From the NCBI RefSeq assembly GCF_001758225.1, contig NZ_MAST01000007.1:62001-126000 (forward strand): a stretch of DNA of 64,000 nt, given 5' to 3'. A model generated the notes under the pieces. The model was given only the letters and a program-made list of their open reading frames with translations. It did no database searches and had not been told where the DNA came from. The position numbers and the translations under genes were made by a program. Numbering within the stretch: the first letter of the stretch is position 1; each line of letters opens with the position of its first letter. Below are positions 1 through 64,000 of this stretch, in pieces. This DNA is from Humibacillus sp. DSM 29435. GTDB taxonomy: Bacteria > Actinomycetota > Actinomycetes > Actinomycetales > Dermatophilaceae.

Positions 1-738
1 GGCGCGACCGACGAACACCACCCGCGAGGCCAGGCCGGTCGCCATGGCCGACACGAGGGGGTCGTCGGCGTTGAGGATGCTGAGCCCGCCCGGCCCGACC
101 GCGCGGGGCAGCTCGGCCTTGGCGATCGCGATGTTCTCGCGAGAGCCGAACTCGCCGAGGTGGGCGCTGCCGACGTTGAGCACGATGGCGACCTCGGGTG
201 GTGCGATGGAGGTGAGGTAGGCGATGTGCCCGACTCCCCTGGCGCCCATCTCGGCGACGAGGAAGGCGGTCGTGGGGGTGACGCGGCACACGGTCAGCGG
301 CACCCCGATCTCACCGTTGAGCGAGTTGACCGGGGCCACCGTCTCACCGCTCGGCGCGAGCACCGAGGCAAGCAGGTCCTTGGTGCTCGTCTTGCCCGAC
401 GAACCGGTGACGGCGACCACGCGCAGGTGCGGGGCCCGGTCGAGCACCGCCCGCGCCAGGAGCCCGAAGGCGAGCTGGACGTCGTCGACGACGACGCACG
501 GCAGGTCGTCGAGCGGGCGGGAGGTCAGCGCGGCAACCGCCCCGGCGGCAGCGGCGGCAGCCGCGAACGTGTGGCCATCGGCCTGCTCGCCGACGCGGGC
601 GACGTAGAGCCCGCCGGGGCCGCACTCACGTGAGTCGGTGGTGACGGGACCGTCGACGACGACACTCTCAGGGTCGAGCTCGCCGTGGACCCGGCCCCCC
701 GTGACGTCGCGGATCTCACTGAGCAGCATCGGGATCAT
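1..738 (-). CDS. murF: UDP-N-acetylmuramoyl-tripeptide--D-alanyl-D-alanine ligase MurF, 3' end cut by window edge
   Basis: MurF adds D-Ala-D-Ala to the UDP-MurNAc-tripeptide in the cytoplasm, completing the peptidoglycan pentapeptide. The frame is open for 246 codons to the left edge, so roughly the C-terminal half is outside the window. The ATP-binding loop GSSGKT lies at about residues 112-117, followed by the Mur-ligase motif EMGARGVGHI and then LNVGSAHLGEFGS. The start is the ATG at 738, which overlaps the murE stop codon as ATGA, so the two genes are translationally coupled. MIPMLLSEI is a normal MurF N-terminus. It is the last visible gene of the dcw operon, which presumably continues beyond the edge. 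Confidence 0.95.
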   Translation of the reverse strand, partial: MIPMLLSEIRDVTGGRVHGELDPESVVVDGPVTTDSRECGPGGLYVARVGEQADGHTFAAAAAAAGAVAALTSRPLDDLPCVVVDDVQLAFGLLARAVLDRAPHLRVVAVTGSSGKTSTKDLLASVLAPSGETVAPVNSLNGEIGVPLTVCRVTPTTAFLVAEMGARGVGHIAYLTSIAPPEVAIVLNVGSAHLGEFGSRENIAIAKAELPRAVGPGGLSILNADDPLVSAMATGLASRVVFVGRA

Positions 739-2321
739 GGGCGCGTCCCCGAGGTCGCGGCCGACAGGGCGGCGAGCACGGCATCCCGGTCGTCGAAGGG
801 GTGCATGACGCCGTCGATCTCCTGCCCCTTCTCGTGGCCCTTGCCGAGCACGATGACCGTGTCGACGGCGTCGGCCCCACCACGGGTTCTCGTCTCGTCG
901 ACCCCGATCGATACTGCTCGCGCGATCGCTGCTGCGCGCGCACCGCCGTCGATGAGCTCGGTGGCCATGGCCGACCCGGCCTCGATGAGCTCGCGTGCGC
1001 CGGCCAGCACCGCGGCGCGGATCGCGGCCGGCTGCTCTGACCTCGGGTTGTCATCGGTGACCACGACCACGTCGGCGTGCCGAGCGGCTGCGGCACCCAT
1101 CCGTGGGCGTTTGCCCCGGTCGCGGTCACCTCCGGCGCCGAGCACCACGATGAGCCGCCCACTGGTGGAGGGCCGCAGTGCGGCGAGCGCCGCGTCGACG
1201 GCGTCGGGAGTGTGCGCGAAGTCGACGATGCAGCGCGGCGACCCCGGGCGGTCTGCGGAGCGCGCGGCGCCGGCGGCCACGAGCTGCATTCGCCCCGGCA
1301 CGTCGGGAGGCACCGCCATCGCGGCCTCCACCGCCGCCGGCTCGAGGCCGATCGCGACCAGCGCCAGAGCCGCCAGCGCGGTGTTGGCCACGTTGAACGT
1401 GCCGGCGAGGTGCGAGACGAGCCGCAGCTGCGACCCGTCGCGCGCTTGCAGCGTGAACGTACCGTCGTCGCTCGAGCGAGCGACGACCCAGTCGGCCGAC
1501 GTGTCACTCGTGCTGACGGTGGTGACCGGCACGCTGGCCTCGGCGGCCAGTCGGAGGCCCCACTCGTCGTCGACCCCCACCACGGCCCGCCGTGACCGGG
1601 CGGGGGTGAACAGCGAGGCCTTGGCCTGGTAGTAGTCCTGCATGTCGGCGTGGAAGTCGAGGTGGTCCTGGGAGAGGTTGGTGAACAGCGCCACGTCGTA
1701 GACGACCCCGTCGACCCGGTGCAGCGCGAGCGCGTGGCTCGACACCTCCATGACGCAGGTGTCGAGCCCGCGCTCTCGCATCAGGGCCAGGAGGGCATGC
1801 AGGTCAGTGGTCTCGGGTGTGGTGCGCACGGAGTCGATGACCTCGTCACCGAGCCGGGTCTCGACGGTGCCGATGAGGCCCGTGCGCCGGCCGTGGGCGC
1901 GCAGTGCCGACTCGATCAGGTAGGCCGTCGTGGTCTTGCCGTTCGTGCCCGTCACCCCGATCATTTTCAGATCGGTGGAGGGGTCGCCGTACACCTGGGC
2001 GGCGACCGCCCCGAGCACCTCTCGGGGCCGATCGACCACCACGACGGGCATGCCGGCCGGCACCCGGCCGGCGCCGGCGGCATCCGTGAGCACGGCCACC
2101 GCACCACGCTCGAACGCCTGGGCGGCGAAGTCGGCGCCGTGGGCGTTGAAGCCGGGCAGGGCGGCGTACAGGTCACCCCGCACCACGGTGCGGCTGTCGA
2201 GGCTCACCCCGGTCACGACCGGGTCGGCGTCGGGCTGACGGTCGAGCGGCACCCCGAGGCGAGCGACCAGCTCGCGCAGGGCCACCCCCGAGGTGGCGGG
2301 ACGGATCAGGGCAGAGGACAC
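735..2321 (-). CDS. murE: UDP-N-acetylmuramoyl-L-alanyl-D-glutamate--2,6-diaminopimelate ligase MurE
   Basis: MurE adds the third stem-peptide residue to UDP-MurNAc-L-Ala-D-Glu, using ATP. The 528-aa product has the usual length and three-domain Mur-ligase order. The P-loop GVTGTNGKTTT sits near residue 125, and DDNPRSEQP has its Asp-Asn-Pro-Arg at about residues 424-427. In characterised MurE enzymes the DNPR arginine contacts meso-diaminopimelate, so meso-DAP is the likely substrate rather than lysine (inference from one motif). The gene follows ftsI after 11 bp and overlaps murF by 4 bp. Confidence 0.96.
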   Translation of the reverse strand: MSSALIRPATSGVALRELVARLGVPLDRQPDADPVVTGVSLDSRTVVRGDLYAALPGFNAHGADFAAQAFERGAVAVLTDAAGAGRVPAGMPVVVVDRPREVLGAVAAQVYGDPSTDLKMIGVTGTNGKTTTAYLIESALRAHGRRTGLIGTVETRLGDEVIDSVRTTPETTDLHALLALMRERGLDTCVMEVSSHALALHRVDGVVYDVALFTNLSQDHLDFHADMQDYYQAKASLFTPARSRRAVVGVDDEWGLRLAAEASVPVTTVSTSDTSADWVVARSSDDGTFTLQARDGSQLRLVSHLAGTFNVANTALAALALVAIGLEPAAVEAAMAVPPDVPGRMQLVAAGAARSADRPGSPRCIVDFAHTPDAVDAALAALRPSTSGRLIVVLGAGGDRDRGKRPRMGAAAARHADVVVVTDDNPRSEQPAAIRAAVLAGARELIEAGSAMATELIDGGARAAAIARAVSIGVDETRTRGGADAVDTVIVLGKGHEKGQEIDGVMHPFDDRDAVLAALSAATSGTRP

Positions 2322-2332
2322 GTCATCGAAAC

Positions 2333-4567
2333 TTACAGGCCGTCACGCTTCGCGCGCGCATCGCTCAGCACCGTGGGGTCGCGATCGGACAGGGGCTTGG
2401 TCGACCAGACGTGGTAGCTGAGCGGCGACGGCGTGCTGAGCGGCACGTTGTCGCGCTCGAGGAGGTAGGTCATGATCTGGTTGAACACGGGCCCGGCCAG
2501 GGCGCCGCCGAACATGCCCGACGTGGGCTTCTGGATGATCACCGCGACGACGTACTTGGCGTTCTCGGCCGGTGCGTAGCCGATGAAGGAAGCCGTGAAG
2601 CCGTTGTAGCCCTTCGTCTTGTCGTCGTAGCGGTCGGCAGTTCCGGTCTTGCCGGCCACCCGGTAGCCCTTGATGCGTGCGTCGCGAGCGGTGCCGTCAG
2701 GGCCGGTGACCTCTTCCATCATGCGCGACAGCTTCGTGGCGGTGTCCTGCGAGACCACGCGCTCGGGCGTGGTCGCGGGGGTCGGGACGAGCGTGCCGCT
2801 GTCGTTGACCGTGCCCTCGACGAGCGACGGGGGCACCCGCACCCCCTTGTTCGCGATGGTCGCGAAGATGCTGGCGGCCTGCACCGCGGTGACGGCGTAG
2901 CCCTGGCCGAAGAGCATGGTGTAGCGCTGCTGGGGGTTGATCTTGTCGGCCTTCACCAGCACGCCCGCCGACTCGCCGGGGAAGCCGATCGGCGTTTTCT
3001 GCCCCACCCCGAACTTGCGGTAGAAGCTCGCCATCACGGCGGTCTTGACCCGCTCACCGATGAGGATCGTGCCCATGTTCGACGACTTGGCGATGACGCC
3101 GGTGGCCGTCATGTTCTCGACGCCGTGGGCCTCGTTGTCCTTGAACCGGATGCCGGCCCGGGGCAGCCGCGAGGGCACGATGACGCCGGTGTCGGGGGTG
3201 ATCACCTTCTCCTCCAAGGCCGCTGCCAACGTCATCAGCTTGCCGGTCGAACCCGGCTCGAAGGCGTCGTTGAAGGCCACGTTGCCCAGGTTGGCCTTGT
3301 TGGCGCCACCCGGGTCGGTCGGGTCGAAGCTCGGGTAGCTGGCGGCAGCGCGCACCTTTCCGGTGGCCGCCTCGATGACAACCGCGGTGCCCGACTCGGC
3401 CCCGACCGCCGTGACCTGCTTCGCGAGGGCGTTCTGGGCGTACCACTGCAGGTCGGCGTCGATGGTCAGCTTGACGCTGCGACCGTTGACCACGGGCGTG
3501 TCGACCCGCTGCGAGCCCGGAATGACGTAGCCGTCACGGGCCTGTTCGGCCACGAGCTTGCCGGGGGTGCCGGCGAGCACCCCGTTCAGCATCTGCTCGA
3601 CGCCGCCACCCGGCTGCTGGTCACTGGGCAGCACGAAACCGACGAGCTGGCCCAGGGCCATACCGGACGGGTAGAGCCGCTGGGCGGTGCGCTCGGAGTC
3701 GATGCCCGGCACCCCGAGGGCCCGGATCTGCGCCCATACGGTGGGGTTCACGAGCTTCTTGACGATGACGTAGCGCTTGCCGGGACGGGTGAAGAGTCCG
3801 TTGAGGTCGGCGACGCTCATGTCGAGCAGCGGCGCGAGCGCGGCCGCTGCACCGGCCGCGCCGACCTTGGTGACGGTGCCGTCGACCCTGGCCTTGTACT
3901 CCCGGACCGCGGTCGGGTCGACCGTCACCGTGAAGCGCTCGACCGACTCGGCGAGCACCTGGCCGTTTGTGTCGAGGATCTGGCCGCGTAGCGCCGGCGT
4001 CGGCGAGGTGAACTGCCGCTTGTTCAGCGCCGCAGCCTGGGTTGCCGACGCGTCGAACGCCTGGATGCGCAGCAGCTGGCCGGCGAAGACGGTGAAGATC
4101 ACGAGAACGGTCGCGAGCATCACCGTGATGCGCCGTCTCGGGTTCGCACGGGAGATGCGCAGCCGCCGACCTCGCCGACCGCGGCCTCCGCCCCCTCCTG
4201 CGCCACCCCCTCCTGCGCCCCCGGAGCCCCGCCTGCCGGCGGGCGCCTGCGAGCGTTTCGGAGCCGGACCGCGGCCGCGGCCCGTGGGTGAGGCGGCGCG
4301 GCCCGTGGGTGAGGCGGCGCGGCCCGTGGGCGAGGCGCCGCGGGCCTTGGGCGAGGTCGACCCGGCCGGGGGACGGGGTGTGGAACGAGCGGCCGGCCGA
4401 GCCGGGCGCGCAGTGGCGCCGGCAGGCGGCCGAGCCGGGCGGGCGGTGGCGCCGGAGGCCTGGCCCTTGGCGTTGCCGGGGGCCTGGCCGTCGCGGGCCC
4501 GAGCTGCCGGTGTCGTGGCCGCTGCGCGACTGGTCTGTCGCGGTTGCCTGCCTCGCGTCGAAGTCAC
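2333..4567 (-). CDS. ftsI: Peptidoglycan D,D-transpeptidase FtsI (PBP3-type penicillin-binding protein)
   Basis: This is the septal class B penicillin-binding protein that cross-links peptidoglycan at division. The 744-aa product has a very long basic, Pro/Ala/Gly-rich cytoplasmic tail (residues 1-146), one membrane anchor at about 147-168, a PBP dimerisation domain, and a transpeptidase domain. The active-site motifs are STGK (Ser near residue 439), SSN (near 494) and KTGT (near 637). The GTG start at 4567 is supported by GAGGTGA just upstream, inside the 13-bp gap after ftsL. The tail contains a threefold 21-bp repeat and a glycine run, so its length probably varies between strains. Confidence 0.95.
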   Translation of the reverse strand: MTSTRGRQPRQTSRAAATTPAARARDGQAPGNAKGQASGATARPARPPAGATARPARPAARSTPRPPAGSTSPKARGASPTGRAASPTGRAASPTGRGRGPAPKRSQAPAGRRGSGGAGGGGAGGGGGRGRRGRRLRISRANPRRRITVMLATVLVIFTVFAGQLLRIQAFDASATQAAALNKRQFTSPTPALRGQILDTNGQVLAESVERFTVTVDPTAVREYKARVDGTVTKVGAAGAAAALAPLLDMSVADLNGLFTRPGKRYVIVKKLVNPTVWAQIRALGVPGIDSERTAQRLYPSGMALGQLVGFVLPSDQQPGGGVEQMLNGVLAGTPGKLVAEQARDGYVIPGSQRVDTPVVNGRSVKLTIDADLQWYAQNALAKQVTAVGAESGTAVVIEAATGKVRAAASYPSFDPTDPGGANKANLGNVAFNDAFEPGSTGKLMTLAAALEEKVITPDTGVIVPSRLPRAGIRFKDNEAHGVENMTATGVIAKSSNMGTILIGERVKTAVMASFYRKFGVGQKTPIGFPGESAGVLVKADKINPQQRYTMLFGQGYAVTAVQAASIFATIANKGVRVPPSLVEGTVNDSGTLVPTPATTPERVVSQDTATKLSRMMEEVTGPDGTARDARIKGYRVAGKTGTADRYDDKTKGYNGFTASFIGYAPAENAKYVVAVIIQKPTSGMFGGALAGPVFNQIMTYLLERDNVPLSTPSPLSYHVWSTKPLSDRDPTVLSDARAKRDGL
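4281..4343 (-). repeat. Three 21-bp tandem repeats inside ftsI
   Basis: Three consecutive 21-bp units start at 4281, 4302 and 4323. The first two are identical and the third differs at two positions. They encode three copies of a 7-residue unit, (A/R)ASPTGR, in the disordered cytoplasmic tail of FtsI. The reading frame is kept, so copy-number changes would be tolerated. Confidence 0.9.
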
Positions 4568-4580
4568 GCGGTCACCTCGT

Positions 4581-5288
4581 TCACCCGATGGCGGGAGTCT
4601 GTGAGCTCGCGCCGCGGGCGGCGCTCGGTTTCGTGGTCAGTCTCGGGGTTGCGGGCGCTTTGGTCGTGGCAGCCGGGGTCTTCGGCGTGGCGGACCCCTT
4701 CTTCGAGGCGGCCTTCTTGTCAGCCTTCGGGGCAGCCTTCTTGTCAGCCTTCTTGTCAGCCTTCGGGGCGACCTTCGGCCCCAGTGGCGCCACCACACCG
4801 AGCACCGACGCAGCCGCGGCCCCGACCAGCTTCTGGTCGGAGCCGGTCAGCGGTGGCGGTGGCGTCGCCCGCGTCACGATCGGCAGTGCCTGGTAGGAGG
4901 TGGCGGGGTAGGCCGTTCCGGAGACCGTGCCGGTCGCGAGGTTGAGGTAAGCCCGCTCGTTCGACCGGACCATGCCCAGCTTCACTGCAGCGGCGGCCAG
5001 AGCGCCGCCGGCCGACGCGGCCGCGATCTCCGCGTTGAGGTTGGCGGCGGAGTTGGTCAGGGCCGTCGACTCACGCTGGAGGGTGCCGACCACGAGCGAG
5101 CCCTGCGCCAGGGCGGTGTTGAGCAGGAGCAGCGCGATCAGCCCGACGGTGAGCAGCACGAGGCACAGCGTGGCGAAGGCACCGTTCCCGGTCGCGGTGA
5201 ACCGGGTGGGCATCACCCGCAACGGTGTCGCCGTGGGGCCGCGTCGCGGGGCGCGCAGCGGGCGTGCCGTGGCCGTCATCTGGCTCAT
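4581..5288 (-). CDS. ftsL: Cell-division protein FtsL-like membrane protein
   Basis: By position (between rsmH and ftsI) and topology this is FtsL, a bitopic divisome protein. The 235-aa product has a basic cytoplasmic N-terminus, one transmembrane helix at about residues 38-62 (rich in L, V, A and I), then a short extracellular segment with the heptad-like spacing of FtsL ([20 protein letters not shown]). The C-terminal third is a Lys/Ala/Pro-rich tail with KADKKA repeats, which is longer than in most FtsL proteins. The ATG at 5288 overlaps the rsmH stop codon as ATGA. Sequence conservation in FtsL is low, so the call rests mainly on synteny. Confidence 0.85.
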
Positions 5289-6358
5289 CGGGTGGTTCCC
5301 TTCGTTCCGGTACGGGCGGATGCCGTGGGGCGGGTCGAGCGACTCGGCGAACCGGGTGCTCTCGTGCGGCTGGAGTGGGCGGCCCGGTCGGGCTGGTGGT
5401 CGCGGGTCCGTTCGGCGACCCGGAGGTGCGCCGAGGCGGCTCGCGGGTTCTGCACGATCTCGGTCTCCGTGGGCTGCTCGCCTCCACGCGTGACGAGCGT
5501 GAGGTAGGCCGCGTGCTCGGGAAGCTCGACCGGCAGACCCTCGGGAGTGCTCGAGGTGGCTCCGGCGGCCAACGCCCGCTTGGTCACCCGGTCCTCGAGC
5601 GAGTGGTACGACAGCACGGCGATGCGGCCACCGACCGCCAGCACGTCCACCGACTCCTCGATGGCGCGGCGCCAGACGGCCAGCTCGTCGTTGACCTCGA
5701 TACGCAGCGCCTGGAACGTTCGTTTGGCCGGGTGCCCGCTCTGACGCTGGGACGCGGCGGGGATGACCCGACGCAACAGCTCGACGAGGGGGCCGGAGGT
5801 CGTGAACGGCCGCTGTTCACGCTCGCGAACCACGGCGCGGGCGATCTTGCGCGCGAAGCGCTCCTCGCCGTAGTCCTTCAGAACCCGGGCGAGATCGGCG
5901 ACCTCGTACGTGTTGAGCACGTCGGCGGCGGTGGGGCCGTCGGACTGGTCCATGCGCATGTCGAGCGGTGCGTCGACCCGGTAGGCGAAACCCCGGTCGG
6001 CCTCGTCGAGCTGCAGCGAGCTCACCCCGAGGTCGAAGAGGATGCCGTCGACCCGGGCCACCCCGACCCCCTCGACGACGTCTGCGATGTCGTCGTAGAC
6101 GGCGTGCACCGGCCGGAACCGGTCACCGAAGCGGGCCAGCCGCTCGGCCGACAGGGCGAGCGCCTCGTGGTCGCGGTCGATCCCGATCACCGTGACGTCG
6201 GGGAAGGCCTCGAGCACCCCCTCGGCATGGCCCCCCATACCAACCGTGCCGTCCACGTGGACGGCACCCGGGCGAGAGAGGGACGGTTCGAGCAGCGCGA
6301 GAATCCGGTCGCGCATCACCGGGACGTGTCGCCCCTGCGCCGGTCCTCGGTCGTCCAT
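5285..6358 (-). CDS. rsmH: 16S rRNA (cytosine1402-N4)-methyltransferase RsmH
   Basis: RsmH (MraW) methylates N4 of C1402 in 16S rRNA using S-adenosylmethionine. The product from the chosen start is 357 aa. The N-terminal motif GRHVPVM, the SAM-binding [14 protein letters not shown], the conserved [19 protein letters not shown], and the C-terminal [10 protein letters not shown] are all visible. About 40 extra Arg/Ser/Thr-rich residues follow the usual C-terminus. The frame is open up to 6544, but the ATG at 6358 (MDDRGPAQ) has AAGGACGAG upstream and gives a normal RsmH N-terminus, so the longer version is rejected. It follows mraZ after about 250 bp without a gene and overlaps ftsL by 4 bp. 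Confidence 0.94.
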
Positions 6359-6606
6359 GCTCGTCCTTGCTCGCCCTGGGCGTCGTGCGCTTGCGCGGCT
6401 GATGGTCTTGTCGTCAGTGCTGCTTGCTGGTCTGCTGCTGGAGCCGTCTGGCCCGACGCGCGATCCTGCGGGCTGGTCCCCATCCGCTGCCTCGCCCGAG
6501 ACGGGGGAAGTCGTCTCGGGAGGGGAGCGGCTGGAGGCCGGCACTCAGGTCTCGTGGGGCGTCGTTCGCTGCCGGGTCGTTCGGTGGTGCGGACGAGTGG
6601 TGGGGC

Positions 6607-7038
6607 CTAGAAGATGCCGGGAACCACCTCCTCGGTGATGTCGGCGAAGCTCTGCTCGCTCGCGGCCAGGTAGGTGTTCCACCCGGCGCTGTCCCAGACC
6701 TCGAGTCGCGACCCGGTTCCGATGACGGTCACCTCACGGTCGAGGCCGGCGTACTGGCGCAGGTTTGCCGGGATGGTGAAGCGGCCCTGCCGGTCGGGCA
6801 CCTCGTCGGAGGCGCCCGACAGGAACACCCGCAGGTAGTCGCGGGCGGACCGGTTGGTCGTGGGCGCGGCCTGCAGGCCCTGCGCCACCTTCACGAACTC
6901 GTCCATGGGGTAGATGAAGAGGCAACGCTCCTGGCCCCGCGTGACCACGAGGCCGTCAGACATCTGGTCGCGGTACTTCGCCGGCAGGATCAGGCGGCCC
7001 TTCTCATCGAGCCGGGGGGTGTGCGTACCGAGGAACAC
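6607..7038 (-). CDS. mraZ: Transcriptional regulator / cell-division protein MraZ
   Basis: MraZ is an AbrB-fold DNA-binding protein at the head of dcw operons; in characterised bacteria it binds short direct repeats at its own promoter and represses the cluster. The two tandem MraZ half-domains are seen as [20 protein letters not shown] and, later, [16 protein letters not shown] chose the GTG at 7038, which gives 143 aa beginning at FLGTHTP, the usual family length. AAGGGGAGG lies about 8 nt upstream. The open frame runs to 7206, but the extra 56 residues overlap the promoter and operator. A GTG at 7047 is a possible alternative. Confidence 0.93.
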
Positions 7039-7094
7039 GATCGCCACCTCCCCTTCATCGACCCGAGAGGCGCCACCACCGTCGCCCTTCTTCC

Positions 7095-7125
7095 CCCACT
7101 CTACTCCACTTTCCTCCACGGTCAA
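7095..7125 (-). promoter_or_regulatory. mraZ promoter overlapped by a triple GTGG direct-repeat array (MraZ operator)
   Basis: On the minus strand TTGACC (7125-7120) is followed after 16 bp by TAGAGT (7103-7098), a plausible -35/-10 pair. The same DNA holds three GTGG(A/G)G repeats starting at 7119, 7109 and 7099, spaced exactly 10 bp, so they lie on one helical face. Characterised MraZ proteins bind direct repeats of this spacing. Because the array covers the promoter, autorepression of the dcw operon is the simple inference. The expected transcript starts near 7090, about 50 nt before the GTG. Confidence 0.8.
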
Positions 7126-7179
7126 CGACGAACACGTCAGTTTTGGCCCCCTCATCGCACGTTTGCGCAGGTCAGCGAC

Positions 7180-7199
7180 GTGGTCGGAAGTGGAGGGGA
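7180..7199 (+). promoter_or_regulatory. Degenerate GTGG repeat pair (possible weak MraZ site)
   Basis: GTGG occurs at 7180 and again at 7190 on the plus strand. The 17-mer GTGGTCGGAAGTGGAGG matches the main MraZ-type array at 13 of 17 positions. It lies between the two better arrays in the mraZ-moxR intergenic region. No promoter elements are evident around it. Confidence 0.4.
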
Positions 7200-7370
7200 A
7201 CGCCACCCCTCTCCCCTACCGCCCCTACGGCATCCGGCCGGATGCCGTTCATCCACCACCGAGACGGGCCCCGAGCGCTCGTCGCCGCCGCGCGACAGAC
7301 CCAGATCCAGCCTGCTGACCCCGATATAGCCCGTCGGCGAGTGAACTCTGAGCGTTCCCCGCGCGTTGTG

Positions 7371-7394
7371 GTGGAGGAAAGTGGAGTCCGGAGT
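7371..7394 (+). promoter_or_regulatory. Inverted second copy of the MraZ-type repeat array upstream of moxR
   Basis: GTGGAGGAAAGTGGAGT at 7371-7387 is identical over 17 nt to the minus-strand array upstream of mraZ (7119-7103), but points toward moxR. The repeats start at 7371 and 7381; a third, expected at 7391, has decayed to GAGTG. The -10 position seen at mraZ is not preserved here, so this looks like an operator or a decayed promoter duplicate. It lies about 160 bp before the moxR start. The rest of the 7039-7545 gap holds no credible gene. Confidence 0.6.
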
Positions 7395-7545
7395 GTTTCG
7401 GAGACAGAGAAGCTTCACCGGGTCACGAATTCGGGGTCTTCTTCCTGTGGGCCGTCTCATGAGGGAGGATCACTGAACGGATCTCGCGTCGACCGTCTGG
7501 GCGAGGGCGGGCAACTGACCGATCAGCGGCACAGCGGAGGACAGA

Positions 7546-8583
7546 GTGACGATGGAATTCACCGGGAGCGTTCCCGGCCTGAACCGTGGCGAGCAGCGCG
7601 AACCGGGCCAACCTCGCGACCGCGGCCCGGCGGCCGACCTCGACCTCGTCAGAGACGTGGCAGACCGGCTCGTCGGGGCCATGACGACGGTCATCGAGGG
7701 CAAGGCCGAGGTCGTGCGAACCACCGTCACGGTGCTGTTCGCCGGCGGGCACCTGCTCATCGAGGACGTGCCCGGCGTCGGCAAGACCATGTTGGCCAAA
7801 GCCCTCGCCCGCTCCATCGACGCGTCGGTGCGCCGCATCCAGTTCACGCCCGACCTGCTGCCGAGCGACGTGACGGGCGTCAGCATCTTCAACCAGGACG
7901 CCCGGCGGTTCGAGTTCCGCCCAGGGGCCATCTTCGCCAACGTGGTGGTGGGCGACGAGATCAACCGCGCCTCGCCGAAGACCCAGTCGGCGTTGCTCGA
8001 GTCGATGGAGGAGCGCCAGGTCACCGTCGACGGCACCACGTACGAGCTGCAGGCGCCGTTCATCGTGATGGCCACCCAGAACCCCATCGAGATGGAGGGC
8101 ACCTACCCGCTTCCCGAGGCCCAGCGTGACCGGTTCATGGCCCGCATCTCGATGGGCTACCCCTCCCCTGCTGCCGAGCTGGAGCTGCTCGAGGTGCACG
8201 GGTCGCGTTCCCCGCTCGACTCACTGCGGCCCGTCACCGACGCCGCGACGATCAACAGCGTCGTCGAGGCGGTGATGCGGGTGCACGCCAGCCCCGCGAT
8301 CCGCCAGTACATCGTCGACCTGGTGAACCGTTCGCGCTCCACCTCGGCGCTGCGGCTCGGGGCCTCCCCCAGGGCCGGACTGCACCTGCTGAGGTCGGCT
8401 CGTGCGCACGCCGCCCTCGAGGGGCGCGACCATGTGATCCCCGACGACGTGCAGCTGCTCGCACCCGCCGTGCTGGCGCACCGGCTGATGCCCTCGAGCG
8501 AGACCCAGCTCGCCCGCCGCACGACGACCGAGGTCGTCGGCGACCTGCTGCGCCAGGTGCCCGTGCCTCCCCAGGCTCGCTGA
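7546..8583 (+). CDS. MoxR-family AAA+ ATPase
   Basis: MoxR ATPases act as chaperone-like partners of DUF58/VWA proteins encoded beside them. The 345-aa product has Walker A PGVGKT at about residues 76-81, Walker B VVVGDEINRASPKTQ, the sensor motif ATQNPIEMEGTYPLPEAQRDRF, and a C-terminal lid domain. GGAGG at 7536-7540 stands 5 nt before the GTG at 7546; an ATG two codons later is an alternative. The gene heads a plus-strand operon with the DUF58 and transglutaminase genes, divergent from the dcw operon. A role in envelope or cell-wall maintenance is inferred from this context. Confidence 0.92.
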   Translation: MTMEFTGSVPGLNRGEQREPGQPRDRGPAADLDLVRDVADRLVGAMTTVIEGKAEVVRTTVTVLFAGGHLLIEDVPGVGKTMLAKALARSIDASVRRIQFTPDLLPSDVTGVSIFNQDARRFEFRPGAIFANVVVGDEINRASPKTQSALLESMEERQVTVDGTTYELQAPFIVMATQNPIEMEGTYPLPEAQRDRFMARISMGYPSPAAELELLEVHGSRSPLDSLRPVTDAATINSVVEAVMRVHASPAIRQYIVDLVNRSRSTSALRLGASPRAGLHLLRSARAHAALEGRDHVIPDDVQLLAPAVLAHRLMPSSETQLARRTTTEVVGDLLRQVPVPPQAR

Positions 8584-8590
8584 GCTACCC

Positions 8591-9838
8591 ATGCGATCGT
8601 TGCGCGGCGTCCTGACCGTTCGGGGACGGGCCTTCGTCGGTTCGGGAGTGCTGCTCGTGCTCGCCGGCGTCATCTTCGGCTTTCGCGACCTGACCCGCTT
8701 CGGCGTGCTGCTCCTGGCCCTGCCGATCATCTCGGGTGTACTGGTCAGAACCCGGCGCGCGCGCATGCGCATCGAACGACACGTCTCACCCGAACGGGTC
8801 AGCGTGGGGCAGCCGGCCCAGGTGGCGCTCTCCTTCGAGAACGTCTCGACGGCGACGACCCCGCTCTTCCTCGCCGAGGAGCGCCTCGACTACGTGCTCG
8901 GCGACCGCCCACGCTTCGTCGTCGGCCGCATCCCGACCGGGCGGGTACGCACCATCGACTACACGGTGCACTCGGCCCTGCGTGGTCGCCACCAGCTCGG
9001 TCCGCTGGGGGTGCAGGTGCAGGACCCCTTCGGCCTGGCCAACCGCAATGCGGTGCTGGAGGGCAGAGCCGAGCTGGTCATCCTGCCCGCCGTCCACCCG
9101 CTGTCGCAGGCCCGGCGCTCGAGCGCGGGCGTGGGTTCAGAAGGCGAGCAGGCGCACCTGATCGCCCTGCACGGCGAAGACGACGTGACGATCCGCGAGT
9201 ACCGCGAGGGTGACGACCTGCGGCACATCCACTGGCCGGCCACGGCCCGCACCGGTGACCTGATGGTGCGTCAGGAGGACCGGCCCGCCCAGCGCCGTGC
9301 CATCCTCATGCTCGACCCGCGGCCCGCGGCTCACGGTGGCAGCGGGGCCACCGGGTCGTTCGAGTGGGCGGTCACGGCGGTGGCCTCGGTCGCCGTGCAC
9401 CTCTGCGAGTCCGGGTATGCGGTGCACCTGGTGTGCGCCGAGACCGTGGCCAGCTCACGGGCCGCCGAGACCATGGCCGCGCCGGAGATCCTCGACGCCC
9501 TGGCCGTGACGTCCCAGCACGATGAGACCGGCAACGACGAGATCCTTCGCGCGGCCCAGACCCTGGCTGGCGGCGGTGGCCTCGTGGTGGCCGTCGTGGG
9601 GCCGACCGACCCCGAGGTGACGGCCCGGATCGCGAGCCTGCGCCAACCGGGCACGACCGCCCTCGCCTTCGTGCTGGATGCCGCCTCGTTCGGCGACGCG
9701 CCAGGGGCCGACGACGTCGCGGGACACCTCGAGACCCTGCGGTCCGGCGGCTGGCGCACCGTTGCCGTCAGCCGTGACGACTCCGTGACCCACGCGTGGT
9801 CAGCGCTGACGGCCTCGACGGTGGGGACGAGCCGATGA
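8591..9838 (+). CDS. DUF58 domain-containing membrane protein
   Basis: The 415-aa product has two hydrophobic segments near the N-terminus (about residues 14-47), then a long soluble region. The DUF58 signature DDVTIREYREGDDLRHIHWP, followed by ATARTGDLMVRQ, lies near residues 197-226. DUF58 proteins are the usual partners of MoxR ATPases; their biochemical role is poorly defined. The gene begins 7 bp after moxR and its stop overlaps the transglutaminase start as ATGA, so the three products are probably made together. Confidence 0.9.
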   Translation: MRSLRGVLTVRGRAFVGSGVLLVLAGVIFGFRDLTRFGVLLLALPIISGVLVRTRRARMRIERHVSPERVSVGQPAQVALSFENVSTATTPLFLAEERLDYVLGDRPRFVVGRIPTGRVRTIDYTVHSALRGRHQLGPLGVQVQDPFGLANRNAVLEGRAELVILPAVHPLSQARRSSAGVGSEGEQAHLIALHGEDDVTIREYREGDDLRHIHWPATARTGDLMVRQEDRPAQRRAILMLDPRPAAHGGSGATGSFEWAVTAVASVAVHLCESGYAVHLVCAETVASSRAAETMAAPEILDALAVTSQHDETGNDEILRAAQTLAGGGGLVVAVVGPTDPEVTARIASLRQPGTTALAFVLDAASFGDAPGADDVAGHLETLRSGGWRTVAVSRDDSVTHAWSALTASTVGTSR

Positions 9839-12153
9839 GCCGCCGGCGCTGGCGCATCGCACTGTTGGCCGCCCTGGCCACTCTGGCGGCCGTCTACCCC
9901 GTCACGAGCCTGTTCCAGAGCTCGGCGTGGCTGAGCCCGGCCATCGTCATGATCGCGGTCTCGACGGGCGTCGGCCTGCTCATGCGTGGCCTCACCCGTT
10001 CGCGGGTGCTCGTCGTGCTCGTCCAGCTCGTCGTGACCGCCTACGTGATCCTGGCGCAGTTCGCCGGCAACACCTTCTTCCTGCTCCTGCCGACCATCTC
10101 CACCCTCGAGGCCGCCAACGACTACGGGCTGGAGGCGCTCGACACCCTGGCCCGGTACGCCGCCCCGGCCCCGCTCGGCGACGGCGTCACCTTCTACCTC
10201 GTGATCATCGTGACCCTCGTCGCCATCAGCGTCGACGCCATGGCGGCGACCTGGCGCAGCCCCGCCGCCGCCGGCCTGCCGCTGCTGGCCGCCTACCTCG
10301 TCACCGCCGCCAACGGCGACTCCACTCTCGCCCTGCGGTTCTTCGTGGTTCCGGCCGCGCTCTGGCTCCTGATGCTGCACACCACGGCGCGCGCTCAGTT
10401 CGGTCGATGGAGCACGACCAGCGCCACCGACGAGCAGGCCCGCCCGGTGGTGGCCCAGGACGGCGCCGCGATGCGCTCGTTCAGCACGGGCGCCGCCAAG
10501 CTCGGGCTGGCCGGCCTCGTGCTCGCGCTCGTCGTGCCGGTGGTCGTGCCACACTTCCCGCCGCGCTATCTGACCGAGGGCCTGGGTCGCACCAGCGGCG
10601 ACGGCGGCAGTGGCGGCAGCGTGGGCTTCAACAACACCATCGACCTGACCCGCAGCCTCAACAACGACGACGACTCACCGGTGCTCAAATACACCACTAC
10701 GGGGTTCACGCGCAGCCCCTTGCGGGTGCTGGCCACCGGCTACTACTCACGCGGTGAGTGGTTGGCGGTCAAGGACTCCAACGAGGTGGGGCAGCCGCAG
10801 CCGTTGCCGCCCCCGAGCGATCGCAACGACTACGAGATCACTGTCTCCGACAACACCCTGGCCGCGCCGAACATCGCCGCCCCGTACCCCGTCGTCGCGG
10901 TCGCGATGGACGGCACGCCGTGGACCATCGACCCGGTCACCCGTGACGTGCGGGTCTCACAGCCGGTGTCGAGCTACCGCGTCACGTACGCCGACATTGC
11001 CCCACTGCCCTCGGTGCTGCGTGAGTCCGGCACGCCCGACTCCCCCGACATCGTCGACGACGACCTCGCCGTGCCCGACACGGCCCGTGACCTGCTCGAC
11101 TCGTGGTCGAAGAAGGTCACGGCCGGCAAGACCAACCCGCTCGACAAGGCCATCGCGATCCAGGACCACCTTCGCTCGCCCGAGTACACCTACACCCTCG
11201 ACCTCGGGGAGCCCCTTCGCGACGACGCCGGGCGGATCGTCGAACCCATCCGCACCTTCTACGAGACCAAGCGCGGCTACTGCGTGCAGTTCGCGACCGC
11301 CATGATCATGCTGGCGCGAGCCCAGGGCATCCCCGCCCGCATGGCCATCGGGTTCCTGCCCGGCACGAGCGTCGACGGCAAGTACGTCGTGCGAGCCTCC
11401 GATGCCCACGCCTGGCCGGAGCTGTTCTTCCAGGGGTACGGCTGGCTCCGTTTCGAACCCACCCCGGGTGCCCGTTCCGGCACCCCGCCGCCGTATGCCG
11501 TCGAGGGCGCGAGCGACGGATCGCGTGGAGGTGGTCGCGCCCCGAGCGAGTCCGCGTCAGGCAGGGCGACCTCGCAGGCACCGGTCCCGTCGGCGACGCC
11601 GTCCCAGGCGCCGGCGACCTCCGCGCCCTCGTTCACCGACTCGCTCGGGTCGGTGTTCAGCCTGCGCAACATCGTCACGGCCCTGACGCTGCTCGTGCTG
11701 CTGCTGGCGATCTTCGTCATGCCCATCACGGCCTCCCTCGACCGGGCCCGACGGCGGCGGCAGGCGGTGACGCGCCAGGATCTCGTAGAGGTCGAGTGGG
11801 ACGACCTGACCTCTCACCTGCGTGACCTGGGGCTACCCGCGCCCCCCGGCGACACGCTGCGGCAGACGCGAGACCGGTTCATCCACGACGGACACCTTGG
11901 GGTCGAGAACGCCGACGCCGTGCGCCGGGTGACGATGACGCTCGAGAAGGCCCGCTACGACCGGCCGGAACGCACCTCGGTCGAGGAGGCCGAGGCGTTG
12001 CACCACGACATCCGGTCGATCCGCCGCGAGGTCGGTCGCACCCGGGCGAGCTCCACCCGCCTCCGCTCCTTCCTCTGGCCCGAGGCCGGCGTCTCGATCT
12101 GGCGTGACCTCCCGTCTCGCCTCGCTGACCTCGTCGGCCGCCGCGGCCGCTGA
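9835..12153 (+). CDS. Membrane-anchored transglutaminase-like protein (TgpA family, DUF3488-transglutaminase-DUF4129)
   Basis: The 772-aa product begins with a cluster of transmembrane helices (about residues 5-230). An extracytoplasmic transglutaminase-like domain follows, with catalytic Cys483 in RGYCVQFATAM and His525 in DAHAWPELFF; GWLRFEPTPG closes the fold at the usual third-residue position. A Ser/Pro-rich linker, one more transmembrane helix and a cytoplasmic DUF4129-like tail (DTLRQTRDRF) complete it. I chose the ATG at 9835, which overlaps the DUF58 stop codon, rather than the open-frame start at 9796. The protein may be a protease or cross-linker acting on the envelope; the substrate is unknown. 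Confidence 0.9.
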   Translation: MSRRRWRIALLAALATLAAVYPVTSLFQSSAWLSPAIVMIAVSTGVGLLMRGLTRSRVLVVLVQLVVTAYVILAQFAGNTFFLLLPTISTLEAANDYGLEALDTLARYAAPAPLGDGVTFYLVIIVTLVAISVDAMAATWRSPAAAGLPLLAAYLVTAANGDSTLALRFFVVPAALWLLMLHTTARAQFGRWSTTSATDEQARPVVAQDGAAMRSFSTGAAKLGLAGLVLALVVPVVVPHFPPRYLTEGLGRTSGDGGSGGSVGFNNTIDLTRSLNNDDDSPVLKYTTTGFTRSPLRVLATGYYSRGEWLAVKDSNEVGQPQPLPPPSDRNDYEITVSDNTLAAPNIAAPYPVVAVAMDGTPWTIDPVTRDVRVSQPVSSYRVTYADIAPLPSVLRESGTPDSPDIVDDDLAVPDTARDLLDSWSKKVTAGKTNPLDKAIAIQDHLRSPEYTYTLDLGEPLRDDAGRIVEPIRTFYETKRGYCVQFATAMIMLARAQGIPARMAIGFLPGTSVDGKYVVRASDAHAWPELFFQGYGWLRFEPTPGARSGTPPPYAVEGASDGSRGGGRAPSESASGRATSQAPVPSATPSQAPATSAPSFTDSLGSVFSLRNIVTALTLLVLLLAIFVMPITASLDRARRRRQAVTRQDLVEVEWDDLTSHLRDLGLPAPPGDTLRQTRDRFIHDGHLGVENADAVRRVTMTLEKARYDRPERTSVEEAEALHHDIRSIRREVGRTRASSTRLRSFLWPEAGVSIWRDLPSRLADLVGRRGR

Positions 12154-12209
12154 AGCCGCTGAAGCCGCTGACGCCGGTAGGAACCGCTTGGCCTCCCAGC
12201 CGGCGCAAG

Positions 12210-12220
12210 ACTTGATAAGT
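12210..12220 (+). promoter_or_regulatory. AT-rich palindrome ACTT-GAT-AAGT upstream of furA
   Basis: A perfect hyphenated palindrome with 4-bp arms lies about 27 bp before the furA start codon, in a locally AT-rich stretch. FurA regulators of furA-katG operons in other actinobacteria bind AT-rich sequence at their own promoter, so this is a candidate autoregulatory site. The arms are short, so chance is possible. Confidence 0.35.
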
Positions 12221-12246
12221 TCCAGATCGTCGGTGAGACTTGGGAG

Positions 12247-12678
12247 ATGGCACTGAGCGGCTCCGAGGTCGAAGTGCTGCTGAGGCACTCGTCTCTGCGT
12301 GTGACCCGCCCACGTATCTCGGTGCTCATCGTGCTGGCCGACCATCCGCACGCCGACACCGACTCGATCATCCGCGAGGTGCGCGCGATGGGCGTCGATG
12401 TGTCGCACCAGGCCGTCTACGACGTGTTGCGTGCTCTGACGACGGTGGGCCTCGTGCGTCGCATCCAGCCGGCCGGCTCCGTCGCTCTCTACGAGGCGCG
12501 CACCGGTGACAACCACCACCACCTCGTCTGCCGCGACTGCGGCGTCATCGCCGACGTCGACTGCGCCGTCGGCCCGGCCCCCTGCCTGATGGCATCGGGC
12601 GACCACGGCTTCGTGGTCGACCAGGCCGAGGTGACCTACTGGGGCATGTGCGCCCACTGCGCCGCTGCAGCGTCCTGA
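12247..12678 (+). CDS. furA: Fur-family redox/metal-responsive repressor (FurA-type)
   Basis: The 143-aa product has a winged-helix N-terminal half (RVTRPRISVLIVLADHPHAD, then SHQAVYDVLRALTTVGLVRR), the histidine-rich metal motif DNHHHLVCRDCG, and a C-terminal CAHC. The two Cys-X2-Cys pairs are the structural zinc ligands of the family. It is immediately upstream of katG in the same direction. This is the classical actinobacterial arrangement in which FurA represses katG until oxidised by peroxide. The 104-bp gap to katG contains no obvious terminator, so cotranscription is likely. Metal specificity cannot be read from the sequence. Confidence 0.93.
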   Translation: MALSGSEVEVLLRHSSLRVTRPRISVLIVLADHPHADTDSIIREVRAMGVDVSHQAVYDVLRALTTVGLVRRIQPAGSVALYEARTGDNHHHLVCRDCGVIADVDCAVGPAPCLMASGDHGFVVDQAEVTYWGMCAHCAAAAS

Positions 12679-12707
12679 GCCGGCGACCAGGCTCTGAACC
12701 CTTCTGA

Positions 12708-15023
<2,316 letters not shown>

Positions 15024-15057
15024 ACCACTGCGCCTGACCAAGAACGGTCAGCACATC

Positions 15058-15104
15058 ACGACGAAGGGCCGGGCACCCCACGCGGGTGCCCGGCCCTTCG
15101 TCGT
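15058..15104. terminator. Strong hairpin between convergent katG and acyl-CoA dehydrogenase genes
   Basis: A perfect 21-bp stem (15058-15078 with 15084-15104) encloses a 5-nt CACGC loop. It sits 35 bp after the katG stop and 38 bp after the opposing acyl-CoA dehydrogenase stop, so it can serve both strands. No T-run follows the stem; many GC-rich actinobacterial terminators lack one. Confidence 0.85.
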
Positions 15105-15141
15105 CACGGGGTTCGGGCCGCGTCGCACACACGGCTCTGAG

Positions 15142-16341
15142 TCAGACGAAGGCGCTCTCGCCGGTGATGGCTCGGCCCACGATCAGGGTGTTGATCTCGC
15201 GGGTCCCCTCGTAGGAGTAGATCGCCTCCGCGTCGGCGACGAAGCGGCCCACGTGGTGCTCGAGCAGGATGCCGTTGCCGCCGAGCACCTCGCGCGCCCA
15301 GCCGACGGCCTCGCGCATCCGCACGGTCGCGTGCGCCTTGCACAACGACGCGTGCTCGTCCGCCAGCAGGCCGGCATCCTGCAGCTGTGATCCCCGGACG
15401 TTCATGGCCGTGGCGGCAGTGACGTTCATGAGCATCTTGACAAGCAGGTCCTGCACCATCTGGAACGAGGCGATCGGCCGGCCGAACTGCTGGCGCTCCT
15501 TGGTATAGCGCAGTGCGTGCTCGTAGGCGCCGCGCGCACAGCCCACGGCCTGCCAGGCCACGCCCATCCGGGTCACGCGCAGCACGTCGGCAGTCGACCG
15601 GAAGCTCTCGGCCTTCTGCAGCCGGTTGGCCTCGGGAACGCGAACGTCGTGGAGGTGGATCTCGGCGTTCTGCACGACGCGCAGGGCGATCTTGTCCTCC
15701 TGCTTGTCGAAGGTCATCCCCACGGCGTCCTTCTCGACGACGAAACCCTTGACCTGCTTGTCCTCCTCGTCGCGCGCCCAGATCACGACGAGGTCGGCGA
15801 ACGCGGCGTTGCCGATCCATTTCTTCTCGCCGTTGAGCACCCATTCGTCGCCGTCGCGCCGGGCACTAGTGGCGAGGCCGGCCGAGATCGCCGAGCCGAC
15901 GTCGGGCTCGGTGAGACCGAACGCACCGATCAGCTCCATCCGGGCCATCGCCGGCAGCCAGCGCTCACGCTGCTCGTCGGAGCCGCAGAGGTGGATCGAG
16001 CCCATGGCCAAGCCGCCATGAACACCCATGAACGTCGACATCGACGGGTCGACCCGGGCGAGCTCCATCGCGACCATGCCATCGACCAGGGCCCCGCGGC
16101 CCGGGCAGCCGGGACCGTCGTACGCGAGGCCGGCGATACCCAGCTTCGCGATGCCCGGCACCAGCTCGTGCGGGAACTCCGCTCGGGTCCAGTAGTCGTT
16201 GATGACCGGCTCGACCTCACGCGTCATGAACGAGCGCACGCTGCCGAGCAGGTCGCGGTCCTGCTCGCTCAGCAGCAGCTCGAAGCCGAGGAAGTCAGAC
16301 AGGGGGCTGTCTTCGAGGCCGAGGTCTTCACGTTCGCTCAT
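15142..16341 (-). CDS. Acyl-CoA dehydrogenase (glutaryl-CoA dehydrogenase-like)
   Basis: This is an FAD-dependent acyl-CoA dehydrogenase, 399 aa. It shows FGLTEPDVGSAISAG (FAD/acyl-CoA region), EWVLNGEKKWIGNA, the C-terminal helical domain, and YSYEGTREINTLIVGRAITG with the catalytic glutamate in EGT. The EGT...LIVGRAITG form and overall spacing resemble glutaryl-CoA dehydrogenases, but substrate cannot be fixed from the sequence. The ATG overlaps the phaZ stop as ATGA, making this the last gene of a four-gene operon with acyl-CoA synthetase, PHA synthase and PHA depolymerase. A role in feeding acyl chains into or out of PHA metabolism is inferred. Confidence 0.9.
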   Translation of the reverse strand: MSEREDLGLEDSPLSDFLGFELLLSEQDRDLLGSVRSFMTREVEPVINDYWTRAEFPHELVPGIAKLGIAGLAYDGPGCPGRGALVDGMVAMELARVDPSMSTFMGVHGGLAMGSIHLCGSDEQRERWLPAMARMELIGAFGLTEPDVGSAISAGLATSARRDGDEWVLNGEKKWIGNAAFADLVVIWARDEEDKQVKGFVVEKDAVGMTFDKQEDKIALRVVQNAEIHLHDVRVPEANRLQKAESFRSTADVLRVTRMGVAWQAVGCARGAYEHALRYTKERQQFGRPIASFQMVQDLLVKMLMNVTAATAMNVRGSQLQDAGLLADEHASLCKAHATVRMREAVGWAREVLGGNGILLEHHVGRFVADAEAIYSYEGTREINTLIVGRAITGESAFV

Positions 16342-17219
16342 CGGTGGCTCTCCTTCGTCGGGCCCGTGCCAACCAGGCTGTCACCATTGAGAAAGGTGTC
16401 GATGACAGGCGCGAGCTCGTCTGCCTCGGTCAGGATGCCGAGGTGCCCGCCGTGGTAGATGTGCAGCTGCGAGTGCGGGATCAGGGCAGCCTGCAGCTTC
16501 GGGTTGGCGACCGGGATGATGGGGTCGTCGTCGCCGCCCATCACCAGCGTCGGCTGGCGCAGCAGCCCCAGGAAGGGCAGGCTGGTCCAGCCGGTCATGG
16601 CGAGCAGCTGGTAGTAGTAGCCCCGCTTGGGGCCTGACCGGGTGGCAGCGTGCAGCAGGGCTGCGCCGCGCTCCGGGTGGGTGCGAATCGATCCGCCATA
16701 GATCTCGGGCGCCACCGTGGCCGCAAAGGCAGGGTCGCGGTGGCGTCGAGGTGTCGCCATGATCTTCAGCACCCGCGGGTGAGCAGGCACCATCAAGGTT
16801 CCGGTGCCGGTCGCGACCAGCACCACCCGGCGTACCCGCCGCGGCGCCTGCACCGCGAGCTGTTGCGCGAGGCCCCCGCCCCAGGAGAGACCGAGCACGT
16901 CGAAGCGGCGATGACCCAGCTTGGCCATCAGGGCGGTCACCCACGAAGCCAGCCCGGCGATGGCGTAGGGGAACGGGGGCAGGGCCGAGCCGCCAACACC
17001 AGGCACATCGAAGCGCACGAGTCCGCGGTCGGGGTGCAGGTGGTCGACCAGCGGCTGCAACGCCTCGAGACTGACGCCGATGCCGTTGCAGAGCAGCAGC
17101 GGGGGCGTGTCGGTGAAGGAGCCGACGCCGGGCCTTACCGACACCCGCGCGGTGACACCTCGGGCCGTGACGTTGCGGACGTGGTCGTCGCTGCGAGCTC
17201 GTGCGGGCTCAGCGGTCAT
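16338..17219 (-). CDS. phaZ: Alpha/beta hydrolase, intracellular poly(3-hydroxyalkanoate) depolymerase type
   Basis: The 293-aa product is an alpha/beta hydrolase with the nucleophile motif GLSWGGGLAQQ, an acid residue in GGDDDPIIP, and the catalytic histidine in YHGGHLGIL. The segments PPLLLCNGIG, RFDVPGVGGS and GYYYQLLAMTGWTSLPFLG closely resemble pseudomonad medium-chain-length PHA depolymerase PhaZ, which mobilises stored polyester. I chose the ATG at 17219 (MTAEPARAR), which overlaps the phaC end by 11 bp; the frame is open to 17294. Its place directly after a PHA synthase gene supports the assignment. Activity on other esters cannot be excluded. Confidence 0.85.
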   Translation of the reverse strand: MTAEPARARSDDHVRNVTARGVTARVSVRPGVGSFTDTPPLLLCNGIGVSLEALQPLVDHLHPDRGLVRFDVPGVGGSALPPFPYAIAGLASWVTALMAKLGHRRFDVLGLSWGGGLAQQLAVQAPRRVRRVVLVATGTGTLMVPAHPRVLKIMATPRRHRDPAFAATVAPEIYGGSIRTHPERGAALLHAATRSGPKRGYYYQLLAMTGWTSLPFLGLLRQPTLVMGGDDDPIIPVANPKLQAALIPHSQLHIYHGGHLGILTEADELAPVIDTFLNGDSLVGTGPTKESHR

Positions 17220-18993
17220 GAACATAGGTCCCGGGTGCGGCATCCAGTGGCGCGTAGGCGGCGTTGCCGAGCTTGCGCGGCTTGGCGCGCTCATCGCCGC
17301 TGCGCTCCGCGAGCCACTTAGCCCAGTCCTCCCACCAGCTGCCCTTCACCTTGACGGCCTGGGTCAGCCACGTCTGGGTGTCCTCCGGGTTGTCGGTGCC
17401 CTGCTGCCCACGACCCGAGGGTGCGGTCTGGAAGCTGGCCTTGGGGTTGCCGGGCGGGTTGACCATGGCGGCGATGTGACCGCTCGTCGAGAGCACGAAC
17501 TTGGTGTCGCCGCCCAAGAGCTGCGTGGTCTGGTAACACGACTCCCACTTGCACAGATGGTCGGCGATGCCGGCCACGACGTAGCTGTCGGTCGTGACCG
17601 TGCCCAGGTCGACCTTGGTGCCGAGCATCGTCGCCGCCCCGGGCTCCACCAACGCGTTACGAATCGCGAGGTCCATGAAGTCGCGGTGCATGGCGGCGGT
17701 CATCCGCACCGGGTCGGCATTCCAGTAGAGGATGTCGAAAGCCTTGGGGGCGTGACCCATCAGGTAGTTGTTCACCCAGTAGTTCCAGATCAGGTCGTTG
17801 GGCCGCAGCCACGCAAAGATCTCGGCCAACGTGCGCCCATCGAGATACCCCTTCTCCTTCGAGGCCGCGGTGGCTGCGGCTGCCGCCTTGGGCGAGAGCA
17901 GCGCACTGGTGACACCGGCTCGCTCCTGGTCGAGCACGGTCACAGCCAGGCTGTACGACGCGACGCGATGCGCCTCACCGAGCTCGACGAGGTGGGCCAT
18001 CAGCATCGAGGTGATCAGGCCGCCAGAGCAGATGCCGAAGATCGCCGTCCTGGTCTGCCGGCTGATGTTCTCGCAGGCCTTCATCGCCTCGAGAATCGCC
18101 TGGCCGTAGGTGTCGAGGCCCCAGTCGGCGTGACGCACGTCGGGGTTGCGCCACGAGATGCAGAAGACCTGCTGGCCGCTCTGCACGAGGAACTCCACCA
18201 ACGAGCGCTGCTTCGCCAGGTCGATCACGTAGTACTTGTTGATCGTGGGCGGAACGATCAGCATCGGCACCGAGCGCACCTTGGGGGTCTGCGGGGTGTA
18301 CTGGATCAGCTCGAAGACATCGGTGCGCAGCACCACGGCGCCAGGCGTCACCGCGATGTCGCGACCGATCTCGAACGCGTCGGCCTCCACCATCGACGGC
18401 ACCCGCGGGGCGGTCGCGAAGTCCATCACGAAACGTCGGCCACCTTCGAGGAGGTTGCCTCCCCCGGTGTCGATCGTTCGCTTGATCACCTTGGGGTTCA
18501 GGAAGGGGTTGTTGCTGGGTGCTGCGGCCTCGACCAGATTGTCGACGATGAAGCGCATTCTCTGGTCGTCACCCCAGTCCAGGCCGGCATCGTCGACCAG
18601 GCCACGGGCCGCCTCGCTCACGGCGAGGTAGCTCTGCAAGGTGCGCTTGAAGGCCGGGTTCTTGACCCAGGCCTCCTCGCCGAACCGGCGGTCCTTGGCT
18701 CCGGGCTCCAGTCGCGACCGACCCAGGCCGACGCGGGTCAGCTCGTAGGCCAGCGCGGCCGTGCGCCTGGCAACCGCCCCGGAGTGACGCACGAGCCCGG
18801 CGGTGAAGTTGACCCCCGCCATTCCCGGCACGAACCGACGCAGGGGCCCGGTGCTGGCCGTGGCCAACAGTAGGTCGAGCGGGCTGGCCAGCGCCGTGCT
18901 GGCCGAGAGCTCAGCAGAGTCGTGCGTCTCGTCCTCGTCGTGCATCCGGCGCTCGGCCCTCTGCGCTGGTTCGACGCCCGCCGAAGTCGTCAC
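17209..18993 (-). CDS. phaC: Poly(3-hydroxyalkanoate) synthase (class I/II PhaC)
   Basis: PhaC polymerises 3-hydroxyacyl-CoA into storage polyester on granules. The 594-aa product has the N-terminal PhaC domain, then an alpha/beta-hydrolase core with the lipase-like box GICSGG (catalytic Cys near residue 321), the catalytic Asp in VAGIADHLCKW, and the His in STSGHIAAMVNPPGN. The length and single-gene layout point to class I or II rather than the PhaE/PhaR-dependent classes. The GTG start overlaps the acyl-CoA synthetase stop codon. No phaA, phaB, phaJ or phasin gene is visible nearby, so monomers probably come from fatty-acid metabolism (inference). Confidence 0.95.
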   Translation of the reverse strand: MTTSAGVEPAQRAERRMHDEDETHDSAELSASTALASPLDLLLATASTGPLRRFVPGMAGVNFTAGLVRHSGAVARRTAALAYELTRVGLGRSRLEPGAKDRRFGEEAWVKNPAFKRTLQSYLAVSEAARGLVDDAGLDWGDDQRMRFIVDNLVEAAAPSNNPFLNPKVIKRTIDTGGGNLLEGGRRFVMDFATAPRVPSMVEADAFEIGRDIAVTPGAVVLRTDVFELIQYTPQTPKVRSVPMLIVPPTINKYYVIDLAKQRSLVEFLVQSGQQVFCISWRNPDVRHADWGLDTYGQAILEAMKACENISRQTRTAIFGICSGGLITSMLMAHLVELGEAHRVASYSLAVTVLDQERAGVTSALLSPKAAAAATAASKEKGYLDGRTLAEIFAWLRPNDLIWNYWVNNYLMGHAPKAFDILYWNADPVRMTAAMHRDFMDLAIRNALVEPGAATMLGTKVDLGTVTTDSYVVAGIADHLCKWESCYQTTQLLGGDTKFVLSTSGHIAAMVNPPGNPKASFQTAPSGRGQQGTDNPEDTQTWLTQAVKVKGSWWEDWAKWLAERSGDERAKPRKLGNAAYAPLDAAPGTYVHDR

Positions 18994-20489
18994 TTCGACC
19001 CTCCTTGCGGGGCGCTGACCTCACGCCGCAGGATCTTCCCGGTGGGGCCCTTGGGCAGCTCGTCGACGATCCACACGACACGGGGGTACTTGTAGGCCGC
19101 CAGCCGTTCCTTCGCGAACGCCTTGAGGTCGGCTTCGCTGACCTGCTGGCCGGGCTTCAGCGTGACGGCCGCCCCGACCTCCTCGCCGAGGCTGTCGTCA
19201 GGGATGCCGATGACCGCCACCTCCGCGACGGACTCGTGCTCGTAGAGGGCCTCCTCGACCTCGCGCGGATAGACGTTGTAGCCGCCCCGGATGATCAGGT
19301 CCTTCTTGCGGTCGACGATGAAGAAGTAGCCGTCTTCGTCGACCTTCGCCAGGTCGCCCGTATGGAACCAGCCGTCCGTGATCGCGGCGGCCGTGTCATC
19401 CTCGCGCCCCCAGTAGCCCTTCATGACGTTCTCGCCCTTGATCACGATCTCGCCGACCTCACCGTGGGCGACATCCTCGTCGTCATCGTCGACGAGCCTC
19501 ATCTCCACGCCGCGCACCTGCGTCCCGATGGAGCCCGGTTTGCGCTGCTGGCCGGGCTGGTTGAAGGAAGCCACGGGTGAGGTCTCAGAGAGGCCGTAGC
19601 CCTCGAGCACGACGCAGTCGAACTTCTCCTCGAAGTTCTTCAGCACCTCGACCGGCATCGCCGAACCGCCGGAGACACAGGTGCGCAGGCTGGACAGGTC
19701 GGCTGTGTCAGCGCTCGCTGCGTGCAGCAGGGCGGAGTACATCGTGGGGACGCCTTCGAAGACGGTGACGCGGTCGCGACCCACGATCTCGAGCGCCTTC
19801 TCGGGGTGGAAGCGCGGGAGCAAGGTCAGGCACGACCCTTTGAGGACGGCAGCGTTGAGGCCGACGGTGAGGCCGAAGACATGGAAGAGGGGCAGGCACC
19901 CCATGACGACGTCCTCCTCGGTGAGCTCGACCAGGGTCTCGGCGCTGGTCGAGGCGTTGGTTCCCATGCTGTGGTGGGTCAGCTGCGCGCCCTTGGGCTC
20001 ACCGGTGGTACCGGAGGTGTACAGCAGCACCACAGTGTCATCGTCCATGCGATCCACGACCTGCTCGTCGGGATCGTGCTGCCCGATCAGCTCGGCAAAG
20101 TCGAGACCGACCTCGACGCACTCGATCCCGACCGCTGAGGCGCCCTTGGCCGCCTCCTGCGCCATGTCCTTCCAGGCGAAGACGATCGAGGCGCCCGAGT
20201 CCTCGAGGTAGAACCTCACCTCGCGGCCCTTGAGCAGCGGGTTCATCGGCACGACCACAGCACCGATGGCCACGGCGCCGTAGAACAGCACCGGAAACGG
20301 TGGAACATTCGGCAGCACCAGACCGACCCGGTCACCAGGCCCCACCCCCTTGGACTTCAGCAGGGCGGCCACGCGCCGGGCACCGTCCTGCAGCTCGGAG
20401 TAGGTCATCACGAGATCGTCGAGCTTGATCGCGGGGCGGTCCCCGTGCTGTTGGGCGGTCCGGGTCAGGTTGTCGGCCAGGTTGGTCAC
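18990..20489 (-). CDS. Long-chain fatty-acid--CoA ligase (AMP-forming acyl-CoA synthetase)
   Basis: The enzyme activates a carboxylic acid as acyl-AMP and then acyl-CoA. The 499-aa product has the AMP-binding signature YTSGTTGEPKG at about residues 155-165, GYGLSETSPVASF, GWFHTGDLAKVDEDGYFFI, the hinge DRKKDLIIRGGYNVYP, and the C-terminal catalytic lysine in PKGPTGKILRRE. GGAGG precedes the GTG start at 20489. It leads the overlapping operon acs-phaC-phaZ-acyl-CoA dehydrogenase, which suggests that it supplies acyl-CoA for polyester synthesis or recovers the acids released on depolymerisation. Chain-length preference cannot be read from the sequence. Confidence 0.93.
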   Translation of the reverse strand: MTNLADNLTRTAQQHGDRPAIKLDDLVMTYSELQDGARRVAALLKSKGVGPGDRVGLVLPNVPPFPVLFYGAVAIGAVVVPMNPLLKGREVRFYLEDSGASIVFAWKDMAQEAAKGASAVGIECVEVGLDFAELIGQHDPDEQVVDRMDDDTVVLLYTSGTTGEPKGAQLTHHSMGTNASTSAETLVELTEEDVVMGCLPLFHVFGLTVGLNAAVLKGSCLTLLPRFHPEKALEIVGRDRVTVFEGVPTMYSALLHAASADTADLSSLRTCVSGGSAMPVEVLKNFEEKFDCVVLEGYGLSETSPVASFNQPGQQRKPGSIGTQVRGVEMRLVDDDDEDVAHGEVGEIVIKGENVMKGYWGREDDTAAAITDGWFHTGDLAKVDEDGYFFIVDRKKDLIIRGGYNVYPREVEEALYEHESVAEVAVIGIPDDSLGEEVGAAVTLKPGQQVSEADLKAFAKERLAAYKYPRVVWIVDELPKGPTGKILRREVSAPQGGSK

Positions 20490-20638
20490 GGGTTGCCTCC
20501 GGCGTGCGTCGTCATGCGGGTCGTGCCGCCCAGGAGGACCCGCTGGGCTCTACGGCGTCCTGATCGAGATCGCGGGTCCTGGTCCACTGTCTACTACCCG
20601 CCTGTCGAACGCCACACCCCAGTGCCCCACCGGGGAAA

Positions 20639-20677
20639 GATGCAGGTCAGGTGCCCCTTGGGCACCTGACCTGCATC
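20639..20677 (-). terminator. Terminator hairpin after sigA
   Basis: An 18-bp perfect stem (20639-20656 with 20660-20677) encloses a 3-nt loop. It lies 25 bp after the sigma-factor stop codon. On the minus strand it is followed by TCTTTCCCC, a modest pyrimidine tract. It separates sigA from the downstream PHA operon. Confidence 0.9.
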
Positions 20678-20702
20678 CACGGTCCGCCAACGCTCAGACC
20701 GG

Positions 20703-22568
<1,866 letters not shown>

Positions 22569-22761
22569 GAACTACGGTCGCCTTTCGTGGCGGGGACTGA
22601 CGGCGATGCGTCCGGCGCGGGGCAGGACGAATCGCCAAGAAGGGCATGGGGTTTCGAATCGGACGATGCTCGGCCTGGTGGAGTCGATCTGCGATGCGCG
22701 AGGCCCCTGGCCCGCGGTGAGTCGATCTCTCGGTCTGCCTTGTGCAATCCGGTACTTGACC

Positions 22762-22791
22762 ATTATAAAGCGCGCACGCCCGCGATGGAAA
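22762..22791 (-). promoter_or_regulatory. sigA promoter
   Basis: On the minus strand TTTCCA (22791-22786) and a perfect TATAAT (22767-22762) are separated by 18 bp. Transcription would start near 22755, leaving a leader of about 185 nt before the GTG at 22568. A perfect -10 hexamer is uncommon in DNA this GC-rich. The leader itself shows no recognisable element. Confidence 0.7.
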
Positions 22792-22856
22792 ACGCCAGGT
22801 CAGACCAGGTGAGACCGGGTGCCTGCACGGGGTGGCGCAAGGTGCGCGGACGACGG

Positions 22857-23255
22857 TCAGTCGGCCTTCACGGCAAGCACGGGGCAGCTGGCGTCGAGCA
22901 GGATCCGCTGGGCGTTCGAGCCGAGGATCAGCTTGCCCACGGGGCTGCGTCGACGCAGACCGATGACGATGAAGTCGGCCGACTCGGCTTCGGCGACCGA
23001 GATGAGGTCTTCGGCCGGGTCGTTGCCCCGCACCAGCGACCGGACCTCGTGCTCGAGGCCCTTCTGCTGCAGCATCTCCTTCACGCGCTCGAGCTCGGCT
23101 TCGAAACGAACCGACTCATCGGCGTCGAAGTCTTTGCCCCCTCGATGCGAGCTGATCACGACGAGCTTGGTGCCTCGCAGGATGCACTCTTCCGCCGCGC
23201 GCTTGAGTGCGGCGCGACCTTCCCTGGTGGCAACGTAACCCACGACAATGGCCAC
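22857..23255 (-). CDS. Universal stress protein (UspA family)
   Basis: The 132-aa product is a single Usp domain. It begins MAIVVGYVATREGRAALKRA and contains the ATP-binding signature G-X2-G-X9-G-S in GLRRRSPVGKLILGS, followed by the typical C-terminal strand CPVLAVKAD. The GTG start at 23255 has GAGGAGG about 9 nt upstream. Usp proteins bind ATP and are induced under stress; a specific function cannot be stated. It lies between metX and sigA in the same direction. No clear terminator separates it from the sigA promoter. Confidence 0.92.
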   Translation of the reverse strand: MAIVVGYVATREGRAALKRAAEECILRGTKLVVISSHRGGKDFDADESVRFEAELERVKEMLQQKGLEHEVRSLVRGNDPAEDLISVAEAESADFIVIGLRRRSPVGKLILGSNAQRILLDASCPVLAVKAD

Positions 23256-23357
23256 TTGTCCGGTCCTCCTCGCGACGGAAACAACATCTTGACGGACCGT
23301 ACCGGAAAATGGTCGGCACCGCGTGTGGTCTGATCGGCGCAGACGATCGGGCTGGGC

Positions 23358-24620
23358 CTATCGCGCCAGTGCCGCCTGCACGATTCGTGCGACCTGGTCC
23401 TCCTCGATGAGGAAGCCGTCGTGGCCGAACTGCGAGGTGATGGACGCCCGGGTCGAGCGGGGTAGGGCGGCATGCATCTCGTCGGACAGCCGCGGTGGGT
23501 ACAGCCGGTCGGAGTCCACCGAGACGATGGTGCAGTCGGCCCGGACCGCGCCGAGCGCCGCCGCCACCCCACCGCGGTCGCGGCCGACGTCGTGGGAGTT
23601 CATCGACTCGGTCAGCACGAGGTAGGAGTTGGCGTCGAAGCGCCGGGCCAGCTTGCCGGCGTGGTGGTCGAGATAGCCCTCGACGGCGAACCGACCTCGA
23701 GTGGGCGTGCCGAGGGGCTCCTCCCCCTGTTGGGGCTGTCGGCCGAAACGCTCGCCCAGCTCGTGTTCGGTGCGGTAGGTGATGTGGGCGATTCGACGGG
23801 CCAGCCCCAGTCCGGTGACGGGCGACCGTCCCGTGTCGTAGTAGTCGCCGCCGGCGAAGTCGGGATCGGAGCGGATCGCGAGCAGCTGTGCCTGGCACCA
23901 GGCGATCTGGTCTGCGGTGGCATGAGCGGTGCTGGCGAACACGATGGCGCGCTCGACGCGCTCGGGGTGGGTGGCGGCCCATTCCAGGGCCCGCATGCCG
24001 CCCATCGACCCGCCGATCACGGCCGCGATCCGGCGCACACCGAGCCGGTCGAGGGCGGCCGACTCGGCCAGCACCTGGTCGCGAATCGTGAGGTACGGGA
24101 AGCGGCTGCCCCAGGCCCGACCGTCAGGCGCAGAGCTCGAGGGCCCGGTGCTGCCCTGGCAACCGCCCAGCACGTTGGTCGACACTACGAACCAGCGGTC
24201 GGGGTCGATGGGCCGGCCGGGCCCGATCAGGGAGTTCCACCAGCCTGGGGAGGCGTGGCCCTCGCCGGCCTCACCGGTGACGTGGCTGTCGCCGGTGAGG
24301 GCGTGCTCGACGAGGATGACGTTGTCTCCGAGCTCGTTGAGGCGCCCCCAGGTCTCGACCGCGATGCGTGCGTCGGGCAGCACCACTCCGCGCTCAAGCT
24401 CGACGGTGCCGATGTCGACAAAGGTTCGTCGACCCACCGGGTCGCCCTCGCGCCAGGCTCCGTCACCGTCGGTCGCCGCAGACGGAGCAGACGCCGCAGA
24501 CGACGCGGCGGAGCTGTCTGCAGGGGTGGGCCCGGATGGCGGCCCTGCGATCGGACCAGCTGCCGACCCTGGCCTCGACGTGAACCGTCTGGTACGGGGG
24601 TGTCGCCCGGTGATGGTCAT
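23358..24620 (-). CDS. metX: Homoserine O-acetyltransferase MetX
   Basis: MetX transfers an acyl group (normally acetyl) from acyl-CoA to homoserine, the first committed step of methionine synthesis. The product from the ATG at 24620 is 420 aa. About 50 Ala/Ser/Pro-rich residues precede the alpha/beta-hydrolase core. It contains GGCQGSTGPSS, the nucleophile motif IGGSMGGMRALEW, the catalytic Asp in VDSDRLYPP and the catalytic His in FGHDGFLIEE. The open frame reaches 25298 but would run through a riboswitch, and GAGGAG precedes 24620. Control by S-adenosylmethionine through the SAM-IV element is strongly supported. Whether the donor is acetyl- or succinyl-CoA is not certain. Confidence 0.94.
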   Translation of the reverse strand: MTITGRHPRTRRFTSRPGSAAGPIAGPPSGPTPADSSAASSAASAPSAATDGDGAWREGDPVGRRTFVDIGTVELERGVVLPDARIAVETWGRLNELGDNVILVEHALTGDSHVTGEAGEGHASPGWWNSLIGPGRPIDPDRWFVVSTNVLGGCQGSTGPSSSAPDGRAWGSRFPYLTIRDQVLAESAALDRLGVRRIAAVIGGSMGGMRALEWAATHPERVERAIVFASTAHATADQIAWCQAQLLAIRSDPDFAGGDYYDTGRSPVTGLGLARRIAHITYRTEHELGERFGRQPQQGEEPLGTPTRGRFAVEGYLDHHAGKLARRFDANSYLVLTESMNSHDVGRDRGGVAAALGAVRADCTIVSVDSDRLYPPRLSDEMHAALPRSTRASITSQFGHDGFLIEEDQVARIVQAALAR

Positions 24621-24634
24621 GGGGTTGGCTCCTC

Positions 24635-24749
24635 GTGCTCGCGCTTGCACACGTCCTGGGGGACGTGGCCAGGTCTTCACCCGGGGCACCCCACCGCAGA
24701 GGAGGGTTGCCGACCAGCGAGCCGGGGCTTGTCGCTGGTACTCATGACC
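24635..24749 (-). ncRNA. SAM-IV riboswitch in the metX leader
   Basis: Read on the minus strand from 24749, the leader matches the SAM-IV aptamer as I remember it. The order is GGTCATGAGTACCAGCG, CAAGCCCCGGCTCGCTGG, TCGGCAACCCTCC, GGTGGGGTGCCCCGGGTGA, AGACC (closing P1 with the opening GGTC), then the downstream pseudoknot/helix region ending GCAAGCGCGAG. SAM-IV riboswitches are known mainly in actinobacteria upstream of methionine genes and turn expression down when SAM is abundant. The element ends about 15 nt before the metX start, near the GAGGAG ribosome-binding site, so translational control is plausible. TACAGT at 24762-24757 is a well-placed -10 for a start near 24750. Confidence 0.92.
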
Positions 24750-24888
24750 TTGCTCAACTGTACGGGATCCAGAGCCGGCCGACGAGCGCCCCGTCCACAG
24801 GATGGAACCGGCCACGCACGTCGGGCGGGCGCACGCACCGACGCCGCCGAGAACAGGTCCAGCCAGGCACGCGCAGCAGCACCCGCCC

Positions 24889-26310
24889 TCAAGCGGCCCA
24901 GCCCGGCAGGGGAGACCGCACCCCGTGGTCGAGGGCGGTGCGGATGAGCCCGCAGAGCCGGTGCTCACCCTCGATCTCCAAGGCCCGGTCGACGGCCATT
25001 CCCGCCTTGGTGCCGTTACCGGCCCACCACGCGTACGCAGCGAAGACTGACAGGACCGGCGCCGCGTGGGCGGTGGGGGTGGCCCGGCACAACCGCTCGA
25101 GACGGGCGGCAATCGCCCGCGGCGCGAGCGCCTCATCATCGTCGTGGGCGCCGGCCACGGCCAGCCAACGACCCGAGGGCGGAGCGAGAGACTCGCCCGG
25201 AGGCGGACGCAGGGCCTGATGTGGGCCCCGATGTGGGCCCTGACCTGAGACCGGACCTGAGACCGGGCCTGGGACCGGACCCGGTGCGCGCACGTCATCG
25301 CCCAGGCACAGGCGCAGTGACTCCACGAGGTCGGGGTCGACGTGGTCGAGTGTCATGGTGCCGGGACAGATCCACGCGATGATCGCATCGCGCAGGTCAC
25401 AGAACCGCAGCGGGCCGACGATCGCGGGCAGCATCGCCTGGAGAGCCGAGTCGCTGGTCTCGTCGCAGAGCAGCGCCCGCCAGCACAGCAGAGCGGCCTC
25501 GACCAGCATCGCTCGGGGCGGACCGTCGTCGTCGAGGGCGTCACCGTCGAACGAGTCTTCGCAGTCGAACGAGTCTTCGCGGTCGAACCCGCATTCGTCG
25601 TCGCGCCCGGCGTCGCCGTAGCCATCGCTCGCGTCCGCTTCGAGGCCGACTCCCGTCAGGGCCTCAAGCTGGTCTCCGACGTCGGTGACCACCGACCACG
25701 CGTACTGCTCCTGCCACTCGGAGATCGCGCGCGCCAGGGCGTCGTGGCGTGGTGCGGTGGCGGCCAGGGGTTCGATGAGGCGGGTCATCGCCGCGCGCGT
25801 GCCGAGCACCGCCTGGCCCAGGCCGACGTAGGTGGCCAGCGCCGGCACGTCGGCGTCCGCGGGCATCGGGCTGCCCTCGGCGGGGCAGCAGTCGCAGCCC
25901 AGACCGAACCACCGCCCGTCACGAACGAGCAGCCGCTCGCGCAGCGGTATCCGTTCGAGCACGACCGCGGTGGCCAGTGCGTCGCTGAGCGGCATGGTCT
26001 CACCCGCGGTCAGCTCGAACCCGACGATGGCCACCGACGTGGGCGCCTCGCGCACGAGGGTCGGGAGCAGCGAAGCGGCAGCGAGCGCAGTGTGTTCGCT
26101 GCCCACCGCGTCGAGGCGGGCCATCAGCCCGAGCCGCTTGTCGTGGAAGCAGACGACGACAACGCTGCGGTCGGGCCGGAACCCGAGGTGGTAGGGAATG
26201 ACGGCCAGCAGCTGGGCAGGCCCGGACAGTGAGATCTTCGGCATGGGCCGAGAATTGCTGGCTCGCCGGGCTCCGGCATCCGCCGTCGGCTCGGCTGTGT
26301 ACGAGCCCAT
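24889..26310 (-). CDS. DUF4192 domain-containing protein
   Basis: The product from the ATG at 26310 is 473 aa. It starts the DUF4192 domain with MPKISLSGPAQLLAVIPYHL, then GFRPDRSVVVVCF, the pattern of this actinobacteria-restricted family, whose function is unknown. DGRWFGLGCDCCPAEGSPMP is a conserved cysteine-containing segment. The middle carries an acidic repeat-like stretch (DREDSFDCEDSFDGD) and a Gly-Pro-Val repeat (PGPVPGPVSGPVSG), both of which look like linkers. Start choice is uncertain: an ATG at 26244 would begin directly at MPKISLSG. It sits between the DUF1232 gene and the metX riboswitch. Confidence 0.85.
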   Translation of the reverse strand: MGSYTAEPTADAGARRASNSRPMPKISLSGPAQLLAVIPYHLGFRPDRSVVVVCFHDKRLGLMARLDAVGSEHTALAAASLLPTLVREAPTSVAIVGFELTAGETMPLSDALATAVVLERIPLRERLLVRDGRWFGLGCDCCPAEGSPMPADADVPALATYVGLGQAVLGTRAAMTRLIEPLAATAPRHDALARAISEWQEQYAWSVVTDVGDQLEALTGVGLEADASDGYGDAGRDDECGFDREDSFDCEDSFDGDALDDDGPPRAMLVEAALLCWRALLCDETSDSALQAMLPAIVGPLRFCDLRDAIIAWICPGTMTLDHVDPDLVESLRLCLGDDVRAPGPVPGPVSGPVSGQGPHRGPHQALRPPPGESLAPPSGRWLAVAGAHDDDEALAPRAIAARLERLCRATPTAHAAPVLSVFAAYAWWAGNGTKAGMAVDRALEIEGEHRLCGLIRTALDHGVRSPLPGWAA

Positions 26311-26353
26311 GACCTGAGACGGGGGTGTGGACGGGCTCGGAAGGTGGAGTGGG

Positions 26354-26746
26354 TCAGCGCTCCAGTCGCCGCCGCACCGACTCGAGCAGGTGGGCCCGGG
26401 CCGCGGCCGGGTGCGGGGATGGCGGTGCAGGGCGGGCGCGCTCGCCGGGGCGCCAGGCGTACCGCCGGGCCTCCCACACGAGAAAGCGGTCGGTCTCCTC
26501 GACGAAGGCCCGAACCGCCCATCGCAGCACCAACGCATCGTCGGCGAGGCCGACGACCGGGAGCACGGTCTCGGGGATCAGGTCGACCGGGGAGGCGACG
26601 TAGACGGCTGCGGCGGCCACGAGCGCGAGCCGCGTCGGGGTGACGCCGGTGTACGAGCGGTCGAGCGTGGCGCGAACCAGCCTCGGCACGCACTGCGCCC
26701 GCTCGGCGACGCTCGGCGAACCGGGCCGGCCGGTGGCGCGCGCCAC
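26354..26746 (-). CDS. DUF1232 (YkvA-type) small membrane protein
   Basis: The 130-aa product has the DUF1232 signature YVASPVDLIPETVLPVVGL, then ADDALVL, at about residues 49-74, within a hydrophobic stretch. The C-terminus is Arg/Pro/Ala-rich. The GTG at 26746 is the first possible start after an in-frame TGA, and no Shine-Dalgarno sequence is evident. The family is widespread and uncharacterised, often predicted to be membrane-associated. It lies 56 bp after the EcsC-family gene and 43 bp before the DUF4192 gene, so the three may be cotranscribed. Confidence 0.8.
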   Translation of the reverse strand: MARATGRPGSPSVAERAQCVPRLVRATLDRSYTGVTPTRLALVAAAAVYVASPVDLIPETVLPVVGLADDALVLRWAVRAFVEETDRFLVWEARRYAWRPGERARPAPPSPHPAAARAHLLESVRRRLER

Positions 26747-26802
26747 GGTGAAGACCGTGGCCGCCAGGCTTCAGTCGGGAGGTGCGCTTCATCGCGTCGG
26801 AG

Positions 26803-27567
26803 TCAGGGCCCGAACGGGGTCAACGGCGGGAACTCGTCCATCGCCTGCCCGGCGATGCGCCCGAGCATGTAGACGTCGATCGCCCCACCGGCCAAGCCGC
26901 CGAGCACCGGCACCCCCCGTCCGAGCCTGGCGAGGGTGCCCTGCCCGATGCGGCTGAGCAGCCGGAACCCGATCGCCTTGTTGAGCACCATCAGGGCCGG
27001 CGCGGGCAACCGGTCGAGTGCGACCGAGGCCAGCTTGCCGCCGGGGGCCAGCAGACCCGCCTTCTTGAGCAGGTCTTCACTGTCTGCTCCCGCGAGGGTG
27101 AGCAGCACCGCCGAGCGGATCTCGGGTTGGTCGATGTCGTAGCCGCGCACCTTGGCGATGGCCGCGGTCATGCGGGTGCCGAGCAGGTAGAACTCGAGCA
27201 CGTTGGCGGGCAGCGAGACGGGCAGCAGGAAGAAGCCTCCGAGACCGGTCGCGAAACCCCCGGCGGCTCCCAGCTGTCGGTGGTCGCGGCGGATGGCCTT
27301 GATCGCCTTCTTGGGGTCGTCGTGGTTCTCCTGAAGGGCCTTGGCCGCCACGTCGTGAGCCGACCGGAAAGGGCCCTTCCCGTCGATGCCGATGTCGAGC
27401 AGTCGCTCGATGAGCCGGGTCGCCGTGCCCGTGAGGCCACCCTCGCGACCGGCGTAGGCGCGCGCGAGGGCCGAGTCCTTCGCGACCTTCTGCACATCAC
27501 GGGCCGCCTCGTCGGAGGCTCGCTCAGCCTCGTCCGTGTCCCCACTGCCCCAACCAAGCTTGCCCAC
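26803..27567 (-). CDS. EcsC-family protein
   Basis: The 254-aa product matches the EcsC family pattern. There is an N-terminal charged segment, IDGKGPFRSAHDVAAKAL, AIKAIRRDHRQLGAAGGFAT, then GLGGFFLLPVSLPANVLEFY with a hydrophobic helix, and a C-terminal glycine-rich amphipathic region (RGVPVLGGLAGGAIDVYMLG). EcsC was named from a Bacillus operon affecting secretion, but its biochemical function is unknown. The GTG start at 27567 is preceded by AAGGGGAG. It is divergent from the aminotransferase gene. Confidence 0.85.
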   Translation of the reverse strand: MGKLGWGSGDTDEAERASDEAARDVQKVAKDSALARAYAGREGGLTGTATRLIERLLDIGIDGKGPFRSAHDVAAKALQENHDDPKKAIKAIRRDHRQLGAAGGFATGLGGFFLLPVSLPANVLEFYLLGTRMTAAIAKVRGYDIDQPEIRSAVLLTLAGADSEDLLKKAGLLAPGGKLASVALDRLPAPALMVLNKAIGFRLLSRIGQGTLARLGRGVPVLGGLAGGAIDVYMLGRIAGQAMDEFPPLTPFGP

Positions 27568-27778
27568 GTGCGACTCCCCTTCGACGACGTCTGCGGCCGG
27601 TCACCGGGATCGGGCCGCCCCGACACCGTAATCGGGATGCCGGGGTGCGCGCATCTTCGGGGTCGGCCTCACCGGGCAGACGGCGCAGCCAGTGCCGACG
27701 TACGGCGACGCAGCCGGAGGCTCACCGTCCGCGCCTCGTCCGTCTCGAACCGGCTGCCCGGCCGTCTCGACACTCTTC

Positions 27779-27784
27779 TAGGCT
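27779..27784 (+). promoter_or_regulatory. -10 element of a probable leaderless promoter for the MalY/PatB gene
   Basis: TAGGCT ends 6 nt before the ATG at 27791, so transcription would begin at or next to the start codon. There is no Shine-Dalgarno sequence in front of this ATG. The same TAGGCT-N6-start arrangement recurs before the LacI-like gene near the right end of the window. Confidence 0.5.
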
Positions 27785-27790
27785 CGGGCC

Positions 27791-28939
27791 ATGGGCCAGC
27801 GCATCTTCGACGTCTCCCTCGATGAGCTCCGTCGCTCGCGCACGAGCGTCAAGTGGCGCGCGCACGCCCCCGACGTGCTCCCCCTGTTCATCGCCGAGAT
27901 GGATGCCGCTCCCTGTCCGGCCGTCGTCGATGCCGTCACGTCCGCCGTGGCACGCGGAGACACCGGCTACGCCTGGTCGCTTCCGTACGCGTCCGCCTGC
28001 GCCTCGTTCGCCGACGTCGAGTGGGGGTGGAGCTTCGACCCAGGCCGGACCACCAGCGTGGCCGACGTGCTCACCGGTGTGGTGCACCTCATCGGCCTCT
28101 TCACCGAGCCCGGGGGGCCGGTGGTGATCAGCTCGCCCGTCTACAACGCCTTCTTCGACGTCATCGCCTCCACCGGGCGCAGGGTCGTCGACGCACCCCT
28201 GGGCGCGAACGGCGAGCTCGACCTCGAGGCTCTCGAGCGAGTGTTCGGCGAGCTGCAGACCGAGAGGGCGCGTGCGGTCTACCTGCTCTCGAACCCGCAC
28301 AACCCGACGGGCACCGTCCACTCCCTCGCCCTGCTCGGCGGGCTCGCCACGCTGGCCGACGAGTACGGGGTGCAGGTCATCTCCGACGAGATCCACGGTC
28401 CCCTGGTCTACGACGAGGTCGTGTTCACGCCGTACCTCACGGTGCCGGGCAGCGAGCGGGGCATCACCGTCACGTCGGCGTCCAAGGCCTGGAACCTCGC
28501 CGGGCTCAAGGCCGCGGTCATCGTGCCGGGCCCGGATGCCGTCGCCGACGTGGGCAGACTGCACCCCCTCGTCACGTACGGCGCGAGCCACCTCGGGGTC
28601 ATCGCGCAGACGGCGGCCTACACCCGGGGCCGCGAGTGGGTGCACCGGCTGATGGGTGAGCTCGGTGACAACCGCGCGCTGCTGGGCGAGCTCGTGGCCA
28701 CGCGGTTGCCCGGCGTCGGGTTCGTGGCTCCGCCCTCGACCTACCTGGCCTGGCTCGACTTCCGCCGCGTGGGCCTGGGCGACGACCCCGCCGCCGTGCT
28801 GCTCGAACGTGGCCGGGTCGCGCTCTCCCCCGGGCCCACGTTCGGTCGGTCGGGGGCCGGCTTCGCGAGACTCAACTTCGCCACCTCTCCCGAGATCCTC
28901 GGCGTCGCCGTCGACCGCATCGCGGCCTGCCTTGACTGA
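27791..28939 (+). CDS. PLP-dependent aminotransferase of the MalY/PatB cystathionine beta-lyase family
   Basis: The 382-aa product is a fold-type I PLP enzyme. It has PLFIAEMDAAPCPAVVDA (typical of MalY/PatB), the substrate-side SSPVYNAFFDVI, LLSNPHNPTGTVHS, the cofactor Asp in VISDEIHGPLVYDE, and the PLP-binding lysine in TSASKAWNLAGLKAA. Members cleave cystathionine or cysteine C-S bonds. The neighbouring metX makes a methionine-pathway role attractive, but the genes are not in one operon. It appears leaderless. The following polymerase gene begins 14 bp after its stop. Confidence 0.92.
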   Translation: MGQRIFDVSLDELRRSRTSVKWRAHAPDVLPLFIAEMDAAPCPAVVDAVTSAVARGDTGYAWSLPYASACASFADVEWGWSFDPGRTTSVADVLTGVVHLIGLFTEPGGPVVISSPVYNAFFDVIASTGRRVVDAPLGANGELDLEALERVFGELQTERARAVYLLSNPHNPTGTVHSLALLGGLATLADEYGVQVISDEIHGPLVYDEVVFTPYLTVPGSERGITVTSASKAWNLAGLKAAVIVPGPDAVADVGRLHPLVTYGASHLGVIAQTAAYTRGREWVHRLMGELGDNRALLGELVATRLPGVGFVAPPSTYLAWLDFRRVGLGDDPAAVLLERGRVALSPGPTFGRSGAGFARLNFATSPEILGVAVDRIAACLD

Positions 28940-28952
28940 CGGGCCGGGCACG

Positions 28953-30767
28953 GTGTCGGGCGCCGGGCGACTCGACCCTCCGCTCGTTGCGCTGGTGGTC
29001 GGAACGACGGCGGCCTGTGTCGTGCTGCCCGGCGGCTCTGGCGGCTCCGGAGACGCACGGCACTGGCCCCTCGCCGAGCTGGTCGACCGGTTCGCCGATC
29101 TCGACTCGGTGATGGCACCGCGCTGGGTGGTCTGGTCGGCCGCTGCGGCCCTGGGCGAGGTGGTCGCGGCCCGGGTCGCGGTGGCCCGCACCTGGGACCT
29201 CGCCGAGGCGCACCGCATCGTGCACGGTGGGTGGTGGGCGACCCCCGGTCACGTGTGGGCCGGCTGCAGGCGGCTCCCGGAGACCGACGTGCCCCGCCTG
29301 CGTCGGGCCCGGGCCGGTTTCGACGGGGGCCTCGGCGACCTGTTCGACCTTGCTGGCGACGAGCAGAACCTGCTCACCGAGACGGGCCACCTGCGCGCCG
29401 ATGCCCTGACGACCTGGGCCGACCGACCCCCGCGACTGGAGCAGCTGGCGCGGGCGGCCCTGGAAAGCCAGCTGGCGCAGGCCGGCTCAGTCGCCACCAT
29501 CGAGGGCAGCGGGGGCAGCGGGAGTAGCCGAGACGGGAGGATGCTGCGCACCGTGTGGTCTGAGTCGGCGGCCGCTGTGCTCTGTCTCGAGCTCGAACGA
29601 GACGGTCTCCCCCTCGACCGCCTGGCCGCCGAAGACCTGATCAGCGCTTCGGCCGGCCCGCGACCGGTCGACGACGCCGATGCTCAGGCCATCCGTTCCC
29701 GGCGCGACCACCGGGTGCTGGTTCACGCGCCCGGTCACGAGCGCACCGACCTGCGCAACCCCGGCCAGGTACGCGACCTGCTCCGCTCGGTCGGTGTCGA
29801 CGTGCCGAACACCCGCGCCTGGGTGCTCGAGCCCTACCGCCAGAGCCATCCACTCGTCGACGCCCTGCTCTCCTGGCGCAAGGACGAGCGCATCGCGACC
29901 ACCTACGGATACCGCTGGCTCGACGAGCACGTCGGCGCCGACGACCGGTTGCGCGGCCGCTGGACCGCGTGTGACGGCTCCGCGGGGCGCATGACCGCCC
30001 AGAACGGTCTGCACAACCTCCCGGCGCCCCTTCGACCCGCCGTGCGGGCCGCCCCGGGCCACGTGTTCGTGCGAGCCGACCTGGGCCAGATCGAACCGAG
30101 GGTGCTCGCGGTCGTGAGCATCGACCGCACCTTCGCCGAGGCGACCCGCAGCGACGACCTCTACGCGCCGGTGGCCGCCAAGCTCGGCGCCGACCGGCCG
30201 ACGGCGAAGGTGGCCGTGCTGGCGGCCATGTACGGTCAACGCTCCGGTGCGGCCGGTGAGGCCCTCAAAGACCTCGAGAAGGCCTACCCGGTGGCCATGG
30301 GTCTGCTCGACCGTGCGTACGCCGACGGTGTCGCCCGCTTGCCGGTGCGAACCTGGGGTGGTCGGCTGATCCGGTTCGGAGCCGCGGCTCCCGTCGCCGC
30401 CGACATCGCCGACGGCGCTGACGGGGCTGACCCTGACGAGCCCAGCGGCATCCGGGAGAAGGCGGGTAATGCCGACGCCGCTCGCGGACGCTATGCCCGC
30501 AACGCCATCATCCAGGGATCGGCGGCCGAGCTGTTCAAGGCATGGGCGGCGACCGTACGCAGGGCCGTCGCCCCCCTGGGCGGCCAGATCGTGCTCTGCC
30601 TGCACGACGAGCTGCTGGTTCAGGTGCCCACGCAGCACGCCCAGGCAGCCGCCGCCGAGGTCGACCGCTCACTGCAGACCGCGGCCCGAACGTGGGCCGG
30701 CACCGAACAGGTTCGCTTCGTGGCCGACACCTCCGTCATCACCAGGTGGAGCGAGGCGAAGGGCTGA
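28953..30767 (+). CDS. DNA polymerase I-like protein (family A polymerase, with a divergent 3'-5' exonuclease region)
   Basis: The product is about 604 aa, similar to a Klenow fragment and lacking the 5' nuclease domain. Family A polymerase motifs are present in divergent form: motif A DLGQIEPRVLAVVS, motif B DRPTAKVAVLAAMYG, and motif C LCLHDELLVQ. The N-terminal third corresponds to the exonuclease fold, but I do not see the DxE active-site motif, so proofreading may be absent. The GTG at 28953 is my choice; a TTG at 28932 overlapping the previous stop is possible. Such second PolA-type proteins are common in actinobacteria, probably for repair (inference). It converges on the PAC2 gene with 1 bp between them. 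Confidence 0.88.
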   Translation: MSGAGRLDPPLVALVVGTTAACVVLPGGSGGSGDARHWPLAELVDRFADLDSVMAPRWVVWSAAAALGEVVAARVAVARTWDLAEAHRIVHGGWWATPGHVWAGCRRLPETDVPRLRRARAGFDGGLGDLFDLAGDEQNLLTETGHLRADALTTWADRPPRLEQLARAALESQLAQAGSVATIEGSGGSGSSRDGRMLRTVWSESAAAVLCLELERDGLPLDRLAAEDLISASAGPRPVDDADAQAIRSRRDHRVLVHAPGHERTDLRNPGQVRDLLRSVGVDVPNTRAWVLEPYRQSHPLVDALLSWRKDERIATTYGYRWLDEHVGADDRLRGRWTACDGSAGRMTAQNGLHNLPAPLRPAVRAAPGHVFVRADLGQIEPRVLAVVSIDRTFAEATRSDDLYAPVAAKLGADRPTAKVAVLAAMYGQRSGAAGEALKDLEKAYPVAMGLLDRAYADGVARLPVRTWGGRLIRFGAAAPVAADIADGADGADPDEPSGIREKAGNADAARGRYARNAIIQGSAAELFKAWAATVRRAVAPLGGQIVLCLHDELLVQVPTQHAQAAAAEVDRSLQTAARTWAGTEQVRFVADTSVITRWSEAKG

Positions 30768-30768
30768 C

Positions 30769-31797
30769 TCAGCCGATGCCGTGCGGCCCTGGTCGGCCGG
30801 GACCACCCTGCTCGCCGCCCTGTTCGTCGCCGTGTTGGTCACCGTGTTGGTCACCGTGTTCGTCGTCGGCGACGTCCTTGAGGAAGGCCTCGAACTCAGC
30901 CCCGATCTCGTCGGCCGTCGGCAGCTCGGACAGGTCGGTGGCGAGCAGGTTGCGCTGCTTGCGACCTTCGAGGAAGGTGTCGTACTGCTGCTCGAGCGCG
31001 CGAACGACGGCGGTGATCTCGTCGCTCTCGGCCATCTGGCGCGCGATCTCGGCCCGGTTGAGCCCGGCCGTGGCCGCCAGGGCGGTGAGGTCGATGTCGA
31101 GCCCGGTGGTCGTCTTGATTCGCTCGAGGCCGAGCAGGGCAGCGTCGGCGAACTCGGTCTGGCCGAGGTAGTGCGGCACGTGGACGGCGAAGCCGACGGC
31201 GTCGTGGCCCGACTCCCCGAGCCGCATCTCGAGCAGCGACGAGAAGCTGCCGGGCACCTGCACGGTGCCGAAGGCGGCGTCGTTCTCGGCGATGAGGCGA
31301 GGCGCGGTGCCGTGCGAGGTCACGCCGAGCGGGCGGGTGTGCGGCACCGCCATGGGGATGCCGTGCACGCTGAGCGTGAGGTCGACGCCGAGGCTCTTGA
31401 CCAGCATCGTGGTGGCTTCGACCATGCGAGCCCACTGGTAGTCGGGCTCGGGGCCGACGAGCAGCAGGAACGGCACACCCTCCTTGTCGACCAGCCGGTG
31501 CAGCAGCAGGCTCGGGTCGTCGTAGCTGCTCCAGTGGTCACGGTCGAAGACCATCACCGGCCGACGCCCGCGGTAGTCGAGCAGCTGGTCGACGTCGAAC
31601 GAGGCCAGCACGCGCGACTCGTGCGTCGCGAGCAGGTGGTCTGAGATGAGCGTCTGGGTGTTGCCGGCATCGATGAACCCGCCCAGAGCGACGATGAGCA
31701 CGGACGCCTGCTGCTCACGCGGGATCGGCGGCGCCACGTCGGCCTGGGCAGCCGGCGTGTCGTTCTCGAACCGGAAGAGCTCGCTGGGGTCCTGCAC
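30769..31797 (-). CDS. PAC2-family protein
   Basis: The 342-aa product begins its PAC2 domain at SVLIVALGGFIDAGNTQTLI and continues with LLLVGPEPDYQWARMV and SVHGIPMAVPHTRPLGVTSH, the pattern of archaeal/actinobacterial PAC2 proteins related to proteasome-assembly chaperones. Its function in bacteria is not settled. The C-terminus is a low-complexity acidic tail with HGDQHGDQHGDEQGGEQGG. The GTG start at 31797 has GAAAGG 8 nt upstream. No proteasome gene is visible in the window. Confidence 0.88.
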   Translation of the reverse strand: MQDPSELFRFENDTPAAQADVAPPIPREQQASVLIVALGGFIDAGNTQTLISDHLLATHESRVLASFDVDQLLDYRGRRPVMVFDRDHWSSYDDPSLLLHRLVDKEGVPFLLLVGPEPDYQWARMVEATTMLVKSLGVDLTLSVHGIPMAVPHTRPLGVTSHGTAPRLIAENDAAFGTVQVPGSFSSLLEMRLGESGHDAVGFAVHVPHYLGQTEFADAALLGLERIKTTTGLDIDLTALAATAGLNRAEIARQMAESDEITAVVRALEQQYDTFLEGRKQRNLLATDLSELPTADEIGAEFEAFLKDVADDEHGDQHGDQHGDEQGGEQGGPGRPGPHGIG

Positions 31798-31871
31798 GGG
31801 GGTGGCCTTTCATCTCGCATCGGTTCGGGGTTGTTGACTGCACGGTCCAACGACCGGCCCGACTCCATCAT

Positions 31872-31904
31872 TCCCTCCTGCGTCCCTCCTGCATTCCCTC
31901 CTGC
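31872..31904 (-). repeat. Three copies of a Shine-Dalgarno-like decamer upstream of the PAC2 gene
   Basis: TCCCTCCTGC occurs at 31872, 31883 and 31895 (spacing 11 and 12 bp). On the minus strand each copy reads GCAGGAGGGA, and the last is followed by ATGATG. It lies about 75-105 bp upstream of the PAC2 start, in the 184-bp gap before lysR. No convincing leader peptide could be confirmed. Confidence 0.6.
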
Positions 31905-31981
31905 CCAGCAGCGGCGATGCGATGTCGCGCCCCGGGGTCAGGCCCGCTCGGCCCGCGCGACGCAGCAGGTGCGGTTCGATC

Positions 31982-32842
31982 TCAGCCGCTCTCGTAGAGG
32001 CGGGTGACGGAGTCGACCAGCTCGCGCAGCCCGGGGGGCTGGTGGTCGTGGTCCCAGGCGAGCCGGACCGGGATGCGAGGCCCGTCGGTGAGGGGCCGGA
32101 AAGCCACCCCGGGCCGGGGGTGGTGATGCGCCGTGGCCTCGGCGGTGGTCCCGACCCCCCTCCCGGCGGCGATGACGTCGAGCCAGGTGTCGACGTCGCC
32201 GGACTCGATGAAGCGAGATGGCTGAGGGCTTCCGCTCCACAGCGCGCTGCTGGTGGTCCCCACCCGAGGGTCGATCACGACGGTGCGGTCGGCGATCTCG
32301 CCCATGCGCAGTGATCGGCGCCGGGACCACTCGGGGTCGTCTGAGGCGAACGCGACGAGTCGCCGTTCGAGCCCGACGACGACGGAGTCGAACTTCTTCT
32401 CGTCGACAGGTCTGCGCACGATCGCGACGTCACTCAGGCCCTCGGCCAGCCCAGCGGTGGGCGAGTTGTGTCGCACGAGCTCCAGCTGGGTGCGCGGGTG
32501 CTGGCGGGCCCAGTCACGTTGCAGCTGAGCGGTGTGCCGTCCGAGTGCTGCCCAGGCGTAACCGACCCGGAGAATGGCGTGCCGAGAGGTGAGGAAATCG
32601 GTGAACTTGTCTGCCTCGGACAACACCCGGCGCGCCTCAGGCAGCAGCTGCCTTCCGGTGCTGGTGAGCTCGCACCCGCGTGGCACGCGGCGTAGGAGCC
32701 GCTCACCCACGGTCTTCTCCAACCCCGCGATGGTGCGGGAGACGGCCGCCTGTGAAACGAAGAGCCGCGTGGCGGCGTCGGTGAAGGACCCCTCGTCGGC
32801 TGCCGCGACGAAGAACCGCAGCTCACGCAGACTCCAATCCAT
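31982..32842 (-). CDS. LysR-family transcriptional regulator
   Basis: The product from the ATG at 32842 is 286 aa. The N-terminal winged helix LRELRFFVAAADEGSFTDAA, followed by RLFVSQAAVSRTIAGLEKTV, is classical for LysR, and an effector-binding domain follows. It is divergent from an EamA-family exporter, a common regulator-target layout. TACGAT lies 6 nt upstream of this ATG with no Shine-Dalgarno sequence, which suggests a leaderless transcript and supports this start over the ATG at 32860. The effector is unknown. Confidence 0.9.
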   Translation of the reverse strand: MDWSLRELRFFVAAADEGSFTDAATRLFVSQAAVSRTIAGLEKTVGERLLRRVPRGCELTSTGRQLLPEARRVLSEADKFTDFLTSRHAILRVGYAWAALGRHTAQLQRDWARQHPRTQLELVRHNSPTAGLAEGLSDVAIVRRPVDEKKFDSVVVGLERRLVAFASDDPEWSRRRSLRMGEIADRTVVIDPRVGTTSSALWSGSPQPSRFIESGDVDTWLDVIAAGRGVGTTAEATAHHHPRPGVAFRPLTDGPRIPVRLAWDHDHQPPGLRELVDSVTRLYESG

Positions 32843-32880
32843 AACCACATCGTATGGCATTCACAAACTGCGCACTAGGT

Positions 32881-32900
32881 TATGGCACGGGCTAGCCATA
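32881..32900. promoter_or_regulatory. Palindrome TATGGC-N8-GCCATA between lysR and the EamA exporter
   Basis: A 20-bp dyad has perfect 6-bp arms (32881-32886 and 32895-32900). A third TATGGC lies at 32853-32858. The dyad ends at the candidate exporter -10 element TAGTTT (32899-32904), which is itself 6 nt before the ATG at 32911. It is the best candidate site for the neighbouring LysR protein. Confidence 0.55.
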
Positions 32901-32910
32901 GTTTCGACGT

Positions 32911-33906
32911 ATGAAAACCGTCGACGCCGTGACTCACCACAGCCCCGAGGGCGGCCCCCCGCTGTCTGCTGACACCGCCACCGCTCGGCAGCGCGGCACC
33001 GGCATGGCGATGATGCTGGCCAGCTCTGCCTCGAACCAGGCGGGCGCAGGCCTGGGTGCGTCGGCGTTCCCGACCATCGGCCCGGTCGGGGTGGTCGCCG
33101 TGCGTCAGCTCGTCACGGCCCTGGTGCTGACCCCGATCGTGCGCCCACGGCTGCGGGGTCTGACCCGGGCGCAGTGGCTGCCCATCCTGGGGCTGGTGCT
33201 CGTGTTCAGTGTGATGAACCTCAGCCTCTACGCCGCGATCGAACGAATCGGGCTGGGCCTGGCCGTGACCCTGGAGTTCCTCGGGCCGCTCACCGTGGCC
33301 GTTGCCAGCTCACGGCGCGTTCGCGACCTCCTCTGCGCGCTCATGGCCGGCGTCGGGGTCGTCGTGCTCGCCGATCCTGGGCCGACCACCGACATCATCG
33401 GCCTCTCTCTGGGACTGGTCGCCGCTGCCGCCTGGGCCTGCTACATCCTGCTCAACCGCACCGTTGGCCAGCGGCTGCCCGGTCTGCAAGGAACCGCGAC
33501 CGCCAGCCTGGTCGCCGCTGCCATCTGGACGCCGATCGCGCTGGTCTGGTTCTCCCTGCACCCGCCCACGGCTGCGTCCATCGGCCTTGCGGTCGCCTGC
33601 GGTCTGCTCTCGTCGATGGTTCCCTATGTCGCCGACCTGATGGCGTTGCGCCGCGTCACCGCCACCGTGTTCGGCACCTTCACCGGCATCAACCCCGTCT
33701 GGGCCGCGCTGGCCGGCTGGCTCCTGCTCCAGCAGACCCTGCACCTCAACGAGTGGTGCGGCATGGCGCTCATCGTGGTCAGCAACATCCTGGTGACGGC
33801 CGGCCACCGCACGTCACGGCCCCACATCTCGGCGCTCGCCACGTCATCTGCGGTGCGCCTCTCAGGAGGCGAGGCGGGCGATCGCCTTGACGACACGCTG
33901 CGGTGA
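32911..33906 (+). CDS. EamA/RhtA-type drug-metabolite exporter
   Basis: The 331-aa product has about ten hydrophobic segments arranged as two EamA repeats. It contains PTIGPVGVVAVRQLVTALVL, LSLYAAIERIGLGLAVTLEF, LGPLTVAVASSRR, and in the second repeat FTGINPVWAALAGWLLLQQT. The pattern resembles RhtA-like amino-acid/metabolite exporters, but the substrate cannot be deduced. The ATG at 32911 lacks a Shine-Dalgarno sequence and follows TAGTTT by 6 nt. Control by the divergent LysR protein is likely. Its last 45 bp overlap the 3' end of hrpA on the other strand. Confidence 0.88.
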   Translation: MKTVDAVTHHSPEGGPPLSADTATARQRGTGMAMMLASSASNQAGAGLGASAFPTIGPVGVVAVRQLVTALVLTPIVRPRLRGLTRAQWLPILGLVLVFSVMNLSLYAAIERIGLGLAVTLEFLGPLTVAVASSRRVRDLLCALMAGVGVVVLADPGPTTDIIGLSLGLVAAAAWACYILLNRTVGQRLPGLQGTATASLVAAAIWTPIALVWFSLHPPTAASIGLAVACGLLSSMVPYVADLMALRRVTATVFGTFTGINPVWAALAGWLLLQQTLHLNEWCGMALIVVSNILVTAGHRTSRPHISALATSSAVRLSGGEAGDRLDDTLR

Positions 33907-36900
33907 GACGGTGTAGGCCGTTCCGAGGGTCTGCGCGAACAACGACACCCGCAGCTCCTCGATCATCCACCCGATGGCGACCACCTCGGCGGCGGCGCGC
34001 TGGCCCGGGCGCAGGCCCTCGAGCAGGTCGGCGTAGCGACCCTCGACGGCGTCGACCTGCTCGAGAGAGGCGGCGTCCTTGGCCAGGTTGGCCGGGCCCT
34101 TGTCGAGTCGTTGGGCGATCCCCTTGAGGTAGCGGCCCAGATCGGGCAACCGGGCGATCCCTGCATCGGCGACGAACCCCGGTCGCACCAGCCCCTCCAG
34201 CTGAGCCCGCACGTCGGCCAGCATCGGGCGCAGTGCCGGGTTCCGCGACTCCTCGAGGGCGCTGAGGCGGGTCGTCAAGGTCAGGTGCCGGGCCAGGATC
34301 GGTTCGACGAGCCCGATCACCTGCACCACCCTGGCCGTCGTGTGGGTGCGCACAGCAGACAGGGCCCATTCGAAGTCGTCTCGGCTGCGCACGGCGTGAC
34401 CCACCCCGCCGAGCCCACCGGCGGGCTCGGCGGTCACGACGGTCGCGGCTCGACCGGTGTCATCGGCCGAGATGTCGTCGACGGCAGCGGCCAGGCAGTC
34501 CTCGAGCAGAGCCGGAACGCTGCCGTGCGGGTTGTGGCCGAGCGCCAGCTTCTGGGTGTTCGTCAGGCGCGAGAGGATCTGTTTCCAGGGCGGGCTGATG
34601 CCGAGCAGCAGCAGCCGGCGCACCCCGAGCCGGTGCTCGGCGTCAGCCTCTGACCGGGTCGGGAGCACCCGGAGGTCGACCGCCCGGCCGGTGTCGACGA
34701 GGGCCGGGTAGCCGCGCACCCCGGTCGCACTCTCGAAGTCCTCCGGGATGGTGTCGACCGACCAGGTGGTCAGACCGGTGCGTTCGATGCCCGAGCTGGC
34801 CACTCGAACCTGCCGGCGCAGCTGCGGCGTCGCGACGTCGCGCACGGCCTCGAGATCCTTGCCGGTGGCGAGAGGCCGGCCGGAGGCGTCGTCGACGCTG
34901 AAGGTGATGCGCAGGTGGTCGGGCACTCGTGACCAGTCGAACAGCTCGGGCGACACGAGCACACCGGTCTGCCGTCGGAGGGAGACTGCGAGCGCCTGCA
35001 CGAGGGTGCCATCAGCCGGGTCGAGAAGGGGCAGCACGCGCCGGGCGTGGTCGGGGGCGGGCACGATGTCACGACGGACCCCCTTGGGCAGTGAGCGGAT
35101 GAGCGCCGTGACGAGCTCCTCGCGAAACCCCGGCACCTGCCAGTCGAAGCCGTCGGGCGAGACCTGGTTCAGCCGGTCGACGGGGATGTGCACGGTGGCA
35201 CCGTCAGCCGGTGAACCCGGCTCGAAGCGGTAGCTCACCGCCAGGTCGTTCTCACCCTGGCGCCACGTGGTGGGGTGCTCGTCGACGAGACCACCGGCCG
35301 TGTCGCGCAGCAGCATCTCCTCCGAGAACGTCAGCAGGTCAGGGGTCTGGCGACGAGCCTTCTTCCACCACGAGTCGAAGTGCCGCGCCGATACGACATC
35401 GGGTGGTATCCGCTGGTCGTAGAAGGACACCAGGGTGAAGTCGTCGACGACGAGGTCGCGGCGTCGCGTTCGGGCCTCGAGCTCACCGAGCCGCTCGACC
35501 AGGGCCGCGTTCTCCCGAAAGAAGGCGTGCTCGGTGTGCCAGTCCCCTTCGACGAGCGCGTGCCGGATGAACAGGTCGCGGGCGAGCTCGGCATCGACCG
35601 ACCCCAGGCCGACGACGCGGCCCACCACGAGAGGTACCCCGTAGAGGGTGACCCGTTCGGTGGCCACCGCCGAGCCGCGCCGGCCCGACCAACGCGGCTC
35701 GGAGTACTGCCGCTTGACCAGGTGAGCCCCGAGGGTCTCGGCCCAGGTCGGGTCGATGCGGGCGTTCATCCGGGCCCAGAGGCGCGTGGTCTCGACCAGC
35801 TCTTCCGCCATGACGAACTGAGGCTGCTTGCGAAAGAGCGCCGACCCGGGGTTGATGCCGAAGCGGGCTCCCCGAGCCCCGGCGTACTCGCGCTTCTGCT
35901 CGTCGCGCACCCCGACGTGCGACAGCAGCCCGGCGAGCAGAGACTGGTGCACGGCATCCGCGTCGACCGCGTCGTGATCGAGCCGCACACTCGCCCGACC
36001 GATGTCGAGGCCGGCCTGTTTGGCCGCCTGCTTGACCTGCGTGTGGAGGTCCTGCCACTCGCGCACCCGGAGGTAGTGCAAGAACTCCGCTTTGCACAAC
36101 CGCCGGAAAGCGCTGGAGCTCAACGATTTCTGCTGCTCCTTGAGGTAGGCCCACAGGTTGAGCCAACCCAGGAAGTCGCTCGTCTCGTCGGCGAACCGCT
36201 TGTGCGCGGCGTTGGCGAGCTCCTGCTTCTCCTGGGGCCGTTCACGCGGATCCTGGATCGACAGCGCCGCCACGATGATGAGCACCTCGCGCAGTACGCC
36301 CCGCTGGTCGGCCTCGATGACCATGCGTGCGTGACGCGGGTCGATGGGCAGCGTTGCGATGGTGCGCCCGTAGGGGGTCAGCTTCCGGCCCGGTCTGCGA
36401 TTGGCCCGGCTCCCCGAGGCCTCGTCGTCCTCCGGGGCGAACGCCTGCAGCTCCTCGAGCAGCCTGACGCCGTCGGCGATCTGGCGGCTGTCGGGCGGGT
36501 CGACGAACGGAAACGCAGCGATGTCACCCAGCCCGAGCGCGGTCATCTGCAGGATGACCGAGGCGAGGTTGGTGCGCAGGATCTCGGGGTCGGTAAAGGG
36601 CGGTCGAGCGTCGAAGTCGTCTTCGGAGTAGAGCCGGATCGCGATGCCGTCTGCGAGTCGGCCGCAGCGGCCGGAGCGTTGGTTGGCCGAGGCCTGGCTG
36701 ATCGGCTCGATGGGCAGCCGCTGCACCTTCGTGCGCTGGCTGTACCGCGAGATGCGTGCCGTTCCGGTGTCGACGACGTAGCGGATGCCGGGCACGGTCA
36801 GCGAGGTCTCGGCGACGTTGGTGGCCAACACGATTCGTCGACCGGTGTGTGACGAGAACACGCGGTGCTGTTCGGCGGCCGACAGCCGTCCGTAGAGCGG

Positions 36901-38106
36901 CACCACTTCGGTGACGGGCAGGCTCATCCCGTTGAGGGCGTCTGCGGCGTCACGGATCTCGCGTTCACCGGAGAAGAACACCAAAATGTCACGGCTGTCG
37001 CTGCCGCCAGGGTTGCGCTCGGTCCAGAGCTCGAGCACGGCGTCGCAGACGCCCGTCACCATGTCGCGCTCCTCGGCCTCAGGTCGGTCGGGGTCGACAA
37101 GGGGTCGGTAGCGCAGCTCGACGGGATACGTACGACCCGAGACCTCGATGATCGGGGCGGGGGTGCCGTCGGGGGCGGCGAAGTGTTCGGCGAAGCGCTG
37201 CGGGTCGATGGTGGCCGAGGTGATGATCACCTTGAGGTCGGGCCGGCGCGGCAGCAGCGTCTTGAGGTAGCCGAGGATGAAGTCGATGTTGAGGCTGCGC
37301 TCATGGGCCTCGTCGATGATGATCGTGTCGTAGCGGCGCAGCTCGCGGTCGCGCTGCATCTCGGCGAGCAGGATGCCGTCGGTCATGACCTTGACGAGGG
37401 TGTCGCGGCTGCTCTCGTCGGTGAAGCGCACCTGGTAGCCCACGGTGGTGCCGAGGTCGACGCCGAGCTCGTCGCTGAGTCGCTCGGCCACCGCCCTGGC
37501 CGCGATGCGGCGCGGCTGCGTGTGGCCGATGACCCCGTCGAGACCCCGGCCCAGCTCGAGGCAGATCTTGGGGATCTGCGTCGTCTTGCCCGATCCGGTC
37601 TCACCCGCGATGACCACGACCTGATGGTCGCGGATGGCGGCCGCGATGTCATCACGGCGTTCGACGACCGGCAGGTCGGGCGGGTAGCTGATCGGTGGGA
37701 GGCTGGCCGCTCGTGTCGCTCGCCTGGCTTCACGCTGCTCCGGGCTGAGCGGCGCACGGCCCGGCCGACGCCCGCCCTGACGACGGCCGGGCTGCCCGCG
37801 CTCTGCGGGTCGACGACCGTCCGACGCCGGTGAGGCGGGGGCCTGGCCGTCCGGCGCCCGCTCGCCCGGCGCCCGCTCGCCCGGTGCCTGACTCGTGGGT
37901 GACTGGCTGGTGGGTGACGGCTCGGACGCCGGCTCCTCAGCATCCTGGCGTGGCCCGCGGCGTCGACGTCCACGCCGTCTGCTGCCCTGCCTCGCGACCT
38001 CGGCGCCGGCCCGGGCCCCGGTACCTCGCCTCGCCCCGATGTCGTCTCCGCCGCCTGGATGCTCGCCGGCCTCACGCCGGGTCGCAGGAGTCGGCTCGTC
38101 GGGCAT
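33862..38106 (-). CDS. hrpA: ATP-dependent DEAH-box RNA helicase HrpA
   Basis: The product from the ATG at 38106 is 1414 aa. After a basic, repeat-like N-terminal tail (residues 1-140), the helicase core shows GETGSGKTTQIPKI (Walker A near residue 173), IIIDEAHERS (DEAH near 263), TSATID, ATNVAETSLTVPGIRYVVDT and QRSGRCGR. HA2, OB-fold and a long C-terminal DUF3418-type region complete the HrpA form. HrpA unwinds RNA and is linked to ribosome rescue in E. coli. The open frame to 38583 is rejected: TATCCT lies 7 nt before this ATG, consistent with leaderless transcription. The 3' end overlaps the EamA gene by 45 bp. Confidence 0.93.
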   Translation of the reverse strand: MPDEPTPATRREAGEHPGGGDDIGARRGTGARAGAEVARQGSRRRGRRRRGPRQDAEEPASEPSPTSQSPTSQAPGERAPGERAPDGQAPASPASDGRRPAERGQPGRRQGGRRPGRAPLSPEQREARRATRAASLPPISYPPDLPVVERRDDIAAAIRDHQVVVIAGETGSGKTTQIPKICLELGRGLDGVIGHTQPRRIAARAVAERLSDELGVDLGTTVGYQVRFTDESSRDTLVKVMTDGILLAEMQRDRELRRYDTIIIDEAHERSLNIDFILGYLKTLLPRRPDLKVIITSATIDPQRFAEHFAAPDGTPAPIIEVSGRTYPVELRYRPLVDPDRPEAEERDMVTGVCDAVLELWTERNPGGSDSRDILVFFSGEREIRDAADALNGMSLPVTEVVPLYGRLSAAEQHRVFSSHTGRRIVLATNVAETSLTVPGIRYVVDTGTARISRYSQRTKVQRLPIEPISQASANQRSGRCGRLADGIAIRLYSEDDFDARPPFTDPEILRTNLASVILQMTALGLGDIAAFPFVDPPDSRQIADGVRLLEELQAFAPEDDEASGSRANRRPGRKLTPYGRTIATLPIDPRHARMVIEADQRGVLREVLIIVAALSIQDPRERPQEKQELANAAHKRFADETSDFLGWLNLWAYLKEQQKSLSSSAFRRLCKAEFLHYLRVREWQDLHTQVKQAAKQAGLDIGRASVRLDHDAVDADAVHQSLLAGLLSHVGVRDEQKREYAGARGARFGINPGSALFRKQPQFVMAEELVETTRLWARMNARIDPTWAETLGAHLVKRQYSEPRWSGRRGSAVATERVTLYGVPLVVGRVVGLGSVDAELARDLFIRHALVEGDWHTEHAFFRENAALVERLGELEARTRRRDLVVDDFTLVSFYDQRIPPDVVSARHFDSWWKKARRQTPDLLTFSEEMLLRDTAGGLVDEHPTTWRQGENDLAVSYRFEPGSPADGATVHIPVDRLNQVSPDGFDWQVPGFREELVTALIRSLPKGVRRDIVPAPDHARRVLPLLDPADGTLVQALAVSLRRQTGVLVSPELFDWSRVPDHLRITFSVDDASGRPLATGKDLEAVRDVATPQLRRQVRVASSGIERTGLTTWSVDTIPEDFESATGVRGYPALVDTGRAVDLRVLPTRSEADAEHRLGVRRLLLLGISPPWKQILSRLTNTQKLALGHNPHGSVPALLEDCLAAAVDDISADDTGRAATVVTAEPAGGLGGVGHAVRSRDDFEWALSAVRTHTTARVVQVIGLVEPILARHLTLTTRLSALEESRNPALRPMLADVRAQLEGLVRPGFVADAGIARLPDLGRYLKGIAQRLDKGPANLAKDAASLEQVDAVEGRYADLLEGLRPGQRAAAEVVAIGWMIEELRVSLFAQTLGTAYTVSPQRVVKAIARLAS

Positions 38107-38113
38107 GGTCGTC

Positions 38114-38119
38114 AGGATA
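38114..38119 (-). promoter_or_regulatory. -10 element of a probable leaderless hrpA promoter
   Basis: TATCCT on the minus strand is 7 nt upstream of the hrpA ATG, with TTCGGT 18 bp further upstream as a possible -35. No Shine-Dalgarno sequence precedes the ATG. Confidence 0.5.
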
Positions 38120-38236
38120 GGTCGCCTGGCGGCTCGAACCGAACCGATATCGCTCGCCCGGAACCGGGAAGGGTCGAGCACGGTCGCATGGGTCGGAGAC
38201 GTAACGTGGTCTTCACCAGAACGCAGAGGAGGCGCG

Positions 38237-39016
38237 GTGCCGTACCCAGCAGAGGGCGCCGACGAGCGGCCCGACCCGCTCCGCGACCAGCACGTCGCCT
38301 TCCCTGACGCCCCGGGGGCGCAGCCGAGCGGTCCGTCGTTGCCGAGATCGGCCTGGGCCCCCTCCGCCCGAACGTCACCGGTCGGCGCCCCACCCTCGGG
38401 CCCGCCGCCGACGGCTGAACCAGCATCGCCCACCCCTCCCTGGGCCCCAGGTCGCCCTGCGCCGACTCCGAATCGGCGCCGCCGCGTGCTGCGCACCCTC
38501 GTCGTGGTGTGGATCGGCTTCGCCGTGTTCGGCAACCACGACCAGCACTCGAGCGACTCGGTCGGCGACGGCGGCACCGGCATCGTGATGGGCGCCGGGG
38601 GGAACGTGCCGGGCGACGGTCACGACCCGACCGCTCTTCTACCCACCGGCACCGACGTCGGAGCGACGCCGACCGGAGTGCGCCAGTTTCGGGTCGAGGT
38701 GGCGAGTACGGATGACCTCGTGAACGTGACCCAGAAAAGCGCGAGCGGCGACTTCGAGCAGGGGACGCCGGGATCGTGGAGCGGCGATATCGACGCGAAC
38801 GCCGGCTACGCCGCTGCCGTCGGACCCGCGGGGGCCCAGTTGAGCCAGGGCCCGCCGGTCAGCCCGAAGGTGAGCGCCATCGTCACCGCCGTGGCCAAGG
38901 ACAGCACCAGCACCGTGCAGTGCCGCGTCTACGCCGACGACGTGCTCGTGCTCATGTCGACCGGGCCCGGCACCGTCACCTGTCGGGTCCCGGCGGTCGA
39001 CGGCAACGGCAGATGA
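38237..39016 (+). CDS. Single-pass membrane protein with extracytoplasmic Cys-pair domain (tandem paralogue 1)
   Basis: The 259-aa product is not assigned to a named family with certainty. It has a Pro/Ala/Ser-rich cytoplasmic N-terminus (about 75 residues), a basic stop RRRRVLRT, one transmembrane helix (about residues 80-98), a Gly/Asp/Ser linker, and a C-terminal beta-rich domain. That domain begins FRVEVAS and ends with VQCRVYADDVLVLMSTG, then GTVTCRV. The two cysteines and their spacing recur in the next two genes, and the layout resembles MmpS proteins. GGAGG stands 5 nt before the GTG start. It is divergent from hrpA. Confidence 0.8.
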   Translation: MPYPAEGADERPDPLRDQHVAFPDAPGAQPSGPSLPRSAWAPSARTSPVGAPPSGPPPTAEPASPTPPWAPGRPAPTPNRRRRVLRTLVVVWIGFAVFGNHDQHSSDSVGDGGTGIVMGAGGNVPGDGHDPTALLPTGTDVGATPTGVRQFRVEVASTDDLVNVTQKSASGDFEQGTPGSWSGDIDANAGYAAAVGPAGAQLSQGPPVSPKVSAIVTAVAKDSTSTVQCRVYADDVLVLMSTGPGTVTCRVPAVDGNGR

Positions 39017-39157
39017 GGGCGCCGACGGGCGACTGGCGCGGCTGACCGGGGTCGAGGTGCGCGCGGCGGAACCGGAGCTCGGAACGATGCATCGGAGGGG
39101 CACTCCCGCTCGCTAGATTGGGGGCCGAGCAGCCACGAACAGGGGACGTAAGACGCC

Positions 39158-39934
39158 GTGTCAGAGATTCCGCCGTACCGACCAGATCCACTCGCGCCCG
39201 GTTTCACCCCGGCGGCCGAGAGCGCGCCCGACAGCGGGCACGACCACCACGTCAGCTTTCCCGACCAGCCGACCACGGCGCCGACGAACCCGCCGGTCGC
39301 GCCGGTCGCATCACAGAGCGCACCCCCCTCGGGGATGCCGGCGCGGTCTTACCCGTCGTACCAGGGGAACAGCCAGCAGCCGGGCTGGCACGGCAACGCA
39401 GGGTCAGGACCGTCGTTCCAGCCGCCGGGGGCCCCTCCCGGTCGACGACCGTCGCGGGTGCGCACCCTGGTGCTGGCCGCCGTGTTCTTCGTGGTGGTGC
39501 CGCTCGTGGTCGTCGGCCTCGTGGTGGGCAACCGCAGTGACCGCAGCACCGATCCCTCACCCCGGGCTGCTCGGCCGACGACCGTTCCGAACTCACCGCT
39601 GTCGGTCGACCCGACTCCGGTTCCGCGCCTGACTCCAGACGTGCGCTCGGTGCGCTTCGAGGTGCAGGGCACGGGTCGCGCCGACATCCGGATCTACCGC
39701 AACGGCGCCTCCCAGAGGATCAAGGACGTCACCCTCCCCTACGCCGTCTCGGTTCCGGTCGGTGACGACCGCTCGCCCTACATCTCCGTCGACGCCACCG
39801 ACTACGAGCGCACCGACTCGATGAAGTGCATCGCGACGGCAGGCGCGGAAGTCGTCGCGGTCAACGTCGGCACGCGCCGGGTCGAGTGCACGGTCACGTC
39901 GTCGTCGCTGCCGACCTCCGGCGACAAGCTGTGA
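39158..39934 (+). CDS. Single-pass membrane protein with extracytoplasmic Cys-pair domain (tandem paralogue 2)
   Basis: The 258-aa product repeats the architecture of its neighbour: a Pro/Ser/Gln-rich cytoplasmic segment (about 100 residues), a transmembrane helix LVLAAVFFVVVPLVVVGLVV, and an extracytoplasmic domain starting VRFEVQGTGRADIRIYRN and ending MKCIATAGAEVVAVNVGTRR, then VECTV. The two cysteines probably form a disulphide. The GTG at 39158 has AGGGGAC upstream. The stop overlaps the next start as GTGA. The function is unknown; an MmpS-like accessory role is a guess from topology and the Cys motif. Confidence 0.8.
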   Translation: MSEIPPYRPDPLAPGFTPAAESAPDSGHDHHVSFPDQPTTAPTNPPVAPVASQSAPPSGMPARSYPSYQGNSQQPGWHGNAGSGPSFQPPGAPPGRRPSRVRTLVLAAVFFVVVPLVVVGLVVGNRSDRSTDPSPRAARPTTVPNSPLSVDPTPVPRLTPDVRSVRFEVQGTGRADIRIYRNGASQRIKDVTLPYAVSVPVGDDRSPYISVDATDYERTDSMKCIATAGAEVVAVNVGTRRVECTVTSSSLPTSGDKL

Positions 39935-40950
39935 CGGGCCCACCAGACGGCCCACCAGGCGGGGCTGACGAACCGCGCGACACCGCCGCTCCATCTCCCC
40001 CTTCTTCAGCCACTCCATCCGCCACCCCACCGAACCGCAGCGACCTTCCGCCGGTGACGGGCTCGGGCGGCTTCGACCCGATGGACCACCTGGCCGGTCA
40101 GCCCAGCGGCGGGGCCAGCTGGGTGCCGGAGCGGGCGTCGGCGACACCGCAGCCCCCCGGCCCGTCGGGCAACGCGCCCACCGTTGACGGCTCGTTCTTC
40201 GCGCCGCCCGGGTCGACGCCCGGACGACACCTCAAGCCCTGGCAGATAGCGGGCGCTCTGGCTCTGGTCTTCGTTCCGCTGGTCTGGTGGTTCACGGCCA
40301 GCCTCACCGACCGCGCCACCGACCCTGCGGTCGGCGAGCCGGGCGTCGCGGCCTCCGTCTCCCCGTCGTCTCCCACCGCCACCCGCACGGGCGCCGTCAC
40401 CACCTCCGGACCATCGGGCAGCGCGAGCGCCAGCCTCGACCCGACGACCGACCCGCTGCCCCCGATACTGCCCCCCGACGCCTCCGGCGACTTCCCGACC
40501 CTGCCTTCGGTCACGGTCCCCGACCAGCCCACCGCGCCGACCGCACGCGGCGCCAGCCCGACGAACAAGCCGGTACTCACCGCTCCTCCGTCGTTGCTCC
40601 CTGCACCGACCGTGTCGATCACGGCGATCCCACCGGGAGCCAAGACGATCCGTTTCGAAGCCCAGGCCGCCGGTGACGCGAAGATCGAGGTGTCGCTCTC
40701 CGATGCGACCCACCAGCGGTTCGACTACCCGCTGCAGAAGGCACCTTTGGCGTTCGAGGTACCCGTGGGCTCGAACCTGAGCAACAGCGACTACTTCAGC
40801 CTGCGAGTGCGCAGTCCCTACGACTCGAGCGCCACGCGGCCCGACGTCGCCTGCCGCATCCTCGTCGACGGGGTGGTCGTCACGTCACAGCAGGGGCAGG
40901 GCTACGTCACCTGCTACATCAGCCCGTACTACGACGTGCGCCGCACCTGA
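39931..40950 (+). CDS. Single-pass membrane protein with extracytoplasmic Cys-pair domain (tandem paralogue 3)
   Basis: The 339-aa product is the longest of the three paralogues. A Pro/Ser/Thr-rich cytoplasmic tail (about 105 residues) leads to a transmembrane helix IAGALALVFVPLVWWFTASL, a long Ser/Thr/Pro-rich linker, and the shared domain IRFEAQAAGDAKIEVSLSD. The Cys pair follows in VACRILVDGVVVTSQQGQG, then YVTCYI. It is translationally coupled to the preceding gene (GTGA overlap) and converges on the FemX-like gene with a 7-bp gap. Its similarity to MmpS domains is suggestive only. Confidence 0.8.
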   Translation: MTGPPDGPPGGADEPRDTAAPSPPSSATPSATPPNRSDLPPVTGSGGFDPMDHLAGQPSGGASWVPERASATPQPPGPSGNAPTVDGSFFAPPGSTPGRHLKPWQIAGALALVFVPLVWWFTASLTDRATDPAVGEPGVAASVSPSSPTATRTGAVTTSGPSGSASASLDPTTDPLPPILPPDASGDFPTLPSVTVPDQPTAPTARGASPTNKPVLTAPPSLLPAPTVSITAIPPGAKTIRFEAQAAGDAKIEVSLSDATHQRFDYPLQKAPLAFEVPVGSNLSNSDYFSLRVRSPYDSSATRPDVACRILVDGVVVTSQQGQGYVTCYISPYYDVRRT

Positions 40951-40957
40951 CCGCCGG

Positions 40958-42163
40958 TCAGACGTCGTCGTCGGGCGATGAGCCGAGACGGCGCTTGTTG
41001 ACCGCCACCCGCAGGGCCATCGCCCGGTCGAAAACGGTGTGCCAGAACCGGTTGAGCACCAGCTCACGCTCACCCACCAGCTCGACGACGTCGGCGCCGG
41101 CGCCGAGCTTGAAGAGCAGCAGCCCGGTGAGAGGCGAGGTGGCCCCGAGTGAGGTGTTGAAACCGCGGAAGTCGTATGCGGTACAGCCGGCTTCGATGGC
41201 GTCCTGGATCGCTCGCCACTGCAGGGCGTTGCTGGCGCGGGCGTCGCGGTTGCGCTCGGTCGAGCCGCCGTAGAGGTAGGAGAAGGTGTCACCGACCCGG
41301 AGCATGATGGCTGAGGCCAGCACGTCGCCGTCGACGTGAGCCTCGTACACCCGACCGGTCAGGCGCCCGGGGTCGGTCTCGCCGAACGCCGCAAGCATCT
41401 GCGCGAAGTAGGCCTTGGGCCGCGGATGGAAGTGGTCACGCTGCGCCGACTCGCAGTAGAGCGCATGGAAGGTGTCGACCCCCTCGGCGCCCACGGCACG
41501 CACCGCCACCCCGGCCTTCTCGGCCTTCTTGATGTTGCGGCGCCACTGCTGGTTCATCGACCTGAGCACGGTGGGCGCGTCGCGGTCCGCGATGTCGAGC
41601 ACGCACAGGTAGCGCGGCTGACCGACCGCGGCGCCCGAACCGGCGCCGATCGGCAGCCAGGACCGCGCCGCCAGCCACGACTCGAGCGGGGGCGCCACCG
41701 GGCCCACCACCGTCGCGGGGAGACTGGTGAACGAGAGCAGCCCACCGGCTGCGACCTGCTTCTTGACCGGCTCGGGGGCCCAGGTGCGGGCCGGCACCGG
41801 AAAGCCGAGACGCAGGGCGAACGCCCCCGACGACCGCGCCCAGGCGACGAGAGGGTCGAGCCACGCACCGGGGTCGGCGGCGACGGCATCCCAGGGCAGG
41901 GCGGGCCCCTCGGGAAGGTAGGCGAAGCTGCGCCTGGTGCGCGGGATGCTCCGCGACATCACGAGGGCGGCACCCACGCGCTCACCCGATGCGTCGAACC
42001 AGCCGAGGTGGCGGTGTCGCCAGTCGGGCTTCGTGCGAGACCACTCGGGCGTCTGCAGAAAGCTGCCGCCGACCGCCAGCACGGTCTCGCGAGCCTCGTC
42101 GGCGGTGACGGGTCGAACCGTGAAGGGTCCGGCGAGCGTGGGCGCGTCGGTCTCGGCGTTCAT
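40958..42163 (-). CDS. FemABX-family peptidyltransferase (peptidoglycan interpeptide bridge type)
   Basis: The 401-aa product has the double-GNAT layout of FemABX proteins, which use aminoacyl-tRNA to add amino acids to lipid II. Key segments are FLQTPEWSRTKPDWRHRHLG, SIPRTRRSFAYLPEGPALPW, VLRSMNQQWRRNIKKAEKAG, FSYLYGGSTERNRDARASNA with LQWRAIQDAIEAGC, and YDFRGFNTSLG, the family's C-terminal signature. The open frame extends to 42403, but the ATG at 42163 starts just before the first domain and has TAGGGT 7 nt upstream with no Shine-Dalgarno sequence (leaderless). The amino acid added and the need for tRNA are not visible. Confidence 0.88.
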   Translation of the reverse strand: MNAETDAPTLAGPFTVRPVTADEARETVLAVGGSFLQTPEWSRTKPDWRHRHLGWFDASGERVGAALVMSRSIPRTRRSFAYLPEGPALPWDAVAADPGAWLDPLVAWARSSGAFALRLGFPVPARTWAPEPVKKQVAAGGLLSFTSLPATVVGPVAPPLESWLAARSWLPIGAGSGAAVGQPRYLCVLDIADRDAPTVLRSMNQQWRRNIKKAEKAGVAVRAVGAEGVDTFHALYCESAQRDHFHPRPKAYFAQMLAAFGETDPGRLTGRVYEAHVDGDVLASAIMLRVGDTFSYLYGGSTERNRDARASNALQWRAIQDAIEAGCTAYDFRGFNTSLGATSPLTGLLLFKLGAGADVVELVGERELVLNRFWHTVFDRAMALRVAVNKRRLGSSPDDDV

Positions 42164-42618
42164 GCGCGCCACCCTATCGGCGCCGAGACGCCGGCCCGAA
42201 ACACTCCTGTCGCGACCACGCCGCCGACGTCGACCTGAGACCGTGGGCCTCAGGTCACCGGTAGGAGCTTGTCGTGCAGGCGGGCGACGCTGCTCGGAGC
42301 CGGGGAGCGTGCGGGTGGCGGACCAGCCGCTGTCGATGCCCGGGGCGACCTCGAGCGCCTTGGCGCACCTCGGGCCTGAGATGGGCTGCGTCGAAGAGGG
42401 CACCGTTGAGGCGGCTCATGTCTGGCAGCAGGCGGCGTCTCTCCTCAAAGGTCGACCGGTCGGCCTGCGATACGCAAGAAGGTGCGGGTACGGCGGTCCA
42501 GCCGGCTTCGGCTCAACGTCATGCACCTAGCGTGCCCGACACCCGCAGGGCCTTTCACCCCGGACGGCCACGTGGGATGATCTCGCGGTCGACAACAGGC
42601 CAAGGAGGCTCGACTTCG
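42164..42618. other. 455-bp intergenic region without a convincing gene
   Basis: This stretch separates the divergent FemX-like and VOC genes. It contains the candidate leaderless -10 TAGGGT for the FemX-like gene (42176-42171, minus) and a small hairpin ACCTGAG-N9-CTCAGGT at 42233-42255. Minus-strand frames give protein-like fragments near 42260-42460 broken by stops and frame changes, possibly a decayed gene, but I recognise no family. AAGGAGG at 42602-42608 belongs to the VOC gene. Confidence 0.5.
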
Positions 42619-43011
42619 ATGCAGATGCGGCTGGAACTGATCCCGCTCCCGGTTTCGGACGTGGACCGAGCCATCGGCTTCTACGCCGACCAGCTCGGCT
42701 TCACGTTGAACCATGACGTGCAGCCCAGCGAGGGCGTGCGGGTCGTCCAGCTGACACCGCAGGGGTCGGGCTGCTCGGTCGGTTTCGGGACGGGGCTGGA
42801 TGTGTACGCGGGTGAACCGGGCAGTGTCCGAGGCCTGCATCTGGTGGTGGAAGACCTCACCGAGGCGCGTACCGAGCTGCTGCGCCGCGGGGTGGAGGTC
42901 GGCGAGATCCACGACTTCGGGGGCGGCGTCAGAGGGGCCTCCTTCTCCGATCCTGACGGCAACTCCATCGAGCTGCAGGAGATGGCGTGGCGCAAGGGCG
43001 CGACCTTCTAG
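42619..43011 (+). CDS. VOC-family (glyoxalase/bleomycin-resistance fold) protein
   Basis: The 130-aa product is a single VOC domain: MQMRLELIPLPVSDVDRAIG, FYADQLGFTLNHDV, a middle LHLVVEDLTEARTELLRRGV, and the C-terminal ASFSDPDGNSIELQEM with the usual metal-site glutamate. Such proteins include isomerases, dioxygenases and resistance proteins, so the function is open. AAGGAGG at 42602-42608 stands 10 nt before the ATG; an ATG two codons later (42625) is possible. No operon partner is evident. Confidence 0.85.
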   Translation: MQMRLELIPLPVSDVDRAIGFYADQLGFTLNHDVQPSEGVRVVQLTPQGSGCSVGFGTGLDVYAGEPGSVRGLHLVVEDLTEARTELLRRGVEVGEIHDFGGGVRGASFSDPDGNSIELQEMAWRKGATF

Positions 43012-43077
43012 AGCGTGCCTAGCAGCCTGCCGACGCGTCGCCGTTCGCTCGGGAGCGGTTCAGCGGGCCGGCCCACG

Positions 43078-43539
43078 TCAGGCGGAGCGGGTGTGCCGGA
43101 TCCACCAGAGCCCGAGCACCGGCAGCAGCAGGGGCACGTAGCCGTAGCCCGACCCGAAGTGCGACCACACGGTCTTGTCCGGAAAGGCGTCGGGCACCGC
43201 GTAGGAGATGGCGCCGACGACGAGCACGCCGACCAGCTCGATGCTCAGGGCGACTCTGGCGAGACGCACCGAGGCTCGGTCGCCCCGGGCGAGCCCGATG
43301 GTCGCGACGAGGTAGATCAGGGCGGCGAGCGCCGAGAGCAGGTACGAGACCGGGGCCCGGCTGTAGTACTCACTGATCTGCAGGATCGACCTCCCGGTGG
43401 CAGCAAGGGCCAGCAGGCCGTAGACCGCCACGAGCAGACGCCCGGGCCCGCGGCCCGTGTGCTGTCCGGTGCCGTCGGTGCGGTCGGTGCTGCTACTGGG
43501 GTTGGTGCTGTCACTGGGCTCGGTAGCGCCGTCAGGCAT
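43078..43539 (-). CDS. Small integral membrane protein, unknown function
   Basis: The 153-aa product has a Ser/Thr/Asp-rich N-terminus and four predicted transmembrane helices, at about residues 35-50, 66-84, 95-112 and 130-147 (the last, YVPLLLPVLGLWWIRH, near the C-terminus). No family is recognised. The ATG overlaps the end of the upstream membrane-protein gene by 8 bp, so the two are coupled and may form a complex. Confidence 0.75.
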   Translation of the reverse strand: MPDGATEPSDSTNPSSSTDRTDGTGQHTGRGPGRLLVAVYGLLALAATGRSILQISEYYSRAPVSYLLSALAALIYLVATIGLARGDRASVRLARVALSIELVGVLVVGAISYAVPDAFPDKTVWSHFGSGYGYVPLLLPVLGLWWIRHTRSA

Positions 43540-43894
43540 ACGGGCTCCACACCTGTTGCAGTCGTCCGAGCAGGATCATCACGACGAGGGCGCCGGAGAC
43601 CATGATGCCCATCGCCCACTGTCCCCGCTCCTTGATGGCGATGAGGATGGTCACGGGCAGCACGAGCAGCACCGTGAACAGGTAGGCGATGAAGGTGGCC
43701 CGCTCGCCGCCGTCGGTGATCGCCCCCGACCTGGCCAGGCCCACCACGAGCGTGGCGAGCAGACCGACCTCGATGACCGCCGAGACGACGATGAGCAGGT
43801 CGTCGACGACCTTGCGCCGCACCAGGTGGTGGCCGGCGATGAGGGCGAGCACGGCGCTCACCGCCAGCAGGCCGATGGTGAGGGGAACAAGCAC
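43532..43894 (-). CDS. Small integral membrane protein, unknown function
   Basis: The 120-aa product has four hydrophobic helices (MLVPLTIGLLAVSAVLALIA; LLIVVSAVIEVGLLATLVVG; FIAYLFTVLLVLPVTILIAI; MGIMVSGALVVMILLG) and short charged loops. No enzymatic motif is visible. It is the first gene of a two-gene membrane-protein unit whose frames overlap by 8 bp. It is divergent from the ADP-ribosylglycohydrolase gene, with 189 bp between them. Confidence 0.75.
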   Translation of the reverse strand: MLVPLTIGLLAVSAVLALIAGHHLVRRKVVDDLLIVVSAVIEVGLLATLVVGLARSGAITDGGERATFIAYLFTVLLVLPVTILIAIKERGQWAMGIMVSGALVVMILLGRLQQVWSPYA

Positions 43895-44083
43895 GGCGGC
43901 AGCCTACTTGGTCGCGCTGGGCCGGTTCGGGGCGCCACCACGGCCGGCCCCCGGGTCGGCTTCACCCCGACGTGGTCGTCGACGTGGGCCCTTGGGCTGG
44001 ATGGGCGTCGCCGTCGCCCGCACGAGGACGTAGATTTCACCCGTCAGGATGCCGTCCGGGCCCCTCTCGGCGAAGGAGAACAC

Positions 44084-45553
44084 GTGCCGACCCGATCCGA
44101 GCTCGTCGACCGCGCAGCCGGGGTGCTGCTCGGGGAGGCCTGCGGCGACGCTCTCGGTGTGCCCTACGAGATGGCGGCGCCACCGGTGGGCGAGGCGGTC
44201 ATGAAGGGGGGCGGTCTCGGGCCCTACGACGCGGGCGAGTGGAGCGACGACACGCAGATGACCCTGTGTGTGGCCCAGGTCGCCTCCCGCGGGGTCGACC
44301 TGACCAGTGCGCAGGGCCTCGACGCCGTCGCCGACGCCTTCGTCGCCTGGCTGTCTGGTGGCGCCAGCGACGTGGGCACGCAGACCAGAACCGTGCTCTC
44401 GGAAGCCGCAGCGCGCAGCGGTTCTGCCCACGAACGGCTGACCGGAGCCAGCGACGCCCTCCACGCCCGCACCGGGCTCACGGCCGGCAACGGCGCCCTG
44501 ATGCGCACCTCGATCGTGGGTATCGCCGCGGTCGACGACCGCCGGAAGACGGCCGCAGCGGCGCGAGCCGTCGCTCGGCTCACGCACGCCGACCCGCTCG
44601 CGGCCGACTCCTCGGTGCTGTGGTCGGAGGCGATCCGGGTTGCCGTGACCCAGGGCCGTCTCGACCTCGCGGCCGGCCTCGACCTGGTGAGCAGCACGAA
44701 CGCGGCTCGCTGGGGCGACTGGATCGAGGAGGCGACCGCCGCCGACCCCGGTGCCTTCCGCGACAACGGGTTCACGGTGACCGCCCTGCAGGCGGCGTGG
44801 GCGGCCATCACGTCGACCGACCGCGGCGACGGCTCGGCCATGCACCTGCAGCGCGGGCTCCAGGCGGCCGTCCGCGCCGGTCACGACACCGACACCGTGG
44901 CCGCCATCGCCGGCGCTCTGCTCGGAGCCCGCTACGGCTCGTCGGCCGTGCCGACCCAGTGGCGCCGGATGGTGCACGGCTGGCCGGGCTACCGCGCCCA
45001 CGACCTGGTCGAGCTCGCCGTCACCACCCTGGCCGGCGGCCGGCGGGTCGGGTCGTGGCCCTCGGTCGAGACGATGGTCGACCATGACATCCCCACCCTG
45101 GGCATCTCCCACCCCATCGACCCCGGCATCGTGCTCGGCAGCATCAGTGACCTGTACCGGGTGGCGAGCCTCGACGTGCAGGCCGTCGTGTCACTGTGCC
45201 CTCTCGGTCTCGCCGACATCCCGGCCTCGGGCATGTCCCCCCGCGACCACATCGAGTTCTGGATCAACGACGACCACATCGACTCCACGAACGGCACCGC
45301 CACCGAGGCACCCAACCCGCACCTCGACTTCGTTCTCGACGACGCGTCGTCGGCGCTGCGCCAGTTCCGGGCCGAGGGCAAGCGGGTGCTGGTGCACGGT
45401 CGCCGCGGCGAGCACCGCACGCAGGCGGTCGCGCTGCGGTACGCGGTCGACCTCGGCGTGGCCCCCGAGCTGGCGCAGCGCTCGATCAGGGACGCGCTGC
45501 CCGGCATCCATGCTGCCGGACGCCTGTGGGACGTGGCTGTCCATGGTGCCTGA
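44084..45553 (+). CDS. ADP-ribosylglycohydrolase fused to a phosphatase-like domain lacking the catalytic cysteine
   Basis: The 489-aa product has an N-terminal ADP-ribosylglycohydrolase domain with the magnesium-binding elements GEACGDALGVPYEM, EWSDDTQMTL and GHDTDTVAAIAGALLGARYG, expected to remove ADP-ribose from proteins or other targets. From about residue 335 a dual-specificity-phosphatase-like domain follows. Its P-loop reads VHGRRGEHRT where HCxxGxxR(S/T) is expected: residue 439 is Gly (GGT) instead of Cys, so phosphatase chemistry is not expected. AAGGAG precedes the GTG start at 44084. The open frame runs back to 43457 but overlaps the divergent membrane genes. Confidence 0.88.
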   Translation: MPTRSELVDRAAGVLLGEACGDALGVPYEMAAPPVGEAVMKGGGLGPYDAGEWSDDTQMTLCVAQVASRGVDLTSAQGLDAVADAFVAWLSGGASDVGTQTRTVLSEAAARSGSAHERLTGASDALHARTGLTAGNGALMRTSIVGIAAVDDRRKTAAAARAVARLTHADPLAADSSVLWSEAIRVAVTQGRLDLAAGLDLVSSTNAARWGDWIEEATAADPGAFRDNGFTVTALQAAWAAITSTDRGDGSAMHLQRGLQAAVRAGHDTDTVAAIAGALLGARYGSSAVPTQWRRMVHGWPGYRAHDLVELAVTTLAGGRRVGSWPSVETMVDHDIPTLGISHPIDPGIVLGSISDLYRVASLDVQAVVSLCPLGLADIPASGMSPRDHIEFWINDDHIDSTNGTATEAPNPHLDFVLDDASSALRQFRAEGKRVLVHGRRGEHRTQAVALRYAVDLGVAPELAQRSIRDALPGIHAAGRLWDVAVHGA

Positions 45554-45571
45554 GACCCGGCCCCCTGCAGC

Positions 45572-48500
45572 TCAGACGGCCGTGGCGTTCTCGACGTAGC
45601 GGCAGAGCGCATTGACGGCGCGCAGGTCTTCGGGGTGATGCACGGCCGCGTCGAGCAGCAGCGGACTGGCCACGATGACCGCCAGCGCCTTGGCCCGCGA
45701 GATCGCCACGTTGAGGCGATGCACGTCGTAGAGGAAGGAGACCCCACGAGGCGCCAGGGCGGCGCTGGTCGTGCCCATCGAGTAGATGACGACGGCGGCC
45801 CCCTGGCCCTGGATCTTGTCGACGGTGCCCACCCGGGCGCCCTCGGGCAGATGGGCCACGAGCGTGGCCACGTGGGCGTTCCACGGCGCGACGACGAGGA
45901 TGTCGTCGATGGTCAGGGGCGCTGTCGTGCCGGTGGCGTCGGTCCACTCCCCCGCGAGCAGGTCGTCGACGAGCCGTCGCACGACGGCCGCCTCCTCGGC
46001 GCTCGACTGGTCGACCATCACACTGTGAACGACGGGGGCCCAGCGCAGCCCGGTGCCGCTGAGGGCTCGGCGGGAGCGCGGTGCCGAGACCTCGACCCGG
46101 CGCAGGTCCTGGCGGGCATCAGGCTGCGCAGACGCGAGCCGGCCCTCGTAGGCCAGCTCGGACACGAACCCGGTGAGCGCAGCATGCATGCGGTAGGTGT
46201 GGTCGAGGAAGACACCACGATCGGGCGGGATGACGTCGTGCGGGCCGATGAGGTGCTCGAGCACCGAGACCCCCGCGCCGAAGGGGTGCACGGCCTTGGT
46301 CGGCTGCTGCAGCTGCTGGGGGTCGCCCAGCAGCACGAGCGAGGTGGCCGCCTGCGACACGGCGACGGCGTTGGCGAGGGAGAACTGCCCCGCCTCGTCG
46401 ATGACGAGCACGTCGACCGCGTCGGCGAGGTCGTCGCGGGACCACAGCCACGCGGTGCCGCCGACGAGTTTCGCAGTGCCGGTGGTGAGGGCCTCGACGA
46501 CCTCGTGGTTACTTTTGGCCGGGCGGACGAGCGATGCCACCTCGTCGGTGATATCGGCGCTCGAGCTCGGGGCGGCCTCGCCGGTCTTGTGCAGTGCCGG
46601 GCGGTCGACCTTGTGCAACAGGTTGCGGATGACGGCGTGGGACAGGCCAGTGACCCCGACCTTCAGGCCATCGTCGAGCAGCTGCCGGATGAGTTTCGCT
46701 CCGGCGTAGGTCTTGCCCGCTCCGGGCGGGCCCTGGACCGCCAGCACCTCGCCGCGCAGCTCGGACCCGACGCGCACGACGACGTCGGCCGGGCTCTCGC
46801 CAGCACGCGCAACCATCGCGGCGGCATCCGGAACGACACTGCGCACCAGGCGGACGGCCAGGTTGTCGCCGCCCGACAACCAGGTCTGCGCCGACTGAGC
46901 GATGCTGGCCCTCAGTCCGTGGTTGCCGATGGGGCCGGGCGCCTTCAGCGCTCGGGGCGACGGCGGCTCGAGCCGCTTGCTCATCTTCAGCTCGACCCAC
47001 CCGGCCACCGGGTCGATCGCCACGATCTCGCCGACCCCTTTGTGGGTGTCGACGTCCTCGGCGCGGATGCCGGGCCGCAGCTGACACTCCTGGGCCGGGA
47101 AGGGGTAGCGCCAGACCAGCGACTGCTTCACGGCATCGACCTGCTGCGCCAAACCCAGCCCGGCGACCGCACCGGCGTTCTCGAGCAGCTCGTCGGACCC
47201 CTGCTCGCCGTAGCTGAAGTAGGCCCACCAGTCGGGGCGGTCCTCACGTCGGTGCCAGCCCACGCACCCGGCGAGCAGCTCGCCGACCACAGCCTCCGCC
47301 TCGGGGCCCGGTGAGGAGCAGTCGGTGCGGTGCTGCTCGGCCCGGGCCAGCAGCGCCTCGGCCAGCTCGATCTCGGCGCGCTCTGCCTCGTTGACCTCCT
47401 CGGCCGTCGCTCCCGAAGGACGGGTCAGCTGATGGCCGGCGCGAGCCAGCTCGTCGCGGCGCTCCTCCAGCCAGTCGTGCAGGGCCAGGGTCGACTCGAC
47501 ATCGACCTGGTTGTAGGCCCGGATGTCCTCGAGAATCTGCGGGTCGGGCCGTCCTTCGTCGCGGGAGACGAGCCAGCGTTCGTACTCGACCACGGAGGCG
47601 AGCCCGTCGGAGACGGCATCCGATCCCTCTGCCCGGGTTCGGTGCCAGTAGAACTCCTCGAGCTTCTTGATCGAGTAGGAGCCCTTGCTGATGCGCAGGC
47701 CCTGACGCACCACGGCGTAGAGGTCGACGAACCGCTCGCCCCGCAGCAGCTGGTCGAGCTCGTGCTCACGGGTCGCGTGCTGGCTGGTGAGCCGCTTGAG
47801 GGCGGTCGTCTCGTACGGGGCGTAGTGGTAGATGTGCATGTCGGGGTGGGCCCTCCAGCGCTCGGCCAACCAGTCGACCAGGTCGGTGGTGAGGGCGCCC
47901 TCCTGCTGGAAGTCGTGCGCCCAGAAGCTGGTGAACTCAGACTCACGGGTCCAGATGCCGGCCAGGTACTCCCGGCCCATGCCTCCCTCGGCCCAGGGGT
48001 CGCCTTCGAAGTCGAGGTAGACATCGCCGGGGTCGGGCTCGGGCAGCAGCAGCAGGCCGGTCGGCCGCCCACTGGGGTCGGGGTCGAGCAGCTCGTACCG
48101 GGCCTGGCCCGTCTCGCGCTCGGCGAGCTGAAGCCGAGCCTGCGGCACCAGCCGGTGTCGAGCAGCCGACGACAGCACGCCGGTCAGCCGGCCCTCGCTC
48201 GCGTCGGCGAGGGCCCGCAGGGTCGGGATACCGGCGTCGATGAGCCGGGCCCGGTGGTCGGTGCGCATGCCGGCCACCTGGATCAGGTCGTCACGCTCGA
48301 CCCACTCCTGGGCGCACCGCTCCTTCCAACGACACTGGCCGCAGTGCTCCACCCGGTTCGACTCGGTGCCTCGTGGTCGCTCGATGGCGTCGAGCAGGTC
48401 GGCCCGGCGGCGGCGCGCGTAGGGGGCCACGTCGATCAGGCGCCACTGGTGCTGTGCCCGGTCGCCGGTCACGACGGTGAGCCACTGCGGAGCCGCACCC

Positions 48501-48982
48501 TGCAGCGTCTCGAGGCGAGCGGCGTAGGTCGCCATCTGCAGCAGCGCGGGCACCTTGAGCCGGCGGGCCAGCTTGGTGTCGGCGATGTCGTAGCTGAAGT
48601 CACCGAGGTCGCTGGGCCGGCCGGGCACCTTGAGCAGGAAGTCGGCCAGCCCCACCCAGGCTCCGTCGAAGAAGGTGGCCTGGTAGACGACGTCGACCCC
48701 TCGCCGCATGGCCTCGACCGTGGCCTGTTCGGCGGCCGTTCCCTTCAGGCCCAGGCGGGCGATGTCCTCGACGACGAGGCCGTCAGCGCGCAGGGTCTCG
48801 AGGTAGGCCTGCTCGTGCTGCAGACCCTTGGCGAACACGAGGTTGAGAGCGTCGTCAGTGGGCACGGCGCGCGGCGCACCGGATTCGAGGGCCTCGAGGT
48901 CGAGGGTCGTGATGTGCGGGCAGGCCACGTGCTTGGTGAGGTCGGTGGGGCTGAGCACGAGGCGGCCGTCGATGCGCTGCAT
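45572..48982 (-). CDS. TM0106-type RecB-like nuclease fused to an RNase H-like domain and an SF1 helicase
   Basis: The 1136-aa product combines three modules. An N-terminal Cas4/RecB-like nuclease has Cys in HVACPH, DTK near residue 134, QMATYAARL, and the Cys cluster CGQCRWKERC near residue 212 that could hold an Fe-S cluster. An RNase H-like exonuclease domain begins DVYLDFEGDPW near residue 318. A Upf1/Dna2-like SF1 helicase has GPPGAGKT near residue 750, VLVIDEAGQF near 858, LLGDPQQLQQP, and a final LNVAISRAKALAVIVAS. The ATG at 48982 is preferred over 49027. Such fusions are widespread and thought to act in DNA processing or repair; a defence role is possible but unproven. Confidence 0.88.
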   Translation of the reverse strand: MQRIDGRLVLSPTDLTKHVACPHITTLDLEALESGAPRAVPTDDALNLVFAKGLQHEQAYLETLRADGLVVEDIARLGLKGTAAEQATVEAMRRGVDVVYQATFFDGAWVGLADFLLKVPGRPSDLGDFSYDIADTKLARRLKVPALLQMATYAARLETLQGAAPQWLTVVTGDRAQHQWRLIDVAPYARRRRADLLDAIERPRGTESNRVEHCGQCRWKERCAQEWVERDDLIQVAGMRTDHRARLIDAGIPTLRALADASEGRLTGVLSSAARHRLVPQARLQLAERETGQARYELLDPDPSGRPTGLLLLPEPDPGDVYLDFEGDPWAEGGMGREYLAGIWTRESEFTSFWAHDFQQEGALTTDLVDWLAERWRAHPDMHIYHYAPYETTALKRLTSQHATREHELDQLLRGERFVDLYAVVRQGLRISKGSYSIKKLEEFYWHRTRAEGSDAVSDGLASVVEYERWLVSRDEGRPDPQILEDIRAYNQVDVESTLALHDWLEERRDELARAGHQLTRPSGATAEEVNEAERAEIELAEALLARAEQHRTDCSSPGPEAEAVVGELLAGCVGWHRREDRPDWWAYFSYGEQGSDELLENAGAVAGLGLAQQVDAVKQSLVWRYPFPAQECQLRPGIRAEDVDTHKGVGEIVAIDPVAGWVELKMSKRLEPPSPRALKAPGPIGNHGLRASIAQSAQTWLSGGDNLAVRLVRSVVPDAAAMVARAGESPADVVVRVGSELRGEVLAVQGPPGAGKTYAGAKLIRQLLDDGLKVGVTGLSHAVIRNLLHKVDRPALHKTGEAAPSSSADITDEVASLVRPAKSNHEVVEALTTGTAKLVGGTAWLWSRDDLADAVDVLVIDEAGQFSLANAVAVSQAATSLVLLGDPQQLQQPTKAVHPFGAGVSVLEHLIGPHDVIPPDRGVFLDHTYRMHAALTGFVSELAYEGRLASAQPDARQDLRRVEVSAPRSRRALSGTGLRWAPVVHSVMVDQSSAEEAAVVRRLVDDLLAGEWTDATGTTAPLTIDDILVVAPWNAHVATLVAHLPEGARVGTVDKIQGQGAAVVIYSMGTTSAALAPRGVSFLYDVHRLNVAISRAKALAVIVASPLLLDAAVHHPEDLRAVNALCRYVENATAV

Positions 48983-49070
48983 GTCCGCGAGTATGCCGGG
49001 AGGCGCTGACGACGCCCGGCGCCCCACCTCGAACGTTCCGAGCTCGCCCCACGACAGGCGTAGCCGGGCG

Positions 49071-49449
49071 TCAGCCCGAAAGCCGCCCCCCGTGGGTGAC
49101 GGCTTCGACGTTGTTGCCGTCGGGGTCGCGAACGAAGGCCCCGAAGTACCGCTCGTGGTACTCGGGCCACAGCCGGGGTTCGTGCAACGACTCGGCGCCG
49201 AGCTCGACGGCCCTGTCGTGAAAGGCCGTCACCACGCCCGAGTCGGCGGCCGTGAACGCCACGTGCACCTCTCGGTTGGGCCCCTCGTCGGGTGCCTGGC
49301 TGATCCAGAAGACCGGGTGGCCCTCGGCGCCGTAGCCGATGGCGACGGTGGTCGAGCTGTCGGGTGAAGCCGAGCAGGCCCAGAACCTCGTCGTAGAAAT
49401 GCGCGCTGGCTGCCATGTCGGCGCAGCCGATACCGAAGTGGTCGATCAT
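49071..49449 (-). pseudogene. Frameshifted VOC-family (glyoxalase-like) gene
   Basis: The N-terminal part reads MIDHFGIGCADMAASAHFYD, then EVLGLLGFTR, in one frame from the ATG at 49449. The continuation VAIGYGAEGHPVFWISQAPD, then EGPNREVHVAFTAADSG through FVRDPDGNNVEAVTHGG, is in another frame ending at 49071. Together they make one ordinary VOC protein, so a one- or two-base indel occurred near 49350-49360. It may be a real inactivation or a sequencing error. It lies just upstream of the nuclease-helicase gene. Confidence 0.8.
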
Positions 49450-49612
49450 TCCCCGAACCTAGGTGCACCCACCGACGGCCACCAGTGCGCACGCCGGTCA
49501 GCGGCATCCGCAACCGGTCGGCTCAGCCCATTGTCATCGAGGGCGTCGTTTGGTCGACTGTGCGTGCAGGGTTCCGCCGACCGGGCCGAGCCCGAGACGA
49601 CTGGAGGTGCCC

Positions 49613-50044
49613 ATGAGCAGTGAGCCGCAGGCCGCGCCCGAAGCAACGACCGACGGGTTGACCGAGGTGTCCGCCCAGACGGTGCGCGTCACCCGTCGGG
49701 TCGAGGCGACCGTCGCGGAGGTGTGGCGCCACCTGGTGAGCCCCGCGGGCACGGCTGCCCTGCTCGGCGCCGGTGCCGAGCTCGGCACCAAGGGCGAGTC
49801 GTGGCGCAGCAGCGAGGGACCGCACGGCGTGCTGCGCAGCTACCACCCCCTCGAGCAGGTACGGGTGTCGTGGCACGCCGACGACGACGGGCCGGCGAGC
49901 CTCGTGGACCTGCACCTGGTGCCGGAGGGCGAGGCGACCCGAGTCGACATCGTGCACGAGCGCCTCACCGCGGCCGATCCGCATCCCGACCTACCGCGGC
50001 ACTGGCAGAGGGCGCTCGACCGCTTCGCCTACGAGATGGGCTGA
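49613..50044 (+). CDS. SRPBCC (AHSA1/START-like) domain protein
   Basis: The 143-aa product is a single SRPBCC domain starting at VRVTRRVEATVAEVWRHLVS and ending LPRHWQRALDRFAYEMG, with the helix-grip pattern and the central VRVSWHADD strand. Members bind hydrophobic ligands or act as co-chaperone-like domains; no specific role is visible. GGAGGT precedes the ATG at 49613. It is a lone plus-strand gene upstream of the purine cluster. Confidence 0.82.
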   Translation: MSSEPQAAPEATTDGLTEVSAQTVRVTRRVEATVAEVWRHLVSPAGTAALLGAGAELGTKGESWRSSEGPHGVLRSYHPLEQVRVSWHADDDGPASLVDLHLVPEGEATRVDIVHERLTAADPHPDLPRHWQRALDRFAYEMG

Positions 50045-50117
50045 TCGGCTCTCTCGACCGCGGCCGCCCCTCGCCGACCATCCACGCCCGCAGGCTGGGA
50101 ATTTTCTGACCAAACTC

Positions 50118-50191
50118 TTGACGTGAGCGGCGTCACGCCCATAAAGTTCCGTCGTTCGGTAAGTCAATTCCACATAATGGAAATTAATCCA
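50118..50191 (+). promoter_or_regulatory. Promoter and AT-rich operator of the purine permease operon
   Basis: TTGACG (50118-50123) and TAAAGT (50142-50147) are 18 bp apart, predicting a start near 50154. Just downstream lies TTCCA-CATAA-TGGAA (50168-50182), a perfect 5-bp-arm dyad, overlapping TGGA-N6-TCCA (50178-50191). Such AT-rich dyads are typical of IclR-family operators. Their position after the start site would suit a repressor. A leader of about 145 nt follows. Confidence 0.65.
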
Positions 50192-50299
50192 AAGCGGTCA
50201 TTAACGGCCCACCGCGACCTGAGCCCCACCATCCTGAGGGCATCGCAGCGTTGCGAGCGATTCGAGCCACACCCGCAGCCTCGACATCGGAGTTCACTC

Positions 50300-52279
50300 A
50301 TGAGTGCAACCGTCACGCCCCCGGCCCCATCGAAGCGCAAGTCCCGTCACCCCGTCGACGAGATCCTGCCCGCCCCGAAACTGTTCGTCTACGGCTTCCA
50401 GCACGTGCTCGCGTTCTACGCCGGCGCGGTCATCGTGCCGATCCTGCTGGCCGGAGCCATCGGTCTGAGCCAGGAAGAGCTCATCCACCTGATCAACGCC
50501 GACCTCTTCACCTGCGGGATCGCCTCGATCATCCAGTCGGTCGGCTTCTGGAAGATCGGTGTCAGGCTCCCCCTGCTCCAAGGCGTCACCTTCACCGCCG
50601 TCTCGCCCATGATCGCCATCGGCCTCGCGGCCGGAGGTGGCACCGACGGCCTGCTGGTCATCTATGGCGCGGTCATCGTCGCCGGGCTGTTCACCTTCTT
50701 CCTGGCGCCCTACTTCAGCAAGCTGATCCGCTTCTTCCCGCCGGTGGTCACGGGCACCGTAATCCTCATCATCGGCATCGCGCTGCTGCCCGTGGCGGCC
50801 AACGACGCCGCCGGAGGTCTCGGCCCGAACTTCAACCCGGCCAGCGGCAAGAACATGGCGTACGCCCTCGGCACGTTGTTGCTCATCGTCGCGATCCAGC
50901 GCATCTTCAAGGGGTTCATGGCCACGGTCGCCGTGCTCGTCGGCCTCGTCATCGGCACGCTCATCGCCTTCATCCTGGGTGATGCCACCTTCAGCAACGT
51001 GTCGACCTCGGGTTGGTTCGGCGTGACCACCCCGTTCTTCTTCGGCATACCCAAGTTCTCGGCGGCCGCCATCATCTCGATGATCGTCGTCATGCTCATC
51101 ACCGCGGTCGAGACCACCGGCGACGTGTTCGCTACGGGCGAGATCGTCGACAAGCGCATCGAGAGTGAGGACATCGCTCGGGCGCTGCGCGCCGACGGCG
51201 TCTCGACCGCTCTCGGCGGGGTGCTCAACTCCTTCCCCTACACCTGCTTCGCCGAGAACGTCGGCCTGGTGCGCCTCACCCGGGTCAAGAGCCGCTACGT
51301 GGTGGCCATGGCGGGCGCGATCATGATCGTCATCGGGCTCATCCCGAAGGCCGGTGCCCTGGTGGCCGGCATCCCGTCCCCCGTTCTCGGTGGTGCGGCG
51401 CTGGCCATGTTCGCCACCGTGGCCGTCGTCGGCATCCAGACGCTCTCGCGGGTCGACTTCCACGACCACCGCAACGTCGTCATCGTCGGCACCGCCCTGG
51501 CCCTGGCGGTGTACGTGACGTTCCTGTCGTCCGGGTCGACCGGGTTCGCAGCCCAGGGGACCAAGGACATCTCCAACGCCGTGCCGGAGTGGTCGAAGGT
51601 CATCTTCGGCTCCGGCATCACCCTCGGTAGCCTCACGGCCATCGTGCTCAACCTCGTCTTCCACCACATCGGCACAGACCGCGGCCCCGCCGTGGCCGGC
51701 TCGCCCGGGCAGCTCATCCGTCTCAGTGATGTCAACGCCATGTCGCGCGACGAGTTCGTCGAGACGTTCGGCAGCCTCTTCCAGGGCCCGACCTGGATGG
51801 TGGAGCGCGCGTACGAGCAGCGGCCCTTCGCCGACACCAAGGGCCTGCGTCAGTCGTTCCAGAAGGCTCTCTTCGCGGCCAGCGAGAGCGAGCAGCGTGA
51901 TCTCATCGGCGCCTACCCCGACCTGGGCGCCGAGAGCGTCGCCGGCGGCGAGGAGGGTGAGAACTCGCGCCGAGACCAGGCCACGCTCGGGCTGACCCGA
52001 CTCGACGCCAAGGACCACGACGAGCTGAGCGACCTCGACGCGCAGTACCGCGAGCGGTTCGGCTTCCCGCTGGTGACCTGCGTGCGCGACCGTGACTCGT
52101 ACGCCCAGGTGCTGCGCCACGGGTGGGAGCGGCTCAACAACACCGAGAGCCATGAGCACGCGGCCGCACTCATCGAGATCACGAAGATCGCGGGCTACCG
52201 CTTCGATGACCTCGTCGCCGACGCCAACCCCATCCAGAGCGCCCGGGTGCGGTCGGTCGACGTCGACCGCCTGTCATGA
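50300..52279 (+). CDS. NCS2 purine permease fused to a C-terminal UraD-like (OHCU decarboxylase) domain
   Basis: The 659-aa product starts with an NCS2 nucleobase:cation symporter (about residues 15-465), with YGFQHVLAFYAG in TM1, ITAVETTGDVFATGEI in TM8, and FPYTCFAENVGLVRLTRVKS, the family signature with Glu where Gln is usual. From about residue 471 a UraD-like domain follows (FGSLFQGPTWMVERAY, YRERFGFPLVTCVRDRDSYA). In uricolytic OHCU decarboxylases the catalytic histidine sits in HPDL/HPxIG; here Tyr539 occupies it (AYPDLG), and the later EQ motif reads DQ. The ATG at 50300 is the chosen start. The stop overlaps the deaminase start. Xanthine or urate transport is likely; activity of the fused domain is uncertain. 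Confidence 0.88.
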   Translation: MSATVTPPAPSKRKSRHPVDEILPAPKLFVYGFQHVLAFYAGAVIVPILLAGAIGLSQEELIHLINADLFTCGIASIIQSVGFWKIGVRLPLLQGVTFTAVSPMIAIGLAAGGGTDGLLVIYGAVIVAGLFTFFLAPYFSKLIRFFPPVVTGTVILIIGIALLPVAANDAAGGLGPNFNPASGKNMAYALGTLLLIVAIQRIFKGFMATVAVLVGLVIGTLIAFILGDATFSNVSTSGWFGVTTPFFFGIPKFSAAAIISMIVVMLITAVETTGDVFATGEIVDKRIESEDIARALRADGVSTALGGVLNSFPYTCFAENVGLVRLTRVKSRYVVAMAGAIMIVIGLIPKAGALVAGIPSPVLGGAALAMFATVAVVGIQTLSRVDFHDHRNVVIVGTALALAVYVTFLSSGSTGFAAQGTKDISNAVPEWSKVIFGSGITLGSLTAIVLNLVFHHIGTDRGPAVAGSPGQLIRLSDVNAMSRDEFVETFGSLFQGPTWMVERAYEQRPFADTKGLRQSFQKALFAASESEQRDLIGAYPDLGAESVAGGEEGENSRRDQATLGLTRLDAKDHDELSDLDAQYRERFGFPLVTCVRDRDSYAQVLRHGWERLNNTESHEHAAALIEITKIAGYRFDDLVADANPIQSARVRSVDVDRLS

Positions 52280-53691
52280 GCGCGGCCGGCAGCACGCACG
52301 CCGGCCGGCTGGTTCTCGACGGATGCATCGTCGTCACGATGGATCCCGCCCGCACGGAGCACGCGGTCGGTCACGTCGTGATCGAGGGAACTCGCATCGT
52401 GTCGGTCGGTGCCGGGCCGTACGCGAGTAGCCCGGATGCCGCAGGGTTCGCCGCCGCCCGGCACCCGGGCTCCGGTGAGGTTCGCATCGTCGATGCCCGT
52501 GGCTGTGTTGCGACACCAGGGCTCGTCAACACCCATCATCACCTCTATCAGTGGGCTACTCGCGGAATCGCATGTGACGCAACTCTTTTCGAGTGGCTCA
52601 CCACGTTGTACCCGGTGTGGTCAGGCCTCGACGAAGACATCACCAGAGCGGCCGCCACAGCGGGTCTCGGCTGGCTCGCCCGGACCGGGTGCACGACCTC
52701 GATGGACCATCACTACGTCTTCCCCCATCGGGGCGGCGACCTGCTCGGCGCCGAGATCGCGGCGGCAGCCGAGGTCGGTACCCGCTTCCTGGTCACGCGC
52801 GGCTCGATGGACCTCGGTCGTTCCCGAGGTGGCCTGCCGCCCGACGACGTCGTCGAGAGCCTCGATGACATCCTGGCGGCGACCGTCGACGCGATAGACC
52901 GGCATCACGACCCCTCGCCGGAGTCGATGCTCCGGGTCGGAGTGGCGCCCTGCTCTCCGTTCTCGGTGACCGGAGACCTGCTCCGTGAGTCGGCCCTGCT
53001 CGCCCGCGGCAGCGGGGTCCGACTGCACACGCACCTGGCCGAGACGACCGACGAGGCGGCGTTCTGCCGCGAGCACTTCGAGATGACCCCCGTCGAGTAC
53101 ATGGAGTCGGTGGGCTGGATCGGTGACGACGTGTGGTTCGCGCACGGCATCCACTTCGACGACGCGGGCATCGCCACGCTGGCCGGCAGCGGTAGCGGCG
53201 TGGCGCACTGCCCGTCGTCGAACGCTCGTCTCGGTGCCGGGATCGCCCGCACCAGGGCGCTGCGAGACGCGGGGGTACCGGTGGGCCTCGGGGTCGACGG
53301 GCCGGCCTCGAACGAGTCGTCGTCGATGCTCGAGGAGGCCAGGCACGCGTTGTTGTTCGCTCGTGCCGTGGGCGGTCCCCTCGCGCTCGGCGTGCGCGAC
53401 GCCCTCGAGATGGCCACGATCGGGGGCGCGAAGGTGCTCGGGTGGGACGACCAGATCGGTTCGCTCGAACCGGGCAAGCTCGCCGACATCGCGCTCTGGC
53501 GGGTCGACGGGCTGGCCCACGGTGACATCGTCGACGCGGTGGCCGGTCTCGTGCTCGGCGACCGCCCGCCCCTTCAGCTTCTGCTGGTCGGCGGCCGCCC
53601 GGTGGTGGAAGGAGACCACCTCGCTACCGTGGACGAGCACCGTCTCGCGACCGATCTCCAGCACGCCAGCACGACCCTGCTCAGTCGCTAA
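52276..53691 (+). CDS. 8-oxoguanine deaminase (amidohydrolase family)
   Basis: The 471-aa product is a metal-dependent amidohydrolase. It has NTHHHLYQWATRG (metal-binding HxH, with the HHLYQ form seen in 8-oxoguanine deaminases), HTHLAETTDEAAFC, FAHGIHF, VAHCPSSNARLGAGIA, and the metal Asp in GVDGPASNESSSM. The family converts 8-oxoguanine to urate and also acts on related purines and triazines. The ATG overlaps the permease stop as ATGA, so it is coupled to purine uptake. Its neighbours support a purine substrate. Confidence 0.88.
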   Translation: MSAAGSTHAGRLVLDGCIVVTMDPARTEHAVGHVVIEGTRIVSVGAGPYASSPDAAGFAAARHPGSGEVRIVDARGCVATPGLVNTHHHLYQWATRGIACDATLFEWLTTLYPVWSGLDEDITRAAATAGLGWLARTGCTTSMDHHYVFPHRGGDLLGAEIAAAAEVGTRFLVTRGSMDLGRSRGGLPPDDVVESLDDILAATVDAIDRHHDPSPESMLRVGVAPCSPFSVTGDLLRESALLARGSGVRLHTHLAETTDEAAFCREHFEMTPVEYMESVGWIGDDVWFAHGIHFDDAGIATLAGSGSGVAHCPSSNARLGAGIARTRALRDAGVPVGLGVDGPASNESSSMLEEARHALLFARAVGGPLALGVRDALEMATIGGAKVLGWDDQIGSLEPGKLADIALWRVDGLAHGDIVDAVAGLVLGDRPPLQLLLVGGRPVVEGDHLATVDEHRLATDLQHASTTLLSR

Positions 53692-53705
53692 GAACATCCG
53701 CAATG

Positions 53706-53756
53706 CGAAATTAGTATTCCGAAACCGTTGCCTCGCTGGGGGGCGAGTCGTATAGT
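53706..53756 (+). promoter_or_regulatory. xdh operon promoter with upstream dyad
   Basis: TTGCCT (53728-53733) and TATAGT (53751-53756) are separated by 17 bp, predicting a start near 53763. Immediately upstream is CGAAATTAGTATTCCG (53706-53721). Its reverse complement shares CGGAA-N5-ATTTCG with the dyad at the iclR promoter. A leader of about 115 nt precedes the ATG at 53879. Confidence 0.65.
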
Positions 53757-53878
53757 TGGGCGAACCCCCGGTCGCTGTTCGGCATGGACAACCAGCGAAC
53801 CGGTTTCACTCTAACCATGCGACTGATCGCCTCGATCGGTTGGACTCGGTGCACCGTTGCACCCGACAAGGAGTGAAC

Positions 53879-55464
53879 ATGGCGTCCAAGACCGCAACCG
53901 TTGCAGAACTGGTCCCGGCACCCGCTGCGATCGTCAACGGCCGATCCTGCGGGTTCGGCGGGATCAGCCCGCAGACCTCGGCTCTCGACTGGTTGCGAGA
54001 GCAGGGACTCACGGGCGCCAAGGAGGGCTGCGCCGAGGGCGAGTGCGGCGCCTGCTCGGTGCTCGTGGCCCGCCCCGCCGGCGACCATGACGAAGCGGGC
54101 AGCCAGTGGACGGCCATCAACGCCTGCCTCATCCCCGCCGCGTCCCTCGACGGTCAGGAGGTCGTGACGGCAGAGGGCCTCGGCACCGCCTCGCAGATGC
54201 ACCCCGTGCAGTACGAGATGGCGATGCGGGGCGGCTCGCAGTGCGGCTACTGCACCCCCGGCTTCGTCTGCAGCATGGCCGCCGAGTACTACCGCCCCGG
54301 CCGCTGCGGCGCGGACACACCCGTCGGCGACTACGTGCCGGGCAGCTCCGCCACGCTGCCCGTCGAGGGCGAGAGCGCCGCGGCCGACCTCGACCCCAAC
54401 GCACCGCAGCACGACTCCCTCGACCACGACCACGGCGCCAACGGTTTCGACCTCCACGCCTTGTCGGGCAACCTCTGCCGCTGCACGGGCTACCGCCCCA
54501 TCCGCGACGCCGCCTACGCCTTGGGCATCCCATCAGACGATGACGCCTTCGCCGACCGTCGCCACCGGCCGGCTCCGGATGCCGTGCCGACGCGGCTCAA
54601 GGCTGCAACCGGCACCTACGCTCGCGCCGCAGACCTCTCCGACGTGTTCACGCTCCGTTCCGAGCACCCCGAGGCCACGCTCGTCGCCGGCTCGACCGAC
54701 TGGGGCGTCGAGGTCAACATCCGCGGGGTGCGGGCCCCCTTCGTCATCGGCATCGACCGCGTGCCCGAGCTGCGCACCTTCGAGATCGGCGACTCCTCGA
54801 TCGAGCTCGGCGCCGCCCTCACCCTCTCCGAGCTCGAGTCTCGCCTCGACGGGCGGATCCCCTTGCTGGCCGAGGTCTTCCCGCAGTTCGCCTCCCGGCT
54901 GATCCGCAACGGAGCCACCATCGGTGGCAACCTCGGCACCGGCTCACCCATCGGCGACACCCCGCCCGCGCTGCTCGCCCTCGAGGCGGTGGTCGTGCTC
55001 GCCTCCCCGGCCGGAGACCGAGAGGTGCCGCTCGCCGACTACTTCACCGGCTACCGCGCCACCGTGAAGGCGGCCGACGAGATCATCCGGGCCGTGCGCG
55101 TGCCGCTGCCGCTCAGCACCGTCACCGGCTTCCACAAGATCGCCAAGCGTCGCTTCGACGACATCAGCAGCGTGGCCGTCGGTTTCGCGCTGACCATCGA
55201 CGACGGTGTGGTCACCAAGGCGCGCATCGGCCTCGGCGGGGTGGCCGCCACCCCGATCCGAGCGCGCGAAACCGAAGCCGCACTCGAGGGTCAGCCCTTC
55301 ACCCGTGAGGTCGCGCGAACGGCTGCTGCCATCATGCGCCGCGAGGGCACCCCGATGGACGACCACCGCGCCAGCGCCGCCTACCGCAGCACCATGCTCG
55401 GCACGGCCCTGCTGAAGCTGCACGCCCAGCACGGACACAACACCACGACCGAGGAGGCATCGGC

Positions 55465-55468
<4 letters not shown>
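53879..55468 (+). CDS. xdhA: Xanthine dehydrogenase small subunit XdhA (2Fe-2S and FAD domains)
   Basis: The 529-aa product carries the two [2Fe-2S] domains and the FAD domain of xanthine dehydrogenase. The first cluster is GCAEGECGACSVL plus the Cys of NACLIP. The second is CGYCTPGF (from residue 122) and CRCTGYRPI (from residue 200). The FAD motifs are LVAGSTDWGVEVN and IGGNLGTGSPIGDTPPALLA. About 43 extra residues, rich in Asp, His and Gly, separate the two halves of the second cluster motif, which are normally about 35 residues apart. AAGGAG stands 5 nt before the ATG. The stop overlaps xdhB as ATGA. Electrons pass from XdhB through the clusters to FAD and NAD+. Confidence 0.94.
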
Positions 55469-57950
<2,482 letters not shown>

Positions 57951-57954
<4 letters not shown>

Positions 57955-58772
57955 ACTGGCTGAGAGCCGTTGAGCGGCTGCGCACCGAACGGCGGGCGGG
58001 CGTGCTCGTGACCATCACCTCGGTGAGGGGCCACGCACCACGCGAAGCCGGGGCCAAGATGGTCGTCGGCGCCGACGACGAATGGGACACCGTCGGCGGC
58101 GGCAACCTCGAGGCCACCGCGATCGAAGCGGCCCGCACGATGATCGCCGGGGGCGCGGTCACTCCCGAGTCGGTGCACGTGCGGCTCACCGACAAGGCCG
58201 AGGCCGTTCATGGCCGGCAGTGCTGCGGTGGCGAGGTCGACCTGCTGCTCGAGCCGCTCCCCGTGGTGCCGGCCGTCGCCATCTTCGGGGTCGGCCACGT
58301 CGGTCTCGAGCTCGCCCGCATCCTGGCTCGGCACGATCTCGAGCTGCACCTGGTCGACTCGCGTGCTGCCCACCTCGAACCACAGCGCCTCACCCCCCTG
58401 GGTGATGCCATCGCGCGTATCCACGTTCACCATGCGCCGGTGCCCGAGATGGCGCTGAGCCGGCTGCCCGACGGATGCCGGGTGCTGATCATGACGCACG
58501 ACCACGCCGAGGACGCCGCCCTGTGCGACATGGCTCTACGCAGCCCGCGGCTGGGCCCCATCGGTCTCATCGGTTCATCCGCGAAATGGTCTCGCTTCCG
58601 CAAGACCCTCGCTGCAGAGGGACATTCGCCAGAAACGCTTGCACGCATCACCACTCCGATCGGTTTGCGGGACGTGCTCGGCAAGAGCCCCGCCACCATC
58701 GCGGTCAGTGTGGCGGCCGACCTCGTGCGGTGTTTCGCGCCGGCGCCGGCGATGCAGGACGTCCCACGGTGA
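57951..58772 (+). CDS. xdhC: XdhC, molybdenum-cofactor sulfuration/insertion chaperone
   Basis: XdhC binds molybdenum cofactor, protects it and helps deliver the sulfurated form to XdhB. The 273-aa product has the N-terminal XdhC/CoxI segment (GVLVTITSVRGHAPREAGAK), QCCGGEVDLLLEPLP, and a C-terminal Rossmann-type domain AIFGVGHVGLELARILA, ending with GLRDVLGKSPATIAVSVAAD. The GTG start overlaps the xdhB stop and its own stop overlaps the guanine deaminase start, both as GTGA. Confidence 0.93.
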
Positions 58773-60061
58773 CGCTCTTTCGCGGCACGTTCCTCGACAC
58801 CCCTGACGGCGACGCCCCGGGCAGCATCCGACTGCGCGCCGACACGGATGCCGGGCTGCTCGTCACCGACGGCACCATCGTCGAGCGTGGTCGGTTCGTC
58901 GACGTCGCCGCCCGGCATCCCGAGGAGGACGTCGTCGACCTGAGCGCAGGACTCGTGCTGCCCGGCCTCATCGACACTCACGTTCACTACCCCCAGGTGC
59001 GCTCCATCGGCGCCCTCGGGATGCCGCTGCTCGACTGGCTCGAGAAGTCGGCGTTGCCCGAGGAGGCTCGACTCGAAGACCCCGGCTACGCCAACGGCGC
59101 GGCCACCGACTTCGTGCGGGGTCTCGTCTCGGCCGGCACGACCACGGCCCTGGTCTTCGGGGCCCACTTCGCTCCCGCCGTCGAGAACCTCTTCGACGAG
59201 GCAGAGCGGGTCGGGCTGCGCGTGACCGCAGGCCTGGTCGTGAGCGACCGGGCGCTTCCGGAGCCGTTGCTCACCACCGCTGAGCGGGCCTACGAGGAGT
59301 CGCTGACGCTGGCGAAGCGCTGGCACGACCGAGGGCGGCTGCGCTACGCCGTCACGCCTCGCTTCTCGCTATCGGCCAGTGCCGCTGTGCTCGACGCCTG
59401 CGCGGCCGTGCTGACGGAGGTGCCCGGGGCCTGGTTCACCACCCACGCCAACGAGAACACGGCCGAGGTAGCGCAGGTGGCGCGCCTCTTTCCCGAGGCC
59501 CGCGACTACATCGACACCTACGATCGGCACGGTCTGCTCGGGCCGCAGAGCGTGATCGCGCACAACGTGCACGCCACCGATCCCGAGCTGTCGATGCTCA
59601 GCGACCGCGGGGCCTCCGTCGCCCACTGCCCCACCAGCAACTGCGCGCTCGGTAGCGGCCTGTTCGACCTGCGCCGGCACGTCGACCACGGCGTCCGTGT
59701 CGCCCTCGGGTCTGACGTCGGCGCGGGCACCGGCTTCGGCCTCTTCAAGGAGGGGCTGCAGGCCTACTTCGTGCAGCAGCTGCACGGCGATCGCGGCCTG
59801 CCCCTGTCAGCCCCCGACCTGCTGCATCTGGCCACCCGCGCGGGGGCCCTGGCTCTGGGCCAGAGCGAAGTGGTGGGTGACCTGAGTGTCGGCAAGGCCT
59901 TCGACGCAGTCTGGGTGCGCCCCCGGGCGGGAGACCCGCTCGACGTGGGCCTGCGCCACGCGGCCTCCGCTGAGGATGCCCTGGCCAAGATTTTCGCCAT
60001 GGCCTGCGGCTCCGACGTCGTCGGGGTCTGGGTCGGCGGCGACCGGTTGGAAAGTGCTTGA
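58769..60061 (+). CDS. guaD: Guanine deaminase
   Basis: Guanine deaminase converts guanine to xanthine, the substrate of the Xdh enzyme encoded just upstream. The 430-aa amidohydrolase has IDTHVHYPQVRSIGA (zinc-binding HxH), TTHANENTAEV, VIAHNVHA, VAHCPTSNCALGSGLF, and the metal Asp in GSDVGAGTGFGLFKEGLQAY, all typical of bacterial GuaD. The GTG at 58769 overlaps the xdhC stop; the longer open frame from 58475 is rejected. It is the last gene of the xdhABC-guaD operon. Confidence 0.93.
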   Translation: MTLFRGTFLDTPDGDAPGSIRLRADTDAGLLVTDGTIVERGRFVDVAARHPEEDVVDLSAGLVLPGLIDTHVHYPQVRSIGALGMPLLDWLEKSALPEEARLEDPGYANGAATDFVRGLVSAGTTTALVFGAHFAPAVENLFDEAERVGLRVTAGLVVSDRALPEPLLTTAERAYEESLTLAKRWHDRGRLRYAVTPRFSLSASAAVLDACAAVLTEVPGAWFTTHANENTAEVAQVARLFPEARDYIDTYDRHGLLGPQSVIAHNVHATDPELSMLSDRGASVAHCPTSNCALGSGLFDLRRHVDHGVRVALGSDVGAGTGFGLFKEGLQAYFVQQLHGDRGLPLSAPDLLHLATRAGALALGQSEVVGDLSVGKAFDAVWVRPRAGDPLDVGLRHAASAEDALAKIFAMACGSDVVGVWVGGDRLESA

Positions 60062-60111
60062 GATCATTGGCCGAAGCGGTCTCTGGCCAGAGGGCCACGC
60101 ACGATTTGCGT

Positions 60112-60142
60112 TATGATTTCATGGTACGGAAATACTATTTCG
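60112..60142 (+). promoter_or_regulatory. iclR promoter -10 and adjacent palindrome
   Basis: TATGAT (60112-60117) is a good -10 with a start expected near 60124. The perfect palindrome GAAATA-C-TATTTC (60129-60141), flanked as CGGAAATACTATTTCG, begins just downstream. The dyad shares CGGAA-N5-ATTTCG with the site upstream of xdhA. Negative autoregulation by the IclR protein is the simple reading. Confidence 0.65.
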
Positions 60143-60182
60143 TTGCCGTGATCCTGCTGGTGAGAATGAACAAGGGAGCGCC

Positions 60183-61022
60183 ATGCTCGTACCACTGACC
60201 GCCGAGACCTCCGCGACCGCGGTGGCGGCAGCGGGCTCCAAGGCTGCGAAGGCTCCCAAGGCGCCGAAGGCCGCCGGGAGCGGCGGAGTGCAGTCGCTCG
60301 ACCGGGCGTTCGCCATCCTCGAGACCATCGCGGATGCCGGCGGCGTGATCTCGCTCTCACAGCTGGCCACCGACACCGGCCTCCCGCTGCCGACGATCCA
60401 CCGCCTCGTGCGCACCCTCGTCGACCTCGGGTACGTGCGCCAGGAGCCGTCGCGGCAGTACTCGCTGGGGCCGCGGCTCATCAGGCTCGGCGAGACCACG
60501 TCACGGCGCCTTGCCACCTGGGCGCGGCCGCACCTGACCGACGTCGTCGGGGCCCTCGGTGAGTCGGTCAACCTGGCCATGCTCGACGGTGACCAGATCG
60601 TCTACATCGGTCAGGTCATGCCCTCGCAGCACTCGATGCGCATGTTCACCGAGGTCGGCCGCCGCGTCGACCCGCACACCACCGCGGTGGGCAAGGCCAT
60701 TCTGGCCAACGACCCGGAGGCCGGTGTGCGAGCTCTGCTCGGACGCACCGGCATGGCCGGACGCACCGAGCACAGCCTGGTCACCCCCGACGCGTTCATC
60801 GCCGAGCTCGTGCAGGTGCGCGAACGCGGCTACGCCCTTGACAACCAGGAGCAGGAGCTGGGGGTGCGGTGCGTCGCGGTCGCGGTGCCCGGCGACTCTC
60901 GTCTCGCCATCTCGATGTCAGGGCCGCTCACGCGAATGGGCGACGACGCCATCGACCGAGCAATCGCTCCGCTGCACCGCGCCGCCGACGCCATCGCGCG
61001 CGAGCTCAGCACCCGCTCCTGA
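60183..61022 (+). CDS. IclR-family transcriptional regulator (probable purine-catabolism regulator)
   Basis: The 279-aa product has a Lys/Ala/Pro-rich N-terminus (about 34 residues). A winged-helix domain follows (VQSLDRAFAILETIADAGG, ISLSQLATDTGLPLPTIHRL), then the IclR effector domain (MRMFTEVGRRVDPHTTAVGK, GYALDNQEQELGVRCVAVAV). AAGGGAG precedes the ATG. It directly follows the xdhABC-guaD operon, and dyads at its own promoter, at xdhA and at the permease operon suggest it controls the purine cluster. The effector is unknown. Its last 17 bp overlap the 3' end of malQ. Confidence 0.92.
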   Translation: MLVPLTAETSATAVAAAGSKAAKAPKAPKAAGSGGVQSLDRAFAILETIADAGGVISLSQLATDTGLPLPTIHRLVRTLVDLGYVRQEPSRQYSLGPRLIRLGETTSRRLATWARPHLTDVVGALGESVNLAMLDGDQIVYIGQVMPSQHSMRMFTEVGRRVDPHTTAVGKAILANDPEAGVRALLGRTGMAGRTEHSLVTPDAFIAELVQVRERGYALDNQEQELGVRCVAVAVPGDSRLAISMSGPLTRMGDDAIDRAIAPLHRAADAIARELSTRS

Positions 61023-62457
61023 GACCGGCGGCGGCCAGCCGGTCGCTCGTGGCCACCATCTCATGCACCCGCCGCGACAGGGCATGGTCGAACGAGCCTG
61101 GTGCGGCCTGCCAGCTCCAGTTGCCGTCGGCCACGCCCGGAACGTTCATCCGGCTCTCCGTTCCGAGTTCGAGCAGGTCCTGGGCCGGCACGACGACGAG
61201 GCGCGCGGTCGAGCTCAGCGCAAGCCGAATGAGCGCCCACGGCATCGGCTCGGCCGGATCGGGTACGGCGCCCTGAACCATCTTTCGGGTGGTCGCGTCG
61301 GCTCCCGCCCACCAACCCATGGTCGTGTCGTTGTCGTGGGTGCCGGTGTAGACCACGCTCAGCTCGCCGTGGAACTTCGGCAGATAGGGGTTGTTCGTGT
61401 CGTCGTTGTAGGCGAACTGGAGCACCTTCATTCCGGGCAGGCGGAACTGGTCGCGCAGCGCGGTCACCTCGGGCGTGATCACTCCGAGGTCCTCGGCCAC
61501 GAGGGTTCCCTCACCGGCTGTCTCCACGAGCGCTCGGAGCACGGCGCTGCCAGGCCCCGGCACCCAATGGCCCTCGCGCGCCGTCTTCGCCTCCAGCGGT
61601 ACGTGCCAGGCGGCCTCGAAACCGCGGAAGTGGTCGATGCGCACGAGGTCGAACAGCTCACGTTGCCGGGCGATCCGGGCCCGCCACCAAGCGAAGTCGT
61701 CGGCAGCCATGCGGTCCCAGGCGTAGTGGGGGTTGTTCCACCGCTGCCCGTCGACGGCGAAGTAGTCGGGCGGCACCCCGGTCACCGTGATCGGCCGGCC
61801 CTCGGGGTCGAGCTCGAACATCTCCCGGTTGGCCCACACATCCGAGCTGAACGACGCCACGAAGATCGGGAGGTCACCGAAGAAGAGGATGCCGGCCTTC
61901 GCGGCATACGCTCGCAGGTCGTCCCACTGCGACGCGAAGACCCACTGCTCGAAACGGAGCTCCTCCAGACGAGCCGCGTGCGGTCGCAGCACCTCCTCGA
62001 GCCGGGCCGGGTCGCGGTCGCGCAGACCCGGTTCCCACTCCTGCCAGTCACGTCGGTCGAAGAGGTCGCGCAGCACGGAGTACTCGGCGTAGGCCTCGAG
62101 CCAGCTCGAGTGGTCGTTGCGCCACACGTCGTAGGCGGCCCGTTGCGTGTGCGTCAGCGCCTCGGCGTCGGCGAGCCCCGACTCAGCCTGGCGTGCACGG
62201 TCGATCAGGGCAGGGTTGCCGGCCATCGCCGAAAGGGCGTTGTAGGGAGAGAGCTCCTCCTCGTGCACAGGCACGAGCGGAAGGACCTGCCAGACGGTGA
62301 GACCAGCGGCGGCCATGAAGTCGACGAACCGGTAGGCCTGCTCGCCCAGCGTTCCCCGGCCAGATGCTCCGGGCGAGGGAGGTAACGACGTGGGGTGAAG
62401 CAGCACCCCGGCTCGGCGCACGTCGAAGGGGGTCGTTCCACTGCTCGTACTCACCAT
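61006..62457 (-). CDS. malQ: 4-alpha-glucanotransferase (amylomaltase) MalQ
   Basis: MalQ is a GH77 enzyme that transfers alpha-1,4-glucan segments between maltooligosaccharides. The 483-aa product is the compact form of about 500 residues. It shows GVLLHPTSLPPSPG, WQVLPLVPV, SPYNALSAMAGNPALI, the nucleophile region LVRIDHFRGFEA, the acid/base glutamate in VAEDLGVITPEV, and YTGTHDNDTTMGWW with the third acidic residue. AGAGGGA lies upstream of the ATG. It follows the LacI-like gene after 72 bp on the same strand. Confidence 0.94.
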   Translation of the reverse strand: MVSTSSGTTPFDVRRAGVLLHPTSLPPSPGASGRGTLGEQAYRFVDFMAAAGLTVWQVLPLVPVHEEELSPYNALSAMAGNPALIDRARQAESGLADAEALTHTQRAAYDVWRNDHSSWLEAYAEYSVLRDLFDRRDWQEWEPGLRDRDPARLEEVLRPHAARLEELRFEQWVFASQWDDLRAYAAKAGILFFGDLPIFVASFSSDVWANREMFELDPEGRPITVTGVPPDYFAVDGQRWNNPHYAWDRMAADDFAWWRARIARQRELFDLVRIDHFRGFEAAWHVPLEAKTAREGHWVPGPGSAVLRALVETAGEGTLVAEDLGVITPEVTALRDQFRLPGMKVLQFAYNDDTNNPYLPKFHGELSVVYTGTHDNDTTMGWWAGADATTRKMVQGAVPDPAEPMPWALIRLALSSTARLVVVPAQDLLELGTESRMNVPGVADGNWSWQAAPGSFDHALSRRVHEMVATSDRLAAAGLRSGC

Positions 62458-62529
62458 GCCAGAAGTCCCTCTTGTCGACTGCGGTGAGCCTATCGGTTCG
62501 GCAGCGTTCGTCTCTGCTGGCGCGCGATG

Positions 62530-63396
62530 TCAGGCGAGTGCGCTCGGCGGTGACGCGGCGGGTGGAGCCGCTGTCGTCCCCCGGGTGCTCAGTCGCTGCT
62601 GTGGCACGAGATACGACTTCACCGGGCCGCCCGCCAGCGTGTTGAGCACGGCGTCGGCGGCCTGGTTACCCATGGCGTGCACATCGAGAGTGACGGCTGA
62701 CAGCGGCGGGTTGGACAGCCGGCACATCGGAGAGTCGTCCCACGCCACCAGGGACAGGTCGGCCGGTACCGTCAGCCCGAGCTCGGTCGCCACGCCCATC
62801 CCGGCGAGGGCCATCACGTCGTTGTCGTAGACGATGGCCGTCGGTGGACCCGACCGACCCAGCAGCGACCTCGTGCATCGCCGCCCGGCCTCCTCGGAGT
62901 AGTCGCCCTCGACGGTCGTCGCGTGGAGCCCCCGCTCGTCACAGACTCGCCGGAAGGCAGTGTCGCGAACCTCACTGTGGTGCAACGTGGCCGGGCCGCT
63001 GACCCGCGCCACGTGCTCGTGGCCGAGCAGCGCGAGGTAGTTGACGGCATCCGTCATGGCTCGGTCGTCATCGACCCAGACGTTCGACACGGGCAGCCCC
63101 TCGCGGGGACCGCCGATGGCGATGGCCGGGATGCCGAGCTCGGCGATCAGCGCGAACCGACCGTCTCCGGCGTGCAGGTTCACCACGACGACCGCCTCGA
63201 CCATCGACCCGGTCGCCCAGCGGCGGTACGCGGCCAGCTCCCGCTCGGCCTCGGGCACCACGTGGAGCAGCAGGGAGCGGCCCTCGATCGACAGCCCCTC
63301 CTCGATGCCGGCGATGAGCTCGGCGAAGAACGGCTCGATCCCCAACATTCGCGCCGGCCTCGCCAGCACGAGGCCGACGGCATCAGAGTGTTGCAC
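62530..63396 (-). CDS. LacI/GalR-type ligand-binding protein without a helix-turn-helix domain
   Basis: The 288-aa product matches the effector-binding half of LacI/GalR regulators, starting at AVGLVLARPARMLGIEPFFA and including AELGIPAIAIGG, NVWVDDDRAM and PADLSLVAWDDSPMCRLSNP. The N-terminal DNA-binding domain of about 60 residues is missing: an in-frame TAG lies five codons before the GTG and the beta-mannosidase gene ends 33 bp upstream. TAGGCT sits 6 nt before the GTG, suggesting a leaderless promoter and a genuine start here. It could be a solo sugar sensor, a dominant partner of another LacI protein, or a truncated remnant. Confidence 0.82.
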   Translation of the reverse strand: MQHSDAVGLVLARPARMLGIEPFFAELIAGIEEGLSIEGRSLLLHVVPEAERELAAYRRWATGSMVEAVVVVNLHAGDGRFALIAELGIPAIAIGGPREGLPVSNVWVDDDRAMTDAVNYLALLGHEHVARVSGPATLHHSEVRDTAFRRVCDERGLHATTVEGDYSEEAGRRCTRSLLGRSGPPTAIVYDNDVMALAGMGVATELGLTVPADLSLVAWDDSPMCRLSNPPLSAVTLDVHAMGNQAADAVLNTLAGGPVKSYLVPQQRLSTRGTTAAPPAASPPSALA

Positions 63397-63402
63397 CAGC
63401 CC

Positions 63403-63408
63403 AGCCTA
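63403..63408 (-). promoter_or_regulatory. -10 element of a probable leaderless promoter for the LacI-like gene
   Basis: TAGGCT on the minus strand is followed by 6 nt and the GTG start. It is the same hexamer and spacing as before the MalY/PatB gene. No Shine-Dalgarno sequence is present. Confidence 0.45.
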
Positions 63409-63428
63409 GGGCGTCGGCGCCGTCGTGC

Positions 63429-64000
63429 TCACACCATCGCAGGCCGCTCGGTTCCCGCCCGAGCTCGGGCGAGGTCGTTGGCCGTGCGCAGCACCGGTGC
63501 GGTGGCCAGGGCCGCTTCGAGCCCGGAGACCGCGCTGCGCACGTGGATCGTGGTGCTCGCCCCGGCCGGGAGGGTCACGAGAGCCTGGTCGACCGTGGCG
63601 TCGGGGTCGAGACGGTCGACGAACAGGATGAGGTCCTTGACCAGCCCACGGGCCGCGACCACCGTCACGCGGTACCCGTCGCTGACGGCCTCGACGTCGA
63701 CGGTGGCGGCATCAGGATGCAGTGTCAGCTCGATGTCGGGCGCCCAGCAGTGCACCTCACGAACGAGGGCGGCCGAGCCCGACGTCGCGCCCGCACCGAG
63801 AGACGCCTCAGCCACGAGCACCTCTGCCGCCCGAACGTCAGGAGTGCCCAGCTCGGGCGGCAGACCCAGGAGCTGTACCGACCGCGGGGGCACCTCGAGC
63901 ACGAGGCTCGTCTCGGCCAGCACCGCTCCGCCCAGACTCTCTCGCCGCAGGCGCACCTCCCCGCTCCATGGCGAGCCGGCGTCGTTGACGGCGGCCAGCA
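63429..64000 (-). CDS. C-terminal part of a GH2 beta-mannosidase-like protein, 5' end outside the window
   Basis: The open frame enters from the right edge and encodes 189 residues before the stop at 63429. LAAVNDAGSPWSGEVRLRR, VPPRSVQLLGLP, YRVTVVAARGLVKDLILFVD and the final RLDPDATVDQALVTLPAGAS resemble the C-terminal beta-sandwich (Ig-like) domains of GH2 beta-mannosidases. The catalytic domain is not in the window, so the assignment rests on this accessory region and on the neighbouring sugar-related genes. Confidence 0.7.
   Translation of the reverse strand, partial: LAAVNDAGSPWSGEVRLRRESLGGAVLAETSLVLEVPPRSVQLLGLPPELGTPDVRAAEVLVAEASLGAGATSGSAALVREVHCWAPDIELTLHPDAATVDVEAVSDGYRVTVVAARGLVKDLILFVDRLDPDATVDQALVTLPAGASTTIHVRSAVSGLEAALATAPVLRTANDLARARAGTERPAMV

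Follow-up and report, generated by a model that had tools for sequence, protein, structure and literature searches.

Repeat arrays between mraZ and moxR

Which gene do the inverted repeat arrays between mraZ and moxR serve? The question arises in Humibacillus sp. DSM 29435, in a 64,000-nucleotide stretch of contig NZ_MAST01000007.1 (positions 62,001 to 126,000; hereafter the window), where mraZ and moxR are transcribed divergently with 507 bases between their starts (Table 1). The gene for the cognate MraZ (Pfam PF02381) lies at the locus itself, and its nearest named relatives in sequence searches are those of the actinobacteria Intrasporangium, Terrabacter and Janibacter. A first-pass annotation of this DNA had described MraZ-type repeats over the mraZ promoter, together with an inverted copy that was taken to suggest that MraZ may also control the moxR operon. 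As detailed below, the repeats, their position at the likely promoter and their conservation stand, and the assignment of the inverted copy to moxR is not supported as a general purpose.

Table 1. Features of the mraZ-moxR region, with positions counted in the window
Feature	Position	Strand	Basis or remark
mraZ, first gene of the dcw cluster; GTG start at 7038	6607..7038	-	Pfam PF02381 MraZ, two stretches, E 2.7e-40
Array A, three boxes of MraZ type GTGGAGGAAA, GTGGAGTAGA, GTGGGGGAAG	7119 down to 7090	-	Sequence; profile over 143 genus labels
Promoter-like element of mraZ, TTGACC (7125-7120), 16 nt, TAGAGT (7103-7098)	7098..7125	-	Sequence; A-anchored profile over 143 genus labels
GCAGGTCAG, conserved one-orientation element between A and B	7167..7175	+	CAGGTCA counts
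Array B, inverted pair GTGGTCGGAA GTGGAGGGGA	7180..7199	+	64 bp from the distal box of A
Array C, inverted pair GTGGAGGAAA GTGGAGTCCG	7371..7390	+	255 bp from A, 191 bp from B
moxR, divergent neighbor of mraZ	7546..8583	+	Pfam AAA_3, E 1.4e-64
DUF58 protein	8591..9838	+	Pfam PF01882
TgpA-type transglutaminase	9796..12153	+	Pfam TgpA_N and Transglut_core

The three boxes of array A follow each other at exactly 10 bp when read directly on the minus strand, occupy the spacer of the promoter-like element and overlap its -10, so that the array covers the likely mraZ promoter, as had been proposed. Anchored on A and built from one locus for each of 143 genus labels, the consensus on the mraZ strand reads GTTGACGGTGGAGNNAAGTGGAGTANNGTGG, the sharpness of which (including the TA of the -10) is in part built in, since the anchor search favors portions of the pattern. 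The same 10-bp direct repeats with a GTG core, three in A and two each in B and C, identify all three arrays as MraZ-type, and both B and C are located upstream of A inside the intergenic region. The 17-nt perfect copy in opposite orientation is confirmed (positions 7371-7387 in C against 7103-7119 in A), and the weaker pair noted earlier (GTGGTCGGAAGTGGAG at 7180-7195) is part of array B. Searched with up to one mismatch, the 17-mer occurs at only two places in the 5,023,713-base genome, A and C, with no match to the control. A stricter pair motif (GTGGNGNNAAGTGGNG) has three genome matches, two of them at this locus, against one for its reversed control, and a looser motif has 8 against 25. 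The open reading frames around two further places (L036 for the looser motif and L318 for the stricter one) gave no clear lead.

Conservation of the inverted arrays

We assembled 278 mraZ upstream regions, including the window and some duplicates, and scanned the region upstream of A for box pairs over up to 400 bp, ending at moxR (41,621 bases in total). The genus-level counts exclude 35 named loci (L042-L076) by which the window's family would be represented again, and one locus (L248) that was too short at 100 bases; 22 of the 143 genus labels are names and the others numbers, one genus may stand twice, and near-copies across labels include the pairs L041 and L006, and Micromonospora and f42 g123. 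Strong inverted pairs were found 158 times under 85 of the 143 labels, as opposed to 6 matches under 6 labels for pairs on the mraZ strand, 24 (20 labels) for the reversed control and 2 for the complement. Leaving out L041 changed little (84 of 142 labels inverted vs 6 of 142 on the mraZ strand). In the window's family, with one locus per genus, B was recovered in 39 of 45 genera, C in 36 and either one in 43. Thus, the alignment of relatives that the first-pass annotation had called for finds the inverted arrays conserved; their presence in relatives removes the objection, absence, that it had itself named. Neither B nor C was detected, at one locus per genus label, in families f16 (0/6), f20 (0/2), f21 (0/7), f25 (0/4), f33 (0/3), f36 (0/3) and f40 (0/3). 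The arrays are therefore widespread rather than universal and, being absent from the scans of many families, B and C would be dispensable for MraZ control in some places. A class-wide search with the pattern matched 101 of 394 genomes, although many among the listed matches look like chance.

A held-out set of 83 mraZ loci was drawn from other families of the window's order, among 134 genomes with a match, and three near-copies of the discovery set (L368, L370 and L372) were dropped. The resulting 80 loci include families f2 and f4, which are also in the discovery set, and may share genera with its named loci. Inverted pairs numbered 127 in 64 of the 80 loci, compared to none on the mraZ strand, 16 (13 loci) in the reversed control and one in the complement. 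Base composition alone speaks for the notion that such arrays are chance or compositional repeats of GC-rich intergenic DNA. The excess of inverted pairs over the opposite-strand, reversed and complement counts in both sets makes this origin extremely improbable and, together with the genome counts in the window's own species, leads to its rejection.

The survey also recovered loci in which the distal box pairs are tandemly multiplied upstream of mraZ (L436, L415, L131, L096 and L302), in steps of 22-23 bp (two turns) or about 12 bp. One locus labelled Vibrio cholerae strain 35D (L109, WNZI01000013.1) has a Micrococcaceae-like mraZ/DUF3040 region and is probably contamination or wrongly labelled. 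One assembly (G219) contains mraZ twice, each time behind a similar upstream region, which points to either a duplication or a mixed assembly. In genus g84 of family f26, none of 11 sampled genomes (6-10 Mb) had an mraZ match.

Association with mraZ rather than moxR

Array C is on the moxR strand and precedes the start of moxR by 175 bp, and B or C is found in 43 of the 44 genera of the window's family that have moxR as the neighbor. Both observations suit the proposal that C (and B) serves the divergent moxR-DUF58-transglutaminase operon as a MraZ operator and so ties envelope genes to those of division. The arrays persist, however, where the neighbor is different. Among 32 loci with a co-directional DUF3040 gene upstream (identity confirmed by Pfam in four examples), 19 keep the inverted arrays in the interval from DUF3040 to mraZ, in which the search showed no divergent gene; an inverted array thus does not need a divergent gene. 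The other 13, from 8 small f33 genomes and 5 Arthrobacter, had no array at the threshold. Arrays were also present in all nine loci with a MurT match upstream (about 2 kb away in three of them and, in one of those three, co-directional) and in a genus without moxR adjoining mraZ (g11), which has an inverted pair at 271 (L023 and L026).

Nor did the array travel with moxR in the loci examined. Twelve genomes have moxR away from mraZ; 40 moxR-family matches were found in 11 of them, and 30 were examined from 600 bp upstream. None of the 30 had a same-strand array within those 600 bp and one had an array on the opposite strand; seven reach at least 61% identity and are therefore likely orthologues, and L331 matches weakly. 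In each of these 12 genomes, mraZ itself retains an inverted array. Outside the window's family, labels with moxR did not carry B or C more often (11 of 28) than labels without it (32 of 58), a comparison that leaves out loci with less than 120 bases of region and is biased because regions ending at moxR are shorter. Further, the distance from A to the moxR start, extrapolated from alignments, served as a control for the phasing described below and had no period (R = 0.176, reached by 440 of 500 jitter sets). A conserved block proximal to moxR lies downstream of C at a distance that varies among 16 loci of the window's family, and C is therefore not inside it. The block itself spans about 7420-7470 on the plus strand (GGTCACGA ... 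ATGRGAGARGATCA in relatives) and is possibly the moxR promoter or leader.

The neighbor-gene, moxR-locus and phasing tests together reject moxR as a general target, and make it quite unlikely that C and B are operators of the moxR operon; the control that the first-pass annotation assigned to the inverted copy is thus not supported. The arrays follow mraZ and not any particular upstream gene. A side effect of C on moxR is possible in the window's family, where moxR is the usual divergent neighbor.

Helical phasing of the arrays

We measured the distances between arrays from the -10 element, which is not repeated, so that the 10-bp period of A cannot create phasing. The B-A spacing had its best period at 11.15 bp (R = 0.774, n = 92 genus labels), with peaks at 54-55, 63-67, 74-78, 86-89 and 98-99 bp and scattered larger values up to 133. 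The C-B spacing had its best period at 10.75 bp (R = 0.679, n = 76) and fell into groups at 103-106, 114-118, 124-126, 134-140, 146-149, 156-161, 168-172, 179-183, 189-191 and 199-200 bp, with five values outside (22, 23, 49, 72 and 129). None of 500 jitter sets reached the observed R for either spacing. Array B is better anchored than C: counted as distinct genus-spacing values, the B-A distances cluster at 63-67 bp and peak again roughly one, two and three turns from there. In the sequences themselves, loci with other B-A spacings differ by genuine insertions and deletions in the stretch from A to B, and their boxes are not mis-registered.

The jitter null ignores shared ancestry, and so do the p-values of the held-out set given below. 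As a harsher test against ancestry, we counted each distinct spacing once, whereupon the observed R was reached by one of 500 jitter sets for B-A and none for C-B. With one locus for each of the sequence clusters (212 clusters at 85% over 150 bp), R was 0.783 for B-A (n = 108) and 0.692 for C-B (n = 74), reached by none of 1000 sets in either case. Outside the window's family, the B-A phasing held (n = 42, R = 0.716, 0/500) and that of C-B was weaker (n = 22, R = 0.618, 7/500). The C-A spacing was phased more weakly (R = 0.455), with 0 of 500 jitter sets reaching R by genus label, 256 by distinct values and 467 outside the family; by sequence cluster, its R was 0.480 (n = 102, 0/1000). The length of the leader, which gauges what ancestry alone can yield, gave R = 0.258, reached by 3 of 500 sets by genus label and by all 500 with distinct values. 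Tested at the period and phase set beforehand on the discovery loci, the held-out loci reproduced the phasing for B-A (n = 33, mean cosine 0.734, p ~ 1e-9) and C-B (n = 31, 0.560, p ~ 5e-6); the value for C-A was 0.429 (n = 47, p ~ 2e-5). Thus, the B-A and C-B spacings change mostly by whole helical turns.

This geometry bears on whether B and C are surplus sites, titration sites or points of nucleation, by which the pool of free MraZ would be buffered whatever their placement. The pile-up of extra pairs at 22-23 bp steps in some lineages (for example L436 and L415) is what such a depot could produce; simple titration would have no use for the phasing, the one-sided orientation or the favored distance of 63-67 bp, and we regard it as very improbable.

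A putative looping control region of the mraZ promoter

Arrays spaced in whole helix turns suggest DNA looping by MraZ, and we consider it reasonably probable that the three arrays act as a single control region for the mraZ (dcw) promoter, in which MraZ bridges arrays on the same face of the helix and loops the promoter. MraZ bound at A would block the mraZ promoter, and free subunits of the same or of a contacting MraZ ring would bind B and, in many lineages, also C, both presented on the preferred helix face and in inverted orientation. Bridging would bend the 65-255 bp between the arrays into a loop, which could strengthen autorepression and make it more cooperative.

The layout has well-known counterparts. 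In the lac, gal, ara, deo and lambda CI systems, an operator at the promoter is paired with distant operators and the effect depends on whole-turn spacing, with loop periods near 11 bp in vivo; an operator at the promoter that recurs at a distance, inverted and in phase, is how the sites of bridging repressors are arranged. The whole-turn spacing and the period of 10.7-11.2 bp found here resemble those loops. The repressors in question belong, however, to other protein families and bind palindromic operators, whereas the arrays of the window are short inverted tandem repeats known from sequence.

That MraZ is the protein on these arrays is inferred from motif identity, as the boxes match the site (AAAGTGKN3)3 published for Mollicutes MraZ (PMC5282649). 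MraZ has been described in other species as an octamer that binds repeats (PMC5282649; PMC7761207), which makes an oligomeric partner plausible; structures have been solved (1n0e, 9qlr, 9qlg and 9sx6) and the protein autorepresses in E. coli (PMC8475190). The mraZ promoter of Burkholderia cenocepacia carries four 7-nt repeats with 3-nt spacers (PMC7761207). The arrays of the window share with those of E. coli, Mycoplasma and B. cenocepacia the GTG-core repeats of 10-bp period at the mraZ promoter; a single promoter array is described in these accounts, to which the window adds two phased inverted arrays 64 and 255 bp upstream. The open MraZ literature, represented largely by titles and the beginnings of abstracts, mentions promoter-proximal repeats only, and neither distal inverted arrays nor looping by MraZ appeared there.

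The main rival of looping is an activator site at B, where MraZ or another protein that binds the boxes would touch RNA polymerase, an arrangement that requires phasing but no loop. Array B lies about 65 bp upstream of A on the preferred helical face, and same-face phasing fits a polymerase contact of this kind. The CAGGTCA element between A and B gives it additional weight. Within 140 bp of A the element occurs in the forward orientation under 56 of the 143 genus labels and in reverse under none, its positions fall at turn-like intervals, and it is present under 14 labels that have no B, in 10 of them at the usual 51-53 bp. Contact with polymerase accounts for the phasing of B to A but not for that of C to B, and C, at 135-290 bp upstream and phased to B, is far for direct contact. 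We therefore judge an activator site at B unlikely.

The element may have a binder of its own. The mraZ promoter of Dietzia is among the binding sites of MtrA (PMC9602371), a likeness that would allow GCAGGTCA to be another factor's site, and our guess is a second regulator such as MtrA; passages of PMC2945938 and PMC13189361 contain no sequence that decides the matter. Between B and C, the window also contains a perfect 22-nt palindrome (ACGGCATCCGG/CCGGATGCCGT, positions 7227-7248), an imperfect version of which is visible in a locus of the same genus (L004).

Returning to the looping of the mraZ promoter by MraZ, a bolder version would have a single MraZ ring hold A, B and C together across much of the Actinomycetes, wrapping the dcw promoter in a multi-point loop. 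We find this conceivable and lean slightly against it. If true, an octameric ring would be almost fully occupied by the seven boxes of the window genome (3+2+2), MraZ would use its ring shape to bridge DNA, and distal pairs multiplied in tandem at 22-23 bp, as in some genera, would extend the bridging. The idea of a moxR regulon was plausible and is probably wrong, and the mraZ-centered result redirects it to the promoter of the dcw cluster. There, the widely conserved three-array layout in whole helical turns offers a precise and cheap test of DNA bridging by MraZ.
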